Source: a virus
Virus record (IMG/VR): IMGVR_UViG_3300008113_000106
Span: 1-50,312 of that record
Direction: 5' to 3' (one strand)
Length of the DNA: 50,312 nt
Position 1 is the first letter of the stretch, and every line of letters starts with the position of its first letter. The notes beneath the pieces are model-generated. The model saw nothing but the letters and a program-made list of their open reading frames with translations. It was not told the origin of the DNA and ran no database searches. The position numbers were made by a program, and so were the translations under genes. Of the stretch, positions 1-50,312 are shown in pieces.

Positions 1-1681
1 TTTCTTTAGTCATGTGCATACCGTAATCACGATTGACCGTACTATTAGGATGGATATCTGTTAAAAAAGACGGAGTACGCTCTAATAGTCTAGATCCTTC
101 GTTCTTTTCTACACAATGTTGGATAAAACCATAATCCATGTTTTCACATAGAGTTCTAGCATTGTAGTACTTTAAAAGAAGTTTAGTTATCTCATACCAC
201 TGCTCAATTTTTTTAGGTCGTCCAGTGTACGCAGCAACTACAATATTTTGCCACCCTTCTCCTTGAAGGTTGTGAACTCTCTTATAAATATAAGTTGAAC
301 CTAGGGACGTTGAGTATTGGGCTTGTGATTGTTTATAGGGGTCAGTTCCTGCAGTATAAAGACCATAAGGCGCATCTGTAATTGGGTATTCCCAAATTTG
401 AATAGCTCCCTCAATTGGATCATTAGGTTTTGCAGGGAAATTTTGTACAGGTTTTTTGTCTGTAAATTTATGTTGAACACGGCCTTCTTTATTCAGGTAC
501 AACTCTACGACATCCCCCTGAATCTCATTAGCCATTAAACTACTTAGTTGGTCTTGCAATAAATCAACAGGAAATATATTTTGAGATAACTCTAAGAAAC
601 ATTCCTCGTGAGTTAGTGGGTAGTACATTACTTCTTTTAAGTAAGCCTCTAGACCACTTGATTTTTTGATTTGTTCTCTGGATTTTAAAATTAAATCTTT
701 TCCTTTTTGTTCGTCAGATACCCAAATATTTATATTATCTAATTCTGACTGATCTGGCTTTTCTAGAAATAAACCTAGTGGAGTAGATTCTTTCGGAACT
801 TTTAAAGAACGTGTGCCTGGAATAAATAGACCGTAACTTTTTCCAGACTCATGTACATCTACGGGTAAAAAATTATATGCTTCAGGGTTATTAAAGAGTT
901 CTTCAAGATCCCCCGCTTTTGTCATATCTCCTGAAGTCCCAATGACGAAAGGAGAACAACGCCATCCATATGGACTGTCAAAACATGGAGTAGTTGCCGC
1001 CAAGCAGTTAAGAATTTTTCCTTTACCTCCTTCTTCCAAAAGAAAAGAAGAAAGAGTAAGACCAGCAGCTGCTTCCGTATTGTTGCCTTCGTCAAAGTTT
1101 CTGACGTGGAATTTAGACCATTCATTTCTTGCACTTGTTTTTTTATCTTTAAATCCTAATGTAACTAATTTTTTCCAATCGTCCTCAATTCTTGGGAATC
1201 TAAAAAAATCAGGAAGATTACGTAATCCTAAATCTACATAATCTGTAATTACTTTTAAGTCAGGACCATTAAGGGCTGAGATAAGATTATCTGAGCCTCT
1301 TTGAGTAACTGCCTTATGTGCAATATATGAAGATGTTAATACAGATTTAGAGATACGACGACTTCCTACCATCACAACTCCTTTTTTACCATCTTCGTGG
1401 TTTTCAGCATTTCTTATAGTTTCATCCACAGCTAAGTACGTGTCCCATAGTTGTGGCCTGTCTAACTTACGTACTTGGCGTTTTCCTTGCATAGTGTCTA
1501 TATAAATAGACCACATGTTTAAATGCCAATAAATAAAAGGAGAAAAGTAGAAACCATTAATTGTTACTCCTTCTGTAATTTTTTTATCTTCATTCTCCCA
1601 GAAAGGTGTATACTCAGAAGACTCCACATCAGGAGTACTTCTCATATTAATTAAAAATTCTGGAGAATCTAGATTATACAT
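1..1681 (-). CDS. terL: Terminase large subunit (partial, C-terminus beyond window)
   Basis: This is the packaging motor ATPase/nuclease that drives DNA into the prohead. About 560 residues are present; the gene starts at an ATG whose first base is 1681 and runs off the left edge. Visible motifs are a Walker A-like GSRRISKS (residues 106-113), a Walker B FLLEE (about 213-217) with a catalytic Glu pair, and a coupling motif GTSGD (about 248-252). RuvC-type nuclease acidic positions appear in AGTDPYKQ (Asp near 447) and LCENMDYG (Glu near 513). The P-loop is non-canonical (no GKT), as in many diverged phage terminases. It follows the 105-aa gene by only 5 nt, as expected for a packaging operon. 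The TerL call is confident; the edge truncation is from the window, not a mutation. Confidence 0.9.
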   Translation of the reverse strand, partial: MYNLDSPEFLINMRSTPDVESSEYTPFWENEDKKITEGVTINGFYFSPFIYWHLNMWSIYIDTMQGKRQVRKLDRPQLWDTYLAVDETIRNAENHEDGKKGVVMVGSRRISKSVLTSSYIAHKAVTQRGSDNLISALNGPDLKVITDYVDLGLRNLPDFFRFPRIEDDWKKLVTLGFKDKKTSARNEWSKFHVRNFDEGNNTEAAAGLTLSSFLLEEGGKGKILNCLAATTPCFDSPYGWRCSPFVIGTSGDMTKAGDLEELFNNPEAYNFLPVDVHESGKSYGLFIPGTRSLKVPKESTPLGLFLEKPDQSELDNINIWVSDEQKGKDLILKSREQIKKSSGLEAYLKEVMYYPLTHEECFLELSQNIFPVDLLQDQLSSLMANEIQGDVVELYLNKEGRVQHKFTDKKPVQNFPAKPNDPIEGAIQIWEYPITDAPYGLYTAGTDPYKQSQAQYSTSLGSTYIYKRVHNLQGEGWQNIVVAAYTGRPKKIEQWYEITKLLLKYYNARTLCENMDYGFIQHCVEKNEGSRLLERTPSFLTDIHPNSTVNRDYGMHMTKE

Positions 1682-1686
1682 AACTT

Positions 1687-2004
1687 TTAATAAAATTTTT
1701 GCATTTTACCATTAATCTCTTGAGACCCTCGAGCCTCAGACTTTAACTCTTCTTTTTCTCTAAGTTTATCTACAACATCAAGAAGAGCTAAGTACTCTTT
1801 CATAGTATCTCTTAAAGATTTAATTTGACTTTCTATAGAAGCGATTACCATAGGCATCGTTCCACCTTTAGCAGTAGGCTTCCATTCAATTCTATCCTTC
1901 AAAGAGTTAATAGGATTATTATCTATATAACCTCTCCATTCTGCTAGCTTAGACTCTGCCCAATCTAATTCTGCAGATACATATGCTTGTTTTTTAGTGC
2001 TCAT
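1687..2004 (-). CDS. Small protein next to TerL; possible small terminase subunit
   Basis: A 105-aa, charged, mostly helical protein. The second half (about residues 50-90) is rich in Leu/Glu/Lys heptad-like spacing and could form a coiled coil. It lies 5 nt upstream of terL and overlaps the preceding 69-aa gene by 11 nt, so the three are probably co-translated. Position and helical nature fit a terminase small subunit or packaging accessory protein, but I see no recognisable HTH and do not recognise the family. The TerS role is inference from position only. Confidence 0.6.
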   Translation of the reverse strand: MSTKKQAYVSAELDWAESKLAEWRGYIDNNPINSLKDRIEWKPTAKGGTMPMVIASIESQIKSLRDTMKEYLALLDVVDKLREKEELKSEARGSQEINGKMQKFY

Positions 2005-2203
2005 ACTTTTTTGTAAATTCTTCTAATCCAAGATTCATAAAATCATCTAACAACTTTGCATAGAAGTCGTCATTTCTTCCTGTAACCCCATAAGAGTATC
2101 CAGCTTTCCAAAATACTTTTAAAACTTCGTAAAAGCAATCTTGAAAAGTTGGAGACGTACTCTCAATTTTATTGGGGGAGCGGTGGTTGGTTTTCCCTGT
2201 CAT
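1994..2203 (-). CDS. Hypothetical protein, 69 aa
   Basis: A small acidic/aromatic protein (contains FYEVLKVFWKAGYSYG) with no recognised domain. It overlaps the start of the 105-aa gene by 11 nt and sits in the terminase operon, which supports it as real. The small size and position also allow a packaging accessory role, but nothing in the sequence shows this. Confidence 0.5.
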   Translation of the reverse strand: MTGKTNHRSPNKIESTSPTFQDCFYEVLKVFWKAGYSYGVTGRNDDFYAKLLDDFMNLGLEEFTKKYEH

Positions 2204-2212
2204 AATTGCTAA

Positions 2213-2365
2213 TTAGTTTTTCTTGCTCTTATTGTGGACGTTTTCCTCAATAAGCATGTAAGGCATAATGTAAACTTCTACTCCACACTTAGTTCCTTTG
2301 TTTCCTCCGCAACCGTTAGTGATAGTACTAGTTTGTTTTGTTTGGGTTAATTCTTGTGTTTTCAT
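2213..2365 (-). CDS. Hypothetical Gly/Cys-containing peptide, 50 aa
   Basis: An ATG-started frame filling the gap between its neighbours (10 nt from each). The product has a polar Thr/Gln-rich N-terminus, a central NGCGGNKGTKC segment with two cysteines, and a Lys-rich end. It is preceded by an A-rich leader (AAACTAGATAT). No family recognised; the cysteines could bind metal or form a disulfide. Confidence 0.45.
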   Translation of the reverse strand: MKTQELTQTKQTSTITNGCGGNKGTKCGVEVYIMPYMLIEENVHNKSKKN

Positions 2366-2375
2366 ATATCTAATT

Positions 2376-2780
2376 TTAGTGTGTTTCTTCTGATTCTTCC
2401 TTTTCGCCTTCTATAGCGTGCCATTTAAGTTCCAACTTTCTATTAGGATGCAAAGCATTCCAGCTTTCAATCCCGCAATTCGAAGATAAGGAGGCTGTTT
2501 TAAACTCGAGGACGCAACTACATAACGAACAGTGGAATTCTTTTCTATCGCTTCCGTATGAAGCATTGTACAGTTCTTTAAACTCCTGCGAGGTTCTTGC
2601 ATTTCTGGAGTTATAAGGACAGTTGAGACAAATGTCCATTCGTTCTGCGATAATGTTTTGTTTTTCATTACTTAGAAGTTTAAAATCATTCGCTACTTTC
2701 GTCGCCATCCCCTCCATCACTTTGTCTATGTTCTGGAGACCTTTTAAGCTCATGTTCAGGTATTCTCTGAATTGGTTCAT
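2376..2780 (-). CDS. Zinc-ribbon-like cysteine-rich protein
   Basis: The 134-aa product has CLNC (residues 51-54) and, about 30 residues later, CSLCSC (84-89) followed by a lone Cys and a Trp-containing tail. This spacing looks like a structural zinc-binding module. The longest frame overlaps the 182-aa gene upstream by 95 nt, which is unusual; in-frame ATGs at 2717 and 2708 would cut the overlap to about 20-30 nt, and the 2708 ATG follows a GGAGGGG stretch. The real start may therefore be internal. It belongs to the terminase-side operon. Function unknown. Confidence 0.6.
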   Translation of the reverse strand: MNQFREYLNMSLKGLQNIDKVMEGMATKVANDFKLLSNEKQNIIAERMDICLNCPYNSRNARTSQEFKELYNASYGSDRKEFHCSLCSCVLEFKTASLSSNCGIESWNALHPNRKLELKWHAIEGEKEESEETH

Positions 2781-3234
2781 ATAATCTTTTTAAATGTTTC
2801 TCTATGTGTGAAAGTTTTGCTTCTTTATTGACATATACTAAGTCCCTAATTGCGTCTGCCTTTTTTATTTTAGTTAATCTAATTCTTAAACTCCCTAAAG
2901 CCTTTTCTAAAAAAGCATATCTAGAGTAAAAATAAGGAGTCGTAAGCCATCCTCTGTCGTTGCCGTTTATAAAGTCTTCATAAGCGTCTTCTAAGCCCGT
3001 AACATGTCCTCTCATGTATCTTAAAGCTGCACCGAAATCTAATTCAAATCTTCCCAGATTTTTTAAATAGACTTTGAGTGTAGGTTTAAGAATCATATCC
3101 TCCAGTGTTTTATTTAAATACCAATTATAAACTGTTTCAATATCATTAATAGTGTGGCCAGACTCTTTTGCTACTTCAGAGTATAAACCATAAGATCTGT
3201 ATTCTATTTCTTTCTGATTCTTAAGAGGTAGCAT
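2686..3234 (-). CDS. Hypothetical protein, 182 aa, packaging-side operon
   Basis: A helical, basic protein (LRIRLTKIKKADAIRDL region) with an acidic Gly/Asp C-terminal tail (DGGDGDESSE). It overlaps the wHTH gene upstream by 14 nt and the zinc-ribbon gene downstream by up to 95 nt. The N-terminal part (YSEVAKESGHTINDIETVYNWYLN) resembles a DNA-binding or adaptor helix bundle and is another candidate for a terminase small subunit, since such proteins carry N-terminal HTHs. This is only a suggestion. Confidence 0.6.
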   Translation of the reverse strand: MLPLKNQKEIEYRSYGLYSEVAKESGHTINDIETVYNWYLNKTLEDMILKPTLKVYLKNLGRFELDFGAALRYMRGHVTGLEDAYEDFINGNDRGWLTTPYFYSRYAFLEKALGSLRIRLTKIKKADAIRDLVYVNKEAKLSHIEKHLKRLYEPIQRIPEHELKRSPEHRQSDGGDGDESSE

Positions 3235-3583
3235 CTTCTTCAGAATTAACTGGAATTTCGGTTTCTTGTACTCTAGTTGATAATTCTAAAGTTAAAATAG
3301 CTCGAGTCTTTCCTGCGGGAACAAGTCTTCTGTTGACTACATTTCTTTCTAAGACTCCTAGCTTTCTTAACTTTGTAATTGCATTAGATATAACTTGGGT
3401 AGATGTATCATTTATTTCAGCCAAAGACTTTTTAATATCTTTGTTAATTGTACCATAGTAAGAACTATGTGCTAATATGCTAGTATATAGATCTGATAAT
3501 CTATATCCTGCAAGTCTTAGCAATATGTCAATATAGGCTTGGTGCAATTCTACACCCCCGTCGTATCTTCTTGCAACTTTCAT
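3221..3583 (-). CDS. Winged-helix DNA-binding protein, putative regulator
   Basis: About 120 aa when started at the ATG at 3583. The segment from about YYGTINKDIKKSLAEI through ISNAITKLRKLGVLERN reads as a winged helix: a recognition helix after a short turn, then Arg-rich wing residues (NRRLVPAGKTRAILTLEL). A longer frame to 3676 adds a hydrophobic, AT-coded N-terminus that would lie upstream of the promoter at 3602-3631 and is unlikely to be translated. The gene is the first in the terminase operon and sits just beyond that late-type promoter. It could regulate late transcription or bind packaging DNA; which is unknown. Confidence 0.7.
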   Translation of the reverse strand: MKVARRYDGGVELHQAYIDILLRLAGYRLSDLYTSILAHSSYYGTINKDIKKSLAEINDTSTQVISNAITKLRKLGVLERNVVNRRLVPAGKTRAILTLELSTRVQETEIPVNSEEDATS

Positions 3584-3601
3584 TTTTTGGTTGGTTTTAT
3601 T

Positions 3602-3631
3602 CAAAGATAACATCATAAAATAAAAAGTCAA
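3602..3631 (-). promoter_or_regulatory. Bacteroidota-type promoter for the terminase operon
   Basis: On the minus strand TTGAC (3627-3631) is followed after exactly 17 nt by TATCTTTG (3602-3609), fitting the TANNTTTG -7 consensus. The first gene starts 18 nt downstream at 3583. The same arrangement with the same spacing recurs at 5815, 11510 and 16248. Confidence 0.65.
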
Positions 3632-3693
3632 GTTAAAAGTTATAACAAGAAAGATTAAAGTTAAATTTATTAACAATAAAAGTTAAAGAAGTG

Positions 3694-3724
3694 TTTAGTT
3701 TTTCAAAAACATTTTATATATTTG
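3694..3724 (+). promoter_or_regulatory. Plus-strand promoter for a non-coding transcript
   Basis: TATATTTG at 3717-3724 fits the Bacteroidota -7 box. A TTTAG at 3694-3698 lies where a -33 element would be. It points into the structured region at 3.73-4.05 kb, against the direction of all neighbouring genes. Confidence 0.5.
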
Positions 3725-3730
3725 CCTCGG

Positions 3731-4053
3731 CACCGCTTCCAAGCGACCACCTGTGAGGGCCAAAAGGTAATTAGCAGGTTAGAAGTCGGATAGTAGTCTA
3801 CGGGATTGTAATAATATCCAAGCATAGTGGATGAGGTTTCTCCGATAGTGTCAAAAAAGATAGTTCTTCGAAATACACAGTGCCATACCCTAGTAAGAGG
3901 ACTAGGCAAGGGGTGGACAAAATATGGACTTATCGGGAAAGCCTGTGATGACTTTCTGCGGTATTTGGTAAACAAGTATACTTGTAAGACTGCTGTGTAA
4001 TAAGAATACTATTAAATAAAAATACCCCAGCAAACATGGTTTGCTTAGGGTAT
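3731..4053 (+). ncRNA. Candidate structured non-coding RNA, about 300 nt, unassigned
   Basis: No credible protein is encoded here in either direction. The stretch is richer in G+C than its flanks, has a plus-strand promoter-like box just upstream and a strong terminator at its end. Short complementary segments are dense: CGCT/AGCG around 3734-3745, an ACCTG/CAGGT pair, a TCGGA/TCCGA pair enclosing about 47 nt, a perfect CCTAGT-AAGAGG-ACTAGG hairpin nested in a CCA/TGG plus CCC/GGG helix, and the 14-bp palindrome ACAAGTATACTTGT. I could not match it to tmRNA, RNase P, 6S or group I intron landmarks. Strand is inferred from the promoter; exact ends are approximate. Confidence 0.5.
4022..4053. 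terminator. Bidirectional rho-independent terminator
   Basis: The stem ATACCC + AGCAAAC pairs with GTTTGCT + GGGTAT around an ATG loop, with a small internal bulge. On the minus strand it is followed by TTTTTATTT, ending the lysis-type cassette; on the plus strand it can end the transcript starting near 3731. Confidence 0.8.
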
Positions 4054-4076
4054 CCCTATGTTTAAAATATACTAAC

Positions 4077-4445
4077 TTATTTCAAACGCTGAATTTCAGC
4101 ATTTATCTGATGAGCCGTAAATGTGGCCTTCATTCCTATTCCTGCTTCCCAGCGTTTTACTTCTACACCGTCTTTAAAATAGATTACAGTGGGAAGGGTG
4201 ATAATTTTATGCTTTGTTTTTGCTTGCGTGTTTTTAGCTATATCAATTTCGTGATAGGAGTACCATTTAATTGCATCCAGTCCTGTTACATTAGGAGAGG
4301 TATTCCAGCTAGCATTAAATTGGGCTAGTACATACTTGCTACTAGCAGGGTTAAATAGTGGTCCAGGTTGTTTAGTCTCTTCTGTCAAAATTGCAGCAAA
4401 TAGTGAGATAAAAATTACACTAAAAATTCCGAGTATTGTTTTCAT
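4077..4445 (-). CDS. Membrane-anchored/secreted thioredoxin-fold protein lacking CxxC
   Basis: 122 aa with an N-terminal hydrophobic segment (residues 3-20) that can serve as a signal or anchor. The rest follows a thioredoxin pattern: strand VLAQFNASW (39-47), then WNTSPN where WCGPCK would be, a DI strand (EIDIA, 66-70), and the cis-Pro strand LPTVIYFKDG (84-93). Both redox cysteines are absent, so disulfide exchange by the usual mechanism is excluded; a binding or scaffold role is more likely. It is the last gene of the cassette with the lysin and holin-like genes and ends just before a strong terminator, 4 nt after the next gene. The fold call is fairly sure, the role unknown. Confidence 0.7.
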   Translation of the reverse strand: MKTILGIFSVIFISLFAAILTEETKQPGPLFNPASSKYVLAQFNASWNTSPNVTGLDAIKWYSYHEIDIAKNTQAKTKHKIITLPTVIYFKDGVEVKRWEAGIGMKATFTAHQINAEIQRLK

Positions 4446-4449
4446 ATGA

Positions 4450-4755
4450 TTAGTTTTTTTCTTCTAGTCTTTTAATTCTTTCTTCGTGACCCTGTAATGT
4501 TTGGCGAGCAATTTCGTCTTTCATTTGGTACTCTTGTCTAGAGGGAGGCCAAGTTTCTTTAGCAGCTGGATCAGCAGGATCTACTTGATAGAAGCCTTTT
4601 CCAGGCTTCAGTGCGTTAACTTTCTCTTCGATACGAGCATCAATGCTTGAATCAAAGGCATACCAACCTCCGATAAGAGAAGCAACTCCTACAACAATTC
4701 CTGCAAGTGTTTTAATACTTATCTTAAATTTTAAATCTTCGTTTATTTCTTCCAT
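4450..4755 (-). CDS. Single-TM protein with C-terminal coiled coil; possible inner-membrane spanin
   Basis: About 101 aa from the ATG at 4755 (a GTG at 4764 would add three residues). A transmembrane segment (roughly residues 14-33, LAGIVVGVASLIGGWYAF) is followed by a polar region with a Pro-rich stretch and a charged C-terminal helix (HEERIKRLEEKN). This architecture, in a cassette with lysin and holin-like genes, resembles Rz-type inner-membrane spanins, but no outer-membrane partner with a lipobox is visible beside it. Confidence 0.6.
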   Translation of the reverse strand: MEEINEDLKFKISIKTLAGIVVGVASLIGGWYAFDSSIDARIEEKVNALKPGKGFYQVDPADPAAKETWPPSRQEYQMKDEIARQTLQGHEERIKRLEEKN

Positions 4756-4821
4756 TGTAGACACGATTACCTATATATTTAAATTGAAAATAAAAAACAA
4801 TAAATAGAATTACGACCCCAT

Positions 4822-5493
4822 TTACTTCTTATTAACAGGCTTTGAACTAGCCTTACGAACAGTATCTTTCTTCTCTCCTAGTACTTTATGTTCAGGATAA
4901 ATGTCAGAAGATTCAAGTAAAGTATAAGTAAAGCTATTTCCGTGAATTGCTGAAGCTTGTTTAATGATCTTCATAAACTCATCAAAATCTCTTTGTTTCT
5001 TAAATACTTGGCAACCTTCAGACCAATTTTCTACAAACGTAGAATCTAACCCAGCTTTGTGAATATTAATCCCACAATTAGAACATTCAGTAATTTTATC
5101 TTTGTCAAACTCAAGGTCACGGTCTCCATCACGATAAAGTTTTAAATTACCTATTTGACGTAATGCTTGGTATTTACCTTGATGTAATCCGATAGCATGT
5201 GATTTACGATATTGACCTGGAACTAAGAAAGCCACACCACCTACAGCTTTGCCTTCTAACATACCTTTTTTACCAGGTTCAGTAGTTGCTTGCCACTGGT
5301 GAAATTTCCAAACACCGTACTCCTTGTAGGCCAAAGTAATAGTATCATCAAATACATTAGTTACTTCACTTCCTGTAGCTACGTTACGTACTCCAATGAT
5401 GTTTACATCATAGCTTTTATTTGCGTCGTCGTTAAACCAAACATATTTTTTGTCGGCAACGGCTTTTTTGATTATATCTAAACTGTAATTCAT
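4822..5493 (-). CDS. Putative endolysin with L,D-transpeptidase-like active-site motifs
   Basis: 223 aa. A central domain contains GINIH (residues 141-145, His145) and, 13 residues later, WSEGCQV (157-163, Cys161). The order His...S-x-G-C is the catalytic signature of YkuD-type L,D-transpeptidases, which act on peptidoglycan peptides. There is no signal peptide, so a holin or other route would be needed; the 98-aa holin-like gene lies 2 nt upstream. The C-terminus is Lys-rich (RKASSKPVNKK) and may bind the wall. Phage proteins of this sort are usually read as lysins, but bond cleavage versus exchange cannot be told from sequence. The motif is clear, the role inferred. Confidence 0.65.
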   Translation of the reverse strand: MNYSLDIIKKAVADKKYVWFNDDANKSYDVNIIGVRNVATGSEVTNVFDDTITLAYKEYGVWKFHQWQATTEPGKKGMLEGKAVGGVAFLVPGQYRKSHAIGLHQGKYQALRQIGNLKLYRDGDRDLEFDKDKITECSNCGINIHKAGLDSTFVENWSEGCQVFKKQRDFDEFMKIIKQASAIHGNSFTYTLLESSDIYPEHKVLGEKKDTVRKASSKPVNKK

Positions 5494-5495
5494 AG

Positions 5496-5792
5496 TTAAG
5501 GTGTGTTGAGATCAGATTTACCTTTGTTACCAAAAGCTTTAATAGCACGATCTATATTAGTAAAACCAGCTAAGAAAAGAATGACTGTAACCACTGAGTC
5601 AGTAAGATGCTCAGACGGCTGTATGTCTTTGTGAGTAAGAGCACTAGCGATAAAGCCAAATCCAAGACAAGCAACCAGAAATAGTAAAGCTAGTCTTTTT
5701 GATGAGGCCTCCCCATCAGCATCAGCTAAAAATGCTTTTACCCAACTCAACAGAGATGAGAAGACTTTTCCAATAGAGTTTAAAAATTTCAT
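5496..5792 (-). CDS. Holin-like membrane protein, 98 aa
   Basis: Two hydrophobic segments (about residues 33-51, RLALLFLVACLGFGFIAS, and 66-78, VVTVILFLAGFTN) flank a short polar loop, with an amphipathic N-terminus and a charged C-terminus: the layout of a class II holin or two-TM lysis protein. It is the first gene of the lysis-type cassette and lies directly downstream of a TTGAC-N17-TATTTTTG promoter. The lysin gene begins 2 nt after its stop, which supports coupled expression. Confidence 0.65.
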   Translation of the reverse strand: MKFLNSIGKVFSSLLSWVKAFLADADGEASSKRLALLFLVACLGFGFIASALTHKDIQPSEHLTDSVVTVILFLAGFTNIDRAIKAFGNKGKSDLNTP

Positions 5793-5814
5793 AACTGTTA
5801 ACTTTTATCATTAA

Positions 5815-5844
5815 CAAAAATAAACTTTTAAAAAAATAAGTCAA
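5815..5844 (-). promoter_or_regulatory. Promoter of the lysis-type cassette
   Basis: TTGAC (5840-5844) and TATTTTTG (5815-5822) on the minus strand, spaced 17 nt, lying between tRNA-Leu and the holin-like gene (ATG at 5792). Confidence 0.6.
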
Positions 5845-5857
5845 TAGTAAATACGGG

Positions 5858-5943
5858 TACTCGGGACGGGAATCGAACCCGTACTGACATTACTGCCAAC
5901 AGGATTTTAAGTCCTGCGCGTCTACCTATTCCGCCACCCGAGT
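5858..5943 (-). tRNA. tRNA-Leu (anticodon UAA)
   Basis: Full cloverleaf read on the minus strand: acceptor ACTCGGG/CCCGAGT, D-arm with GGCGGAATAGGTAGACGC, anticodon stem CAGGA/TCCTG around CTTAAAA (anticodon TAA), a long class II variable arm, and a T arm ending in TTCGATTCCCG. The 86-nt length and variable arm fit tRNA-Leu. CCA is not encoded. It lies between the 91-aa gene and the lysis promoter and could supplement reading of the UUA codons common in this AT-rich genome. Confidence 0.95.
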
Positions 5944-5961
5944 AAATTAAGGGATAAACCC

Positions 5962-6237
5962 TTAATCTAACTCGTCGGGTAGTTGTTCGTAATCGGCAGG
6001 TACAAAGGCAAAATTTTCTAAATCAATTTGTCCTTTGCCATACGTTTCTTCAATTGTTCTGAAGAACTCGTTTTGTTCTTTTATAAGTTGATCCATAACT
6101 TCCATTACTTGACGTTTTAATTCTGTCAAATCTTTTAGTTGTAGTTCAATCTTACCTAAATCTAGAATAACTCCTTGAGTCTTCTGTTGAAACGCTTTAA
6201 GGGTTTCGATTTCCTGTTCTGATAGTTTAGTAGCCAT
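5962..6237 (-). CDS. Coiled-coil protein, 91 aa
   Basis: Residues about 5-70 form one long charged helix with heptad-like hydrophobics (LGKIELQLKDLTELKRQVMEVM), ending in an acidic tail (EQLPDELD). It resembles prefoldin-like or tail-assembly coiled-coil proteins but no family is recognised. It lies 3 nt from the next upstream gene and just upstream of tRNA-Leu, in the late operon. Confidence 0.6.
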   Translation of the reverse strand: MATKLSEQEIETLKAFQQKTQGVILDLGKIELQLKDLTELKRQVMEVMDQLIKEQNEFFRTIEETYGKGQIDLENFAFVPADYEQLPDELD

Positions 6238-6240
6238 AAA

Positions 6241-6507
6241 TTATTCGAAGCATTGAAGCATTTGTGCTTTTGATAATACAGTAAGTTGTTCGTGGTCTTT
6301 GATAAAGTTTTTAAGAGTTTCTTTATCTGAAGGATCAAGTTCTAATTCTTCTCCTGCATGTAATTTTAAAGCCCATGCCATGTACTTTAATGCATCCCCC
6401 CTACTTGCGCTAGCAAGCATTTGTGCTACAAGTTTACCGAGGTTTGAACCTTCGATGTCTTTACCATCTAAATCTGTGATAGCTTTGTTTAGATTAATTT
6501 TTTTCAT
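6241..6507 (-). CDS. Hypothetical protein, 88 aa, tail-operon
   Basis: A helical protein starting with KKINLNKAITDLDGK and a central amphipathic segment (LGKLVAQMLASASRGDALKYMAWALKL). No recognised domain, though the pattern resembles small tail-assembly or connector accessory proteins of phages. Close spacing to the neighbouring coiled-coil gene (3 nt) suggests joint translation. Confidence 0.55.
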   Translation of the reverse strand: MKKINLNKAITDLDGKDIEGSNLGKLVAQMLASASRGDALKYMAWALKLHAGEELELDPSDKETLKNFIKDHEQLTVLSKAQMLQCFE

Positions 6508-6527
6508 ATAGGTTGGTTTTTAATTTT

Positions 6528-6836
6528 TTATTCTACTGATTCTTCTTCTAGCTCAGCAAGTCCAAGTTTACCTAATGCCCAGCTTAGTGCATAGGAATCA
6601 TCTGAACCCCAAAGTGCGTACTCTTCTGTAGTCATATGTAAGTTTCCAACAAGAATACTCTCTCCTGGAATCTCAGTTTGAACTTCATCAATCGCATAAG
6701 GAACTGCTTTTTTGAGTTCCCAATAAAAAGTAGGGGCAGCTTCACTAGACTTTTTTAAGTCTATCTGAAGACATTTAAGAGTGAAATACTTAGCAATGCC
6801 TTTAGTAGGAATTTCTACAGGTTGAATCTTAATCAT
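6528..6836 (-). CDS. Hypothetical virion-associated protein, 102 aa
   Basis: A compact mixed alpha/beta protein with an acidic C-terminus (ELEEESVE). Its segment EEYALWGSDDSYALSWALGKLGL resembles small phage structural proteins but I do not recognise a family. A TATATTTG promoter-like box ends exactly 4 nt before its ATG, implying a leaderless or near-leaderless mRNA. Confidence 0.55.
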   Translation of the reverse strand: MIKIQPVEIPTKGIAKYFTLKCLQIDLKKSSEAAPTFYWELKKAVPYAIDEVQTEIPGESILVGNLHMTTEEYALWGSDDSYALSWALGKLGLAELEEESVE

Positions 6837-6840
6837 AGTA

Positions 6841-6848
6841 CAAATATA
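6841..6848 (-). promoter_or_regulatory. -7 promoter box abutting a start codon
   Basis: TATATTTG on the minus strand, 4 nt before the ATG at 6836; no TTGAC lies 17 nt further upstream. The same box-N4-start layout occurs at 11505 and 16867. Confidence 0.45.
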
Positions 6849-6875
6849 TTATTTTTTTTATAGTTTTTATCATTT

Positions 6876-9293
6876 TTACATTGACGAATATCCGTATTCA
6901 AAAGGAATCAAATAAACATCTAAAGACCCTGTTGGGTTAATTGCTTTTGACCTGCCGTATGTTTCACCTGTTGTTACAGAAGCAAATACCAAAGAGCCGT
7001 CATCAAAAATAGTACCTGAAAATACACCTCCTACACTTGACGTTATTTGTAATAATAGTTGTTCTGTGTTTTGGTTATAAATATCAACAGTTATTCCTGA
7101 ACCATTTCCTGTATAGTTATATATTTGCCCACTGATAGATATTGTATAACTGTTGGCAATTAAAATATTTGAAGTTCCATATCTACCAGTGTAAGAAGTT
7201 CCGCCTGGCGATTCCCAATAAAATCTATAATCCCGATTTATAAAGTTATTGTATAAACCATCTTTAAACGGTTGATTTGTATAATTTTTAATAAATGGCT
7301 GTCCAGTAATTGTTGTTATTGTAGTTCCCAATTCAGCATCTGTTAAAATATTATTTTTATACAAATTTAAAGAGGGATATATTCCTGCAATATTCCCAAC
7401 TTCATTATTTGCATAATCTATTCCAGCATCAAACCTAACTTGAGCGTTAGCATTAAAAGTGTTTATTATATAAGCATTGTCAATGACATATAAACTACTT
7501 GAATTTGACAGGTTATAAAAGAAAGACTTAAAAGTATATGTAGGGGTTATTACTGCTGTTCTGCTACTGATAGGATCATTGCTAAAAAAATAACTCCTTA
7601 CGCATCCGTCCACTCCTTTAGTAGGATGAACGTCTGATTTGTAATTTATAATGTAGTATCCATTTATATTAGTAGCAATTGTTGCCCCACCATCCGTATA
7701 AAAGGAAGATAATAAATAATTCAATCCTCTTGTTAGCACAACATTCGCTGTATTAGCATTTGGATTTGCTGCTCCTGTATCAAATCTATGTTGCAAACTA
7801 TTCATACCACAAAATGCGGAACCACCATCGGTATACGAAGTATCCGCAACTTGCGAATTAATCCTTACAAAAGCTGTGGTTAGTAAGTTATTAGCATTCC
7901 AATTTATTCTTAGAGCACTTTGTCGTAATAAAGGATTTGGTTCAAAAATATGCAACAGAGTTGAGGCAGTACTGCTGTTTTGGGCAAAAGTAGTTCCATT
8001 GGGTGTAAGTGGAGTTGCTAAAGTCCACGGTAAAATAATCGTATTATTTATTTTAGTAGTAGTGGTCTTATTATACTCATAAGTAACATATAAGTTTATG
8101 GGAACATGTCTGAAGGTATTAGCTACGTTAGATCTTAGTTCAAAATTATGAGGTTGACTAGTATCGGGTAAACTTCCTATTGGTATATTCCATATTAATC
8201 TATCATATGTATCAGAGTTTTGTGATCTTTCTAATGATCCAAAATTAAACGATGGATTTGTATCAATAGATGCTATCAAAGATATATCTGTTGAACCACC
8301 GTATGCCTCATTTCCTTCAATCTCTATAAAATAATCTCTAATGTTTACATTTGATTCAGGTAAAAACCCAGGTGCTAGTGCAGGAAAATTCAAGTTTGTA
8401 ATAGCTCTTGCACTAAAATTAGATCCATTATTCTCATATCTAAATATTAATTTTGTAGGTACTTCGCTTGGTAAAATAGTAACTATTGCATCTATAATAT
8501 TAAGATTACTTGTAGGGCCTCCTGAAGCTAATAATCTATTATTTGAATTAACTCTTACAGTAGCTGAAGTTGGTGGCTCTAATGTATTTACTTGAATTCT
8601 GACTCTGTAGTCACCACTTTGTGTTAGTGTAATATCACTTAATTTATTTCCATAAGGAATAGTAGTTAAGTCTAAGTCCTCTAATTGAGTTGTATCAATA
8701 AATGAATAGTCCAATAACCGAGGAATTTGTTGATTTCCTAAAGTTCCTGGGGCAGTAGTAGCCAAACCTGCAATAGGTGACTCTAAAGGAATTATAACTG
8801 TTTTAATGTAAGTAGTATCTGCATCATCGTGCTCATAGGTACAATACAATTTAAAAGATGCATTTTGCATTAAGGTTGTTGTACCTGCACTAGCTAAATA
8901 GCTTAAACTAGCAATTATACCAACAGAAGATAAATTAGAAGGAACATTAGTATTAAAAAAAGTAGTAAAATCAAAAGGCCCTCCTACAAAAGATAAATTT
9001 TCACCCGATGTACCAATGTTAGGTGTCCAAGTAATTGACGAGGAGATGCCAGTTCCATTAATAGTCAGATCTAATTTTAATGATTGTAATCCACCATCTG
9101 TATTAAATACAATGTTATCGTGAAAACTCACTTCAGCATAAACTGATTTAAACACCCTAGAAGAAACTTCAGGAAAATACAAAGTTTTGTTACCAAAAGA
9201 CGCAACAGTAAATATTCCACCTGAACTGCCGTTTGGAGAACTTTGTGTTACTGAAGGCCAAGCATATATTATTGATTTTGCAACTATTGCCAT
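6876..9293 (-). CDS. Large virion surface/tail protein, 805 aa
   Basis: A Thr/Ser/Asn-rich, beta-predicted protein with little charge, typical of tail tip or adhesin proteins exposed on virions. Two internal segments look alike: LYCTYEHDDADTTYIKTV followed by IIPL, and LYVTYEYNKTTTTKINNT followed by IILPW, suggesting a duplicated domain of roughly 200-260 residues. The C-terminal part contains a carbohydrate-adhesion-like beta motif (IYNYTGNGSGITVDIYNQNT). It overlaps the stop of the 198-aa gene by 1 nt (TAATG). Position at the distal end of the tail cluster fits a receptor-binding protein, but the receptor cannot be inferred. Confidence 0.65.
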   Translation of the reverse strand: MAIVAKSIIYAWPSVTQSSPNGSSGGIFTVASFGNKTLYFPEVSSRVFKSVYAEVSFHDNIVFNTDGGLQSLKLDLTINGTGISSSITWTPNIGTSGENLSFVGGPFDFTTFFNTNVPSNLSSVGIIASLSYLASAGTTTLMQNASFKLYCTYEHDDADTTYIKTVIIPLESPIAGLATTAPGTLGNQQIPRLLDYSFIDTTQLEDLDLTTIPYGNKLSDITLTQSGDYRVRIQVNTLEPPTSATVRVNSNNRLLASGGPTSNLNIIDAIVTILPSEVPTKLIFRYENNGSNFSARAITNLNFPALAPGFLPESNVNIRDYFIEIEGNEAYGGSTDISLIASIDTNPSFNFGSLERSQNSDTYDRLIWNIPIGSLPDTSQPHNFELRSNVANTFRHVPINLYVTYEYNKTTTTKINNTIILPWTLATPLTPNGTTFAQNSSTASTLLHIFEPNPLLRQSALRINWNANNLLTTAFVRINSQVADTSYTDGGSAFCGMNSLQHRFDTGAANPNANTANVVLTRGLNYLLSSFYTDGGATIATNINGYYIINYKSDVHPTKGVDGCVRSYFFSNDPISSRTAVITPTYTFKSFFYNLSNSSSLYVIDNAYIINTFNANAQVRFDAGIDYANNEVGNIAGIYPSLNLYKNNILTDAELGTTITTITGQPFIKNYTNQPFKDGLYNNFINRDYRFYWESPGGTSYTGRYGTSNILIANSYTISISGQIYNYTGNGSGITVDIYNQNTEQLLLQITSSVGGVFSGTIFDDGSLVFASVTTGETYGRSKAINPTGSLDVYLIPFEYGYSSM

Positions 9294-9889
9294 TATGGAT
9301 ATATTTCAGTTATTAGTTGTAAACTTAAATAAGAAGCATTTGAATTAGTTTCTACATTTATTAAAAACACATCGTTTGGTGAAAATGAAGTTGTCCACCC
9401 AGATACATCGTATGAACTTACTAGTTGACTACCAATAAGTTTTGGTTTGTTGCTTGTTGAGATAATACTATTAGATACTATAGGAATTGAATTATTGCTT
9501 TTCCATATATCTAAAGTTGTTGTAGACGATACATCAGCTGTTAAAATAAAACCTTTAATTAATCCTGAGTACGGTGTTAAGTATAAACTATTAATTTTAC
9601 TACCTGTTTTAATAGGAGTAGGTATACTGCCTAGATTAAATGTTATAGTTGATAACAATGTAACACTAGATGCTTTTACTACTAAATCTCCGTCTGTTAT
9701 TCCACTTTCCCACCAATATTCTACGACAGCCCCTGCTGTAATAATACCTACCGTTCTTCCGATTACTCTAAGTCCAGAAACAATTGCTGCATTCGCTTCA
9801 GCTACAGAATTATAAGGACCGTAAGTTGAATCAACATTTGCTGCTGGATTTACAATAAATATTTGGTTTGCTAAATTAAAAGTTGCCAT
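9293..9889 (-). CDS. Virion/tail-associated protein, 198 aa
   Basis: A low-charge, beta-rich protein with NLANQIFIVNPAANVDSTYG near the start and a hydrophobic VGIITAGAVVEYWWESG strand pair, resembling modules attached to phage fibres. It lies between the 805-aa adhesin-like gene (1-nt overlap) and the 414-aa gene (1-nt gap), so all three are likely one virion module. No enzyme motif visible. Confidence 0.6.
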   Translation of the reverse strand: MATFNLANQIFIVNPAANVDSTYGPYNSVAEANAAIVSGLRVIGRTVGIITAGAVVEYWWESGITDGDLVVKASSVTLLSTITFNLGSIPTPIKTGSKINSLYLTPYSGLIKGFILTADVSSTTTLDIWKSNNSIPIVSNSIISTSNKPKLIGSQLVSSYDVSGWTTSFSPNDVFLINVETNSNASYLSLQLITEIYP

Positions 9890-9890
9890 T

Positions 9891-11135
9891 TTATGTTCCC
9901 GATAAAGTTATAGTTGCAGTTAAACCTAGGGGAGTAACTGAAGTAAATGTGTAAACTTTGTAAGAAACTGCTGTTCCTCCTGCATCGTTTACGTTAAATG
10001 TAGCCAATACAAAGTTACTTGTAATATTTTCAAGACTCGAAGTAATTACGCTTACCAAATTCCTTGTTGCTGGTATTGCAATGACAAACTTGGTTTGAGT
10101 AAATGTTCCTGAGTTAAATGAGTTTGTATCTGTAAAGTTAGACCCAAATGCTCTTACCTCTGCACTTGTTGTTGGTGTAGTAGTAGTTGGTCCAAAAAAT
10201 TGTCTATATCTTCCTGTAATCGTAGGAGCAGATGTAGAGTCTGTAGTTGTTCCAGCTACTCTTGAGGCATCTAAATTTGTTCCTGCATTTCCTTTGTTAT
10301 CAAAGTAAGCTCCTGTACCAATTGCGTGAGTTACAGTTACTGCCCAGTTATTTGTTCCATTAACTACTGCTACATTTATTGCTAAAGTACTGCCAGCTTG
10401 GTTTGTTGTACTTATGCCTGTACCAGAAAAAGAATACTGAGTAGCAGTACCAACTAGATTAGGACCTGTTGTTCCATCTCCATTTAAAATAGTTCCTCTA
10501 ACAAAAGTTGCTGTCAAAGTTCTACTCACACTAGTTCCTATTTCTACTATTCCACTACTTCCGTCTACAGCTAAGTTAACTGATTTTGCAGTTTGTATGG
10601 AAGCCAATAAGGTAGGGAATAAAATAGTATCTAAAGTTTGAACTAAAGTTTTACTTTTCCAAAAAGAAGCTGGTTGAGCAGTTGCTCCACCTACAGCTAC
10701 GGAATTAACTCCATCTGCAATTGTTGAGTTATAAATCGTTCCTAATACTGATCCTACCAATTCTAAACCTTCATTAGGATCTATACTTAAAGCATTTTGG
10801 TTTTCCCACTTAGTGCCATTATATACTAAAGCTTGTCCTGGAGTTAATGTTCCTAATTGAACATCAGACAAAGAAGATAAAGAGGTAGAAAAAGAAGGTA
10901 CTCCTGTAATTTTACTCCAAGCTAATGATCCGATCCAACTAGGATTGTTATAGACTTGAGAAGTTTTAACAACATCAATCATTAGTGCAGTAATTTGTGC
11001 AGCAAGTGATGTTACGGGATACTTAACAGTCTTAGGAGAATTACCTATAACTACCCCAATTAAGTGGGTAGGCACATCATCTGGTAAATAACTAGTTTTT
11101 ACAACTTCTCCTGGTATATTATTTAAATTACTCAT
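9891..11135 (-). CDS. Tail fibre or baseplate-type protein, 414 aa
   Basis: The N-terminal part (SSLSDVQLGTLTPGQALVYN, then GTKWENQ) carries a module common in phage fibres and appendages: a short sentence-like repeat with PGQALVYNGTKWE. The remainder is Thr/Ser/Gly-rich beta structure. It overlaps the upstream 125-aa gene by 8 nt. It is followed by two further virion genes, consistent with a multi-part fibre complex. Structural assignment is by composition and module similarity. Confidence 0.7.
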   Translation of the reverse strand: MSNLNNIPGEVVKTSYLPDDVPTHLIGVVIGNSPKTVKYPVTSLAAQITALMIDVVKTSQVYNNPSWIGSLAWSKITGVPSFSTSLSSLSDVQLGTLTPGQALVYNGTKWENQNALSIDPNEGLELVGSVLGTIYNSTIADGVNSVAVGGATAQPASFWKSKTLVQTLDTILFPTLLASIQTAKSVNLAVDGSSGIVEIGTSVSRTLTATFVRGTILNGDGTTGPNLVGTATQYSFSGTGISTTNQAGSTLAINVAVVNGTNNWAVTVTHAIGTGAYFDNKGNAGTNLDASRVAGTTTDSTSAPTITGRYRQFFGPTTTTPTTSAEVRAFGSNFTDTNSFNSGTFTQTKFVIAIPATRNLVSVITSSLENITSNFVLATFNVNDAGGTAVSYKVYTFTSVTPLGLTATITLSGT

Positions 11136-11505
11136 CGACTGCTATGTAAAAGCCATTTTCTGTTATTAAAGCTATAGAAGGGAGATAAACTTCTCGAAGA
11201 ACTAAATCTGTAAAAAGTAGTTTATAAGAACTTAATCTTCCTTCAAAACGAAGTGTTCCTGTAGGTCTAATTTCTTTTATTAACTGTGTAGTAAATGATA
11301 ATGATACTGGTGCTGTTTGGAGTCTCGCAAATAGCCCCTCATAGGTTTGAAAAAACTCTACCTTAACTGGGGAATCCCAAGTTTGAGTTGTTATTACCAT
11401 TAAATCGTGTGGGTGTATAAAAGTTTTAGAAGAATAACCATTAAAGATTTGGTCTATTAGACTACCTCCATAACCATTACCTTGAAAATTTAATTTTCCA
11501 CGCAC
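11128..11505 (-). CDS. Hypothetical tail-cluster protein, 125 aa, GTG start
   Basis: The frame has no ATG before residue 36 or so, and a GTG at 11503-11505 is the first plausible start; it lies 4 nt after the TATATTTG of a full TTGAC-N17 promoter, so the mRNA would be leaderless with a GTG start. The product is beta-rich (VKVEFFQTYEGLFARLQT; TGTLRFEGRLSSYKLLFTD) and of unknown function. It overlaps the 414-aa gene by 8 nt. Confidence 0.6.
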   Translation of the reverse strand: MRGKLNFQGNGYGGSLIDQIFNGYSSKTFIHPHDLMVITTQTWDSPVKVEFFQTYEGLFARLQTAPVSLSFTTQLIKEIRPTGTLRFEGRLSSYKLLFTDLVLREVYLPSIALITENGFYIAVDE

Positions 11506-11509
11506 TATA

Positions 11510-11539
11510 CAAATATAATATTTAAAATTAAAAAGTCAA
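11510..11539 (-). promoter_or_regulatory. Promoter inside the tail-fibre cluster
   Basis: Minus-strand TTGAC (11535-11539), 17-nt spacer, TATATTTG (11510-11517). It would drive the 125-aa, 414-aa, 198-aa and 805-aa genes separately from the two large fibre genes upstream. Confidence 0.6.
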
Positions 11540-11540
11540 C

Positions 11541-12071
11541 TTACATAACATTCACAATAAGTCCATTTTGTATATCCAAAGTTTGTTGTCCTGGAGGATT
11601 TGTAGGTACTGTAAAAAATCCTGTAAAACCACTTGCACCCGAACCATTTGCAGCAGCAGTAATTCTACCCTTACTGTCGATAGTTATATTTGCGTTTGTG
11701 TATGCTCCAGGAGTAACAGAAGTATTTGCTAAAGTAACTGTAATAGCCGTAGCACCAGACCCCGTTACATCGCCAGAAAGAGTAATAGTTTGATTACCAC
11801 TAACTGGAGTATAACCAAGAGCAGTAGTGACATCACTCCCAATTAAGGTTACTGCTCCGACTCTTGTGTTAAAACTAGTTACCAAATTGGCTGTATTAAG
11901 TCCTAAAGTCACATCACCTGTTCCTGAGTCAACCCCCGTACTACTGATAGTAAGGGGGGAGTTAACTAATACTTTAGTAATTAACGCTTGAGTTGTAGTA
12001 GTAGTATTGATGTCCACTCTACGTACAGATGCGTCTTCTATTAATGTAGTTCCAATTTGAGTTCTAGGCAT
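11541..12071 (-). CDS. Short tail-fibre protein, 176 aa
   Basis: Contains NTRVGAVTLIGSDVTTALGY near residues 68-90 and the module ITLSGDVTGSGATAITVTLA ... ITIDSKGRITAAANGS (about 98-148), both standard phage fibre pieces. The same module recurs in the next gene (SLSGDASGSGTTSISVTLA ... TTDAKGRVTSG), showing module sharing between neighbours. It ends 2 nt from the next gene's start region in the cluster and is likely part of the fibre assembly. Confidence 0.75.
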   Translation of the reverse strand: MPRTQIGTTLIEDASVRRVDINTTTTTQALITKVLVNSPLTISSTGVDSGTGDVTLGLNTANLVTSFNTRVGAVTLIGSDVTTALGYTPVSGNQTITLSGDVTGSGATAITVTLANTSVTPGAYTNANITIDSKGRITAAANGSGASGFTGFFTVPTNPPGQQTLDIQNGLIVNVM

Positions 12072-12073
12072 GA

Positions 12074-13768
12074 TTATTTTAAGTAATTGATTCTAATTTT
12101 ATCTGTAGCTGTGGGTACAAACAAGAAGTTAATTGTCAAAGGAGCCAAAGTAGTTACAACGTAATCGTTACCTGCCCCTGGCTCCATCAATACACCGTTT
12201 AAGTATACTTGTTCTGAACCTGCAATAGCATTACCTGTACAAGAAAAAGTTGTAGCCACCCCGTTAGGAAGCGGAGCTGGGGTTTCTCTCACCACAAAGT
12301 TAGTACTATTCATAGTTCCTGCTGGCAAGTCACCTGTACTTAAAGTAGTACCAGAAGTCACACGACCCTTAGCGTCAGTTGTTACTTTGGTGTAAGTACC
12401 AGCAGTTCCTACAGAAGCAAGAGTGACACTAATTGAAGTTGTTCCACTACCACTTGCATCGCCAGACAATGAGATTGATTGGTTTCCTGTGATATAAGTA
12501 TTAGTATCAAGTGCCCAAACATTTGAAGCGGTCTTTTTCAAGAATCCTGAAGTACCAGCCAAGCCAGCGATTGCGTCTAAGTCGGCATCCCACCTTTGTA
12601 CGTTTGTATCAATAACAAGTCCCAAAGTAGTACGAGCAGAGGCAGCATCAGCATCGTCAATCAAAGAACGACCAAAACTAGTCAAAGCAGACATTGCAAA
12701 AGTATCTGCACCTGTAGCATAAATCAATTGGTCAGCCAATGTACTCAAGCCTGCCAACGCAGTTAAGGTAGCATCAAGAGGCTGTTTATTTCCTAACTGA
12801 GTGTTGATAGAAGAAGTTACGCCTGCTAAGTAGCCAAGTTCAGTTGAAGTTACAGCAGATACAGCTACTTTTCCAGAACCATCTGAGACCAAAGCACGAG
12901 AAACAGTCAAGTTAGTAGTGCTGATTGTAGAAGCACCCCCCGTGATAGCGGCTTGAGCACGAGCGTTGGTAAAGAACAAGTTAGTAGTACCTTCTACTAA
13001 GTTATCAGTAGTTCCAGCAACAGCAGAAGTAACCCTACCATAAACGTCTACAGTAACTCTGTTATATGTTCCTGCAGTAACTCCTGAAGTTGCTAAGTCA
13101 ATGTTATCAGCGTTAACAACAATACGAGAAGAAGATGCTGTTCCTACGTCAAAAGTAAGACCCGTCTTAGTAAGACCGTTACCTGCTTGGAAGTCAGCCG
13201 CTCCTGCAAATTGGTTAAATACAATTGCTGATGAACCGATTGTTATAGGACCAGGAGTACTTTGAGTCCAACCAGTAGCTTGTAAGGTAGTTCCTGAAGT
13301 TACGAAGTAGAAAGCATTTATTAACTCAGAACCTGCGTCAGAATCTGCTGAACGTGCCCAAGCACCTGCCGCAACATCGTATACACCATTCTGTGTGGTT
13401 GTTGTTTGGTTTTTTACAAGTACACGATCACCAGCAATCAAAGCAACACCATCAATAGTCTGTGTACCACTCAATGTAATGTTGGCAGTTGTTGCAGCTC
13501 TTACAGCAGTCTTAACGCTCAAACCCTGAGCAACTGAGTCTACATATGCTTTGGTAGCAGCATCTGTTGTGTTAGTTGGGGTACCTAAACCTGTTGCTTT
13601 AAATCCTCCAAAGGATTGGTCAGCTGTAAAGGCTACAGTTCCGTCTTTTTTAGTGAAGTTCGCACCATCAGCCAATTTCGAACTAGCGATGGCTGCAGCG
13701 GCATCGATGTCAGCATTCACAATCGTGAGGGCATCGAGTTGGGATTTTTTAATTTTAGTTATTGGCAT
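12074..13768 (-). CDS. Tail fibre protein, 564 aa
   Basis: N-terminal MPITKIKKSQLDAL leads into the widely shared fibre block DAATKAYVDSVAQGLSVK, then DGVALIAGDRVLVKNQT with QNGVYDV and WARSADSD, followed by repeated Thr/Ser/Gly-rich shaft modules (LGNKQPLDATLTALAGL; ISLSGDASGSGTTSISV). The C-terminal ~60 residues (VYLNGVLMEPGAGNDYVV, ending TDKIRINYLK) match the end of the 794-aa gene in pattern, so they probably are a shared tip or trimerisation domain. Codons here are visibly more G/C-rich than in most genes nearby, as expected of repetitive, highly expressed or recently exchanged fibre genes. Confidence 0.85.
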   Translation of the reverse strand: MPITKIKKSQLDALTIVNADIDAAAAIASSKLADGANFTKKDGTVAFTADQSFGGFKATGLGTPTNTTDAATKAYVDSVAQGLSVKTAVRAATTANITLSGTQTIDGVALIAGDRVLVKNQTTTTQNGVYDVAAGAWARSADSDAGSELINAFYFVTSGTTLQATGWTQSTPGPITIGSSAIVFNQFAGAADFQAGNGLTKTGLTFDVGTASSSRIVVNADNIDLATSGVTAGTYNRVTVDVYGRVTSAVAGTTDNLVEGTTNLFFTNARAQAAITGGASTISTTNLTVSRALVSDGSGKVAVSAVTSTELGYLAGVTSSINTQLGNKQPLDATLTALAGLSTLADQLIYATGADTFAMSALTSFGRSLIDDADAASARTTLGLVIDTNVQRWDADLDAIAGLAGTSGFLKKTASNVWALDTNTYITGNQSISLSGDASGSGTTSISVTLASVGTAGTYTKVTTDAKGRVTSGTTLSTGDLPAGTMNSTNFVVRETPAPLPNGVATTFSCTGNAIAGSEQVYLNGVLMEPGAGNDYVVTTLAPLTINFLFVPTATDKIRINYLK

Positions 13769-13773
13769 GATGT

Positions 13774-16158
13774 TTAGATTTGATATTCGATTATAATAAG
13801 GTCAGTTGATACTGGGGGGTTTGTGAAAGTTATTTGGTTTGTTCCTGTTTCTATGTAGTCGTATCCTGCACCACGAGTTAGTCTCTGACCATTTAAGAAA
13901 ACTCTAGTTGTGGTGACAATAAAAGTTGCACTAGTTGTAAAGAGGACGTTTACTCCATTCTTCAATCCTACTATATTGTAATCGTAATCTATTACAAACT
14001 GAGCACCTATAGGAGCAGTCGCATAGGTCATCAATCCTGTAGAAGAGTTGTAATAGACTACGTTGGATGTAGATACGTTGGCTAGAGTTGCAGTAAGTGC
14101 TCCTTGTACACGAGCAGTTCCGTTTACGTCTAGCTTATATCCTGAGTCTGTGGTCGTTCCGATGAGGACGTTCCTCGATAAAGGAATACGCATAGCTTCA
14201 GTTCCATGCGCAAATACAGTTAAAAAATATCCACTTCCATAGGACATCTGAATTTCGCCAGTAGAATCATTTGAATTTAGTACAACAGATCCACCTAGCT
14301 GTAGCTTTACTGGTCCGTTGTTTCCAGCACTTCTTCTAAAATGCAAAGTTCCATCTGTACTTGTGGTACTTGTAGCTGTTAAAAAATGCCCGTTTCCAGA
14401 TGAGTACAAGTTAAATCCAGAATAGCTTCTGAGACCCAAATTCGTTACCCCAGTAAACGCACCATTAGTAAAGGTAGGATTGATGTCTAGTCCTACTAAT
14501 ACGTCATTGTTTGCTGCTGCTACTAAAGTGTTGTTAAAGAAAGCTCCCTGACCTAGTCCACTTTGCGTTACAACAGCTCCCGAGACTATCATTCTTCCAG
14601 ACGTAGATTGATAAGAAATATGATCTGTTACTCCCACTAAAGAGGTAAGAGTAGGATTATAGTAATATCCTCTAAAAGCTCCACTATGCGTCCCACTTGT
14701 ATTAATAGTTGGGTTATTATTAATTACAATATAAGTAGCTGTTCCTGAACTATTTTGAAAAGCAGAAGTTATTAGAAACGCTTGTACTGGAACTGTTCCG
14801 TTAGTAGTTGTTCCTCCTGTTAATTCAAAGTGTCTATTGTTTGTCGTACTTACTTGAAATTTACTACTAGATGCATTTGTAGTTAGTGTAAGTGTATTAC
14901 CACTAATACTAAAAATAGCATTACCTACAGTGAATGAATTAAGTATTCTGGCAGTTCCATTAACATCTAAACGATATCCTGCATCGGTAGTGGTATTTAT
15001 CTGTACATTACCTGTTGATCCTTGTATTCTTAAATAATATGTTTCTGAGCCCGAACCCAAATTATTACTGTTGTAGTTCGACTTACTATCGCCTGCTATG
15101 GCAAACCACCCTGAATTATCGAAGTTAAATTCAGCTCCAACAGTACCTGCCAATAATGCCGCAAACTTACCCCCAGTGTCTAAGTTTCCTACTGCTATTG
15201 TTGGAGTTGCGCTTCCTGCACCAGAGTTAAATTTAAACTGAGAAATACTTCCAATATTACCTGTTATTGCACCTACAGTAATCGCATTGGTGGTGGTGTT
15301 CCCTGCTGTAGTTACCTGAGCTAAAGTGGGAACTGAGACCAAAGGAGTACCTCCGAAGATGGTAGATATGCTTTTATTCTTCCAAAGATCAGTAGATGAC
15401 TCGTAAACTAATAAATCATTGTTAGCCTCAGAAGTTAAAAGAACTCCGTGTATTTCATCTAGCTCATATCCGTTCTGAATATGAAGAACTATACGACCTG
15501 CGGTAGGATGAGACCTAGCAATCCACCCAATAAATACTGCATGGTTAGGTTCAGCAGGAACTGTGCTTGTTATTCCCCCAGCTGTAGTAGCAGATAACCA
15601 AACAGCAACACCAGCCGCAAATGCCGAAGTATCTAAATCGTGAAGAGTTCCGTTTGTCGCTACGTATCCGTCAGAGTTATTTGAAATATCTGCTTCAACT
15701 ATACCTATTGTTTTTGAAGAAGTAGCCTCAGTATGTGCTTGTGCTCTTAAAGCATTTGGTCTGTTACCCGTAGCTCCACTTAAGTAAACAACAGTACCTT
15801 TAGTTAAAGTAGTGCCAGTAGAGTTTCTTACTATAATTTCGGTTCTTTCTGCACTATCTACTACTCCGTCATTGTCTACATCGTATGTAGCTTTGTACAT
15901 ATCTCCTCCACCGCCCCCTCCTCCAACAGCTTTCCAGGTTCCGTCGTCAGCCAAGTAAAGATTGCCTGCCCCCGTAGATCCTGTTCCCAAACGATTAGGG
16001 TCCATGATTCCCGTAGAAATATGAGCCGCATCTAAAAGTCTATACCCTGCAGCTCCTGGAGTGTTGGCAGGACTTGCATTAACATAACCAGGAGGCATAG
16101 CTCCTCCATTAGTTATAAGTGATAATAATTGTTCTGCTGTTAATAAATCTCCAGACAT
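13774..16158 (-). CDS. Long tail fibre protein, 794 aa
   Basis: Early Gly run (VGGGGGGGDMYKATYDVDND) and a block TEIIVRNSTGTTLTKGTVVY typical of phage appendage proteins of this group. Two copies of the motif TTDxGYxLDVNGTAR (about residues 385-400 and 690-705) mark repeated shaft modules. The C-terminus (VFLNGQRLTRGAGYDYIE ... TDLIIIEYQI) shares the tip-like module of the 564-aa gene. It is the first gene after the promoter at 16248-16277, so it and the 564-aa and 176-aa genes form one transcription unit. No peptidase S74 chaperone end is evident. Confidence 0.8.
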   Translation of the reverse strand: MSGDLLTAEQLLSLITNGGAMPPGYVNASPANTPGAAGYRLLDAAHISTGIMDPNRLGTGSTGAGNLYLADDGTWKAVGGGGGGGDMYKATYDVDNDGVVDSAERTEIIVRNSTGTTLTKGTVVYLSGATGNRPNALRAQAHTEATSSKTIGIVEADISNNSDGYVATNGTLHDLDTSAFAAGVAVWLSATTAGGITSTVPAEPNHAVFIGWIARSHPTAGRIVLHIQNGYELDEIHGVLLTSEANNDLLVYESSTDLWKNKSISTIFGGTPLVSVPTLAQVTTAGNTTTNAITVGAITGNIGSISQFKFNSGAGSATPTIAVGNLDTGGKFAALLAGTVGAEFNFDNSGWFAIAGDSKSNYNSNNLGSGSETYYLRIQGSTGNVQINTTTDAGYRLDVNGTARILNSFTVGNAIFSISGNTLTLTTNASSSKFQVSTTNNRHFELTGGTTTNGTVPVQAFLITSAFQNSSGTATYIVINNNPTINTSGTHSGAFRGYYYNPTLTSLVGVTDHISYQSTSGRMIVSGAVVTQSGLGQGAFFNNTLVAAANNDVLVGLDINPTFTNGAFTGVTNLGLRSYSGFNLYSSGNGHFLTATSTTSTDGTLHFRRSAGNNGPVKLQLGGSVVLNSNDSTGEIQMSYGSGYFLTVFAHGTEAMRIPLSRNVLIGTTTDSGYKLDVNGTARVQGALTATLANVSTSNVVYYNSSTGLMTYATAPIGAQFVIDYDYNIVGLKNGVNVLFTTSATFIVTTTRVFLNGQRLTRGAGYDYIETGTNQITFTNPPVSTDLIIIEYQI

Positions 16159-16247
16159 AATAAGTTTAAGTAGATAAAATAAAAATATCTTTGAACTAGC
16201 TTGTCAAAAGTAAAATAAAACTATCTTACTCCCTTAATAGGCTAATA

Positions 16248-16277
16248 CAAAGATATAATAATACAGATTAAAGTCAA
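16248..16277 (-). promoter_or_regulatory. Promoter of the tail-fibre operon
   Basis: Minus-strand TTGAC (16273-16277), 17-nt spacer, TATCTTTG (16248-16255), about 90 nt upstream of the 794-aa gene. The long 5' leader holds no visible gene or strong hairpin. Confidence 0.6.
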
Positions 16278-16283
16278 GAGGTA

Positions 16284-16799
16284 TTACTCCGCTTGTCTGT
16301 GCTTGTTAGGTTGTTCCCACCAAAATTTTACAGGCTTCTCAGAATATATTCCTACAAAATCAGATTGAAACTTAGAAGAGTTACTTTCTACTAAAGCCAC
16401 TGTGTAAATTTTTACTTCTTCAGTAACTTCTTTTAATTTAGAATAAATTCTAGAGAACGTATCACCTGTTTCGACTTCAGAGGACACTACAAAAATTGTA
16501 GTAAAAGCCTTAGACTGCCCTACAACTCCCAAAAGACCATCTGATAACATCTTATAGCTGTCTTTTTTCTCTTTAGTGTCGTCAGAATAAGCTGTATCTA
16601 GGCCGATAATGTTTATCATTTCCCCGTCTTTGCTTAGGCCGTGCGCCAATCTCAACGAAACAATAGAAGAGTAGTCAGGAGACACGTTAATCACTAACGC
16701 TTTAGTAGCAACAAAAGTTTCCTCACTTACTACTTTTTCTTTAATTCTAGAAATCAAGTCCTCAATCAGACTATGTTCTTGCTCATGTGTAATTATCAT
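16284..16799 (-). CDS. Phosphoribosyltransferase-fold protein with altered PRPP loop
   Basis: 171 aa from the ATG at 16799; a TTG further upstream is embedded in the promoter box and unlikely. The region IFVVSSEVETGDTFSRIYSK (about 102-121) aligns with the PRPP loop VVDDVxxTGxTL of type I PRTases, but the two Asp are Ser-Glu. The earlier VINVSPDYSSIVSLRLAHGL fits the first strand-turn-helix, and the C-terminal FVGIYSEKPVKFWWE matches the family ending (D-x-V ... i-x-F-P-W-E). I infer a PRTase fold whose enzymatic activity is uncertain. It diverges from the 203-aa gene across a 67-nt promoter region. Confidence 0.5.
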   Translation of the reverse strand: MIITHEQEHSLIEDLISRIKEKVVSEETFVATKALVINVSPDYSSIVSLRLAHGLSKDGEMINIIGLDTAYSDDTKEKKDSYKMLSDGLLGVVGQSKAFTTIFVVSSEVETGDTFSRIYSKLKEVTEEVKIYTVALVESNSSKFQSDFVGIYSEKPVKFWWEQPNKHRQAE

Positions 16800-16826
16800 A
16801 CTTTTAGTTAGTTTTAAATGCTTATA

Positions 16827-16834
16827 CAAATATA
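16827..16834 (-). promoter_or_regulatory. Divergent promoter, leftward -7 box
   Basis: TATATTTG on the minus strand, giving a leader of about 25 nt before the PRTase-like ATG at 16799. No clear TTGAC at 17 nt. Confidence 0.45.
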
Positions 16835-16854
16835 AAGATATTATTTAATTTTTG

Positions 16855-16862
16855 TATATTTG
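16855..16862 (+). promoter_or_regulatory. Divergent promoter, rightward -7 box
   Basis: TATATTTG on the plus strand, 4 nt before the ATG at 16867, implying a leaderless message. Spaced about 20 nt from the opposing box, so the two promoters likely compete. Confidence 0.5.
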
Positions 16863-16866
16863 CTTT

Positions 16867-17478
16867 ATGTTAAACGCTAACATTCCTCATTTTAAGGCTT
16901 TAGTAAAAAGGTCTTATTTTACTCAAAACCCAAAGGATGTAGAGTTTGACGATGTATACGTTTTTGCCATTCAGAGCGTGGCAGGGAAAATTCTTACCTT
17001 TCATGTAATAACTGATTACGGTATGTTAAGATCACGAGTTCCTATAAGTGAAATCTATATCAAGGAACCTAAAGAAGATATTCCTTTTCACTTTAAACAA
17101 CTTTGGGATTGCTTTTCAGAGAACGTAAGTGTAATTCATTACGACTTTTTGAGCGAACACAGATGTCAAGTAGTTCTTAAAGACGGGACGATGGTGTGGG
17201 CAGCTTACCTCTTTACGATAGATTGGTATAACAATCCTTACAGTGACGAACCTACCGACTACAAAGCAGGACACGTCTTAGTAGCAGATGACGGTTACTT
17301 AATGTGCATGCCGAATAATCGCTTATACTGGAAAGACTCAAACTGGATAACTAAGAAATTCCCTATGGACGTAAAAGAAATAAAGGTAGACAAAGAACTC
17401 TTAACCGTAGAGAACCAAAGCGACAGGTGGGTAAGTGAAGACTCAGACTCTTATTATTATAATTTAAACAAAGAATAA
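16867..17478 (+). CDS. Hypothetical protein, 203 aa, paired with the SET gene
   Basis: The ATG at 16867 is chosen because a longer frame from a TTG at 16852 would begin inside the promoter. The protein is beta-rich with many aromatic residues (HRCQVVLKDGTMVWAAYLF; DDGYLMCMPNNRLYW) and an acidic C-terminus with Tyr repeats (DSDSYYYNLNKE). No family recognised. Its stop overlaps the SET gene start by 1 nt, so the two are probably co-expressed; the protein could be a partner or a substrate, which is only inference. Confidence 0.7.
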   Translation: MLNANIPHFKALVKRSYFTQNPKDVEFDDVYVFAIQSVAGKILTFHVITDYGMLRSRVPISEIYIKEPKEDIPFHFKQLWDCFSENVSVIHYDFLSEHRCQVVLKDGTMVWAAYLFTIDWYNNPYSDEPTDYKAGHVLVADDGYLMCMPNNRLYWKDSNWITKKFPMDVKEIKVDKELLTVENQSDRWVSEDSDSYYYNLNKE

Positions 17479-17855
17479 TGTTACTCGTAGAAACATACAT
17501 AGCAGAATCCCCAGGAAAAGGGATGGGATTATTTTCTGAAAAATTTATCCCAAAAGGTACAGTCATATGGCAATTTGTGGAAGGCTTTGATATTAAAGTC
17601 CACCAAGAAAAGTATGAAACACTAACCAGTGTACAAAAGAAGTTTATAGACACCTACTTCTGGAAAGAAGGGGATTACCTATATTCCTCCTGTGACCACT
17701 CCAGCTTCCAAAACCATAGCAACAACCCCAACTCAATCGGCTTAGACGAAGATAAAATGATAGCCGCAAGAGACATATTCCCCAATGAAGAAATACTAGT
17801 AAGCTATGAAAGCTTTGACGATGACTTTACTCTATATAAAGAAACCCTAAAGTAA
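17478..17855 (+). CDS. SET-domain protein (putative lysine methyltransferase)
   Basis: 125 aa, close to the minimal size of viral SET enzymes. The three family motifs are in order: GKGMGLFS (residues 13-20), the SAM-binding QNHSNNPNS (78-86, equivalent to NHSxxPN), and NEEILVSYESF (103-113, equivalent to GEExxxxY with the active-site Tyr110). The usual Cys after NHS is Asn, and no post-SET cysteines are present. SET enzymes transfer methyl from SAM to protein lysines. The gene is co-transcribed with the 203-aa gene and ends in a strong terminator. Rare in phages; the substrate is unknown (host ribosomal, chromatin or phage proteins are possible). Confidence 0.85.
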   Translation: MLLVETYIAESPGKGMGLFSEKFIPKGTVIWQFVEGFDIKVHQEKYETLTSVQKKFIDTYFWKEGDYLYSSCDHSSFQNHSNNPNSIGLDEDKMIAARDIFPNEEILVSYESFDDDFTLYKETLK

Positions 17856-17896
17856 ACGTTCACCCAAAGTCCTTGTACACGATTTCGTGAAAATCT

Positions 17897-17923
17897 ACCC
17901 CCTTGTAAAATAGGGGGTTTTTT
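17897..17923 (+). terminator. Rho-independent terminator after the SET gene
   Basis: Perfect 7-bp stem ACCCCCT/AGGGGGT with an 8-nt loop followed by TTTTT. A small CACGA/TCGTG hairpin precedes it at 17879-17890. Confidence 0.85.
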
Positions 17924-17929
17924 GTTTAT

Positions 17930-18079
17930 GCCCCCCCTCTCTCAAAATTTTTTCTAACCCCCCCACCAATTATATCCATGGGAGATTGGGGGTATGCATT
18001 TTAAACATCCCCGTATCGCTTCGCCACCGACGGTACCCTCCGTACTTCGTTGGCAACACACCACTAAATATACATAGAT
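17930..18079 (+). promoter_or_regulatory. Structured C/G-rich leader before the 114-aa gene
   Basis: No gene is visible. The stretch contains C7 runs, a hairpin CCCaCCAAT/ATTGGGGG (17962-17992) closed around a CCATGG-containing loop, and an ACGG/CCGT hairpin near 18030. The segment GACGGTACCCT here recurs inside the following gene near 18311. It probably is the promoter and 5' leader of the gene at 18080. Confidence 0.4.
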
Positions 18080-18424
18080 ATGGACAAAACCACAAAAACA
18101 GTTGTTACCCCTGCGAGTCAGGCGTTCAACATCCTCAATCTTGCAAGCGCAAGCATCAATCGTGCTACCTCTCTCGAGAACATCAGCGTTGGCGAGTCAA
18201 TCACAGGTACTCTTGTTAACCTTCAACAGATGCCTCCCATTGACGGCAAACCTGTTTGTCGAATTTACGTGCACTGTCACGAGTTCGACGTGCGCTTCAA
18301 CGCTCTCCTCGACGGTACCCTTAGCGAAAACATTTCGCGGAAAAACGCCGACATCGACCTCGTCTTCCGCGGCATCAACAACGTGCGCGGTACTTCGTAT
18401 CCCAAGTTCTCCGTGTTGTTCTAA
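18080..18424 (+). CDS. Hypothetical protein with atypical G+C-rich codons, 114 aa
   Basis: The gene uses C- and G-ending codons (AAC, TTC, ATC, GAC, CTC, CGC, GCG) unlike its AT-rich neighbours; by my count 34 of 60 bases in 18301-18360 are G/C. The product is mostly beta with VGESITGTLVNLQQ, VCRIYVHCHEFDVRFNALL and YPKFSVLF, a pattern that could be an OB-like barrel, hence possibly nucleic-acid binding; I do not recognise a family. It is flanked by a structured leader and a large G+C-rich hairpin and stands alone. Likely acquired from another replicon or under translational selection for strong expression. Competing frames over the same bases are shadows. Confidence 0.65.
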   Translation: MDKTTKTVVTPASQAFNILNLASASINRATSLENISVGESITGTLVNLQQMPPIDGKPVCRIYVHCHEFDVRFNALLDGTLSENISRKNADIDLVFRGINNVRGTSYPKFSVLF

Positions 18425-18437
18425 CGCGGAGTACTTT

Positions 18438-18486
18438 CTCTCCGACATCTTCTCGGCAAGCCTCTTCGCGGGGGCCTGTCGGGGAG
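18438..18486 (+). terminator. Large G+C-rich hairpin after the 114-aa gene
   Basis: CTCTCCGACA pairs with TGTCGGGGAG over 10 bp (one G-T), and inside it GCCTC pairs with GGGGC around TTCGCG. The T-run after it is short (GTTTTGG), so it may act as a terminator, RNA-stabilising structure or part of the neighbouring origin-like region. Confidence 0.5.
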
Positions 18487-18518
18487 ATGTTTTGGGGGGA
18501 TATCTCTTCAAAGTGACA

Positions 18519-18760
18519 GTGAATGTATCGAATACTAAAATATTCTGTAGTAATTTACTGTAATTTAAGGGTTTTGTTTAACTTTTGTGGTCTCAGCACG
18601 GTAATATTTGTGACCTCTGTCTGAAAAAGTTAAACAAAATGATAGAATACTATCACTCTTTTGTTTCTTTTTATCTTGTTTCTTTGAATTATCTGTGGAT
18701 GTATCGGAAAAGTATGCATCGAAACAACCCAATATCGGCACGTGGATGTATCGAACATAC
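18519..18760 (+). repeat. Iterons GTGRATGTATCGRA, three copies plus one degenerate
   Basis: Copies start at 18519 (GTGAATGTATCGAA), 18695 (GTGGATGTATCGGA) and 18742 (GTGGATGTATCGAA), all in the same orientation; a weaker ATGCATCGAAAC lies at 18714-18725 next to the second. The conserved core is ATGTATCG. Direct, same-strand spacing is irregular (176 and 47 nt). Confidence 0.7.
18572..18639. repeat. Perfect 15-bp inverted repeat
   Basis: TTTTGTTTAACTTTT (18572-18586) and its exact reverse complement (18625-18639) enclose 38 nt with an inner GGTC/GACC pair. Immediately adjacent is the 6-bp hairpin TGATAG-AATA-CTATCA. It could extrude as a cruciform or be bound by a dimeric protein. Confidence 0.85.
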
Positions 18761-18927
18761 ATTTACTCTAAACAATTGTAAATTAACGAGTTGCAAGCGC
18801 AACAAAAGGGGGGTCTAAACCTCTCCACCTTTAATCTGTTCCATCTAATAGGCTATAACCGATTGGTATGAGGATTATATAGCATTAAGATTATTAAACT
18901 AAAAACTAAACCACTAAAAAATAAACT

Positions 18928-19152
18928 ATGAAAAACACTAAACTTATGGTAATGGTTGTCCTTACCTTTATTATTACTTGGGTACTATTGGGTACCTTGT
19001 CATTCCTTCTAAGCGATTCTTCCCTTAGAGATTGTTTAACTGAGAATGGATTGATATTCTTCCTTATTATGTTTGGTTGGATACCTTCTGTTGTAGTAGG
19101 GTGTGACTACAATGAAAAGCTAAATAAAGAAACTGATGGACAAGTCTATTAA
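18928..19152 (+). CDS. Small two-TM membrane protein, 74 aa
   Basis: Two hydrophobic segments (about residues 6-29 and 41-58; MVMVVLTFIITWVLLGTLSF and LIFFLIMFGWIPSVVVG) separated by a polar loop with DCLTEN. It follows an ACTAAA-rich leader and overlaps the next small membrane gene by 17 nt. Function unknown; small early phage membrane proteins often alter the host envelope or exclude other phages, but nothing specific is visible. Confidence 0.65.
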   Translation: MKNTKLMVMVVLTFIITWVLLGTLSFLLSDSSLRDCLTENGLIFFLIMFGWIPSVVVGCDYNEKLNKETDGQVY

Positions 19153-19312
19153 GTATCTTACCTATCTCCTAATACTGACGAGCATTGTTTCGTTGGTATT
19201 AGGGTATTTCTATCCCGATAGTAAGCAAATTTTCCTATTGCTTTCTTTGGTAGGATTGATTCCCAGTATATGTGTACTGATTCTTATCGATAAACCAACT
19301 AAGGGGGCTTAG
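19136..19312 (+). CDS. Small two-TM membrane protein, 58 aa
   Basis: An ATG-started frame of 59 codons overlapping the previous gene's end by 17 nt. Hydrophobic segments at about residues 8-25 (LTYLLILTSIVSLVLGYF) and 32-51 (IFLLLSLVGLIPSICVLILI). The second segment's GLIPS pattern resembles WIPSV of the upstream protein, so the two may be diverged duplicates or partners in one complex. The stop codon lies within a terminator-like hairpin. Confidence 0.6.
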   Translation: MDKSIKYLTYLLILTSIVSLVLGYFYPDSKQIFLLLSLVGLIPSICVLILIDKPTKGA

Positions 19313-19321
19313 GCTCCCTTT
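19301..19321 (+). terminator. Hairpin at the end of the membrane-protein pair
   Basis: AAGGGgGC-TTAG-GCtCCCTT, followed by TACTTT. It overlaps the stop codon of the 58-aa gene. Weak T-tract, so possibly an attenuator. Confidence 0.5.
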
Positions 19322-19347
19322 ACTTTAAACTAAACTAAAATACAGAT

Positions 19348-19545
19348 ATGGAAAACACTTTTCAATTAACCGATGAACATACTACTATGTTAGATAGTAT
19401 GAATGATGAACTTAAAGCCGCAGCTAAACAAGTTGTTGATACTCTTGGTTACTATCAATCTATTCAGTTCTTTATGGATGAACTTGATATGGACGAAAGT
19501 AAAGCAAAGCTATTAGCTGATCTTGGATGCTATGTAATTGACTAA
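19348..19545 (+). CDS. Hypothetical acidic protein, 65 aa
   Basis: A helical, acidic protein (FFMDELDMDESKAKLLADLG) preceded by an ACTAAACTAAAA leader. The 70-aa gene begins 3 nt after its stop. No recognised domain. Confidence 0.5.
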   Translation: MENTFQLTDEHTTMLDSMNDELKAAAKQVVDTLGYYQSIQFFMDELDMDESKAKLLADLGCYVID

Positions 19546-19548
19546 GGT

Positions 19549-19761
19549 ATGAATAAATTTATAGTATTCTCTACCTTAAGCCAAGCAAAGAACTTCATTA
19601 AGCGAAACCTTCCTACTCAATCTTCTAACGATGGGTGTGGGTGTTGCTATAGTGATTCCTATCCCTTGATTCAGGGTAAGCGAATCGTTTACTTACAGCA
19701 GTATTGTTCTGTAGGTAATCTAACTACTCAAGTAACTGTCATTGGCAGATACAAAAGATAA
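19549..19761 (+). CDS. Hypothetical Cys-containing protein, 70 aa
   Basis: Contains the cluster GCGCCYSDSYP near residues 29-39 plus a later Cys, and an N-terminal basic helix (SQAKNFIKRNLP). The cysteines could bind metal. It follows the 65-aa gene by 3 nt. Family not recognised. Confidence 0.5.
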   Translation: MNKFIVFSTLSQAKNFIKRNLPTQSSNDGCGCCYSDSYPLIQGKRIVYLQQYCSVGNLTTQVTVIGRYKR

Positions 19762-19854
19762 ACATTCTACTGGCTATAGAGTGTAGATAATGTCGTGATT
19801 GGCCACACGTCAAGGCAAATGAAGATGTCTTCGAAATACAAAGAGGTTTCTAAA

Positions 19855-19885
19855 GGGGGTTAGTGAACTAATGATCTAATCCCCC
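19855..19885 (+). terminator. Terminator-like hairpin upstream of the 131-aa gene
   Basis: GGGGGTTAG pairs with CTAATCCCCC with one bulged A; followed by ATCTTTACTTT. The 90 nt before it (19762-19854) show no gene, only weak CTAC/GTAG and GTG/CAC pairings. Confidence 0.6.
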
Positions 19886-19919
19886 ATCTTTACTTTATAC
19901 CTAAGGGTATAATACTAAC

Positions 19920-19975
19920 TAGTATAAAACAAACTAAAACTAAACTAAATAAAACAAACTTAAAATTGCTACATC
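19920..19975 (+). promoter_or_regulatory. A-rich ACTAAA-repeat leader
   Basis: Four ACTAAA-like units precede the ATG at 19976 with no Shine-Dalgarno sequence. The same style of leader occurs before many plus-strand genes (18928, 19348, 20397, 21059, 21807, 24596, 27000, 39299, 42935) and probably keeps the initiation site unstructured and A-rich. Confidence 0.5.
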
Positions 19976-20371
19976 ATGAGACCAAGAATCACCAAACTAA
20001 AGCAAACATCAGAGAAGGTTTCTCTAGATCATTTGCGTGCTTTCCAAATCAAAGCAAGAAACTACGAACAAATCAAAGACAAACTTAAAGAGTATGAAAG
20101 AATCCGTCATCAGGAAATCATTCATATGTTTAAGACTATGTCTTACAACACAGAGTTAAATGAAAGACGAGACTGTCGTCAACTTTCCAAAGTATCTACC
20201 AAAGAAACTATTATTAATGTTAATCGCACTGTCGTTGTGCCTACATCCTATCAAGTGATGAACGATGCTGTCTTGGGTATGTACAGAGTGGGAAAGAATT
20301 TCGTTAAGCGAAAAATCAGAAGGCCAGAAGTCGTGCCTGTAATCGACTGGAACACATTATCAATTATCTAA
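19976..20371 (+). CDS. Basic hypothetical protein, 131 aa
   Basis: A Lys/Arg-rich protein with a helical, possibly coiled N-terminal half (IKARNYEQIKDKLKEYERIRH) and a basic segment near the end (GKNFVKRKIRRPEVVPVIDW). The composition suggests nucleic-acid or ribosome contact, but no domain is recognised. It sits directly before the SSB-like gene. Confidence 0.55.
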   Translation: MRPRITKLKQTSEKVSLDHLRAFQIKARNYEQIKDKLKEYERIRHQEIIHMFKTMSYNTELNERRDCRQLSKVSTKETIINVNRTVVVPTSYQVMNDAVLGMYRVGKNFVKRKIRRPEVVPVIDWNTLSII

Positions 20372-20396
20372 CAAACTAAAAAACTAAAAAACAATC

Positions 20397-20990
20397 ATGA
20401 CAAACTTAACTTACGATCAACTAAAAAACACCAACCTTGCATTCGCTTCTAAAGCCTACCGTAACGGTGGAGACAAAGCACCTATCACAGTAATGTTCGA
20501 ATGCTATCTTCCTGTTGCACAATCTGCAAAGCAACGTATGATTTCTCGTGCATTGGGTAGCAATATCCTTTCACGTAGAACATATAATTTACCTTACAAA
20601 GAAGATAAGTTTTTACAAGACTTCGGTATGAATCCTGATACTATCACAGGTGCTTACGATAAAGCAGTTGAACTTAACGTATCTGTACGTGATCTATACG
20701 GAGAAGACTTAATTATTCGTCGTATTGATTCAACAGATGACTCTGCTGTTAGAGACGAAGACGGTAAGTTAAAAGCAGGATGGTCTGTGAAGACAGTTAA
20801 CGGTGTGGAATTGACTTACGAAGGTGCACTTATCTACAGCACTACAGACTTCGGTGATGTAGGCGAAGGTGATGTACGTTTGAAGCAAGATCAAACACCT
20901 GAAATGCTTAACGCTCCTTTGAAGAAGTCACTTACTTCTATTAAAGAGAACACAGTAAAGGCAGCAGTTCAAGAAGAAGCACCTTTCTAA
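20397..20990 (+). CDS. Putative ssDNA-binding-type protein with SSB-like tail, 197 aa
   Basis: The C-terminus VQEEAPF imitates the acidic-hydrophobic tip (DDIPF) by which single-strand binding proteins recruit partners. The body is mixed alpha/beta without cysteines, with conserved-looking ITVMFECYLPVAQSAKQRM and GVELTYEGALIYSTTDFG. Codon use is smoother (more GCT, CGT, GGT) than in neighbours, a sign of strong expression, and a strong terminator follows. Either an SSB or another abundant early DNA-binding protein; a second SSB-like protein is encoded at 35879. Confidence 0.5.
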   Translation: MTNLTYDQLKNTNLAFASKAYRNGGDKAPITVMFECYLPVAQSAKQRMISRALGSNILSRRTYNLPYKEDKFLQDFGMNPDTITGAYDKAVELNVSVRDLYGEDLIIRRIDSTDDSAVRDEDGKLKAGWSVKTVNGVELTYEGALIYSTTDFGDVGEGDVRLKQDQTPEMLNAPLKKSLTSIKENTVKAAVQEEAPF

Positions 20991-21006
20991 AAGTAACCTA
21001 ATAACA

Positions 21007-21036
21007 TAGTGGGGGAGAAATCTCCCACTATTTTTT
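21007..21036 (+). terminator. Terminator after the 197-aa gene
   Basis: TAGTGGG/CCCACTA stem with a GGAGAAATCT loop followed by TTTTTT. Confidence 0.85.
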
Positions 21037-21058
21037 AATTAAACTAAATAAAAAGTGT

Positions 21059-21349
21059 ATGAATAACTATATTGCTATTAAAGAAACAACCCGTGGATTT
21101 TCTAAAGAATTCATTGATCAAGGATTTTGTCTAACTCTAACTAATGGAGTTTATGTAAGCGTTAAATTTGGATTTGGTTCTTATTCAGACGAAGGTAAAT
21201 CAACTGCAGAAGTTGCTATTATTGACAACGAAGAAAGTTGGTACATTTTTAATGACGGACAATTATTAAAATCTGATGGAACTGACATCAATCCTCGTAT
21301 AACTACTGATGAATTAGTAGATATATTAGTGCTTGCTAAAGCACTTTAA
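21059..21349 (+). CDS. Hypothetical protein, 96 aa
   Basis: A small alpha/beta protein: strands FCLTLTNGVYVSVKFGFG and STAEVAIIDNEESWYIF, and a C-terminal helix TTDELVDILVLAKAL. It starts after an ACTAAA leader and ends 5 nt before tRNA-Glu. No family recognised. Confidence 0.55.
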   Translation: MNNYIAIKETTRGFSKEFIDQGFCLTLTNGVYVSVKFGFGSYSDEGKSTAEVAIIDNEESWYIFNDGQLLKSDGTDINPRITTDELVDILVLAKAL

Positions 21350-21354
21350 TTTAT

Positions 21355-21426
21355 GGCCCTTTCGTCTAATGGTAGGACAACAAGATTTCATCTTGGAGAA
21401 GGTTGGTTCGAATCCACCAGGGGCTA
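21355..21426 (+). tRNA. tRNA-Glu (anticodon UUC)
   Basis: 72-nt cloverleaf: acceptor GGCCCTT/AGGGGCT with two G-T pairs, D stem GTCT/GGAC, anticodon loop ATTTCAT (anticodon TTC), T arm with GGTTCGAATCC. CCA not encoded. Confidence 0.93.
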
Positions 21427-21529
21427 CAAAAGGTTTTTGCAATTGTACCTTACACTGTAGAGTGTATTAATCAATCTGTATTTAGTGGTGTAGTAAGGGG
21501 TCAGAAATGGCCCCTTTTAAATTAAACCT
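21427..21529 (+). other. Structured spacer after tRNA-Glu with a terminator
   Basis: No gene. The spacer holds a perfect TACACT-GTAG-AGTGTA hairpin near 21449-21464 and a terminator AAGGGG..CCCCTT (21495-21516) with a GAAA tetraloop and a TTTTAAA tail. Probably the tRNA 3' trailer and its transcript end. Confidence 0.6.
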
Positions 21530-21772
21530 ATGATAGACACACATAAGAAACACATTAAAATAGCAGTGTATGATTCGGAGAATCAAGTGCTATTGCTTAA
21601 CATTACTTCCGACTTAGGAAATGTAACTGAATTAATTGTCGACTCTGACTCATTCAATCGTTGGATGGAAGGCGATTTGATTCAACGCTGTTTGCCAGAA
21701 CTTGATATAGTAACAAGAGAACTGTTAATATCAGGTATGGATCCTATTACACAAAAAGAAATTTTCGCTTAA
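21530..21772 (+). CDS. Hypothetical protein, 80 aa
   Basis: A short beta-alpha protein (IKIAVYDSENQVLLLNITSD) with an acidic middle. It begins right after the terminator downstream of tRNA-Glu and is followed by a long ACTAAA leader for the ParB-like gene. Function unknown. Confidence 0.5.
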   Translation: MIDTHKKHIKIAVYDSENQVLLLNITSDLGNVTELIVDSDSFNRWMEGDLIQRCLPELDIVTRELLISGMDPITQKEIFA

Positions 21773-21806
21773 CTAAAACTAAACTAAACTAACTAATAAT
21801 CGAACT

Positions 21807-22739
21807 ATGAAAAATTCACAAGCAACAATCGAAAAAATTGAAAAAACAACCAAAGCATTGAAGTCTGTCTTTTCTAAAGAAAGAAAGGCTAAACGTAATG
21901 CAAAAGTGAATCTTGAGTCAAGAAAGACAAGGATTACACTAGCTGACAAACTTTATTTTGAGTATCAAAAACAAATTGCTCAAGACATTAATTACCCTTT
22001 GAAGAATATGAAGTTCATATCTTCTGAAATTCCTTTAGAGTTTCTAGATAGTCTTAACAGAGACGTTATCGCTTCACATAGTGGTAAGCTAGGAAAGTCT
22101 ATGACTTTTATGGGAAATATTCGTCCCATTGTAGTTACTAAGATGAAGTATAAGTTTAATTCTTACAAGTATTATATTATTGATGGTCAAAATGCTTACA
22201 CAGCTTTAAAAAGTCTTGGTGTAACAGAGATACCTGTAGTAGAAGTTCCTGTTAGATCCCTTGAGTCATTAGTTGAGACCATTGCTTTATTAAATGCTTC
22301 TTCAAAGTCTTGGACTCTTAAGGATTATGTAATTGCTTGGTCAAACATCCACGAAGATTACAATGTACTTAATAGTTTGTACGAAAAGTATGATATGGAG
22401 TTAAGTATTATTGCTGCTATTGCTACAGGTAGCACAGTAGCTAACGCTTCACCAGGTACAAAGCTTATTAAGACAGGTAGATTTAGAATCTTAAATCTTG
22501 AAGAGACAGATCAGAAACTTTCTGACATCAATGAAGTTCTTAATGTATTACCTCGTATGGATAGAGCAGCTAACCGTTACTTTATTCTTTCTCTTCTTAA
22601 TGTGTTTAATGAAATTACCTACACTCGTAAGCATCATAAGCAACTTTTGAAATACGTGGAAGGTAACAAAGAAACGCTAAAGTTTGCGTTAAATAACGTG
22701 AATGAGTTGAAAGAATACTTACTTCGTGCTTTTAATTAA
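21807..22739 (+). CDS. ParB/Srx-fold domain protein, 310 aa
   Basis: Residues about 105-150 (GNIRPIVVTKMKYKF ... YYIIDGQNAYTALKSLGVTE with IPVVEV) match the ParB N-terminal domain: a strand, the DGQxRxxALxxLG-like loop, and a valine-rich strand; here Asn-Ala-Tyr replaces His/Arg-Arg. The rest is helical. Such domains bind or hydrolyse CTP or act as DNA nucleases or DNA-binding modules in phages. No ParA is adjacent, so plasmid-type partition is unlikely. The N-terminus is a basic helix (FSKERKAKRNAKVNLESRK) that could bind nucleic acid. Domain call good; role open. Confidence 0.7.
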   Translation: MKNSQATIEKIEKTTKALKSVFSKERKAKRNAKVNLESRKTRITLADKLYFEYQKQIAQDINYPLKNMKFISSEIPLEFLDSLNRDVIASHSGKLGKSMTFMGNIRPIVVTKMKYKFNSYKYYIIDGQNAYTALKSLGVTEIPVVEVPVRSLESLVETIALLNASSKSWTLKDYVIAWSNIHEDYNVLNSLYEKYDMELSIIAAIATGSTVANASPGTKLIKTGRFRILNLEETDQKLSDINEVLNVLPRMDRAANRYFILSLLNVFNEITYTRKHHKQLLKYVEGNKETLKFALNNVNELKEYLLRAFN

Positions 22740-22787
22740 GAAATAAATTAACTATATTAGTGAATATTTAACCAACAATAACATCAT

Positions 22788-22967
22788 ATGTTAATCAACA
22801 TTTTTAATTACAAAGGCCATATCATTTGTATCAGAGCATACAACGGTCTATACGAAACAATAGTATCAGGAGATACAATTTATCGATCTTACGAAGAATC
22901 CACTGCTGTTCAAAGAGGCAAGGAATTTGTAGATACTCTACCTGAAACTCCTTCTTCTAAACTTTAA
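22788..22967 (+). CDS. Hypothetical protein, 59 aa
   Basis: An ATG frame of 60 codons filling the gap after the ParB-like gene. The product starts MLINIFNYKGHIICIRAYNG, continues as a short beta-rich protein and ends polar (LPETPSSKL). It ends 10 nt before the muralytic gene. Not recognised. Confidence 0.55.
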   Translation: MLINIFNYKGHIICIRAYNGLYETIVSGDTIYRSYEESTAVQRGKEFVDTLPETPSSKL

Positions 22968-22977
22968 TTTTTATTCT

Positions 22978-23478
22978 ATGTTTATTGAATTAACAAAAAA
23001 TCTCGAGCTAATCAAGCAACCCAACTACAAGAGAATGTTTAAAATCTCTCTATGGGTAAATCTATTCCTAATAGGTCTATTTGTAACTAGTTTTATCAGA
23101 CCAGTGAGAACTATCTATCGAGTTAAAGAAAAGATAGTAGAAAAAATGGTACCTGAAGATATTACTTTGACTGACTCCGCTATATTGGCGGAGTTGGTTA
23201 AGGGTAATTGTATGCTTCCTAACGTCGCTATGGCGCAATCAAAGTTAGAAACAGGTCACTATAAGTCTGAAGTCTGTAAGCAAAACAAAAATCTATTTGG
23301 AATTAAAAAACACAATTGTAAATATGTTGCAGGTGATAATCTTAACCACGCTAGTTATAAAACTTACAAGGATAACATAAAATGTTATTTACATATTCAA
23401 GAACATTATCTTAAAAAAATAAACGGCAAATACGCTTCTGCTCCTGAATATATTAACAATTTAAGACTTATCAAATGA
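22978..23478 (+). CDS. Membrane-anchored N-acetylglucosaminidase-like muralytic enzyme
   Basis: 166 aa: a transmembrane helix at about residues 22-40 puts the C-terminal domain in the periplasm. That domain has the GH73/FlgJ-type signature: VAMAQSKLETGHYKSEVC (83-100, catalytic-type Glu91) followed by KNLFGIK (104-110) and a Tyr/His-containing repeat of aromatic residues. Such enzymes cleave peptidoglycan glycan strands. It lies within the early plus-strand cluster and overlaps the helicase gene by 4 nt, far from the lysis-type genes, so it may act in envelope remodelling or superinfection effects rather than in final lysis. Two extra cysteines flank the motif. Confidence 0.8.
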   Translation: MFIELTKNLELIKQPNYKRMFKISLWVNLFLIGLFVTSFIRPVRTIYRVKEKIVEKMVPEDITLTDSAILAELVKGNCMLPNVAMAQSKLETGHYKSEVCKQNKNLFGIKKHNCKYVAGDNLNHASYKTYKDNIKCYLHIQEHYLKKINGKYASAPEYINNLRLIK

Positions 23479-24566
23479 ACAGAGAAGAGATACAAGCAAC
23501 TGCTCTCAAAGCAGCACTAGGTAAACAGCGTGCAGGATTAGATATTTCTATGGGTGTAGGAAAGACTTATATTGGTCTTCAGTACCTAGACAATCTTTTT
23601 AAAGCCGCTAATAAACCTGATGTAAAGTTTTTGATTGTAGCACCTAAAAGAGATATTTTTCAATCGTGGAAAGATGATATGGAAAAATTTAAATTATCTT
23701 ATTTAAATGACCATGCCACTTTTAGTACTTATTTATCTCTTACAAAGCATCGTCCAGAGCATTACGACATCGTAATTTTGGACGAAGCTCACAATACTAA
23801 ATATTCTCACGAAGAATTTTTAGGTGAATTTACGGGGAGAATCTTAGGATTAACAGGGACTCCCCCTAAATGGGAAGATTCTGAGAAAGGAGAAATGATG
23901 AATGATTACTATCCTGTTGTATTTTCGTACACAGTTGATAACGCAGTAGATCATGGTATTCTTAATAACTATTCTATATTTATTCATAATTTGTCTCTTA
24001 GCCAGAGTAAAACTATCAAGACACCGCAAGGCTGGTATGTTAGTGAAGAAAAGCAATATTCTTGGATTTCGAGCAAAATAGCAAATGCTAAGACAGATAA
24101 AGAAGCATTTTTTGCCAGTATACAAAGAATAAATTTCCTTAAACAGTTTCAGACTAAAGAAGACTACGTAAAGAAAGTTTTGACAATCATTCCTCCAGGA
24201 GAGAAATGTTTAATATTTGCTAATACTACAGTACAAGCAGATAGAATTTGTCCTAATTCACATCACTCTAAACGTAAATCAAATGACTTGGAATTATTTA
24301 AGAAAGGAACTATCACTCAATTGTCTTGTGTAGAACAATTAAGCGAAGGTGTTACTATCCCAGGATTAAAGCACATTATTATTATGCACTCTTACGGTAA
24401 TGAAAAGCGTGCTTCACAAAAAATCGGAAGAGCACTTAGACTTAACCCTGATGATCAATCTCGTATCCACGTACTATGTTACGAAAATACTGTAGATGAA
24501 AAATGGGTAGAGTCTGCTTTAGAAGGATTTAACCAAAAGAAAATATTTACAGCTAAAACTATTTAA
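23475..24566 (+). CDS. SF2 helicase (DEAD/SNF2-like)
   Basis: 363 aa with Walker A GVGKT (residues 27-31), motif Ia FLIVAPKRD, motif II DEAH (near 102-105), motif III LTGTPP, and the second RecA domain ending QLSEGVTIPGLKHII then ASQKIGRALRLN (motifs V and VI with Arg fingers). It is compact, lacking accessory domains, like phage UvsW-type or replication-restart helicases that act on branched DNA or R-loops. Start overlaps the muralytic gene by 4 nt. Substrate cannot be told from sequence. Confidence 0.9.
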   Translation: MNREEIQATALKAALGKQRAGLDISMGVGKTYIGLQYLDNLFKAANKPDVKFLIVAPKRDIFQSWKDDMEKFKLSYLNDHATFSTYLSLTKHRPEHYDIVILDEAHNTKYSHEEFLGEFTGRILGLTGTPPKWEDSEKGEMMNDYYPVVFSYTVDNAVDHGILNNYSIFIHNLSLSQSKTIKTPQGWYVSEEKQYSWISSKIANAKTDKEAFFASIQRINFLKQFQTKEDYVKKVLTIIPPGEKCLIFANTTVQADRICPNSHHSKRKSNDLELFKKGTITQLSCVEQLSEGVTIPGLKHIIIMHSYGNEKRASQKIGRALRLNPDDQSRIHVLCYENTVDEKWVESALEGFNQKKIFTAKTI

Positions 24567-24595
24567 ACTATTTAAACCAACTAAAAACTAAAACT

Positions 24596-24877
24596 ATGGG
24601 ACACGGAGAAATTCCAATTACAGAAGAAGCCTTATTGGCTATGGACTTTGAAAAAATTACAGTAACTAAAGAAGAGTCAGGTAACGAAGAAGATTATTAT
24701 TACTTTAGCTATCGTATTTCTAATAATGGGCAACTAACACTATTGTGTGACCCAGATGATGGTAATCCTTTAGTAGTAAAATTATTGGAAGTACCTGATT
24801 ACGAGTTTACCAAAGTTGAACCTCTTATTGTTTTATTAAACATCATTGAAGATAATCGAGTAATAGAAAAAATATGA
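24596..24877 (+). CDS. Hypothetical acidic protein, 93 aa
   Basis: An acidic alpha/beta protein (EESGNEEDYYYFSYRISNNG) preceded by an ACTAAA leader and overlapping the next gene by 4 nt (ATGA). Not recognised; acidic early proteins of this size sometimes mimic DNA, but there is no direct sign of that. Confidence 0.55.
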   Translation: MGHGEIPITEEALLAMDFEKITVTKEESGNEEDYYYFSYRISNNGQLTLLCDPDDGNPLVVKLLEVPDYEFTKVEPLIVLLNIIEDNRVIEKI

Positions 24878-25125
24878 GCAATCATTTAAAAAATGTTAGA
24901 GAGTTCGATGAACTTTTAGCAGAGCTAGACTTAATGATTAAAAATGATTTTTTGAAATTTAGAGAAGAATTATCTAAATTAGCGGAAAATTACGGTCTAA
25001 ATACTATATTTGAAAGTGAAACCATGGAAGACTCTCAACTGGAGTCTTTAAACTCTATCAGTGAAAATAAAGGAGCAATACATAATGACACAAGTCAAGT
25101 CTCTTCAGGGGAAAATAACTCCTGA
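24874..25125 (+). CDS. Hypothetical coiled-coil protein, 83 aa
   Basis: Residues about 1-45 form a charged helix (FDELLAELDLMIKNDFLKFR) and the C-terminus is Ser/Asn-rich. It overlaps both neighbours (4 nt with the upstream gene, 41 nt with the downstream one), typical of a compact early operon. Function unknown. Confidence 0.5.
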   Translation: MSNHLKNVREFDELLAELDLMIKNDFLKFREELSKLAENYGLNTIFESETMEDSQLESLNSISENKGAIHNDTSQVSSGENNS

Positions 25126-25264
25126 ATTTATCGATTATTGTAATGTAAATAACATAGATCTGGTTAAATGGTATCGTTGGCAATTACATTTAATTTGGGA
25201 ACAAAGAAGGATACACAGACACTATAATAAAACTTTATGTACAAACTCATCTATCAAGAATTAA
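25085..25264 (+). CDS. Hypothetical protein, 59 aa
   Basis: The ATG at 25085 is favoured because AGGAG stands 9 nt before it, one of the few clear Shine-Dalgarno sites in the window; an earlier GTG at 25061 would place this site inside the gene. The protein has a Trp-rich, basic C-terminal half (LVKWYRWQLHLIWEQRRIHR), suggesting nucleic-acid or membrane contact. Confidence 0.5.
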   Translation: MTQVKSLQGKITPEFIDYCNVNNIDLVKWYRWQLHLIWEQRRIHRHYNKTLCTNSSIKN

Positions 25265-25467
25265 AAGAAAAAGTAGAAATTTTACAAGTATCAGTTAAAT
25301 CTGGAGACTCTTGGGAACTTTTAAAAGATCAAGAAATTGTAGAAAAAGTAGAGAAAGCTTTTCTTAAAAACAAAATGCCTCGTAATAATGTTAAAATTGG
25401 GTACGGAGAAGCTGTCTATTCACCAAATATGAACTACATTACAGGTAAGTTTGAGATAGTTGAATAA
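25237..25467 (+). CDS. Hypothetical protein, 76 aa
   Basis: A small alpha/beta protein with a charged helix (LKEKVEILQVSVKSGDSWEL). It overlaps the previous gene by 28 nt and is followed by a promoter. No family recognised. Confidence 0.5.
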   Translation: MYKLIYQELKEKVEILQVSVKSGDSWELLKDQEIVEKVEKAFLKNKMPRNNVKIGYGEAVYSPNMNYITGKFEIVE

Positions 25468-25473
25468 ATCTAT

Positions 25474-25503
25474 TTTACTTTTTTTTATATTTCTTTATAT
25501 TTG
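25474..25503 (+). promoter_or_regulatory. Plus-strand promoter TTTAC-N17-TATATTTG
   Basis: TTTAC (25474-25478), 17 nt, TATATTTG (25496-25503), resembling the late-type promoters apart from one base in the -33 box. It precedes the 73-aa gene. Confidence 0.55.
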
Positions 25504-25523
25504 AATTATACAAAAACAATATT

Positions 25524-25745
25524 ATGACACGCTCAGAGTTTATCTTCATAAGTATTTTAAGAGATTTTGATTTAGATTTTGCAAACGAACCTTATGATGT
25601 TCAGTTTGATTTAGGACCTAAATTTTATAAAAAGTTTCTTAAAAGTGAATTCAATGATCCTACTAAGTCAGAGGATGAAAATATTGAAAAATATTTAACC
25701 CTTGAGTACATTGACGAAGATATCGACGTTATTGACGAAGACTAA
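25524..25745 (+). CDS. Hypothetical acidic protein, 73 aa
   Basis: Strongly acidic, particularly at the C-terminus (EYIDEDIDVIDED), with an N-terminal FIFISILRDFDLDFANEPYD. It has its own promoter and terminator, hence a monocistronic early gene. A DNA-mimic-like role is possible from charge alone but not shown. Confidence 0.55.
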   Translation: MTRSEFIFISILRDFDLDFANEPYDVQFDLGPKFYKKFLKSEFNDPTKSEDENIEKYLTLEYIDEDIDVIDED

Positions 25746-25767
25746 TTAACTAAAAACTAAACAATCT

Positions 25768-25794
25768 AAAGGGGGCTTAACAGTCCCCTTTTTT
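25768..25794 (+). terminator. Terminator after the 73-aa gene
   Basis: AAAGGGG/CCCCTTT stem with loop gCTTAACAGt and a TTTTTT tract. Confidence 0.85.
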
Positions 25795-25808
25795 AATTTA
25801 AAAAAACT

Positions 25809-26375
25809 ATGGGAATGGACATTTTTGGAAAGAATCCTACATTGGTAGGAGTAAAACCTGAAATAGATTTTGTTACCGCTTCGAAGGAAGCGAAGGAAGA
25901 ATATTTTGCTGAAATGGATAAATGGGAAAGTAATAATCCTGGTTATTATTTCAGAGCTAATCTTTGGTCTTGGAGACCAATTCAGATGATTATTAATCAA
26001 GTAAATCTAAATAAAGATTTAGGAATAGACACTAGTGAATTTGGTTACAACAGCGGAGCGGGGTTAGATACAGCAGAAGAATGTATAATCTTGGCAGATG
26101 CTCTTGTTGAATTTATGGAAAATGCAGAACTAGATGATTCAGATGATAGAATTTATTTATGTTTAGGTATGTGGGTTAGTCAAGAAGGTGGACTCAGTGT
26201 ACCAGAAGAAATTACAGAAGATTTAAATAAACAGTTTTCAATGGGTAAACTTATTCAGGGCGGAGTAGTAGGTAGCGATGGTAATTTGTACTATCCTGCT
26301 TGGAGTACAAGTAATTCACATATGAGAGAGTTTATTACCTTTTTACGCAATTGTGGAGGATTTCAGATATGGTAA
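25809..26375 (+). CDS. MGMDIFGKNP-type conserved protein, 188 aa
   Basis: The N-terminus MGMDIFGKNP with a following YYFRANLWSWRPIQ is the signature of a family I recognise from phages and bacteria (proteins beginning MGxDxYGxNP with YFRNNxWWWRPL); its function is not known to me. The central part is acidic and helical (AEECIILADALVEFMENAELDDSD). It overlaps the next gene by 7 nt, indicating translational coupling. I do not infer an activity. Confidence 0.7.
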   Translation: MGMDIFGKNPTLVGVKPEIDFVTASKEAKEEYFAEMDKWESNNPGYYFRANLWSWRPIQMIINQVNLNKDLGIDTSEFGYNSGAGLDTAEECIILADALVEFMENAELDDSDDRIYLCLGMWVSQEGGLSVPEEITEDLNKQFSMGKLIQGGVVGSDGNLYYPAWSTSNSHMREFITFLRNCGGFQIW

Positions 26376-26995
26376 GAGGGAAATTCTATAAGCCAGTTTC
26401 CCCGAAAGAAAAAATAAAAAACTTTTTCTTAAGTTTATTATTTTGGAAAGGAAGAAAAAAGGGTATGATTCACACTATGGATATCAAGTGGTCTCATATT
26501 AGAATAATATTCTATCCAAAGCATTTCCACGAAAAGTATGGCTATTTAGGATCTGTTCCCCATCACCCAGAAACTGATTACTTTAAAGCAATTTATCCTC
26601 TTATTATTTTAATGGACCATGAAGCAAAGCCAAAATGGTGTCCAAGATGGTTCTTAAGATTCCTCCATTTGTTTGGTAACGATAATTCTATTGTAAGAGT
26701 CAGAAACTTTACTTTAAATAAATTATTCTCCAGACTAACAAAAGGTATCAGTATGTGGGACTATAAAACAAAGTGGCACGACTATGACCTACGCATATCA
26801 GTTACAGGCAACCAAATGATCCAAGACCTCGCAGACGACATAGAGTCTTGTTTTTACCGTAAAGGTAGAAGAAAAGAATTACTTGAATCTTTGAAAAGTT
26901 TTGCATCAGCAGAAGGGAGATTTAATCAATGGTCTTCTCTATGTGAATTAGAAGCATTAGTACGTACAATTATCGAAGAACAAACTGAAAACTAA
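26369..26995 (+). CDS. Hypothetical basic protein, 208 aa
   Basis: The ATG at 26369 overlaps the upstream stop (ATGGTAA); a longer frame exists but has no better start. The protein is basic and Trp/His-rich (PKWCPRWFLRFLHLFGND; SMWDYKTKWHDYDLRI), with one hydrophobic stretch near the N-terminus (FFLSLLFW). No known domain. Coupled to the MGMDIFGKNP gene, so possibly its partner. Confidence 0.6.
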   Translation: MVRGKFYKPVSPKEKIKNFFLSLLFWKGRKKGMIHTMDIKWSHIRIIFYPKHFHEKYGYLGSVPHHPETDYFKAIYPLIILMDHEAKPKWCPRWFLRFLHLFGNDNSIVRVRNFTLNKLFSRLTKGISMWDYKTKWHDYDLRISVTGNQMIQDLADDIESCFYRKGRRKELLESLKSFASAEGRFNQWSSLCELEALVRTIIEEQTEN

Positions 26996-26999
26996 AACT

Positions 27000-27713
27000 A
27001 TGACAATACAATCATTTAGAAACGCAGAATTAGACAACGTAATCCTAGAGATAGGAGACCAAGACGAGTGGAAGCAGTTAGCTGCTGAGATGGGCTTAGA
27101 GAAGCAAATGGAGTTTGTACAACAAGCTAAATCTCCTCTACCTTACCCTTATATGAATCAAAGTATGCAAAACATCTTTGGTACCTTGTGTGGGTCTAAA
27201 GTAGACTTTAAAGAGTATTCAAAGACTCCTATGCCTTTAGAAGTTATGAGAGAGTTGGCTTTTTGTAAATCTGAAAAGTACTTTAACGATATCAAGATTT
27301 GGTACGATGATAAAACTCCAGATCCTATTGCTGTAGGAACTTGTATAAGATTCTCTGCTACTTACTACAAAACCCAAGAAGATAAAGACAGAGGCACTTG
27401 GCAAAACAGAGAAAGTACTCCTTATGACTTTACATCTAGAGAGCAAGCAAAAGACTATGTTGAAACTATGGGCTTTGTATTTAACGACACTAGCAACCAA
27501 ACCAATCAATATCTTATCGCTCGTTGGGCTGATGAACTTAGACCTATGGAAGAGTTAAAAGCACTAGCATTAGACAGACTTCAAGACAAGTATGTATCTG
27601 AATGGAACAAAGCCATTAAAGAGCTTCAGTCAAAGGTAGCTACAGCTAAAGAAACTCTTAACCTTTTCTTGATGGGAGAAATCTCAGAGTGGGATCTTCG
27701 CAGAAATCTTTAA
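27000..27713 (+). CDS. Hypothetical protein, 237 aa
   Basis: Mixed alpha/beta protein. The middle (YFNDIKIWYDDKTPDPIAVG) and the C-terminal helix (KELQSKVATAKETLNLFLMG) stand out, but no motif is recognised. It starts 4 nt after the previous stop with an AAAACTAAAACT leader, and is followed by the tRNA-Met locus. Confidence 0.6.
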   Translation: MTIQSFRNAELDNVILEIGDQDEWKQLAAEMGLEKQMEFVQQAKSPLPYPYMNQSMQNIFGTLCGSKVDFKEYSKTPMPLEVMRELAFCKSEKYFNDIKIWYDDKTPDPIAVGTCIRFSATYYKTQEDKDRGTWQNRESTPYDFTSREQAKDYVETMGFVFNDTSNQTNQYLIARWADELRPMEELKALALDRLQDKYVSEWNKAIKELQSKVATAKETLNLFLMGEISEWDLRRNL

Positions 27714-27801
27714 TTGAGGTACACCTTCAGCTAAAAAAGTTAAAATTCTAGCACAATGCATTACGTATTTTGAAAAATAATAACTTAATTTGAAAAGTTA
27801 A

Positions 27802-27872
27802 TGCGAGTTGGTGTAATGGTAACATATTGGGCTCATAACCCAAAGTTCTAGGTTCGAGTCCTAGGTTCGCAA
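27802..27872 (+). tRNA. tRNA-Met (anticodon CAU)
   Basis: 71-nt cloverleaf: acceptor TGCGAGT/GTTCGCA with two G-T pairs, D stem GTGT/ACAT, anticodon stem TTGGG/CCCAA around CTCATAA (CAT), T arm CTAGG/CCTAG. Could be an elongator Met or a lysidine-modified Ile tRNA; sequence alone does not decide. CCA not encoded. Confidence 0.93.
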
Positions 27873-27876
27873 CAAA

Positions 27877-27940
27877 CAACCTGTACCCTTGAAAAACTCG
27901 TATTTAAAGATAAGCAGGTTGGCTTCGAAATAAAAGGGTA
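27877..27940 (+). ncRNA. Candidate H-type pseudoknot downstream of tRNA-Met
   Basis: Two interleaved complementary pairs: CAACCTG (27877-27883) with CAGGTTG (27915-27921), and TACCCTT (27884-27890) with AAGGGTA (27934-27940). The order A-B-A'-B' makes a pseudoknot rather than nested hairpins. Possible tRNA trailer, decay-blocking or leader element of the gene at 27973. Confidence 0.35.
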
Positions 27941-27972
27941 TTAGAATAAGAAGCAAACATAAAAGTAGAACT

Positions 27973-28194
27973 ATGATTAACAAACAAACGTCAGTTCAAT
28001 TACTATTTGAAAAGCTTTGGGATGAACCAAAAGACAAATTTACTTGGAATGCTATACTAAAAGAGCATCTAGAAATGCATAAGCATGAAATAATGGATGC
28101 TAGAAGAAACGGCTCTTATAAAGTCACTGAAAAATATGGTGAAAAAAGAACCAACATACAATACTACAACGAAACCTACGGAGGTAACAAATGA
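27973..28194 (+). CDS. Hypothetical protein, 73 aa
   Basis: A charged, helical protein (LLFEKLWDEPKDKFTWNAIL) with a His-rich middle. Its end overlaps the start of the next small membrane gene (ATGATG). No recognised family. Confidence 0.5.
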   Translation: MINKQTSVQLLFEKLWDEPKDKFTWNAILKEHLEMHKHEIMDARRNGSYKVTEKYGEKRTNIQYYNETYGGNK

Positions 28195-28292
28195 TGCAAA
28201 CATTAGCTACAATATTAATCTTATCTTTGATTTGGCTTTTAGCCCTAGCTTATTCTAAATATCGCAACGACAATTTTAACCCATACAAATAA
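28191..28292 (+). CDS. Single-TM small membrane peptide, 33 aa
   Basis: MMQTLATILILSLIWLLALA forms one transmembrane helix, followed by a short polar C-terminus (YSKYRNDNFNPYK). It overlaps the previous gene's last codon and ends 3 nt before the next. Such tiny membrane peptides are common in phage early regions; function unknown. Confidence 0.5.
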   Translation: MMQTLATILILSLIWLLALAYSKYRNDNFNPYK

Positions 28293-28295
28293 CAT

Positions 28296-28583
28296 ATGAT
28301 AATTAAGTGGAAATACAGACCCTCAGGGGAGTGTCCAGTTGAATCAGAAGGTTGGTTCTTAGGATACTATTTTTATTTTAGAGCTAGATACGACTCTGCT
28401 ACTATTGAATTTAGCCACTCAAAAGAATTTTGGGATAATGATCTTCTTCATGCTCGATATACTCTTTTTAGAACTGAAGGTCAATATTCTGCTGGCTATC
28501 TTCGTAATTGGTTTTGTAAACTATTAATTTACAAAGGATGTTTTAAATTTTTACTAAAAAGAAATAAATACAAAATACTTTAA
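28296..28583 (+). CDS. Hypothetical aromatic-rich protein, 95 aa
   Basis: Many Tyr/Phe/Trp residues (GWFLGYYFYFRARYDSATIE) and a basic C-terminus (KFLLKRNKYKIL). No domain recognised. It lies in an operon of small proteins with almost no spacing (3 nt before the next gene). Confidence 0.5.
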   Translation: MIIKWKYRPSGECPVESEGWFLGYYFYFRARYDSATIEFSHSKEFWDNDLLHARYTLFRTEGQYSAGYLRNWFCKLLIYKGCFKFLLKRNKYKIL

Positions 28584-28586
28584 TTT

Positions 28587-28958
28587 ATGAGACTCAAAAA
28601 TGACCAACAGCCTAAAGTGCTGTTAACAAAAAACGAAGAAGGAGAACTTGTAATCGACCCTGATTTTCTAAAAGTATTCCAAGAAGAAAAAAAATTCTGG
28701 AAACTTGTTAGAGAAAACGATGGTTTAGAGAATACCTCAAAAGATGTTTTATGGATTGAATGGAATTCAGACGGAACATTTAAAGAAAAATTCTCAGAAC
28801 CTGCAGTCGGTAGATCTTTGCTCATGTCTCCATTTAATCAATTTTTTACTTGGCAGACAACTACTATTACTGAGATAATCGAAGAGAAAGAAGGTTATCT
28901 TAAATTTAAAACAAAAAATAGTAACTATGAGCTCAGTAGAATACAAGAACAGGTATAA
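28587..28958 (+). CDS. Hypothetical protein, 123 aa
   Basis: A charged N-terminal half (QEEKKFWKLVRENDGLEN) and a beta C-terminal half. It overlaps the next gene by 32 nt, one of the longer overlaps in the operon. Function unknown. Confidence 0.5.
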   Translation: MRLKNDQQPKVLLTKNEEGELVIDPDFLKVFQEEKKFWKLVRENDGLENTSKDVLWIEWNSDGTFKEKFSEPAVGRSLLMSPFNQFFTWQTTTITEIIEEKEGYLKFKTKNSNYELSRIQEQV

Positions 28959-29349
28959 CGATATTTATACTTTTAGTAAAACTGAGGACGGAGACGTTCT
29001 ATGGAAAGGAGACTTCAGATGGTGCAGAAATGCGTGGGCTAATGACTATAACAAAGCCTACGAACAGTACCTAAAAGATGAACCTAACCCTATTTCTTTT
29101 GAAGACTTCCAAGTAGAAGTACACAATTACGACAAAACTACTTTTGAGCCTAGCTTTATAGGTGAAAAGTATCGAATGTTAGTATTTTCTGACATGACTA
29201 AAATCCATATGGTAGATCCTTCAGGTGGGCCTTACATAGAAGAAGGTATGCATTTAGGAAGATTACTAGGAGAAGAATTTCAAAACATGATTGTAAATGG
29301 ATTTGAAAACATTGAAGGTGGCTGGAAAATCTTAATTAAAAAGATCTAA
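28927..29349 (+). CDS. Hypothetical protein, 140 aa
   Basis: A mixed-composition protein with Trp/Tyr-rich segments (WKGDFRWCRNAWANDYNKAY) and a Gly-rich loop (MVDPSGGPYIEEG). Start chosen at the ATG with an upstream AACT; it overlaps the previous gene by 32 nt. A terminator follows. Confidence 0.55.
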   Translation: MSSVEYKNRYNDIYTFSKTEDGDVLWKGDFRWCRNAWANDYNKAYEQYLKDEPNPISFEDFQVEVHNYDKTTFEPSFIGEKYRMLVFSDMTKIHMVDPSGGPYIEEGMHLGRLLGEEFQNMIVNGFENIEGGWKILIKKI

Positions 29350-29371
29350 AATAACTTTAAACTAACTAACG

Positions 29372-29399
29372 AAAGGCTGCCTATATGGTGGCCTTTTTT
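29372..29399 (+). terminator. Terminator before the 650-aa gene
   Basis: AAAGGC..GCCTTT stem with inner pairing and a TTTTTT tract. Confidence 0.8.
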
Positions 29400-29423
29400 A
29401 TTTAAGAAACTAATCGAAAAACT

Positions 29424-31376
29424 ATGCCTTTAGAAACAACAAGCTTGTCCGAAATATCTATGAGTATTTTGGACCCATTTTCCGATGAATTCCTCTTCAA
29501 AGTAGCAGAAGTAAATGAAAAACTTGCTACGATAGAAGAAAACACTTTTAATAGCTCTAAAGTAAGAAAGAAGCGAGCTATTACTCCAAAATTTTATTTA
29601 GACAAACCTTTAATTAAAAGGTTAGAAAAACTTAAAAAAACCACTGAAGACACTGACGTATTAAATATTATAGATGCTTTGTTGACAAAAACAAGACAAG
29701 AAAACAGCAGTATAAATTACTTAGGCTTATCAAGAGATGACTTTTCTAAAATTTCTTATATGGATACAGCTCGTGTTGACAGGTTCAAAGATGAAACTTT
29801 CACAAAAGTTTATCTTAAAAGTGGTGCAACTATTAAGGTACATAGACGAGTAAGAAGATTTAATTACTCAACTAGAGATTACTCGGAAATCGAAACATAT
29901 GAAAGTTTAAAAATAACCTCTAGTAGGGTAGGTACTCCTATAGTTTGTGAAAAATCAGAAGATGGATACTATGTATTACCTCCAGAAGCAAGAGTTAATT
30001 TTTATAGCAGAACCCTGATAGGTGTTTTACAAAGTACAATACTCCAAGACGGTCGAAATGTACTTCACTTTGAAAACAGAATATATAATGCTTTATCTAC
30101 TACTTTCGAGGTAGACTTAGTACCTGTTACCCAATCTATGCTTTGGAACCCCGATAGAAGATATCACTCTAGTGTGGGCAAAGTCGTTAGGAAAATCTTC
30201 GGAAATCAATTTAATGATAATGCAATCTGTAAGTTTGCTGAACAGTACTTCCAATTAATAGTAGTTAATGATAACAACTATGATTTAATTTTTGCTGAAG
30301 GTACCGATATAAGAAAATACTATCATCAAGATAGTTATTTACCTGCAAATAGCTCACAGTTGTGGAATTCTTGTATGAGATATCAGCAATGTAGAAATTA
30401 CTTCAGAATGTATGAAGAAAATCCTAATTGTAAGTTGGCTGTATTACTTTATAAACCTAAAGGCGGTACTCAGGCCTTAGTATCTGCAAGAGCACTTATT
30501 TGGAGTAACCAGCAAGGTAACTTTGTTGATCGTATATACTTTTATAACACTAAATCAGAAGCAATTATGAAAAATCAATTGCTCTCAATGGGTTACAAGA
30601 GTATGCGTGAAGGAAGAGTAGGCTATTATAATAATGTACCTGTGGAAATTAATGCACCTATAATGGATACTTTAATAGAAGAAAATGCAGAATTTCCTTA
30701 TGTAGATAGTTTACGATACTATGATCCTGCTAGAAAAGTGCTTACTGCCGATACTCCTCCAAGTAATGTATACGCTTACTTTTCACAAACAGGCGGAGGC
30801 TTCGATAGCAGGGGTATAGATAGAGCCCCTGTAGAAAACGAGTCTGAATGTGGTGCTTGTGGTCGTCATCTACACGAGGATGATATGTATTACATCGAAA
30901 GAGGAAGAGCTGAAGGAGAATATCATTGCGAAAACTGTGCTGTTTGGATAGACGGAAGAGATATCTATGTAGATGAGAGAGATGCAGTAAGAGATTTATA
31001 TGACGAATACATTTATGTAGACGATGCTGTCTCTTTATGTAATGGTTTATTTATGCATCAAGATTGTGCTGACCTTGCAGAGTATGAAAATAACTATGGA
31101 TATTTCTCTACAGATGATAACAGATTTGCATATTCTGAAATTGATGGAAAATATTACCATCCATCAGACCCATTCTTATTGTCTTTAACTATAGAAACAG
31201 AACAAATCGAAACACAAATCGAAACACAAATTGAACAAATTAACGAAACAAACCATGAAACAAACCAACCAACTAACACACCTACCTATGGAGAATCTAT
31301 CTCCTGCGCAACCTCAAATACAACATCAATTACAATTAACACCAACGGCTCAGTCAACCTACTCGACATCCTCTAA
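29424..31376 (+). CDS. Large phage protein with C-terminal zinc ribbon, 650 aa
   Basis: The central part has SQLWNSCMRYQQCRNYFRMY ... NCKLAVLLYK ... ARALIW (about 310-370), a pattern I know from large uncharacterised phage proteins (a SCMR block, then a strand, then RALxW). Residues about 475-504 hold CGACGRHLH ... CENC, a zinc-binding knuckle, with aromatic repeats after it. The C-terminal 60 residues are low-complexity Gln/Thr/Asn/Glu-rich and overlap the next gene. It heads an operon with the metallopeptidase. I cannot assign an activity; a nucleic-acid-binding or virion role are both possible. Confidence 0.65.
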   Translation: MPLETTSLSEISMSILDPFSDEFLFKVAEVNEKLATIEENTFNSSKVRKKRAITPKFYLDKPLIKRLEKLKKTTEDTDVLNIIDALLTKTRQENSSINYLGLSRDDFSKISYMDTARVDRFKDETFTKVYLKSGATIKVHRRVRRFNYSTRDYSEIETYESLKITSSRVGTPIVCEKSEDGYYVLPPEARVNFYSRTLIGVLQSTILQDGRNVLHFENRIYNALSTTFEVDLVPVTQSMLWNPDRRYHSSVGKVVRKIFGNQFNDNAICKFAEQYFQLIVVNDNNYDLIFAEGTDIRKYYHQDSYLPANSSQLWNSCMRYQQCRNYFRMYEENPNCKLAVLLYKPKGGTQALVSARALIWSNQQGNFVDRIYFYNTKSEAIMKNQLLSMGYKSMREGRVGYYNNVPVEINAPIMDTLIEENAEFPYVDSLRYYDPARKVLTADTPPSNVYAYFSQTGGGFDSRGIDRAPVENESECGACGRHLHEDDMYYIERGRAEGEYHCENCAVWIDGRDIYVDERDAVRDLYDEYIYVDDAVSLCNGLFMHQDCADLAEYENNYGYFSTDDNRFAYSEIDGKYYHPSDPFLLSLTIETEQIETQIETQIEQINETNHETNQPTNTPTYGESISCATSNTTSITINTNGSVNLLDIL

Positions 31377-32793
31377 CTATAAAGCAAGAAGAGATTACAA
31401 AGAGGTGGAACACGAGAACTTAATCGTAGAAGATTTTGGAATTGATTTCAATTTACTTTCGAGCATTATGTACCAACAAGCTCCTACAGGAAGTAAATAC
31501 GAAGCTGTTAAAAAAGATTTTCTAATCAATTTACTTGAAACTACATTAAGTGATGTAGAAATTTATGAAAAAGAAGGTAATATTTATGCAATTAAAGGAA
31601 AAGCAGATAATTATCCTACTATCGTAGCTCATTACGACACAGCTCAAGAGTATCACCCTGGCTTAGAGATTATCGTAAGAGGTAGTTGGATGTTTGGCTT
31701 TGACACAGTAGAGGCTGAACAATGTGGTATTGGTGCCGATGACTCTGTAGGTGTTTATTTTGCTATCGAAATGCTTAAGCGTCTTGATGTCTGTAAAGTA
31801 GCTTTATTTTACGGTGAAGAAAGAGGGTGTATAGGTTCTGGCAAATGCGATATGGACTTCTTTGAAGATAGTTCTATTGTAACACAGCTTGACAGACGTT
31901 CTTACACCAACGACTTTATTAATTACACTAATGGTGTTACTACTTTTAATAAAGAACATTGTAAAGCTATTACTCCTTTACTAGAGAAATATGGTTATCA
32001 TCTTAATTCAGGTAGTTGTACTGACGTAGGCAAACTTCGTCAAAGAGGACTAAAAGTATCTTCACACAATTTATCCTGTGGTTATTTTAACGAACACACT
32101 GACAGAGAAATCATCCATATTCCAAGTATGAATAATGCTTGCATGTTAGCTTATGAATTACTTAACAAAGTTTATTCTGAAAACCTTGTATTTACTTTTC
32201 CAGAAGAAGTTAAAGTAAACTATTCTGATTCTTGGTCAGGTAGTGTAGATTTAGATTATTCTTTTTATAGTAAAAAAACGGTGTTCGAAGATGATAATGA
32301 GTTGGATTCTTGGAATAATTCATTTAAAGCTACTTCTAGTGTGTCTGAAGGAGACGGTTATGAGTGGGATAGATATTGGGGAGTAATGACTAAAAATGGA
32401 ATGATAACAAGTAACTATTTCAGAGATTTTTTTCCTATTCTTGAAAAAGAAGAACTCTTAGAAGAGTTTGGATATCTTTCAAGATCTGAAGAAAAAACTC
32501 TAGAACTAGTAGAAGCTGCTCTAGTAGATGCTGTATTTTATTCTTCGTTCTTTGAAAAACACTATTCTACATTTCAAGACATAACAGAAAAAACTAATGT
32601 AGAAATAAGAGAATGCATTCAAGCAGGCGAATGTCCTTGCTGTGGAACAAGAGCGAATAATCTTCAATATCATCCAGAAATGAATGTAACCGAGTGCATG
32701 TATTGTGGAAGTACTTATTATGTGGATTTCGACATGATGTCGATTGAAGATTTACCTATGGACAGAGGGCAAACTTTTGTACTTGACAAATAA
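31288..32793 (+). CDS. M20-type zinc metallopeptidase with C-terminal zinc ribbon
   Basis: 501 aa from the ATG at 31288, which follows an AACCAACTAAC leader inside the previous gene; upstream starts would lengthen a low-complexity tail. Zinc and catalytic residues of the M20 family are all present in order: HYDTA (His115, Asp117), GADDSVGV (Asp151/152), GEERGCIGS (general base Glu177 and ligand Glu178), LDRR (Asp202), and EHTDRE (His270). A Cys4 zinc ribbon CPCC ... CMYC lies near residue 449. M20 enzymes are amino- or dipeptidases or deacylases acting in the cytoplasm. Phages seldom encode one; substrate unknown (peptides or a conjugated small molecule). Confidence 0.8.
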   Translation: MENLSPAQPQIQHQLQLTPTAQSTYSTSSNYKARRDYKEVEHENLIVEDFGIDFNLLSSIMYQQAPTGSKYEAVKKDFLINLLETTLSDVEIYEKEGNIYAIKGKADNYPTIVAHYDTAQEYHPGLEIIVRGSWMFGFDTVEAEQCGIGADDSVGVYFAIEMLKRLDVCKVALFYGEERGCIGSGKCDMDFFEDSSIVTQLDRRSYTNDFINYTNGVTTFNKEHCKAITPLLEKYGYHLNSGSCTDVGKLRQRGLKVSSHNLSCGYFNEHTDREIIHIPSMNNACMLAYELLNKVYSENLVFTFPEEVKVNYSDSWSGSVDLDYSFYSKKTVFEDDNELDSWNNSFKATSSVSEGDGYEWDRYWGVMTKNGMITSNYFRDFFPILEKEELLEEFGYLSRSEEKTLELVEAALVDAVFYSSFFEKHYSTFQDITEKTNVEIRECIQAGECPCCGTRANNLQYHPEMNVTECMYCGSTYYVDFDMMSIEDLPMDRGQTFVLDK

Positions 32794-32799
32794 TAATTT

Positions 32800-32828
32800 A
32801 GGGGGAGCTAATAACTTCCCCTTTTTAT
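32800..32828 (+). terminator. Terminator after the metallopeptidase gene
   Basis: AGGGG..CCCCT stem with a GAGCTAATAACTT loop and a TTTTT tract. Confidence 0.8.
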
Positions 32829-32861
32829 TAATCTTTATTGTATTGATAATTAATAACTTAT

Positions 32862-33107
32862 ATGACAAATAATAATAAATTTATGGAATTTGAGTGCTAC
32901 GGAGAAAGTCTCTCTACTCATCCTGACTATTTACAAATGAAGAAGACTTATGAAGAAGATTTATTGTTAATAAGTTTAAACGAAGAGTTGGAAATATCAC
33001 AGCAAACTGCTAAATTTGTATCCCCCGTTTCTGAAAATCCTCTCAATGTGGAGATTACAGAAACTAAACTAACCAAAAAATTAATCAATGAAAAGAACAT
33101 TTTATGA
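32862..33107 (+). CDS. Hypothetical acidic protein, 81 aa
   Basis: A charged, mostly helical protein (TYEEDLLLISLNEELEISQQ) upstream of the replication cluster. The last 20 codons overlap the next gene, and the AACTAAACTAACC leader of that gene is encoded within its C-terminus (ETKLTKK). No family recognised. Confidence 0.5.
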   Translation: MTNNNKFMEFECYGESLSTHPDYLQMKKTYEEDLLLISLNEELEISQQTAKFVSPVSENPLNVEITETKLTKKLINEKNIL

Positions 33108-33699
33108 AATTCTATGGGCAGTCTGTGAAGTAGAAGGAAAAATTGATGAATGGATTAAAGGTGGTATCCTACTTAGTAATGGCACCAAATATTCATGGCA
33201 TCCCTCTGTATTAGACTTATGTGATGCAAGTGAAATTATAGGAGAACTTGTAATTAAAAACACTCCTAAAATTAATGAGGAAAAGAAACAAGAATTTCTA
33301 AACACTCCTCCAACTGAGTTTATAAGGAAAAATCCTGAACAGTTTATCAGAAGTAAGAAAGAATCAACTCCTATTGAATGGATTGAAGAGTTTATTCAGA
33401 AGTTTAGTCTTAAAAATACAGGTATTGCAGGTAAAGCAAGTAGCAAACCAGGAGTAATTAAACGAATGGCAAAGTTTCTAGCTGACACAGATTATACCAA
33501 AGAAGAAATTCTTGGAGCAACTGACTTGTATATTAACACTCTTAAAAGACAAGGTTCTATACGTTACATGAGAGACTGTATTTACTTTATTAATAAACGT
33601 ATTGAAGGTATAGATGTAAGCGACTTAGAAAAATGGTGTGAAGAGTACCGTAACAACGGTGGAAGTAAAAATGATTACAGCTCTAAAACTATTTTGTAA
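33088..33699 (+). CDS. Putative replication accessory protein, 203 aa
   Basis: Helical protein with a Lys-rich central part (NTGIAGKASSKPGVIKRMAK) and a C-terminal segment LYINTLKRQGSIRYMRDCIY. It lies 6 nt upstream of the DnaB-like helicase, in a position where helicase loaders or replisome organisers often sit. The role is inferred from position; no AAA+ motif is present, so it is not a DnaC-type ATPase. Confidence 0.5.
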   Translation: MKRTFYEILWAVCEVEGKIDEWIKGGILLSNGTKYSWHPSVLDLCDASEIIGELVIKNTPKINEEKKQEFLNTPPTEFIRKNPEQFIRSKKESTPIEWIEEFIQKFSLKNTGIAGKASSKPGVIKRMAKFLADTDYTKEEILGATDLYINTLKRQGSIRYMRDCIYFINKRIEGIDVSDLEKWCEEYRNNGGSKNDYSSKTIL

Positions 33700-33705
33700 G
33701 TACTT

Positions 33706-34812
33706 ATGAACTTTCAAGAGTTAATTTCTACAGTTGAACGTAACAAGAATATAAAAGAACTTGGGGGGATTACTTCTATATTACCTCCGTTTCCACGACT
33801 TGCTACTAGGTATGGTGGATTCACTAAAGGTTCTATCACAGCTATTACAGCTTCTTCAGGTGTGGGTAAAACAAAGTTTGTAAAGTATTTTACAATCTTA
33901 AATATCTATAAGCAAACTTTTAACACGCCTATTCAACCTAAAATTTTCTACTTTGCTCTAGAAGAAAGTGCCACTGACTTTTGGCTTTCATTTATTGCTA
34001 TGTTTCTATATGAGAAATATAAAATAACAATAAGTGTTACCCAACTTAAGTCTGTTGGTTCATTCACAGTAACAAACGAGTTAATGGCTAAAATTAAAGA
34101 AGCTGAAAAATTTATTCAGAAGTTACAAGACATCGTAGAAGTGATAGACTATGTTAGAAATCCTACAGGTATAAGAAAGTATATTAATAATTACTTTGAC
34201 AATCCTGAGATTGGAACTATTATTAAAAAAGAAATCGAACCAGGTAAAGAAATCCCTATCGGCTACAAGTATAAGTCAGAAGATACTTGGGTATTTTTTA
34301 TTCTCGATCACATCTCCTTGGTATCTAACGAAGTAGCACCAGACACAAAAATGCGTTTGTCTTCTTATCAAACCTTTGACCATGTAGTCAAAGATATTAT
34401 TCTAGAATTATTTTCTAAACGTTACAAGATGGCTAGTATTGTTGTTCACCAACAAACTCCTTCATCAGAACGAGCACAATACACTAATAAAGGTGCCTTG
34501 ATTGAAGAAATGCTTGAACCGTCACTGGAAGAACTACATTTAAATAAAGGAGTACATCAAGACTACGAAGTGGTTTTGGGACTATTCAATCCTGCCAGAC
34601 ACAACATAGCAGCTCATAGTGGCTATGATGTATCTCTTCTTGGACCTAAGTATAGGTCTCTTATGTTTTTGAAAGATCGTCACTATGGATTAGAAAGAGC
34701 TAGCATAGGTTTATATTTCAATGGAGCGAATGGAGAATTTGAAGAACTTCCACGTCCTGAAGAAATGAATAAGCCAAGTGGTAATTACTACGAACATTAC
34801 AGAAACAAATAA
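33706..34812 (+). CDS. DnaB-like replicative helicase/RecA-fold ATPase
   Basis: 368 aa with Walker A ASSGVGKTK (about 49-57) in a RecA core. LATRYGGFTKGSITAITA precedes the P-loop as in DnaB/gp41-type helicases, and IFYFALEESATDFW and WVFFILDHISLV (Walker B) follow. The C-terminal part contains the conserved HQQTP and LKDRHYGLERA segments. No N-terminal primase-binding domain is seen, so it resembles short phage helicases. It is followed by the Sak4-like ATPase, SSB-like and Toprim primase genes, which together form the replisome. Confidence 0.85.
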   Translation: MNFQELISTVERNKNIKELGGITSILPPFPRLATRYGGFTKGSITAITASSGVGKTKFVKYFTILNIYKQTFNTPIQPKIFYFALEESATDFWLSFIAMFLYEKYKITISVTQLKSVGSFTVTNELMAKIKEAEKFIQKLQDIVEVIDYVRNPTGIRKYINNYFDNPEIGTIIKKEIEPGKEIPIGYKYKSEDTWVFFILDHISLVSNEVAPDTKMRLSSYQTFDHVVKDIILELFSKRYKMASIVVHQQTPSSERAQYTNKGALIEEMLEPSLEELHLNKGVHQDYEVVLGLFNPARHNIAAHSGYDVSLLGPKYRSLMFLKDRHYGLERASIGLYFNGANGEFEELPRPEEMNKPSGNYYEHYRNK

Positions 34813-34822
34813 CTTATTAACT

Positions 34823-35137
34823 ATGAACAAAGAATTAGATATTATTTTAAAAGAAATGTGCGATAGAGTGGGAGTAGCATTTGAGGATGTTGACTTTCAA
34901 GAACATAATTGGTTTACTAAACACAGGTGGACAATACATCAAGAAGAAGATTTTTTAAAATGGCTAACCAATCATTTATATGAGAATAAAGAAGCAAGAA
35001 GTGTTATCTTGAGAATTACTAGTAAAAATAAAAAACTATGTAAACAAGGAGCTCAAGCTTTTATTTTTAATTACGGTTGGTCATATAAAGAATCTGAACT
35101 AACAGAAACAACAGAAACAATAGAAGAAAAAAACTAA
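34823..35137 (+). CDS. Hypothetical acidic protein, 104 aa
   Basis: The ATG at 34823 is preferred over a GTG at 34778, because the latter lies inside the helicase gene and the ATG has a TATTAACT leader. The C-terminus is a Glu/Thr-rich run (SELTETTETIEEKN). It lies between the helicase and Sak4-like genes; function unknown. Confidence 0.55.
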   Translation: MNKELDIILKEMCDRVGVAFEDVDFQEHNWFTKHRWTIHQEEDFLKWLTNHLYENKEARSVILRITSKNKKLCKQGAQAFIFNYGWSYKESELTETTETIEEKN

Positions 35138-35138
35138 T

Positions 35139-35867
35139 ATGTCAAGTAAATTAATCGCAATCGTAGGCCCTAGTGGGACAGGAAAATCAACCTCAATTAA
35201 AACCTTGAGTCCAAAAGAAACTTTCATCATTAACGTAGCTCGTAAAGAACTACCATTTAAAGGTGCAGAGAAACTTTACAATGTGGAATCAAAGAATTAT
35301 ATGGAAGTTGATGACCTTGCTCAAATCACAGGGCTATTGGGCACAATCAGTGAGAAGGCCCCTCACATTAAAAACATTGTAATGGATGACGCTATCTATT
35401 CAATGTCTTTCCTTATGATGAAAAAAGCTAACGAAGTTGGTTTTTCTAAATTCACGAACTTAGCTAAAGATGTAACTAACTTGCTTACTACAGCTCGTAA
35501 ACTTCGTAATGATCTTAAAATCTTCTACATCACTCACTCAGAGAATATAGAAGACGAAGGTAAAATCGTAGGTCAGAAGATTAAGACAATCGGTAAAATG
35601 CTCGATAACCAAATTGTGTTAGAGGGTTTATTTACTATTGCTCTTTACACCCACGTAGGTGAAGACAAAGACGAGAATGCTACTTATCACTTTGTAACAA
35701 ATCGTTGGCGTAGTTATCCTGCAAAGTCACCTATGGGAATGTTTGACACTACATTAATCCCTAATGACTTGCAGAATGTGTGTAGCATCATTGATGCATA
35801 TTACAGCGACACTGAAGAAACAGTTACCCCAGAAGAAACAAAAGAAACAAAAAACACAAAAAAATAA
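35139..35867 (+). CDS. Sak4-like RecA-family ATPase (single-strand annealing)
   Basis: 242 aa: Walker A GPSGTGKS (about 10-17), Walker B IKNIVMDDAI (about 77-86), sensor-like FYITHSENIEDEG (about 129-141). This minimal RecA core is the phage Sak4/AAA_24 type that, with an SSB, promotes single-strand annealing and recombination. The SSB-like gene follows by 11 nt, as is usual for this pair. A PD-(D/E)XK exonuclease at 45912 could supply the resected ends. The C-terminal Thr/Glu tail is low complexity. Confidence 0.8.
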   Translation: MSSKLIAIVGPSGTGKSTSIKTLSPKETFIINVARKELPFKGAEKLYNVESKNYMEVDDLAQITGLLGTISEKAPHIKNIVMDDAIYSMSFLMMKKANEVGFSKFTNLAKDVTNLLTTARKLRNDLKIFYITHSENIEDEGKIVGQKIKTIGKMLDNQIVLEGLFTIALYTHVGEDKDENATYHFVTNRWRSYPAKSPMGMFDTTLIPNDLQNVCSIIDAYYSDTEETVTPEETKETKNTKK

Positions 35868-35878
35868 TTTAAAACATT

Positions 35879-36721
35879 ATGAATTTCGATCAATTAGAAA
35901 CCCGTCAAGCTCCTGTAAAAAAAATGTTTACAGGATTCGCACCAATCCAAATCGTAGCAGTAAATCCTACTGCAGCTAAAATTAACGAGATTCTTGGTAT
36001 CACTGATGCCAAAGAACCTGTTTATGAAAAAGATGGCACCATGCGTCTAGATTTTTGGTATGTAAATCACCCAGATTTTAAAACTGAATTTAAAGGCAAA
36101 TTTGCTTTATTCGTATCTAACGAAAGTAGGACTTCACAAACTGGTAAAAATCAATATATCGATAATTACACTAAAACTGCTTGGTCTACTAACCTTGCAG
36201 GTTTGAGTGAGATGATGGGTAGTTGGGATGATTCTAGAAAATTAGACATGAAGTCTGTTCGTGAAGCAAAGAAAGGTGAAGAAGCTGTGTATGGTTTGAT
36301 GAAAGCCTATTCTAATGCTAATCCAAAGACTCAACCATTTGTGTTGGATTCTTGGTCTGCAATTGCTTCTGGACGTACTAACGAGTTAGAAGCTTTCTTT
36401 AAGCATTTTAACGAAAAAGGTATGGGTGCTAAAGTGTTGTTAGGTATTCGTGATGGTCAATACCAAGACGTTTACACAAACCTGTTCTTAAATATAAGTT
36501 CTGGCAAAATTACTGATTACGTTAAGAAAAATGTTGAAGGTGAATATGGCTTTAAAAGTTATTACGCAGGTTATGACTTTAAAGTATATGACCCTGAAGC
36601 TGCTCCTGAATCAAACGAAATTGATATGTTTGGTAATAACAGTTCTCCAGCAATTGATTTTGGGGCACCAACATCAGATCCTTTTAATTCACCATCAGCT
36701 GACGCTGATCCCTTCTTTTAA
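35879..36721 (+). CDS. Putative ssDNA-binding protein (SSB-like), 280 aa
   Basis: A beta-containing core with aromatic residues (KFALFVSNESRTSQTGKNQY; LRLDFWYVNHPDF-like strand) is followed by a Pro/Ser/Asp-rich, disordered acidic tail ending SADADPFF. A flexible acidic tail with terminal aromatics is how SSBs recruit partners. It lies 11 nt after the Sak4-like gene and is expressed with clean codons. I infer an SSB that works with the annealing ATPase and primase/helicase; the OB fold itself is not provable by eye. Confidence 0.6.
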   Translation: MNFDQLETRQAPVKKMFTGFAPIQIVAVNPTAAKINEILGITDAKEPVYEKDGTMRLDFWYVNHPDFKTEFKGKFALFVSNESRTSQTGKNQYIDNYTKTAWSTNLAGLSEMMGSWDDSRKLDMKSVREAKKGEEAVYGLMKAYSNANPKTQPFVLDSWSAIASGRTNELEAFFKHFNEKGMGAKVLLGIRDGQYQDVYTNLFLNISSGKITDYVKKNVEGEYGFKSYYAGYDFKVYDPEAAPESNEIDMFGNNSSPAIDFGAPTSDPFNSPSADADPFF

Positions 36722-36739
36722 TTATTTACGTAATAAACT

Positions 36740-36768
36740 GGGGGGTCTAACTGGCCCCCTTTTATTTT
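36740..36768 (+). terminator. Terminator after the SSB-like gene
   Basis: GGGGGG..CCCCC stem with TCTAACTGG loop and TTTTATTTTT. Confidence 0.85.
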
Positions 36769-36772
36769 TCCT

Positions 36773-37753
36773 ATGAATTTAGAAGCAATAGAAATAAAAA
36801 CTAGTACAGAAGAACTGTATAAAATTTTAGGCCAACAGGCTATTATGGAATTTTATTTTGGGGATAAGATAGATTTAAGGAAAAAGTATAAAAACCCTTT
36901 TCGTAACGATAGTAAACCAGGATGCCATTTTAAATGGAGCCAAACAGGTAATCTGTATTTCTATGATTATGCTACAGAAAAAGTTTTTTACACAGCATTA
37001 GATATAGCAATGCTTGCAACAGCTTACGGGTATCCCGATATTCTATATAAGATTGAGTCAGATTTTCAAATAAAACATTTAGACTACTCTAATCGGAAGA
37101 AACTCATACTAGAAGCAAAAGAACAGATAGTTCCTGAAGTAAAGCCTGCTATTATAAAAGTAAAAGTTACAAAATTTACTGAATCTGATGTAATTTATTG
37201 GGCGCAATTCGGAATTACTCCGAGTATCCTACGATTTTTTGACGTAAGAAGGGTAGATAAAGCTTGGATTAACGATGAATTGTGGTACATAGACAATGAA
37301 TATGACCCTTGTTATCGCTATAAAGAGAAAGATAGATTTAAATTATATCGACCTTTATCTAAAACAAAAACCAAATGGCGTAGTACTTACTTCGGAGGCA
37401 TACTCGAGGGATATACCCAACTTCCACATAAAGGCACTCAATTAATAATTACAAAGGGTCTTAAAGATGTAATGATGTTTCACGCATTAGGTATTAATGC
37501 AGTAGCAGTAAGAAGTGAAAATACACCTATGTCAAAAAATGCTTTTGACTTATTAAAAAATAGATTTGATAGGTTATTTTTATGGTTTGACGCAGATGAA
37601 GCAGGCATTATTGGCTGTAAAAAAATGCAAGACATGTATAACATACCTTGTGTATATCATGATCCTGTCTGGGGAAAAGATCCTAGTGACATTTATAAAA
37701 AACACGGAAAAGAAAAATTATTAGAATTATGCAAACAATTGGAGATCTTATAG
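36773..37753 (+). CDS. DNA primase, Toprim type
   Basis: 326 aa. The N-terminal part has a CHC2-like fragment without full zinc ligands (KYKNPFRNDSKPGCHFKW), then the Toprim domain: IITKGLKDVMMFHALG (near residue 224; Lys replaces the usual Glu, as in many phage primases) and LWFDADEAG (near 270, the DxD metal motif). This makes RNA primers for the DNA polymerase. It ends overlapping the DnaA-IV gene by 25 nt. No helicase domain is fused; the DnaB-like gene supplies it in trans. Confidence 0.85.
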   Translation: MNLEAIEIKTSTEELYKILGQQAIMEFYFGDKIDLRKKYKNPFRNDSKPGCHFKWSQTGNLYFYDYATEKVFYTALDIAMLATAYGYPDILYKIESDFQIKHLDYSNRKKLILEAKEQIVPEVKPAIIKVKVTKFTESDVIYWAQFGITPSILRFFDVRRVDKAWINDELWYIDNEYDPCYRYKEKDRFKLYRPLSKTKTKWRSTYFGGILEGYTQLPHKGTQLIITKGLKDVMMFHALGINAVAVRSENTPMSKNAFDLLKNRFDRLFLWFDADEAGIIGCKKMQDMYNIPCVYHDPVWGKDPSDIYKKHGKEKLLELCKQLEIL

Positions 37754-38373
37754 ACAAAGTCTTAGAGATAAGTGTAGAGCACTTTAATGGAGCAAGTTAC
37801 AGTAAGGAAATTATTAAGTCCAAAGTATTAAAATTACCAGGAGCTACAAAATATTATTATAGAGTGTTAAATCCCGTGAAAGAGTATAAAAGAGTAGAAA
37901 AGAAAGTACTTCCCATTCTTACAAATGAAGAGTATAAAATTCTAATGATTGTTGCTGAAGAGCATAACGTTGACATCAACAAATTGGTCTCTTCAAGTAG
38001 AAAAAGAGAAATTGTAGAAGCAAGGATGCAAGCTATGTCAATTTTTTATGCGTATTTATTTTATACCTACAAAAGAACTGGTGACGTGTTCTCAAGAGAT
38101 CATTCTACAGTAATTCATGGAATAGAAACTACAAATAATTTATTAACTTCTGATGCAGGATTTAATAAGTCTTTTGTAAAAACTTTAGCTAAACTAAAAG
38201 AAGAATTGCCTTATTTATTTGAATCACATGACAAACTTAATTTAGAATTCAAACAAACTTTAGGTAATAGAAAAGTAGTAAATGGTATTGGGAAGAAAAA
38301 GTTGTTTATCCAATCAATACAAGAACAAAAGAAAGAAATTAAAAAACTATTAGAAAGTGGGCAAACTTATTAA
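37729..38373 (+). CDS. Protein with DnaA domain IV (origin-binding domain) only
   Basis: 214 aa. Residues about 72-142 match DnaA domain IV: VDINKLVSSSRKREIVEARM, then AMSIFYAYLFY, then FSRDHSTVIHGIE, where DHSTV (124-128) is the double-stranded DNA-box recognition signature. The AAA+ domain of DnaA (with Walker motifs) is absent, so it cannot oligomerise as DnaA does; a short N-terminal helical region replaces it. It sits between primase and uracil-DNA glycosylase and overlaps both. I infer a phage initiator or origin-targeting factor that may recognise the GTGGATGTATCG iterons at 18.5-18.8 kb; alternatively it sequesters host DnaA boxes. Confidence 0.85.
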   Translation: MQTIGDLIDKVLEISVEHFNGASYSKEIIKSKVLKLPGATKYYYRVLNPVKEYKRVEKKVLPILTNEEYKILMIVAEEHNVDINKLVSSSRKREIVEARMQAMSIFYAYLFYTYKRTGDVFSRDHSTVIHGIETTNNLLTSDAGFNKSFVKTLAKLKEELPYLFESHDKLNLEFKQTLGNRKVVNGIGKKKLFIQSIQEQKKEIKKLLESGQTY

Positions 38374-39055
38374 TATTCCAGATGATTGGTACGCAAGACT
38401 ACTTCACATAATAGATTCAGAAGAATTTATTAGAATAGGCAAATTCATAGGGAAAGAACGAAAGACTAAAGTTATCTACCCACCTGCCGAAGAAGTATTC
38501 AAAGCATTTAATCTTACACCATTTAACAAAATAAAGATTGTAATTCTAGGAATGGACCCCTATCCTACAGAGCATAAAGGAGAGCCTGTAGCTTGTGGGT
38601 TAGCATTTGCACCTAGACATACAGACTTTACACCACCTTCTTTAAGGATGATTTACAATAGAATTAAAGAAGATCTTTACGAAAACCAACTAACCTTTGT
38701 AACCGACTTAAATTTACATAAGTGGACTGAACAAGGTATCTTATTATTAAATGCAGCATTGACTGTAGAAAAAGGAAAAGCAGGAACACATTTACAATAT
38801 TGGGAATGGTTTACGAAAAAAGTTCTCGAAACTATTTCTCAAGAAAATACAGGAATAATATTTTGTTTTTGGGGTAAAGACGCACAGAAATTTAAAGACT
38901 GCGTAGACCCAAAAATGCATCATGTGTTAACATCATCACATCCTGTATCAGCTGTTTACAAAGGGGGAGATTGGGAATGCAATCACTTCACAGAGATTAA
39001 CAGACTTTGCTTATTACAATATGGAGAAACAATAAAATGGATCAACTGGGAATAA
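38357..39055 (+). CDS. ung: Uracil-DNA glycosylase family 1
   Basis: 232 aa from a GTG at 38357, within the end of the previous gene; the N-terminal INIPDDW matches the family start. The water-activating loop is GMDPYP (65-70; the usual is GQDPYH) with Asp67 and the thymine-excluding Tyr69 kept; CGLAF follows. LLLNAALTV (about 131-139) has the uracil-recognising Asn, and SSHPVSA (from about 193) corresponds to HPSPLS with the catalytic His. UDG excises uracil from DNA. Gln-to-Met and His-to-Pro in the first motif are departures from the textbook enzyme. Start overlap with the previous gene is 17 nt. Confidence 0.9.
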   Translation: MGKLINIPDDWYARLLHIIDSEEFIRIGKFIGKERKTKVIYPPAEEVFKAFNLTPFNKIKIVILGMDPYPTEHKGEPVACGLAFAPRHTDFTPPSLRMIYNRIKEDLYENQLTFVTDLNLHKWTEQGILLLNAALTVEKGKAGTHLQYWEWFTKKVLETISQENTGIIFCFWGKDAQKFKDCVDPKMHHVLTSSHPVSAVYKGGDWECNHFTEINRLCLLQYGETIKWINWE

Positions 39056-39285
39056 TTATACAAAAACTTAAAGCAGATGCTTTGAAATACCAAACCCTTA
39101 GAATTGCAATAGTAGACTACATAAAGGAAAGGGGGGAAAGACTTACCGAGAAAAACTCGGAAACTGAGTATGAATATTGCGAATCTGTAGGAAGACTTAA
39201 AGAAATAAATGAATTTACTGAGTTTTTAATTAACTCAGGTGTATTTATAAACGAAGAACCAAACGAAACAAACGAAACAAACTAA
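39037..39285 (+). CDS. Hypothetical acidic protein, 82 aa
   Basis: ATG at 39037 (a TTG upstream at 39007 is less likely), overlapping the UDG end by 19 nt. The protein is helical and acidic with a repeated NETNETN tail. No family recognised. Confidence 0.5.
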   Translation: MDQLGIIIQKLKADALKYQTLRIAIVDYIKERGERLTEKNSETEYEYCESVGRLKEINEFTEFLINSGVFINEEPNETNETN

Positions 39286-39298
39286 AACTAAATCAACC

Positions 39299-40159
39299 AT
39301 GTCAATTCAACAAATTTTAACCGACTCGAAGACAGATTGGTCTGTCTCAAAATTACCTCTTTATGGACCAGGTGGAGAACCTACACCTGCTTATGGAGTA
39401 TTTCGTAGTGACACCAACAATTGCTTAGGCGTTGTTGGAGATCGTTACAACGTTACTCAGAATCAAGAAGTTCTTGAACTCTTATTTGAAGCTGCTGCTC
39501 AAGTTAATATAAACATCGAAAGAGGTGGAATCCTTAAAGGGGGTTCTAAAGTATATTATCAACTAGGATTACAAGATGTAGTTATTGGTGGTTCTCCATC
39601 AAAACGTTTTCTTACTGCTTTAACTTCTCATGATGGCTCATCACCTATTGGTTTTGGTGCTACTAATGTAGTAGTAGTTTGTGCTAATACTTTTTTTGCT
39701 GCTTTAAAAGAAGTTCAGAAAGTAAGGCATACTACTAATTCTAGATTAAAGTTAAATGAGATTATAGGGCAGCTTCGTAATTCATTGACTCAAGAAGAAC
39801 AGATGGTAGAACACCTTATTACGTTAAGTAAGGTTAATATTCCTGAAGCAATTACAGACGAATTATTACTAAAGATTATTGGTGGCGATGAAGATACAAC
39901 ACGTACTAAAAATCGTTTATCTGCGATTCGTAGTGCAATTGTTCCAGAGTTCGCTACTCACGGTAACACAGCTTATGGTCTATTCAACGCAGTAACTCGT
40001 TACACTAATCACTTGATTAATTATCCTGATTTAGAGTCTAAGCGTAATTCTTTAATGACAGGTGTGGCATTCAAAACTAATACCAAAGCATTAGAAGTTA
40101 TTACTGATACTTTTACAGGAACTGTTCCTGTTTCTTCATATCATATAATGACCCCATAA
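39299..40159 (+). CDS. DUF932 (phage/plasmid-like) protein, 286 aa
   Basis: The N-terminal YGVFRSDTNNCLGVVGDRYNV and the following GGSKVYYQLGL, FLTALTSHDGSSPIGFGATN, VVVCANTF and C-terminal NAVTRYTNH segments are the recognised pattern of the DUF932 family, widespread on phages and plasmids, generally near replication or recombination genes. Codons are well adapted, suggesting high expression. The biochemical function of the family is not known to me. A strong terminator follows. Confidence 0.8.
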   Translation: MSIQQILTDSKTDWSVSKLPLYGPGGEPTPAYGVFRSDTNNCLGVVGDRYNVTQNQEVLELLFEAAAQVNINIERGGILKGGSKVYYQLGLQDVVIGGSPSKRFLTALTSHDGSSPIGFGATNVVVVCANTFFAALKEVQKVRHTTNSRLKLNEIIGQLRNSLTQEEQMVEHLITLSKVNIPEAITDELLLKIIGGDEDTTRTKNRLSAIRSAIVPEFATHGNTAYGLFNAVTRYTNHLINYPDLESKRNSLMTGVAFKTNTKALEVITDTFTGTVPVSSYHIMTP

Positions 40160-40162
40160 TAA

Positions 40163-40204
40163 AGTTTAGGGGAAGAGTAAATTATCTTCCCCTAACTTTT
40201 TATA
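40163..40204 (+). terminator. Terminator after the DUF932 gene
   Basis: AGTT(T)AGGGGAAGA pairs with TCTTCCCCTAACT around GTAAATTA, followed by TTTTTAT; the promoter at 40201 starts within this tail. Confidence 0.9.
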
Positions 40205-40208
40205 TTTG
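40201..40208 (+). promoter_or_regulatory. Promoter -7 box of the recombinase/polymerase operon
   Basis: TATATTTG, 7 nt before the ATG at 40216, giving a very short leader. The upstream -33 place is occupied by the terminator stem. Confidence 0.5.
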
Positions 40209-40215
40209 TACTTAT

Positions 40216-40869
40216 ATGTTAAAATCAAACGGAAACCTGAAGAAGACACCAATCAAAGGAGCAGTAGAAAAAAAGGTAGAGTCTAAGCCTTGTTCAGAAT
40301 GTGGTAAAATAAAAACCATTGCTAACAAAACTAAAAGACTATGTGCGACTTGCGTCGTAAAAGAACGTAAGGAAAAACAAAAAACTAGAAAAGAGTATAA
40401 ACGTAAGATTAAGCAAGAGACGGTAACTCAAACCAAGCTAGATCAAATTACATCGTGGTTAGTAAGAGCAATTCATAAAAATGAATGCCATGCTTGTGGA
40501 GTATTGTCAGACCCCAAAGGACTACAATGCGCACACTTTGTAGGAAGATCTAAAATGACTACAAGATTTAATCTTAAAAATTTATTACCAGCTTGTCCTA
40601 AATGTAATCTATACACTCCACATCACGTGTGGAATTTAGGAAAGAGTTTAAATAAAATCTTTCAAGAAGATACTACTGAAGTAATGTTAGAACTTTCAGC
40701 ACATCATTTAAAACTAAGCAACTACGATAGAAAGCTAGTTTATGATGTGTACAGAACTAATCTAACTAAGATAGAAGAAAATGATTTATCTCAGGAAGAA
40801 AAATACGAATTATTAAATTACATCACGAAAGAGTATGAGTACATTATTAACCCCCTAATTAAAAAATGA
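40216..40869 (+). CDS. NinG/Rap-like recombination endonuclease
   Basis: 217 aa. Zinc-binding CSECG ... CATC (N-terminal) and the core CHACGVLSDPKGLQCAHFVGR ... TRFNLKNLLPACPKCN (about 90-135) are the NinG/Rap signature; the His-Phe-Val-Gly-Arg and Asn/Cys residues form the HNH-like nuclease site. Such nucleases cut branched DNA. The N-terminus is basic and unstructured. It overlaps the DNA polymerase start by 4 nt. Confidence 0.85.
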   Translation: MLKSNGNLKKTPIKGAVEKKVESKPCSECGKIKTIANKTKRLCATCVVKERKEKQKTRKEYKRKIKQETVTQTKLDQITSWLVRAIHKNECHACGVLSDPKGLQCAHFVGRSKMTTRFNLKNLLPACPKCNLYTPHHVWNLGKSLNKIFQEDTTEVMLELSAHHLKLSNYDRKLVYDVYRTNLTKIEENDLSQEEKYELLNYITKEYEYIINPLIKK

Positions 40870-42815
40870 TATATTTAGTTACAGAAAATATAGATTTAAA
40901 AGCACAGATTAAGGGTTTAATAGATTCTCCTATTCATTTATGTGATGTTGAAAATAGTATTAAAGCTCTTAATACTCTAGAATGGTTAGGATTTGACACA
41001 GAAACTTTAGGATTCGATCCTTATACAAAAGACCTATTAACTATTCAGTTAGGTAATGCTACTCATCAATTTGTCGTAGACGTAACTACTGTTGATATTC
41101 AGTTGTATAAAGAGTTATTAGAAACTAAGCCTCTGATAGGTCATAACCTCAAATTCGATTTAAAGTTTATATACCATGAAAGGATTATACCCTATAAGGT
41201 ATATGATACCTTTTTAGGCGAAAAAACAACCCGATTGGGTATAACTTTACATCGTTGTTCTTTATTGGAAACAGTCAAAAGACATTGTGGTGTTATATTA
41301 AATAAAGCTGAAAGAGCAAATATAAACGGCAGGTTCACTGTTCCATTTATTATTTATGCTGCAGACGACGTTAAGTATCTGCATGCTGTAAAAGAAAAAC
41401 AAGAAGAAATTCTTAAAAAAACAGAATCACTTAAATCTATTGAACTAGACAATAGATTTGTAAAAGTTCTTGCTTATATAGAGTACTGCGGTATCAAGTT
41501 AGATGTTCGTAAATGGACAGAAAAGATGAACAGAGTTAAAGCAGATTACATCAAAGCAGAAAAAGAACTTAACAAATTTATTATTGACAACAAGTTTGCA
41601 AAATACATTAACCTGCAAACTGATTTATTCTCCAGCGAAATAAAAACAATAGTCAACTGGAACTCACCTAGTCAAGTAGTAGAATTCTTTAAAGATTTAG
41701 GAGTTAACACAACTGTAACTGTAAAAGGAGAAGAGAAAGACACAATAGAAGCTTCTCATCTTGTAAAGTTTCAAGAAAAATTTCCAATCATCAAAACATA
41801 CATAGAGTACAAGCAAGCACAAAAAGACTTGGGTACTTATGGTGAAAATTGGATTAATATGATTAACCCTGTAAGTGGGCGTATACATACTCAGTATACA
41901 CAACTTATGTCTACGGGTCGATTATCAAGCGGTGGTCGAAACAAAGAAACAGGAGAAGCATATTTAAACTTTCAAAACATTCCAAGCGATGAAGAGACTA
42001 GAAGTTGTTTTGTCTCCGAAGAAGGTAACGTACTCATAGGATGTGATTACACAGGACAGGAACAAATTGTCTTAGTTAATAAATGTCTAGATTCCTCCTT
42101 ACTCGAGTTTTACGATAAGGGACTGGGAGATATGCATTCATTCGTAGCCTCTAAGATGTATGAAGAATTAGAAGGATTAACTTTAGATGAGATTAAAAAG
42201 AAGCATAAGGATAAAAGACAAAGTGCTAAAGTAGCAGGTTTCGCAATTAACTACGGTGGTAGTGGCATAGGTATAGCCGACCAACTAGGATTAAGTGTTG
42301 AACAAGGTCAGAAAATCTACGATGCCTATTTTTATGCATTCCCTGGACTTAAAAACTATTTTGAACAAGCTAAAAAGTTTGGTCTAGAGAATGGTTATGT
42401 TCTTATCTCACCTGTTACAGGTAAAAGGTCTTACGTAGATTACTACGAAGACTATTTAGACATGAAAAAAGAAGTAAGCCAGCCTGGATTCTGGGACACT
42501 TACAAGAAACACAAACAACAACTTACTGTAACTTATTCTAAACTAAAAGAAAAGATTAGTAAATATTTCCGAAAGAAAGGAGACATCGAAAGGATGTCAT
42601 TAAATTACCCTATCCAAGGAGAGAGTGCAGAAATTACAAAGTTGTCTTGTGTTTATTTTTGGGAAGACTACTTACTTAAAGAAGACAAGCTATTCACTGT
42701 AAAATTTGTGAATACTGTTCATGATGAGAATCTGGTAGAATGTCCAGAGGATCTCCAAGAAGAAGTTGCAAATGCTTTAGAGTCTGCTATGGAGAAGAAG
42801 TTGCAAATGCTTTAG
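40866..42815 (+). CDS. Family A DNA polymerase with 3'-5' exonuclease (C-terminus frameshifted)
   Basis: 649 aa as read. Exonuclease: Exo I FDTETLG (Asp44, Glu46), Exo II GHNLKFDLKF, Exo III YAADDVKYL. Polymerase: motif A IGCDYTGQEQ (about 391-400), motif B RQSAKVAGFAINYGG (about 455-470), motif C NTVHDENLVE (about 615-624). It copies the phage DNA. The last residues are abnormal: after LQEEVANALESAM the frame runs into KKLQML-stop because of a perfect 35-bp tandem duplication (42758-42827); removing one copy restores the reading frame to the natural end at 42904. Either real inactivation/truncation of the last ~25 residues or an assembly error. Confidence 0.92.
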   Translation: MIYLVTENIDLKAQIKGLIDSPIHLCDVENSIKALNTLEWLGFDTETLGFDPYTKDLLTIQLGNATHQFVVDVTTVDIQLYKELLETKPLIGHNLKFDLKFIYHERIIPYKVYDTFLGEKTTRLGITLHRCSLLETVKRHCGVILNKAERANINGRFTVPFIIYAADDVKYLHAVKEKQEEILKKTESLKSIELDNRFVKVLAYIEYCGIKLDVRKWTEKMNRVKADYIKAEKELNKFIIDNKFAKYINLQTDLFSSEIKTIVNWNSPSQVVEFFKDLGVNTTVTVKGEEKDTIEASHLVKFQEKFPIIKTYIEYKQAQKDLGTYGENWINMINPVSGRIHTQYTQLMSTGRLSSGGRNKETGEAYLNFQNIPSDEETRSCFVSEEGNVLIGCDYTGQEQIVLVNKCLDSSLLEFYDKGLGDMHSFVASKMYEELEGLTLDEIKKKHKDKRQSAKVAGFAINYGGSGIGIADQLGLSVEQGQKIYDAYFYAFPGLKNYFEQAKKFGLENGYVLISPVTGKRSYVDYYEDYLDMKKEVSQPGFWDTYKKHKQQLTVTYSKLKEKISKYFRKKGDIERMSLNYPIQGESAEITKLSCVYFWEDYLLKEDKLFTVKFVNTVHDENLVECPEDLQEEVANALESAMEKKLQML

Positions 42816-42827
42816 AGTCTGCTATGG
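42758..42827 (+). repeat. Perfect 35-bp tandem duplication in the DNA polymerase gene
   Basis: Positions 42758-42792 are identical to 42793-42827 (compared base by base; mismatches begin just outside on both sides). A 35-nt insertion is not a multiple of three, hence the frameshift. Confidence 0.95.
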
Positions 42828-42904
42828 TTAAAGCAGGTTCTTTATTTTGCAAACGTGTGCCTTTAAAGGCCGATCCATGTATCGCTAAACATTGGACAAA
42901 ATAA
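42828..42904 (+). pseudogene. Out-of-frame C-terminal remnant of the DNA polymerase
   Basis: In the frame that follows the original (one copy of the repeat removed) this encodes KAGSLFCKRVPLKADPCIAK then HWTK, a typical end of a family A polymerase with the conserved basic residues and a TAA at 42902-42904. It is not translated from the main start unless ribosomes shift frame. Confidence 0.8.
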
Positions 42905-42934
42905 ACTAAAAACTAAAAACTAAAAACAAAAATT
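42903..42934 (+). promoter_or_regulatory. Tandem CTAAAAA leader before the 185-aa gene
   Basis: Three tandem AACTAAAA units end just before the ATG at 42935, the clearest example of the ACTAAA leader found before many plus-strand genes. Confidence 0.55.
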
Positions 42935-43492
42935 ATGGGAGCAAGTTTAATTGAATTAACATCAAGAGGAGCCTCTATTCGTGAGGCATATGATAAAGCA
43001 GTAGAAGATGCAATATATGAGAATGGTAATGATTCATATAATGGTACTATCAGTACCACTAGTGGAGTTGATGACCACACCAGTAAATATAAGTCTTCTG
43101 GTATGAGTCTAAGTGACTATGCAGAATACTTGTACGAAAACAACAAAATCAGTAAGTGGGGAAATGCTGTAGGGATTTGTACAACAGAACCAATAGTTAA
43201 TAATAACAAGATTAAATCTGTAGTTAATACCACTCCTCAAAAAGGAACTCGTACTTGGAAGACTGTCTACGAAGTTAGACTTTGGAATAATACAGTTATA
43301 AATAGTAGTGAGTTTCAAGCAGACGCTATTAAAAAGGGACGTGAGTATAGTGAAAAAACTAAAGAAGACACTTATATACACATTACAAAAGCTTTAGTTG
43401 ATAGTAAGACTTTAGTATCTAGAATTGAATATAAAAAATCTAGTACTGAGCGTGATGGTAATTACTACTTTATAGCAATAGCCGCAGAATAA
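42935..43492 (+). CDS. Hypothetical protein, 185 aa
   Basis: An alpha/beta protein beginning MGASLIELTSRGASIREAYD, with a Thr/Ser-rich, basic middle (NTTPQKGTRTWKTVYEVRLW) and a KKGREYSEKTKEDTYIH helix. Not recognised. It overlaps the next small gene by 1 nt (TAATG). Confidence 0.6.
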   Translation: MGASLIELTSRGASIREAYDKAVEDAIYENGNDSYNGTISTTSGVDDHTSKYKSSGMSLSDYAEYLYENNKISKWGNAVGICTTEPIVNNNKIKSVVNTTPQKGTRTWKTVYEVRLWNNTVINSSEFQADAIKKGREYSEKTKEDTYIHITKALVDSKTLVSRIEYKKSSTERDGNYYFIAIAAE

Positions 43493-43641
43493 TGAGAGAC
43501 CCTGAAGAGTTTGAAGATGAGTTAGATAACGAATCTTCTGAAGAAGTGGATTATGATGACGATCCAGCCTTTGACCACTTAAGGGACGAAGAAAGAAACT
43601 TTATCGCTGAAGAAAGAGAAAGGGAACAAAATGGATATTAA
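43492..43641 (+). CDS. Highly acidic small protein, 49 aa
   Basis: An ATG frame of 50 codons between 43492 and the stop at 43641; nearly half of the residues are Asp/Glu (EFEDELDNESSEEVDYDDDP). It overlaps both neighbours (1 nt and 11 nt), which supports translation. Could be a DNA mimic by charge, unproven. Confidence 0.55.
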   Translation: MRDPEEFEDELDNESSEEVDYDDDPAFDHLRDEERNFIAEEREREQNGY

Positions 43642-43984
43642 TAATCTAGAATACTTTGACCATGACGTAACAGATAATGTTACTAAACTTCTTACTAAAT
43701 ATAGCAGAACCAAAGACGATGATATGATTTTAGTGGCAACTTATTATCACGAATTCTATCCTACTCTAATTAAAGGTTCTGCTATGGACTTTCTTAAAGC
43801 ATTAGCTAATGGAAAACTTGTATCGTCTGACCTAATCACAAGAACTCGTAGAAAGCTTCAAGAACATAATGAACATCTACGAGGAACTAAGTGGAAAGAA
43901 AGACACGAAAGACAGGAATCAGTAAAGTCCGACACTAGAAAAGTGAAAGAGTTCCAAGTAAAAATAAACCCCAACATAATCTAA
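43631..43984 (+). CDS. Hypothetical protein, 117 aa
   Basis: N-terminal acidic helix, then KYSRTKDDDMILVATYYHEF and a very basic C-terminus (KWKERHERQESVKSDTRKVK). It overlaps the acidic gene by 11 nt and the Api92-like gene by 1 nt. No family recognised; the basic tail suggests nucleic-acid contact. Confidence 0.55.
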   Translation: MDINNLEYFDHDVTDNVTKLLTKYSRTKDDDMILVATYYHEFYPTLIKGSAMDFLKALANGKLVSSDLITRTRRKLQEHNEHLRGTKWKERHERQESVKSDTRKVKEFQVKINPNII

Positions 43985-44631
43985 TGGCAAATCATTGTTA
44001 TAACTTTGCACAGTTCGTAGGAACTCCTGAATCTCTGCATAAACTAGGTAAACGACTAGATAGAATTACTAAAGAACAACTGAAAGAAGAATATACAGAC
44101 AAAGGTTTAGCTATCCCTTCTTACAAAGAAGACATTGCTTGGATAAATGGGAGGAATGCTCATGAATTACTATTCAAAAAGAAGTCTACAGAAAACTTTG
44201 ACGTATATGATGAATATGGTAGTAAGTGGTTCTCTTGTCATTTTCGCTATGATGAAGAAGATACTGTCTTAACAATGCAAGGCGATAGTGCTTGGAGTCC
44301 TATGTTACCACTGTTTTCTAAAATTTGTAAAAAATATAATTTAACATGTGATGGTAATTACTCAGAGTCAGGGATGGATTTTGCAGGAGAGTTTGTAATT
44401 GATTCAGATGGCACTATAGAAGATACACAAATGACATATAAACAATACGAAGCAACAAACAACCCAGATTCATTTTGGGATCAAGTTATTTATGAGATTG
44501 AAGAAGGATATTTTAAATCCTTAGAAGCAGTCTATCAAGAATTTACTAGAGTAGATTGGGTATTATCCGAATCCGAATCAACACAATTAAAAAAAGTGTA
44601 CGAGAGTAGTGTAAAAGAAAATGAAAGTTGA
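43984..44631 (+). CDS. Api92/DUF1281-like protein, 215 aa
   Basis: MANHCYNFAQFVGTPESLHK at the N-terminus, then DEYGSKWFSCHFRYD ... TMQGDSAWSPMLPLFSKICK ... SGMDFAGEFVIDSDG is the pattern of the Api92/DUF1281 ferredoxin-like family found in phages and mobile elements (a WG-x-KW-type strand, a WSPM strand and an acidic helix). Its biochemical function is unknown. It overlaps the next gene by 11 nt. Confidence 0.7.
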   Translation: MANHCYNFAQFVGTPESLHKLGKRLDRITKEQLKEEYTDKGLAIPSYKEDIAWINGRNAHELLFKKKSTENFDVYDEYGSKWFSCHFRYDEEDTVLTMQGDSAWSPMLPLFSKICKKYNLTCDGNYSESGMDFAGEFVIDSDGTIEDTQMTYKQYEATNNPDSFWDQVIYEIEEGYFKSLEAVYQEFTRVDWVLSESESTQLKKVYESSVKENES

Positions 44632-44893
44632 TAAAACTCAACAACTAAAGGATATAAGAAGGGCCTATATATTAGCAAAGGCCCTTAATATCCAATATTT
44701 ATGGATTAGAGAGTTCCTAGATCCTGAATTAAAGAAAGCAGCTAATAATGCAAAAGCAAGTAACTCATTCTTTATCAAGCACATAGAAGATGCTTTTAAA
44801 AAGAAATCTGTCACAGAAAAACTTGTTGATGATGAAGAAGAACGTGCTTTTAGATTATTAGAAGAGTTGGAAAAATTAGATATAAAAGATTAA
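44621..44893 (+). CDS. Hypothetical helical protein, 90 aa
   Basis: Two helices with Lys/Glu-rich surfaces (KKAANNAKASNSFFIKHIED) and an acidic end. It lies between the Api92-like and NinB-like genes. No family recognised. Confidence 0.5.
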   Translation: MKVDKTQQLKDIRRAYILAKALNIQYLWIREFLDPELKKAANNAKASNSFFIKHIEDAFKKKSVTEKLVDDEEERAFRLLEELEKLDIKD

Positions 44894-44896
44894 TTT

Positions 44897-45337
44897 ATGG
44901 CAATAAATAGAATTTATTTACCTGGAAGACTTGTTTTAAATATTGACGGAAATATTTATATTCGAGCAGACAAAGAACTAATGCAATCTTATTTTCAAGA
45001 GCTATTAAACGGACAGCCTGAAGCTGATGTTGAAATTTGTTTAACTAAGGTAGAGGCTAAAAAAACCAATAAACAATTGGCCTATTTTTATGGTATGATT
45101 CTTCCAGTAATTAAAGAAAGATTTCAAGAACTATCGGGAGAAACTTGCACAAAAGACGAAGTGATGGAAGTACTTAAAGATAAATTTTTCTCAGAAGAAA
45201 TTGAAGTTGACGGAAAATTTACAAAAGTACCTATGTCTTTATCTAAAGCTAAGAAAGAAGAAGTTGATAAATTTATTAAAGATGTATTAGAGTTTGCTAA
45301 TACAATCCTAGATGCTCACATACCAGAACTACCTTAA
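44897..45337 (+). CDS. NinB-like recombination protein
   Basis: 146 aa. EAKKTNKQLAYFYGMILPVI followed by KERFQELSGETCTKDEVMEV and LKDKFF is the NinB-type pattern (Asn-Gln-Tyr-containing helix, then a conserved helix). NinB proteins bind ssDNA and help Holliday-type recombination in lambda-like phages. With the NinG-like nuclease at 40216, Sak4-like ATPase and exonuclease it forms a recombination set. Confidence moderate. Confidence 0.6.
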   Translation: MAINRIYLPGRLVLNIDGNIYIRADKELMQSYFQELLNGQPEADVEICLTKVEAKKTNKQLAYFYGMILPVIKERFQELSGETCTKDEVMEVLKDKFFSEEIEVDGKFTKVPMSLSKAKKEEVDKFIKDVLEFANTILDAHIPELP

Positions 45338-45347
45338 TTATAAAAAT

Positions 45348-45749
45348 ATGATAGAAAACACATCAATTAAAAAAGAAATCGACAAAGAAGTCGATGAGTT
45401 TGAGAAGGCGCTTATCGAAAGAGATTCTTTACAGGCTCTTAGATACAATCAAGGAAAACTCCAATGGTCTTTAGTTGATTTTAAGTCACTTGAAGGTATG
45501 GTTAAAGTACTTGAGATGGGAGCTGAGAAATACGATAAGCATAATTGGAAAAAAGGCATGCCTGTAACTCAAGTAGGAGAATCCTTAATGAGGCATTTGT
45601 TTGCATTTCTTAATGGAGAAAATACAGATTCTGAATCTGGATTAAGTCATCTAAGTCACGTACTCTGTAATGCTATGTTTATGGAATATATATTAAGAGA
45701 AAAGCCTAACTTTGATGACCGTTATGGAACTGAAAACAAAGACTTATAA
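45348..45749 (+). CDS. MazZ/DUF5664-like dATP/dGTP diphosphohydrolase
   Basis: 133 aa from the ATG at 45348. RYNQGKLQWSLVDFKSLEGM ... AEKYDKHNWKKGM ... SLMRHLFAFLNGENTD ... SGLSHLSHVLCNAMF gives the helical MazG-like core with Glu/Asp/His metal ligands of the DUF5664 family, which hydrolyses dATP and dGTP. Related enzymes in Z-genome phages supply 2-aminoadenine, but no purZ gene is seen in this window. A more general nucleotide-pool role is likely. Confidence 0.7.
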   Translation: MIENTSIKKEIDKEVDEFEKALIERDSLQALRYNQGKLQWSLVDFKSLEGMVKVLEMGAEKYDKHNWKKGMPVTQVGESLMRHLFAFLNGENTDSESGLSHLSHVLCNAMFMEYILREKPNFDDRYGTENKDL

Positions 45750-45903
45750 TTTTTATAAAAGAAAGTGGGGACAAAGAGATACTCCATTTCTTTTTTTCTA
45801 TGTACTTCCTATGTTCACTGTAAGCAGAACTAAAGCACAAGAAAAATTTTCTTTACACATTGGGTGGCTTTATTGGAACATCCAATTTGAATTTTTAAAA
45901 TAA
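45724..45903 (+). CDS. Hypothetical small aromatic protein, 59 aa
   Basis: ATG at 45724 (further in-frame TTG upstream disregarded), overlapping the MazZ-like gene by 26 nt. Contains FLFFYVLPMFTVSRTK and LHIGWLYWNIQFEF: a possible membrane-associated hairpin. Not recognised. Confidence 0.4.
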   Translation: MELKTKTYNFYKRKWGQRDTPFLFFYVLPMFTVSRTKAQEKFSLHIGWLYWNIQFEFLK

Positions 45904-45911
45904 TAAATGAA

Positions 45912-46886
45912 ATGATACTAGACGAAACCTACAGCAAAAGTACTGCTGTGAGTCAGAGTAAATTAAAAAGACTCTTGATTCACCCTCAGTACTATTTAAA
46001 CTATTCTGGAGACTCAGAATTTGACGAACCAAAACAAACTCTTACCATCGGGGATGGAGTAGATATCTTACTAACTCAAGGAAAAAAAGCATTTAGAGAA
46101 AATTTCCTAGTAACGGATATTGAAAAACCTACAGGCCAAATGGGAGATTTTGTCTGGTATTTATTTGCCCACAGAAACGAAAGTAATGCAGAACAACTTG
46201 CCTACGAAAAAGCGGGATTTAAGAGAGACACTCTTCAAAAAGTAAGAGATCGATTTCCTGAAGAAGGTAAACCCTATTACGATGTACTTATAGAAGGCGA
46301 AACTAAAAGAGTTATTACACGTGTTCAGTTTGATAAAATCCTAGCCATCATAGATAGCTTTAAAACAAATGATTTTACTAGAGAGTACTTTGTAGAGGAT
46401 TCTGGAAGGTATACAGTATTTAATCAAGTACCTGTAGATTTTATATACGACGGAGTAGAGTGTAAGGGTCTTTTAGATAAAGTATTTGTAGACAAACTTA
46501 CTGACGAACTAATACCTATAGACATTAAGACAACTTCTTTCTCTACTAACTCTTGGGATTCTTCTGCTTTCTATAAACTAAGATATGATATTCAGGCCGC
46601 CTTCTATATAAAGGCGCTTAACTCTATCGACATTAAAGAAAGATTTGGAGCAACTTCTATTCTTCCATTTAAATTTATTGTAGAGAATCAAGATTTTCCA
46701 GGCAATCCTCTTATCTACGAGATAAGCCCAGAAACTTTACACATAGGAGAATTTGGAGGAGAAGTAAGAGGCCGAAAACTAGAAGGATTCAAACATGCTA
46801 TAGATCGGTATAAATGGCACACAGAAAATAATCTGTGGCTGTATCCTATGGAAGACTATCTAAACAAAGGTGTTAGGAAAATATGA
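45912..46886 (+). CDS. PD-(D/E)XK exonuclease (RecE/Cas4-like)
   Basis: 324 aa. SKLKRLLIHPQYYLNY ... IGDGVDILL (N-terminal, GxxxD), VECKGLLDKVFVD (about 183-195), ELIPIDIKTTSFS (about 203-215, D-x-K), and YDIQAAFYIKAL (about 226-237, QxxxY). These are the PD-(D/E)XK motifs I, II, III and the QxxxY motif of RecE/RecB-type 5'-3' exonucleases that make single strands for annealing by Sak4/SSB. Overlaps the next gene by 4 nt. Confidence 0.85.
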   Translation: MILDETYSKSTAVSQSKLKRLLIHPQYYLNYSGDSEFDEPKQTLTIGDGVDILLTQGKKAFRENFLVTDIEKPTGQMGDFVWYLFAHRNESNAEQLAYEKAGFKRDTLQKVRDRFPEEGKPYYDVLIEGETKRVITRVQFDKILAIIDSFKTNDFTREYFVEDSGRYTVFNQVPVDFIYDGVECKGLLDKVFVDKLTDELIPIDIKTTSFSTNSWDSSAFYKLRYDIQAAFYIKALNSIDIKERFGATSILPFKFIVENQDFPGNPLIYEISPETLHIGEFGGEVRGRKLEGFKHAIDRYKWHTENNLWLYPMEDYLNKGVRKI

Positions 46887-47314
46887 GTAATAAAGTATTT
46901 ACTAATGAAGCGACTAAAATACTTGTGCCTATTATCTTTAGTAAAGATAATTTAGGTATCTTAAATTCTTTTGGGTTTAAAGGAGTCTACCTAGATGATT
47001 ATGGCTATCGTAGTAAGTTTACGAATTGCCTATTCTTCTTATTTAATATTAAGGTTAAATTCTTTAATGAGTTTGAGAAGAAAATTGTAAACTTCGATAG
47101 TTTTACTGACTGGTATGAAATTGACGATAATCATCGAATGTATATTTTCAAAGTCAATTCTCTATACCACAAGGACATTGAGGCTTTTAGAGATAATAGA
47201 CTTAACGAGTTATCAGAAAATTACTATCAAGTCAGTCATCCTGTAAGTTTAAATGGAATAAACGTGGATTTATCAAAAGAAATTTATAGATTTGAAGCTG
47301 TAAATAGAACTTAA
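46883..47314 (+). CDS. Hypothetical protein, 143 aa
   Basis: Contains repeated Phe/Asn-rich segments (FGFKGVYLDDYGYRSKFTNC; KVKFFNEFEKKIVNFDSFTD) and a C-terminal RLNELSENYYQVSHPVSL. Overlaps the exonuclease by 4 nt, suggesting a partner or inhibitor of it. No known family. Confidence 0.55.
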   Translation: MSNKVFTNEATKILVPIIFSKDNLGILNSFGFKGVYLDDYGYRSKFTNCLFFLFNIKVKFFNEFEKKIVNFDSFTDWYEIDDNHRMYIFKVNSLYHKDIEAFRDNRLNELSENYYQVSHPVSLNGINVDLSKEIYRFEAVNRT

Positions 47315-47371
47315 TGTAAACCACTATTAATAATTTTAAAAAACCAACATAAAAAATGAGTACGTGATGTT

Positions 47372-47557
47372 TTGCTTAGAGAGATTCAAGAAATGACTGA
47401 ACTAGAAGTATTTGCAACAGGAGAAGCTGTTTCCGACATTAAAGTGGGAGACAAAGTTTACATCTCTGCAAGTACTATAGTGAATGCAGAAGTTGTAGAA
47501 GTAGAAGGAAAGCAAAAATTCCTTTTGAGAGAGATGGACATTGTTTTAATCTGGTAA
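47372..47557 (+). CDS. Small Cpn10/GroES-like protein lacking the mobile loop
   Basis: 61 aa from a TTG at 47372, or 54 aa from the ATG at 47393. VSDIKVGDKVYISAST followed by VEGKQKFLLREMDIVLIW matches the C-terminal barrel of GroES (IKVGDKVLF ... GEEYLILREDDILAI), and LREIQEM-TELEVFATGEAV matches VLVKRLEEE ... GEVVAVG with the mobile loop (about 15 residues, GGIVLPDSA-like) missing. An ATG at 47356 is out of frame by one base, so a frame error or a non-ATG start must be considered. Without the loop GroEL binding is not expected; it may be a decoy or a relic. Confidence 0.55.
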   Translation: MLREIQEMTELEVFATGEAVSDIKVGDKVYISASTIVNAEVVEVEGKQKFLLREMDIVLIW

Positions 47558-47561
47558 GAAA

Positions 47562-47873
47562 ATGAATTTATTTTATTATACATCAGCTCCCGAAGAAGGT
47601 CAAGAAGTATTCAGCGATAAAGGTTACTCTTTTGACATTGATGCTGTTTTACTAACTTACCCAAACAAGAACGGTTTATCTGTAGTACTTAATGGAAACG
47701 CAGACAAACTTAATCCTATTGATTATCAATACAAAATTGATCCTACTACCAAGCAAAGAGTACCTGTAAAGGTTTCTAAGTTTGAAATTACTTCTGAACC
47801 TATTGTGATTACTATCACTAGTCCAGAAGAGATTGAAAGATTCTACCAACTTACGGGCGGACCAACTGCTTAA
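47562..47873 (+). CDS. Hypothetical protein, 103 aa
   Basis: A small beta-rich protein (AVLLTYPNKNGLSVVLNGNA; FEITSEPIVITITSPEEIER). It starts 4 nt after the Cpn10-like stop. Last plus-strand gene before the convergent terminator. Family not recognised. Confidence 0.6.
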   Translation: MNLFYYTSAPEEGQEVFSDKGYSFDIDAVLLTYPNKNGLSVVLNGNADKLNPIDYQYKIDPTTKQRVPVKVSKFEITSEPIVITITSPEEIERFYQLTGGPTA

Positions 47874-47892
47874 TTTTTTATTTAACACAAAA

Positions 47893-47920
47893 AAAACCCG
47901 ACCATAAAAAGTCGGGTTTT
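47893..47920. terminator. Bidirectional terminator between convergent operons
   Basis: Perfect 10-bp stem AAAACCCGAC/GTCGGGTTTT with an 8-nt loop; T-tracts on both strands. It ends the plus-strand replication operon and the minus-strand tmRNA transcript. Confidence 0.92.
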
Positions 47921-47926
47921 CTTTTG

Positions 47927-48293
47927 TGGAGATGAGGGGACTCGAACCCCTGTCCAGATAAAGTCGCAATCTAATGTCTCTTACACGCTTAGTACTATCA
48001 TATTGTTGGTATCAACAAAATGATCTGCACCGTAAGGGTTGACCGAAGTCAGATTCCACCACTTGGTTTAGGTCCAAGAACCTTAAATTACCATTTTCTG
48101 TTCCAAGGGATGGCTCCCCGTAACTTAGGCTGCCATTTGATATTCGTTCACGAATTCAATAGCATTCTCAAAAGTCATTTCAGATAATTCTACGTTGCCG
48201 TTTAATTGTTTTAATACGTGATTATAGAGAACAGTACCATCTCTCTGCGTGAACATTAAACCCAATCAATCCTGTCGATTCCAATTCATCCCC
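47927..48293 (-). ncRNA. ssrA: Transfer-messenger RNA (tmRNA), phage-encoded
   Basis: Minus-strand RNA of about 367 nt: 5' acceptor GGGGATG pairs with 3' CATCTCC (one G-T), and the 3' end carries the T arm TTCGAGTCCCC. Between them lies a reading frame preceded by TTAAAC, equivalent to the resume signal: starting at GGC it encodes 24 residues beginning GNVELSEM and ending VNEYQMAA-stop. The end MAA resembles Cytophaga-like tags. tmRNA frees stalled ribosomes and tags the proteins for degradation. The CCA is not encoded. Very few phages carry this gene. Confidence 0.9.
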
Positions 48294-48307
48294 AGTATTA
48301 ATTCATA

Positions 48308-48315
48308 CAAATTTA
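48308..48315 (-). promoter_or_regulatory. -7 promoter box of the tmRNA
   Basis: TAAATTTG on the minus strand, 15 nt before the mature 5' end at 48293. No TTGAC at 17 nt upstream; the tmRNA could also be transcribed with the 87-aa gene. Confidence 0.4.
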
Positions 48316-48576
48316 CACTTTAATTACTCTTGGTGTATCTATCTCATCAGAAAAAATTACTTTTAATCCACAAATTGAAGATATAAATACTCCTTCAGGT
48401 ATATCAACATCTTCCGATGTATGAAAAAGCTCTTTTAAAAATTCTTTATAATGGGAATGTGTCATTATAACTGAGTTAGGATAAATTCCTTGGTGTCTTT
48501 TTTCAATGGTATTAGCTTCCTTTTCGGAGTCTAGAAAAAACTTATTTATTTCTAGTTCAAGATCTTGTATAGTCAT
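48313..48576 (-). CDS. Hypothetical protein, 87 aa
   Basis: A mixed protein with MTHSHYKEFLKELFHTSEDV and a C-terminal strand GLKVIFSDEIDTPRVIKV, reminiscent of small head-decoration or capsid C-terminal pieces, but I cannot assign it. It ends 20 nt before the mature tmRNA, the box of which overlaps its last codons, and starts 2 nt after its upstream neighbour. Confidence 0.55.
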   Translation of the reverse strand: MTIQDLELEINKFFLDSEKEANTIEKRHQGIYPNSVIMTHSHYKEFLKELFHTSEDVDIPEGVFISSICGLKVIFSDEIDTPRVIKV

Positions 48577-48578
48577 AA

Positions 48579-48800
48579 TTAATCTAGTTCTAAGTTTTCT
48601 TGATTTATTAGTCTATAAAGATTATCTCTAGTTTTAGACAAGTGTTCGTAGGCTTCCTTTGGTAAGGACTCGTTATATTTTAATTCTGTACGAAGATGTT
48701 GGTCAATTTGCCAAACAACATATTTCCACTTAGATCCATCTATGGCATCTTTAAATTGGACTTCTTCTTCAGGTAAATTAAATTCTATAAGAGCCTTCAT
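48579..48800 (-). CDS. Hypothetical protein, 73 aa
   Basis: Helical and charged (YEHLSKTRDNLYRLINQEN) with a Trp-Lys-Tyr-Val-Val-Trp segment. 2 nt from the next gene. No family recognised. Confidence 0.5.
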   Translation of the reverse strand: MKALIEFNLPEEEVQFKDAIDGSKWKYVVWQIDQHLRTELKYNESLPKEAYEHLSKTRDNLYRLINQENLELD

Positions 48801-48809
48801 TAATCAAAA

Positions 48810-49163
48810 CTAGTTAAAAATGAGCAATAATACAAGAAGTCCTAGAGAAGTAAAAAATCCTGATTTATAAAATCTGTTTTCCTGTTCTTCCTCTATTAGT
48901 AGATTATTTAAAAAATCTACATCTTCAACAGCTAAAGTAAGTGCACTATCGTATGAAGGAATCAATGAATCCTTATAAATACGGAGTTGTATGCTATCAG
49001 CTGAATGAATCTTCTTTAAAGTAACTACCCTTTCACGGGCTTGTATACCTTTAAGAAATTCTTTATTCAATTCCTTTAGCGGTAAGCTGTCTAGAGATTG
49101 TGAGTAAGAACTTTGTGCCGTCAAGATCAGGCATAGTGTCAATAGCAATTTGGATAGTGTCAT
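48810..49163 (-). CDS. Exported protein with coiled coil and C-terminal TM; spanin candidate
   Basis: 117 aa: an N-terminal signal peptide (about 1-21, LLLTLCLILTAQSSYS; no lipobox), a long charged helix (KELNKEFLKGIQARERVV; VEDVDFLNNLLIEEEQEN) and a C-terminal transmembrane segment (about 100-117, LGLLVLLLIF). The gene overlaps its upstream neighbour by 101 nt in another frame, as nested spanin genes do. A periplasm-spanning protein anchored at both ends would resemble a unimolecular spanin, but the lipobox is missing, so this is only a suggestion. Confidence 0.5.
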   Translation of the reverse strand: MTLSKLLLTLCLILTAQSSYSQSLDSLPLKELNKEFLKGIQARERVVTLKKIHSADSIQLRIYKDSLIPSYDSALTLAVEDVDFLNNLLIEEEQENRFYKSGFFTSLGLLVLLLIFN

Positions 49164-49392
49164 ACTTTAATTTAACGTTAGTGTATTCTTTGTACAAAGT
49201 TACTTTTTCTTTTTGAATAGAATCTATCTTATTAAATAGAAGTTTGTTTCTCTTATCCATAGAGTCCATGTAAGCAACTAACTTGCCTTCATAACCTTCT
49301 GGTTTACTAGGAAACGCTTTACGTTCCCAAAGTAAGTAACAAACAACTAATGAAAGGATTCCGATAAGAGCTGCTTCAATCTTGTTTCTCAT
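49063..49392 (-). CDS. N-terminal TM + coiled-coil protein; i-spanin-like
   Basis: 109 aa with one N-terminal transmembrane segment (about 6-22, EAALIGILSLVVCYLLW) and a long periplasmic helix (YMDSMDKRNKLLFNKIDS; EKVTLYKEYTNVKLKYD). It is located between a holin-like gene (overlap 17 nt) and the exported protein (overlap 101 nt), the standard Rz/Rz1 arrangement. I infer an inner-membrane spanin; direct proof would need a lipobox partner, which is absent. Confidence 0.55.
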   Translation of the reverse strand: MRNKIEAALIGILSLVVCYLLWERKAFPSKPEGYEGKLVAYMDSMDKRNKLLFNKIDSIQKEKVTLYKEYTNVKLKYDTIQIAIDTMPDLDGTKFLLTISRQLTAKGIE

Positions 49393-49795
49393 TTATTTTA
49401 TGTTTATCTATTTTTTCTAAAATGTATTGTAGTAATTCATTTTTAATTAAGTTAGCACGTGCAGCGTTTTTTACTGCACTTAGAAGTTGAAATACTACAA
49501 ACGGAGCAACTACAGTTTCACTTAACCAACCTGTACCTTGAAAGCTTTTTTCTACCATAAGTACACCAGTTAAAAGTAAAACCCAAGTTATTGCAGTTTT
49601 AAGTACACGAATTGCTTTCTTGGTCTGAAATCCTTCTAATTTAGTACCTGCCCACATTCCAAAAAACCCGTCAATAAAAACTACACCAATTACGGTTAGG
49701 TATTGCTCAGCATTGTCGGCAGTTAAATCTAAGAAATAACTGCCGATGAATGCACAAATCGTTGTAAATGATATAGCTAACACGGAACTTTTCAT
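49376..49795 (-). CDS. Phage holin-like protein (holin_4 type)
   Basis: 139 aa with several hydrophobic segments (about 4-24, 33-51, 65-82) and the recognisable DGFFGMWAGTKLEGFQTKKA, then LLLTGVLMVEKSF and VAPFVVFQLLSAVKNAARAN segments typical of toxin-secretion/phage lysis holins. It is the first gene after the structural gene and heads a putative second lysis cassette. A lysin is not adjacent; the one at 4822 may serve. Confidence 0.65.
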   Translation of the reverse strand: MKSSVLAISFTTICAFIGSYFLDLTADNAEQYLTVIGVVFIDGFFGMWAGTKLEGFQTKKAIRVLKTAITWVLLLTGVLMVEKSFQGTGWLSETVVAPFVVFQLLSAVKNAARANLIKNELLQYILEKIDKHKINEKQD

Positions 49796-49796
49796 A

Positions 49797-50312
49797 TTAT
49801 GCTTGAGCTTCAGTCCAAGATAAACGTCCGAATACGTTAGATGTACCTGTGGTCAAAGCCTGTACCATAATGGTAAGAATATCTGGACCGTCAGGATAGA
49901 ACTGAGTATTTACAGCTGCTACACCACCTCCTAAGATAGAGTTAGACAAATCTCTAATCTTACTCAAATCATAAGTAGTAGTACCAAAAGTTGCACCACC
50001 TGAGTTTACATAGAATCCACCCACAACCTCACCGCCTGTAATAGTTCGAGCTGCTCCGTGGAAACATACCTGAGTCAAAGAAGAACCTCCTACGTTTAGC
50101 CAAGTATCGGCAGCACTCACCGTTCCATTAAGAACTAAAGTTACAAGGTAGTTACCTTGAGCATAAATACCGATAGATTGTAAAGACAACTGCATTCGGT
50201 TGATAATCTCACGAACACCAAACGCTCCAACAAGACCAGAACTTACAGAAGGAGAAAGTCTGATAGATGCCAAAGCATATCGCAAACCTGCTGTTGGTAC
50301 ATTCAATGCCGT
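49797..50312 (-). CDS. Virion structural protein (partial, N-terminus beyond window)
   Basis: The frame is open to the right edge (codons upstream of the apparent TTG at 50306 encode Ala-Thr), so only the C-terminal about 172 residues are present. The protein is Gly/Ala/Thr/Val-rich beta with LRYALASIRLSPSVSSGLVG, GTVSAADTWLNVGGSSLTQ and YPDGPDILTIMVQALTTGTS, resembling phage head or tail structural domains. It lies upstream of the holin-like gene. Type (capsid, tail tube, decoration) cannot be decided. Confidence 0.65.
   Translation of the reverse strand, partial: TALNVPTAGLRYALASIRLSPSVSSGLVGAFGVREIINRMQLSLQSIGIYAQGNYLVTLVLNGTVSAADTWLNVGGSSLTQVCFHGAARTITGGEVVGGFYVNSGGATFGTTTYDLSKIRDLSNSILGGGVAAVNTQFYPDGPDILTIMVQALTTGTSNVFGRLSWTEAQA

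Follow-up and report, generated by a model that had tools for sequence, protein, structure and literature searches.

The window, by which we mean the whole virus record of 50,312 bases analysed here, carries a conserved structured RNA on its plus strand at 3729-4003, and we are practically certain that this RNA is real. It was recognized by nhmmer homologues, a covariance model match, and covariation; its structure and strand are conserved, it is spread over several phage lineages, and it keeps its place beside the packaging operon. The RNA lies in an intergenic stretch without a conserved gene (3677-4076), whose G+C content of ~0.41 exceeds the 0.28-0.36 of its flanks, in agreement with the G+C-rich non-coding stretch described in an earlier reading of the letters alone (the sequence-only reading). 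That reading had also proposed a structured plus-strand RNA of no assigned family, which is now strongly supported by covariation, a conserved promoter-like box, and the absence of an Rfam match. Its suggestion of an antisense RNA to the late genes found no support, because the RNA is intergenic and overlaps no gene.

Covariation and the two-domain fold

The support for a structured RNA is comparative, since single-sequence folding of the locus was by itself non-significant (plus strand, -92.5 kcal/mol, z = -1.67; minus strand, z = -1.42). A covariance model scored the window RNA at 122 bits (E = 3.8e-31, searched in its own record). Helices were drawn from the alignments first and pairs were counted afterwards; the structure was thus derived from part of the same sequences, a circularity that the controls and the divergent set reduce without removing it. 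In the main alignment of 22 sequences, equivalent to about seven effective sequences, the nine-helix structure comprised 41 pairs, with 97.9% of pair cells standard and 21 of the 41 pairs changed on both sides at least once. The score for covariation was 0.337, compared to 0.158 for shuffles, and none of 500 shuffles reached 0.337. When the partners were slid by 1-3 columns, the score was 0.029-0.061 and pairing dropped to 32-46%. The covariation among homologues near terL that the sequence-only reading had suggested looking for is therefore present, far above controls. The core alignment, which has the window among its 25 rows (23 distinct), was 96.5% paired, with 20/35 pairs changed on both sides. 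Every pair of helices H3 and H7 was changed on both sides and never broken, and helices 5 and 6 of the pair counts, both small, were weak. The strongest mutual-information pairs were mostly helix pairs. Further pair types were no more numerous than in shuffles, which is expected because pairing restricts types.

Compensatory changes at this level already refute a chance structure or a protein-coding stretch, either of which we regard as extremely improbable. The non-significant single-sequence fold would fit the former, and a mechanical ORF listing does place a 90-aa minus-strand ORF (3703-3975) across the locus. This ORF has no match in Pfam or PHROG, and homologues of the locus differ by gaps of 1, 2, and 4 nt in the clade alignment.

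Domain 1 (3729-3852), whose helices are kept in the clade and in divergent phages, is closed by H1 (GGCAC 3729-3733/GUGUC 3848-3852) and holds H2, H3, and H4. Three of the four pairs of H2 (CGCU/AGCG, 3734-3745) and all five of H3 (ACCUGU/GCAGGU, 3749-3779, 100% paired) were changed on both sides. An unpaired AGAAG at 3781-3785 links H3 to H4 and is invariant in the clade alignment and also in the divergent set, whose loci were fetched with a pattern containing AGAAGT. H4 spans 3786-3845 with a variable distal part; its proximal arms (UCGGA 3786-3790/UCCGA 3841-3845), 100% paired, are the TCGGA/TCCGA long-range pair seen from the sequence alone, now supported by covariation, and read UCGGG/CCCGA and UCGGU/ACCGA in other members. 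Between relatives L003 and L005 (4418-4523 in both), the RNA cores were identical except for two facing segments across distal H4 that had changed together, and L159 and L356 showed the same joint exchange. This suggests a swapped three-dimensional module. Mutual information in the same alignment used for counting (A5) made one extra pair in distal H4 plausible (columns 81/105) and yielded no convincing pseudoknot.

Domain 2 (3875-3998) is supported by covariation, with its window arms read from the sequence. It is closed by H6 (ACACAG 3875-3880/CUGUGU 3993-3998), of which 3/6 pairs were changed on both sides in alignment A5, where it was numbered helix 7. In the clade, H6 rests on this pair count and on inspection, because the automatic stem finder chose spurious stems in several members. 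All five pairs of H7 (3883-3927) were changed on both sides and 100% paired: the arms are CCAUA 3883-3887/UAUGG 3923-3927 in the window, CUCUG/CAGAG in L003, UUGCG/CGCAA in L163, and CCCUG/CAGGG in L196. The CCTAGT/ACTAGG hairpin noticed earlier corresponds to H8 (3889-3894/3901-3906), with 3/5 pairs changed on both sides. It is followed by a conserved bulge (3907-3922) with GUGGACA, invariant in the clade alignment, which may be a binding site. The H9 region and then a conserved UUUGG occupy 3929-3970; the H9 arms differ yet pair in each relative by inspection, which stands in place of pair statistics because the aligner misplaced H9. The 14-nt palindrome ACAAGTATACTTGT pointed out in the sequence-only reading is present at 3972-3985, inside an insertion. 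It is not a family feature, since most relatives lack the insertion; L023 and L025 have one at this position with a different sequence.

Distribution in the lake-phage clade and in divergent phages

We searched IMG/VR with the neighbouring proteins and then performed a nucleotide search of those loci; further clade loci came from searches with TerL, the first operon gene, and DNA patterns. The RNA was found at the same place in dozens of contigs, with ~28 distinct sequences that form one clade; in the nucleotide search, it ran opposite to the packaging genes. The clade is a group of lake phages with contigs of up to 119 kb. Its TerL has 29% identity to that of Cellulophaga phi17:2, ~40% to Leptolyngbya phage Lbo-JY46, and ~28% to crAss-like phages. 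The covariance model gave one match per record in nine of ten clade contigs and one in the window, and no credible match in the whole records of Cellulophaga phi17:2, csAssE-Sib, cr272_1, and Leptolyngbya Lbo-JY46.

A clade-only model (R1) matched ten further contigs, L429, L430, L431, L432, L433, L434, L438, L448, L450, and L455, with E values from 3e-13 to 1e-4 when searched in the loci; L432 and L438 carry identical sequence. These loci had been fetched by patterns limited to the AGAAGTY and GATAGTGYC segments with the letters directly adjoining them, so the AGAAGT and GATAGTGYC letters are no independent evidence. The 5' arm of H1 and both arms of H3 lay outside the patterns. The H1 5' arm was complementary in all ten contigs, and H3 had at least five pairs in all of them except L433, where a clear H3 was absent; examples are ACCCG/CGGGU, AGCUUU/AAAGCU, UUCCUUC/GAAGGAA, and GGGUU/AACCC. 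No H2 was found in L434 or L433. H6-like long-range arms occur 3' of domain 1, for instance UGGUUCAGAA/UUCUGAACUA in L429, and the sequences of the L429 group remain alike over ~320 nt. Judged from these sequences, domain 1 is the core shared by several phage lineages, and domain 2 varies between lineages. There were 20 tRNA matches in the L433 record and 22 in that of L455, and the array is ~0.5 kb away from the RNA in the former and ~1 kb in the latter; in clade genomes, the number of tRNAs is 0-3.

BLASTn, which is weak for such an RNA, detected no homologue of family members among 50,697 annotated phage records and none of the window copy among 72,556 plasmid records. No credible copy passed strict filters in 395 Bacteroidota genomes, where two weak matches (22-23 bits) without domain 1 were rejected. 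These absences are soft because of the weakness of BLASTn and the strict genome filters. A pattern scan of genome contigs returned at least 118 stretches, and none of those fetched scored as a homologue in profile searches. The literature within our scope, main texts open without subscription, contained no description of the RNA; a human-microbiome survey lists thousands of candidate RNAs in its supplements (PMC8040213).

Promoter-like box and packaging neighbourhood

Boxes of the TAnnTTYG type are the -7 box of Bacteroidota promoters. The window has such a box (TAnnTTTG), TATATTTG, at 3717-3724 on the plus strand, as pointed out in the sequence-only reading, and it is conserved before H1 in the clade. 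TAnnTTYG starts 12-15 nt 5' of H1 in 26 of 28 clade members, compared to ~1% of shuffled upstream sequence. With this box just before H1, we infer that the 5' end is at H1 and that transcription starts near 3729. Downstream, a hairpin at 4022-4053 corresponds to the bidirectional terminator proposed in the sequence-only reading. A T-run is present on the minus strand alone, so that the hairpin best fits an intrinsic terminator for the minus-strand operon whose last gene is at 4077-4445 and a two-way role is weak, though it may also end the RNA. A similar hairpin is kept in L023/L025. The protein of 4077-4445 appeared thioredoxin-like by eye, with no PHROG or Pfam match.

On the other side, a 560-aa open frame cut by the left window edge (2-1681, minus strand) matches the N-terminus of the terminase large subunit, so the locus is indeed at the head of the terminase operon, as had been read from the sequence; TerL of relative L003 belongs to phrog_6681, terminase large subunit. 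The first gene of the packaging operon is at 3221-3583 (minus strand) with a conserved start at ATG 3583 (MKVARRY...) in an alignment of nine homologues. The listed start, TTG 3676 for 3221-3676, is probably wrong, as homologues begin with MKVARRY. A promoter-like site for this operon, TTGACT-16-TATCTT at 3604-3631 (minus strand), overlaps a TATCTTTG box, and chance yields about as many such sites.

Wherever a contig includes TerL, the RNA is 1-10 kb upstream of it, mostly divergent. The TerL match is ~4-5 kb from the RNA and divergent in G014, G015, G017, and G018; G016 and G020 have both on one strand, with TerL 3.6 and 9.6 kb downstream of the RNA. L430 has a terminase of another family (phrog_9), and its RNA lies just upstream of the terminase genes in divergent orientation. 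The close relative L370 keeps the operon and TerL and lacks the RNA, with ~130 nt between the first packaging gene and the next gene and no covariance model match anywhere in its 78.7-kb record, so the RNA can be lost. At ~4000-4140, L370 also lacks the 87-90-aa ORF that precedes the RNA in other relatives.

The window neighbours of the RNA are all on the minus strand. The claim that all neighbours read the opposite way holds for the window only, because many relatives have an 87-90-aa ORF on the RNA strand between the RNA and the packaging operon. This ORF (4587-4859 on the minus strand in L003, and equivalents) is just upstream of the RNA and has no PHROG match; Cellulophaga phi17:2 gp076 is of similar size in a comparable place, beside a tRNA cluster. 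Elsewhere in the window, two long plus-strand ORFs (29424-31376 and 31231-32793) overlap by 146 bases; the latter matches the phage peptidase family phrog_4191 and the former weakly matches very large phages.

Candidate roles and comparison with known phage RNAs

We consider the RNA to be probably a free-standing, trans-acting phage RNA. The locus would be a gene for a structured non-coding RNA of ~275-330 nt, transcribed from its own Bacteroidota-type promoter with a start at or beside H1. The transcript would fold into domain 1, the putative shared core in which H1 closes H2, H3, and H4 with the invariant AGAAG and CCGAUAGUG, and into the lineage-variable domain 2, closed by H6 and containing H7, H8, and the GUGGACA bulge. 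It would most likely act in trans during infection as an RNA or as an RNA-protein particle, with the unpaired AGAAG and the bulge as candidate contact or binding surfaces. Among the more specific hypotheses, the leading one links the RNA to packaging or late expression; what favours it is position only, and we give it a fairly low probability.

As a special case of the trans-acting reading, whose estimate it does not exclude, the RNA could bind terminase or portal and aid the motor as phi29 pRNA does. Such a role is possible yet doubtful: in the clade, the RNA lies upstream of the operon with TerL, in G014-G018 and G020 it is separated by 3.6-10 kb from a TerL on its contig, and it adjoins terminase genes of another TerL family in L430, but L370 has TerL and the operon without the RNA, no Rfam model including pRNA matched, and synteny in lineages with related TerL may be simple inheritance. 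A standalone gene with a host-type promoter box and conserved unpaired segments would also suit a small regulatory RNA pairing with messages of the phage or the host; what is mainly conserved, however, is a complex fold, and we think this role unlikely. The RNA is followed by genes of its own strand in L433, L434, L430, L450, and the L429 group, and in some divergent phages it could thus act as a leader. For the family, a cis-acting leader or antitermination element is quite unlikely, given the RNA's own conserved promoter-like box and the clade genes 3' of it, which are convergent or absent from the RNA strand. Hypotheses on the function of the RNA are directly testable because the RNA is short, has a defined fold, natural variants, and a lineage with loss, and keeps a constant place by the packaging genes; it is short enough for probing and cryo-EM. 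It is a rather improbable prospect that an undescribed RNA family across unrelated tailed phages, tied to the packaging region, would provide a second, independent RNA part in packaging or late assembly. If a packaging role were true, this would be, to our knowledge, only the second such RNA after phi29 pRNA.

We know of few phage-encoded structured RNAs whose folds are conserved, and the function of most is open. The pRNA of phi29 binds the prohead and is needed for DNA packaging. Like it, the present RNA is a small structured phage RNA, but only its gene position links it to packaging, it lacks an Rfam match, and it is carried by phages unrelated to phi29. At the gathering thresholds of Rfam 15, the hits in the window, in seven loci of the clade, and in eight divergent ones were all to tRNA or tmRNA and lay away from the RNA; when the locus and two divergent members were searched permissively, scores were at chance level only. 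The sequence-only reading had recognized no known family, and the Rfam search it proposed agrees. Genes for tmRNA and tRNA are likewise phage-encoded structured RNAs and both occur in the window, but the RNA locus matches neither model; ARAGORN and Rfam found tmRNA in the window only at 47926-48293 (minus strand). This tmRNA has the tag peptide GNVELSEMTFENAIEFVNEYQMAA, and matches above cut-off also occur in G003 and G007. A likeness of conserved segments to RNase P was dropped, as these segments are parts of H4 and H7 and pair differently there.

The cabRNA of staphylococcal phages is a structured RNA transcribed from a region inside terS-terL, and no sequence homology links the cabRNAs of divergent phages (PMC10686824). 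The present RNA is also a structured RNA of the terminase region, but it is intergenic and conserved. GOLLD is an RNA of phages and prophages with an elaborate fold and unknown function, often near tRNA islands, with one universally conserved part and a second that is less conserved, and ROOL is phage-encoded, often near tRNA islands, and has no known protein partner (PMC12286853). Like GOLLD and ROOL, our RNA is phage-encoded, and its fold is elaborate; as to tRNA islands, the picture is mixed, with long tRNA arrays beside it in the divergent members L433 and L455 and few or no tRNAs in the clade genomes. Many GOLLD RNAs exceed 800 nt (PMC12286853), whereas the core here is 275 nt in the window and ~320 nt in the L429 group; the window, clade, and divergent loci gave no match to the GOLLD model at Rfam thresholds, nor is there an Rfam match to ROOL. 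We therefore read the RNA as a new family, comparable to GOLLD and ROOL in kind and not by homology.
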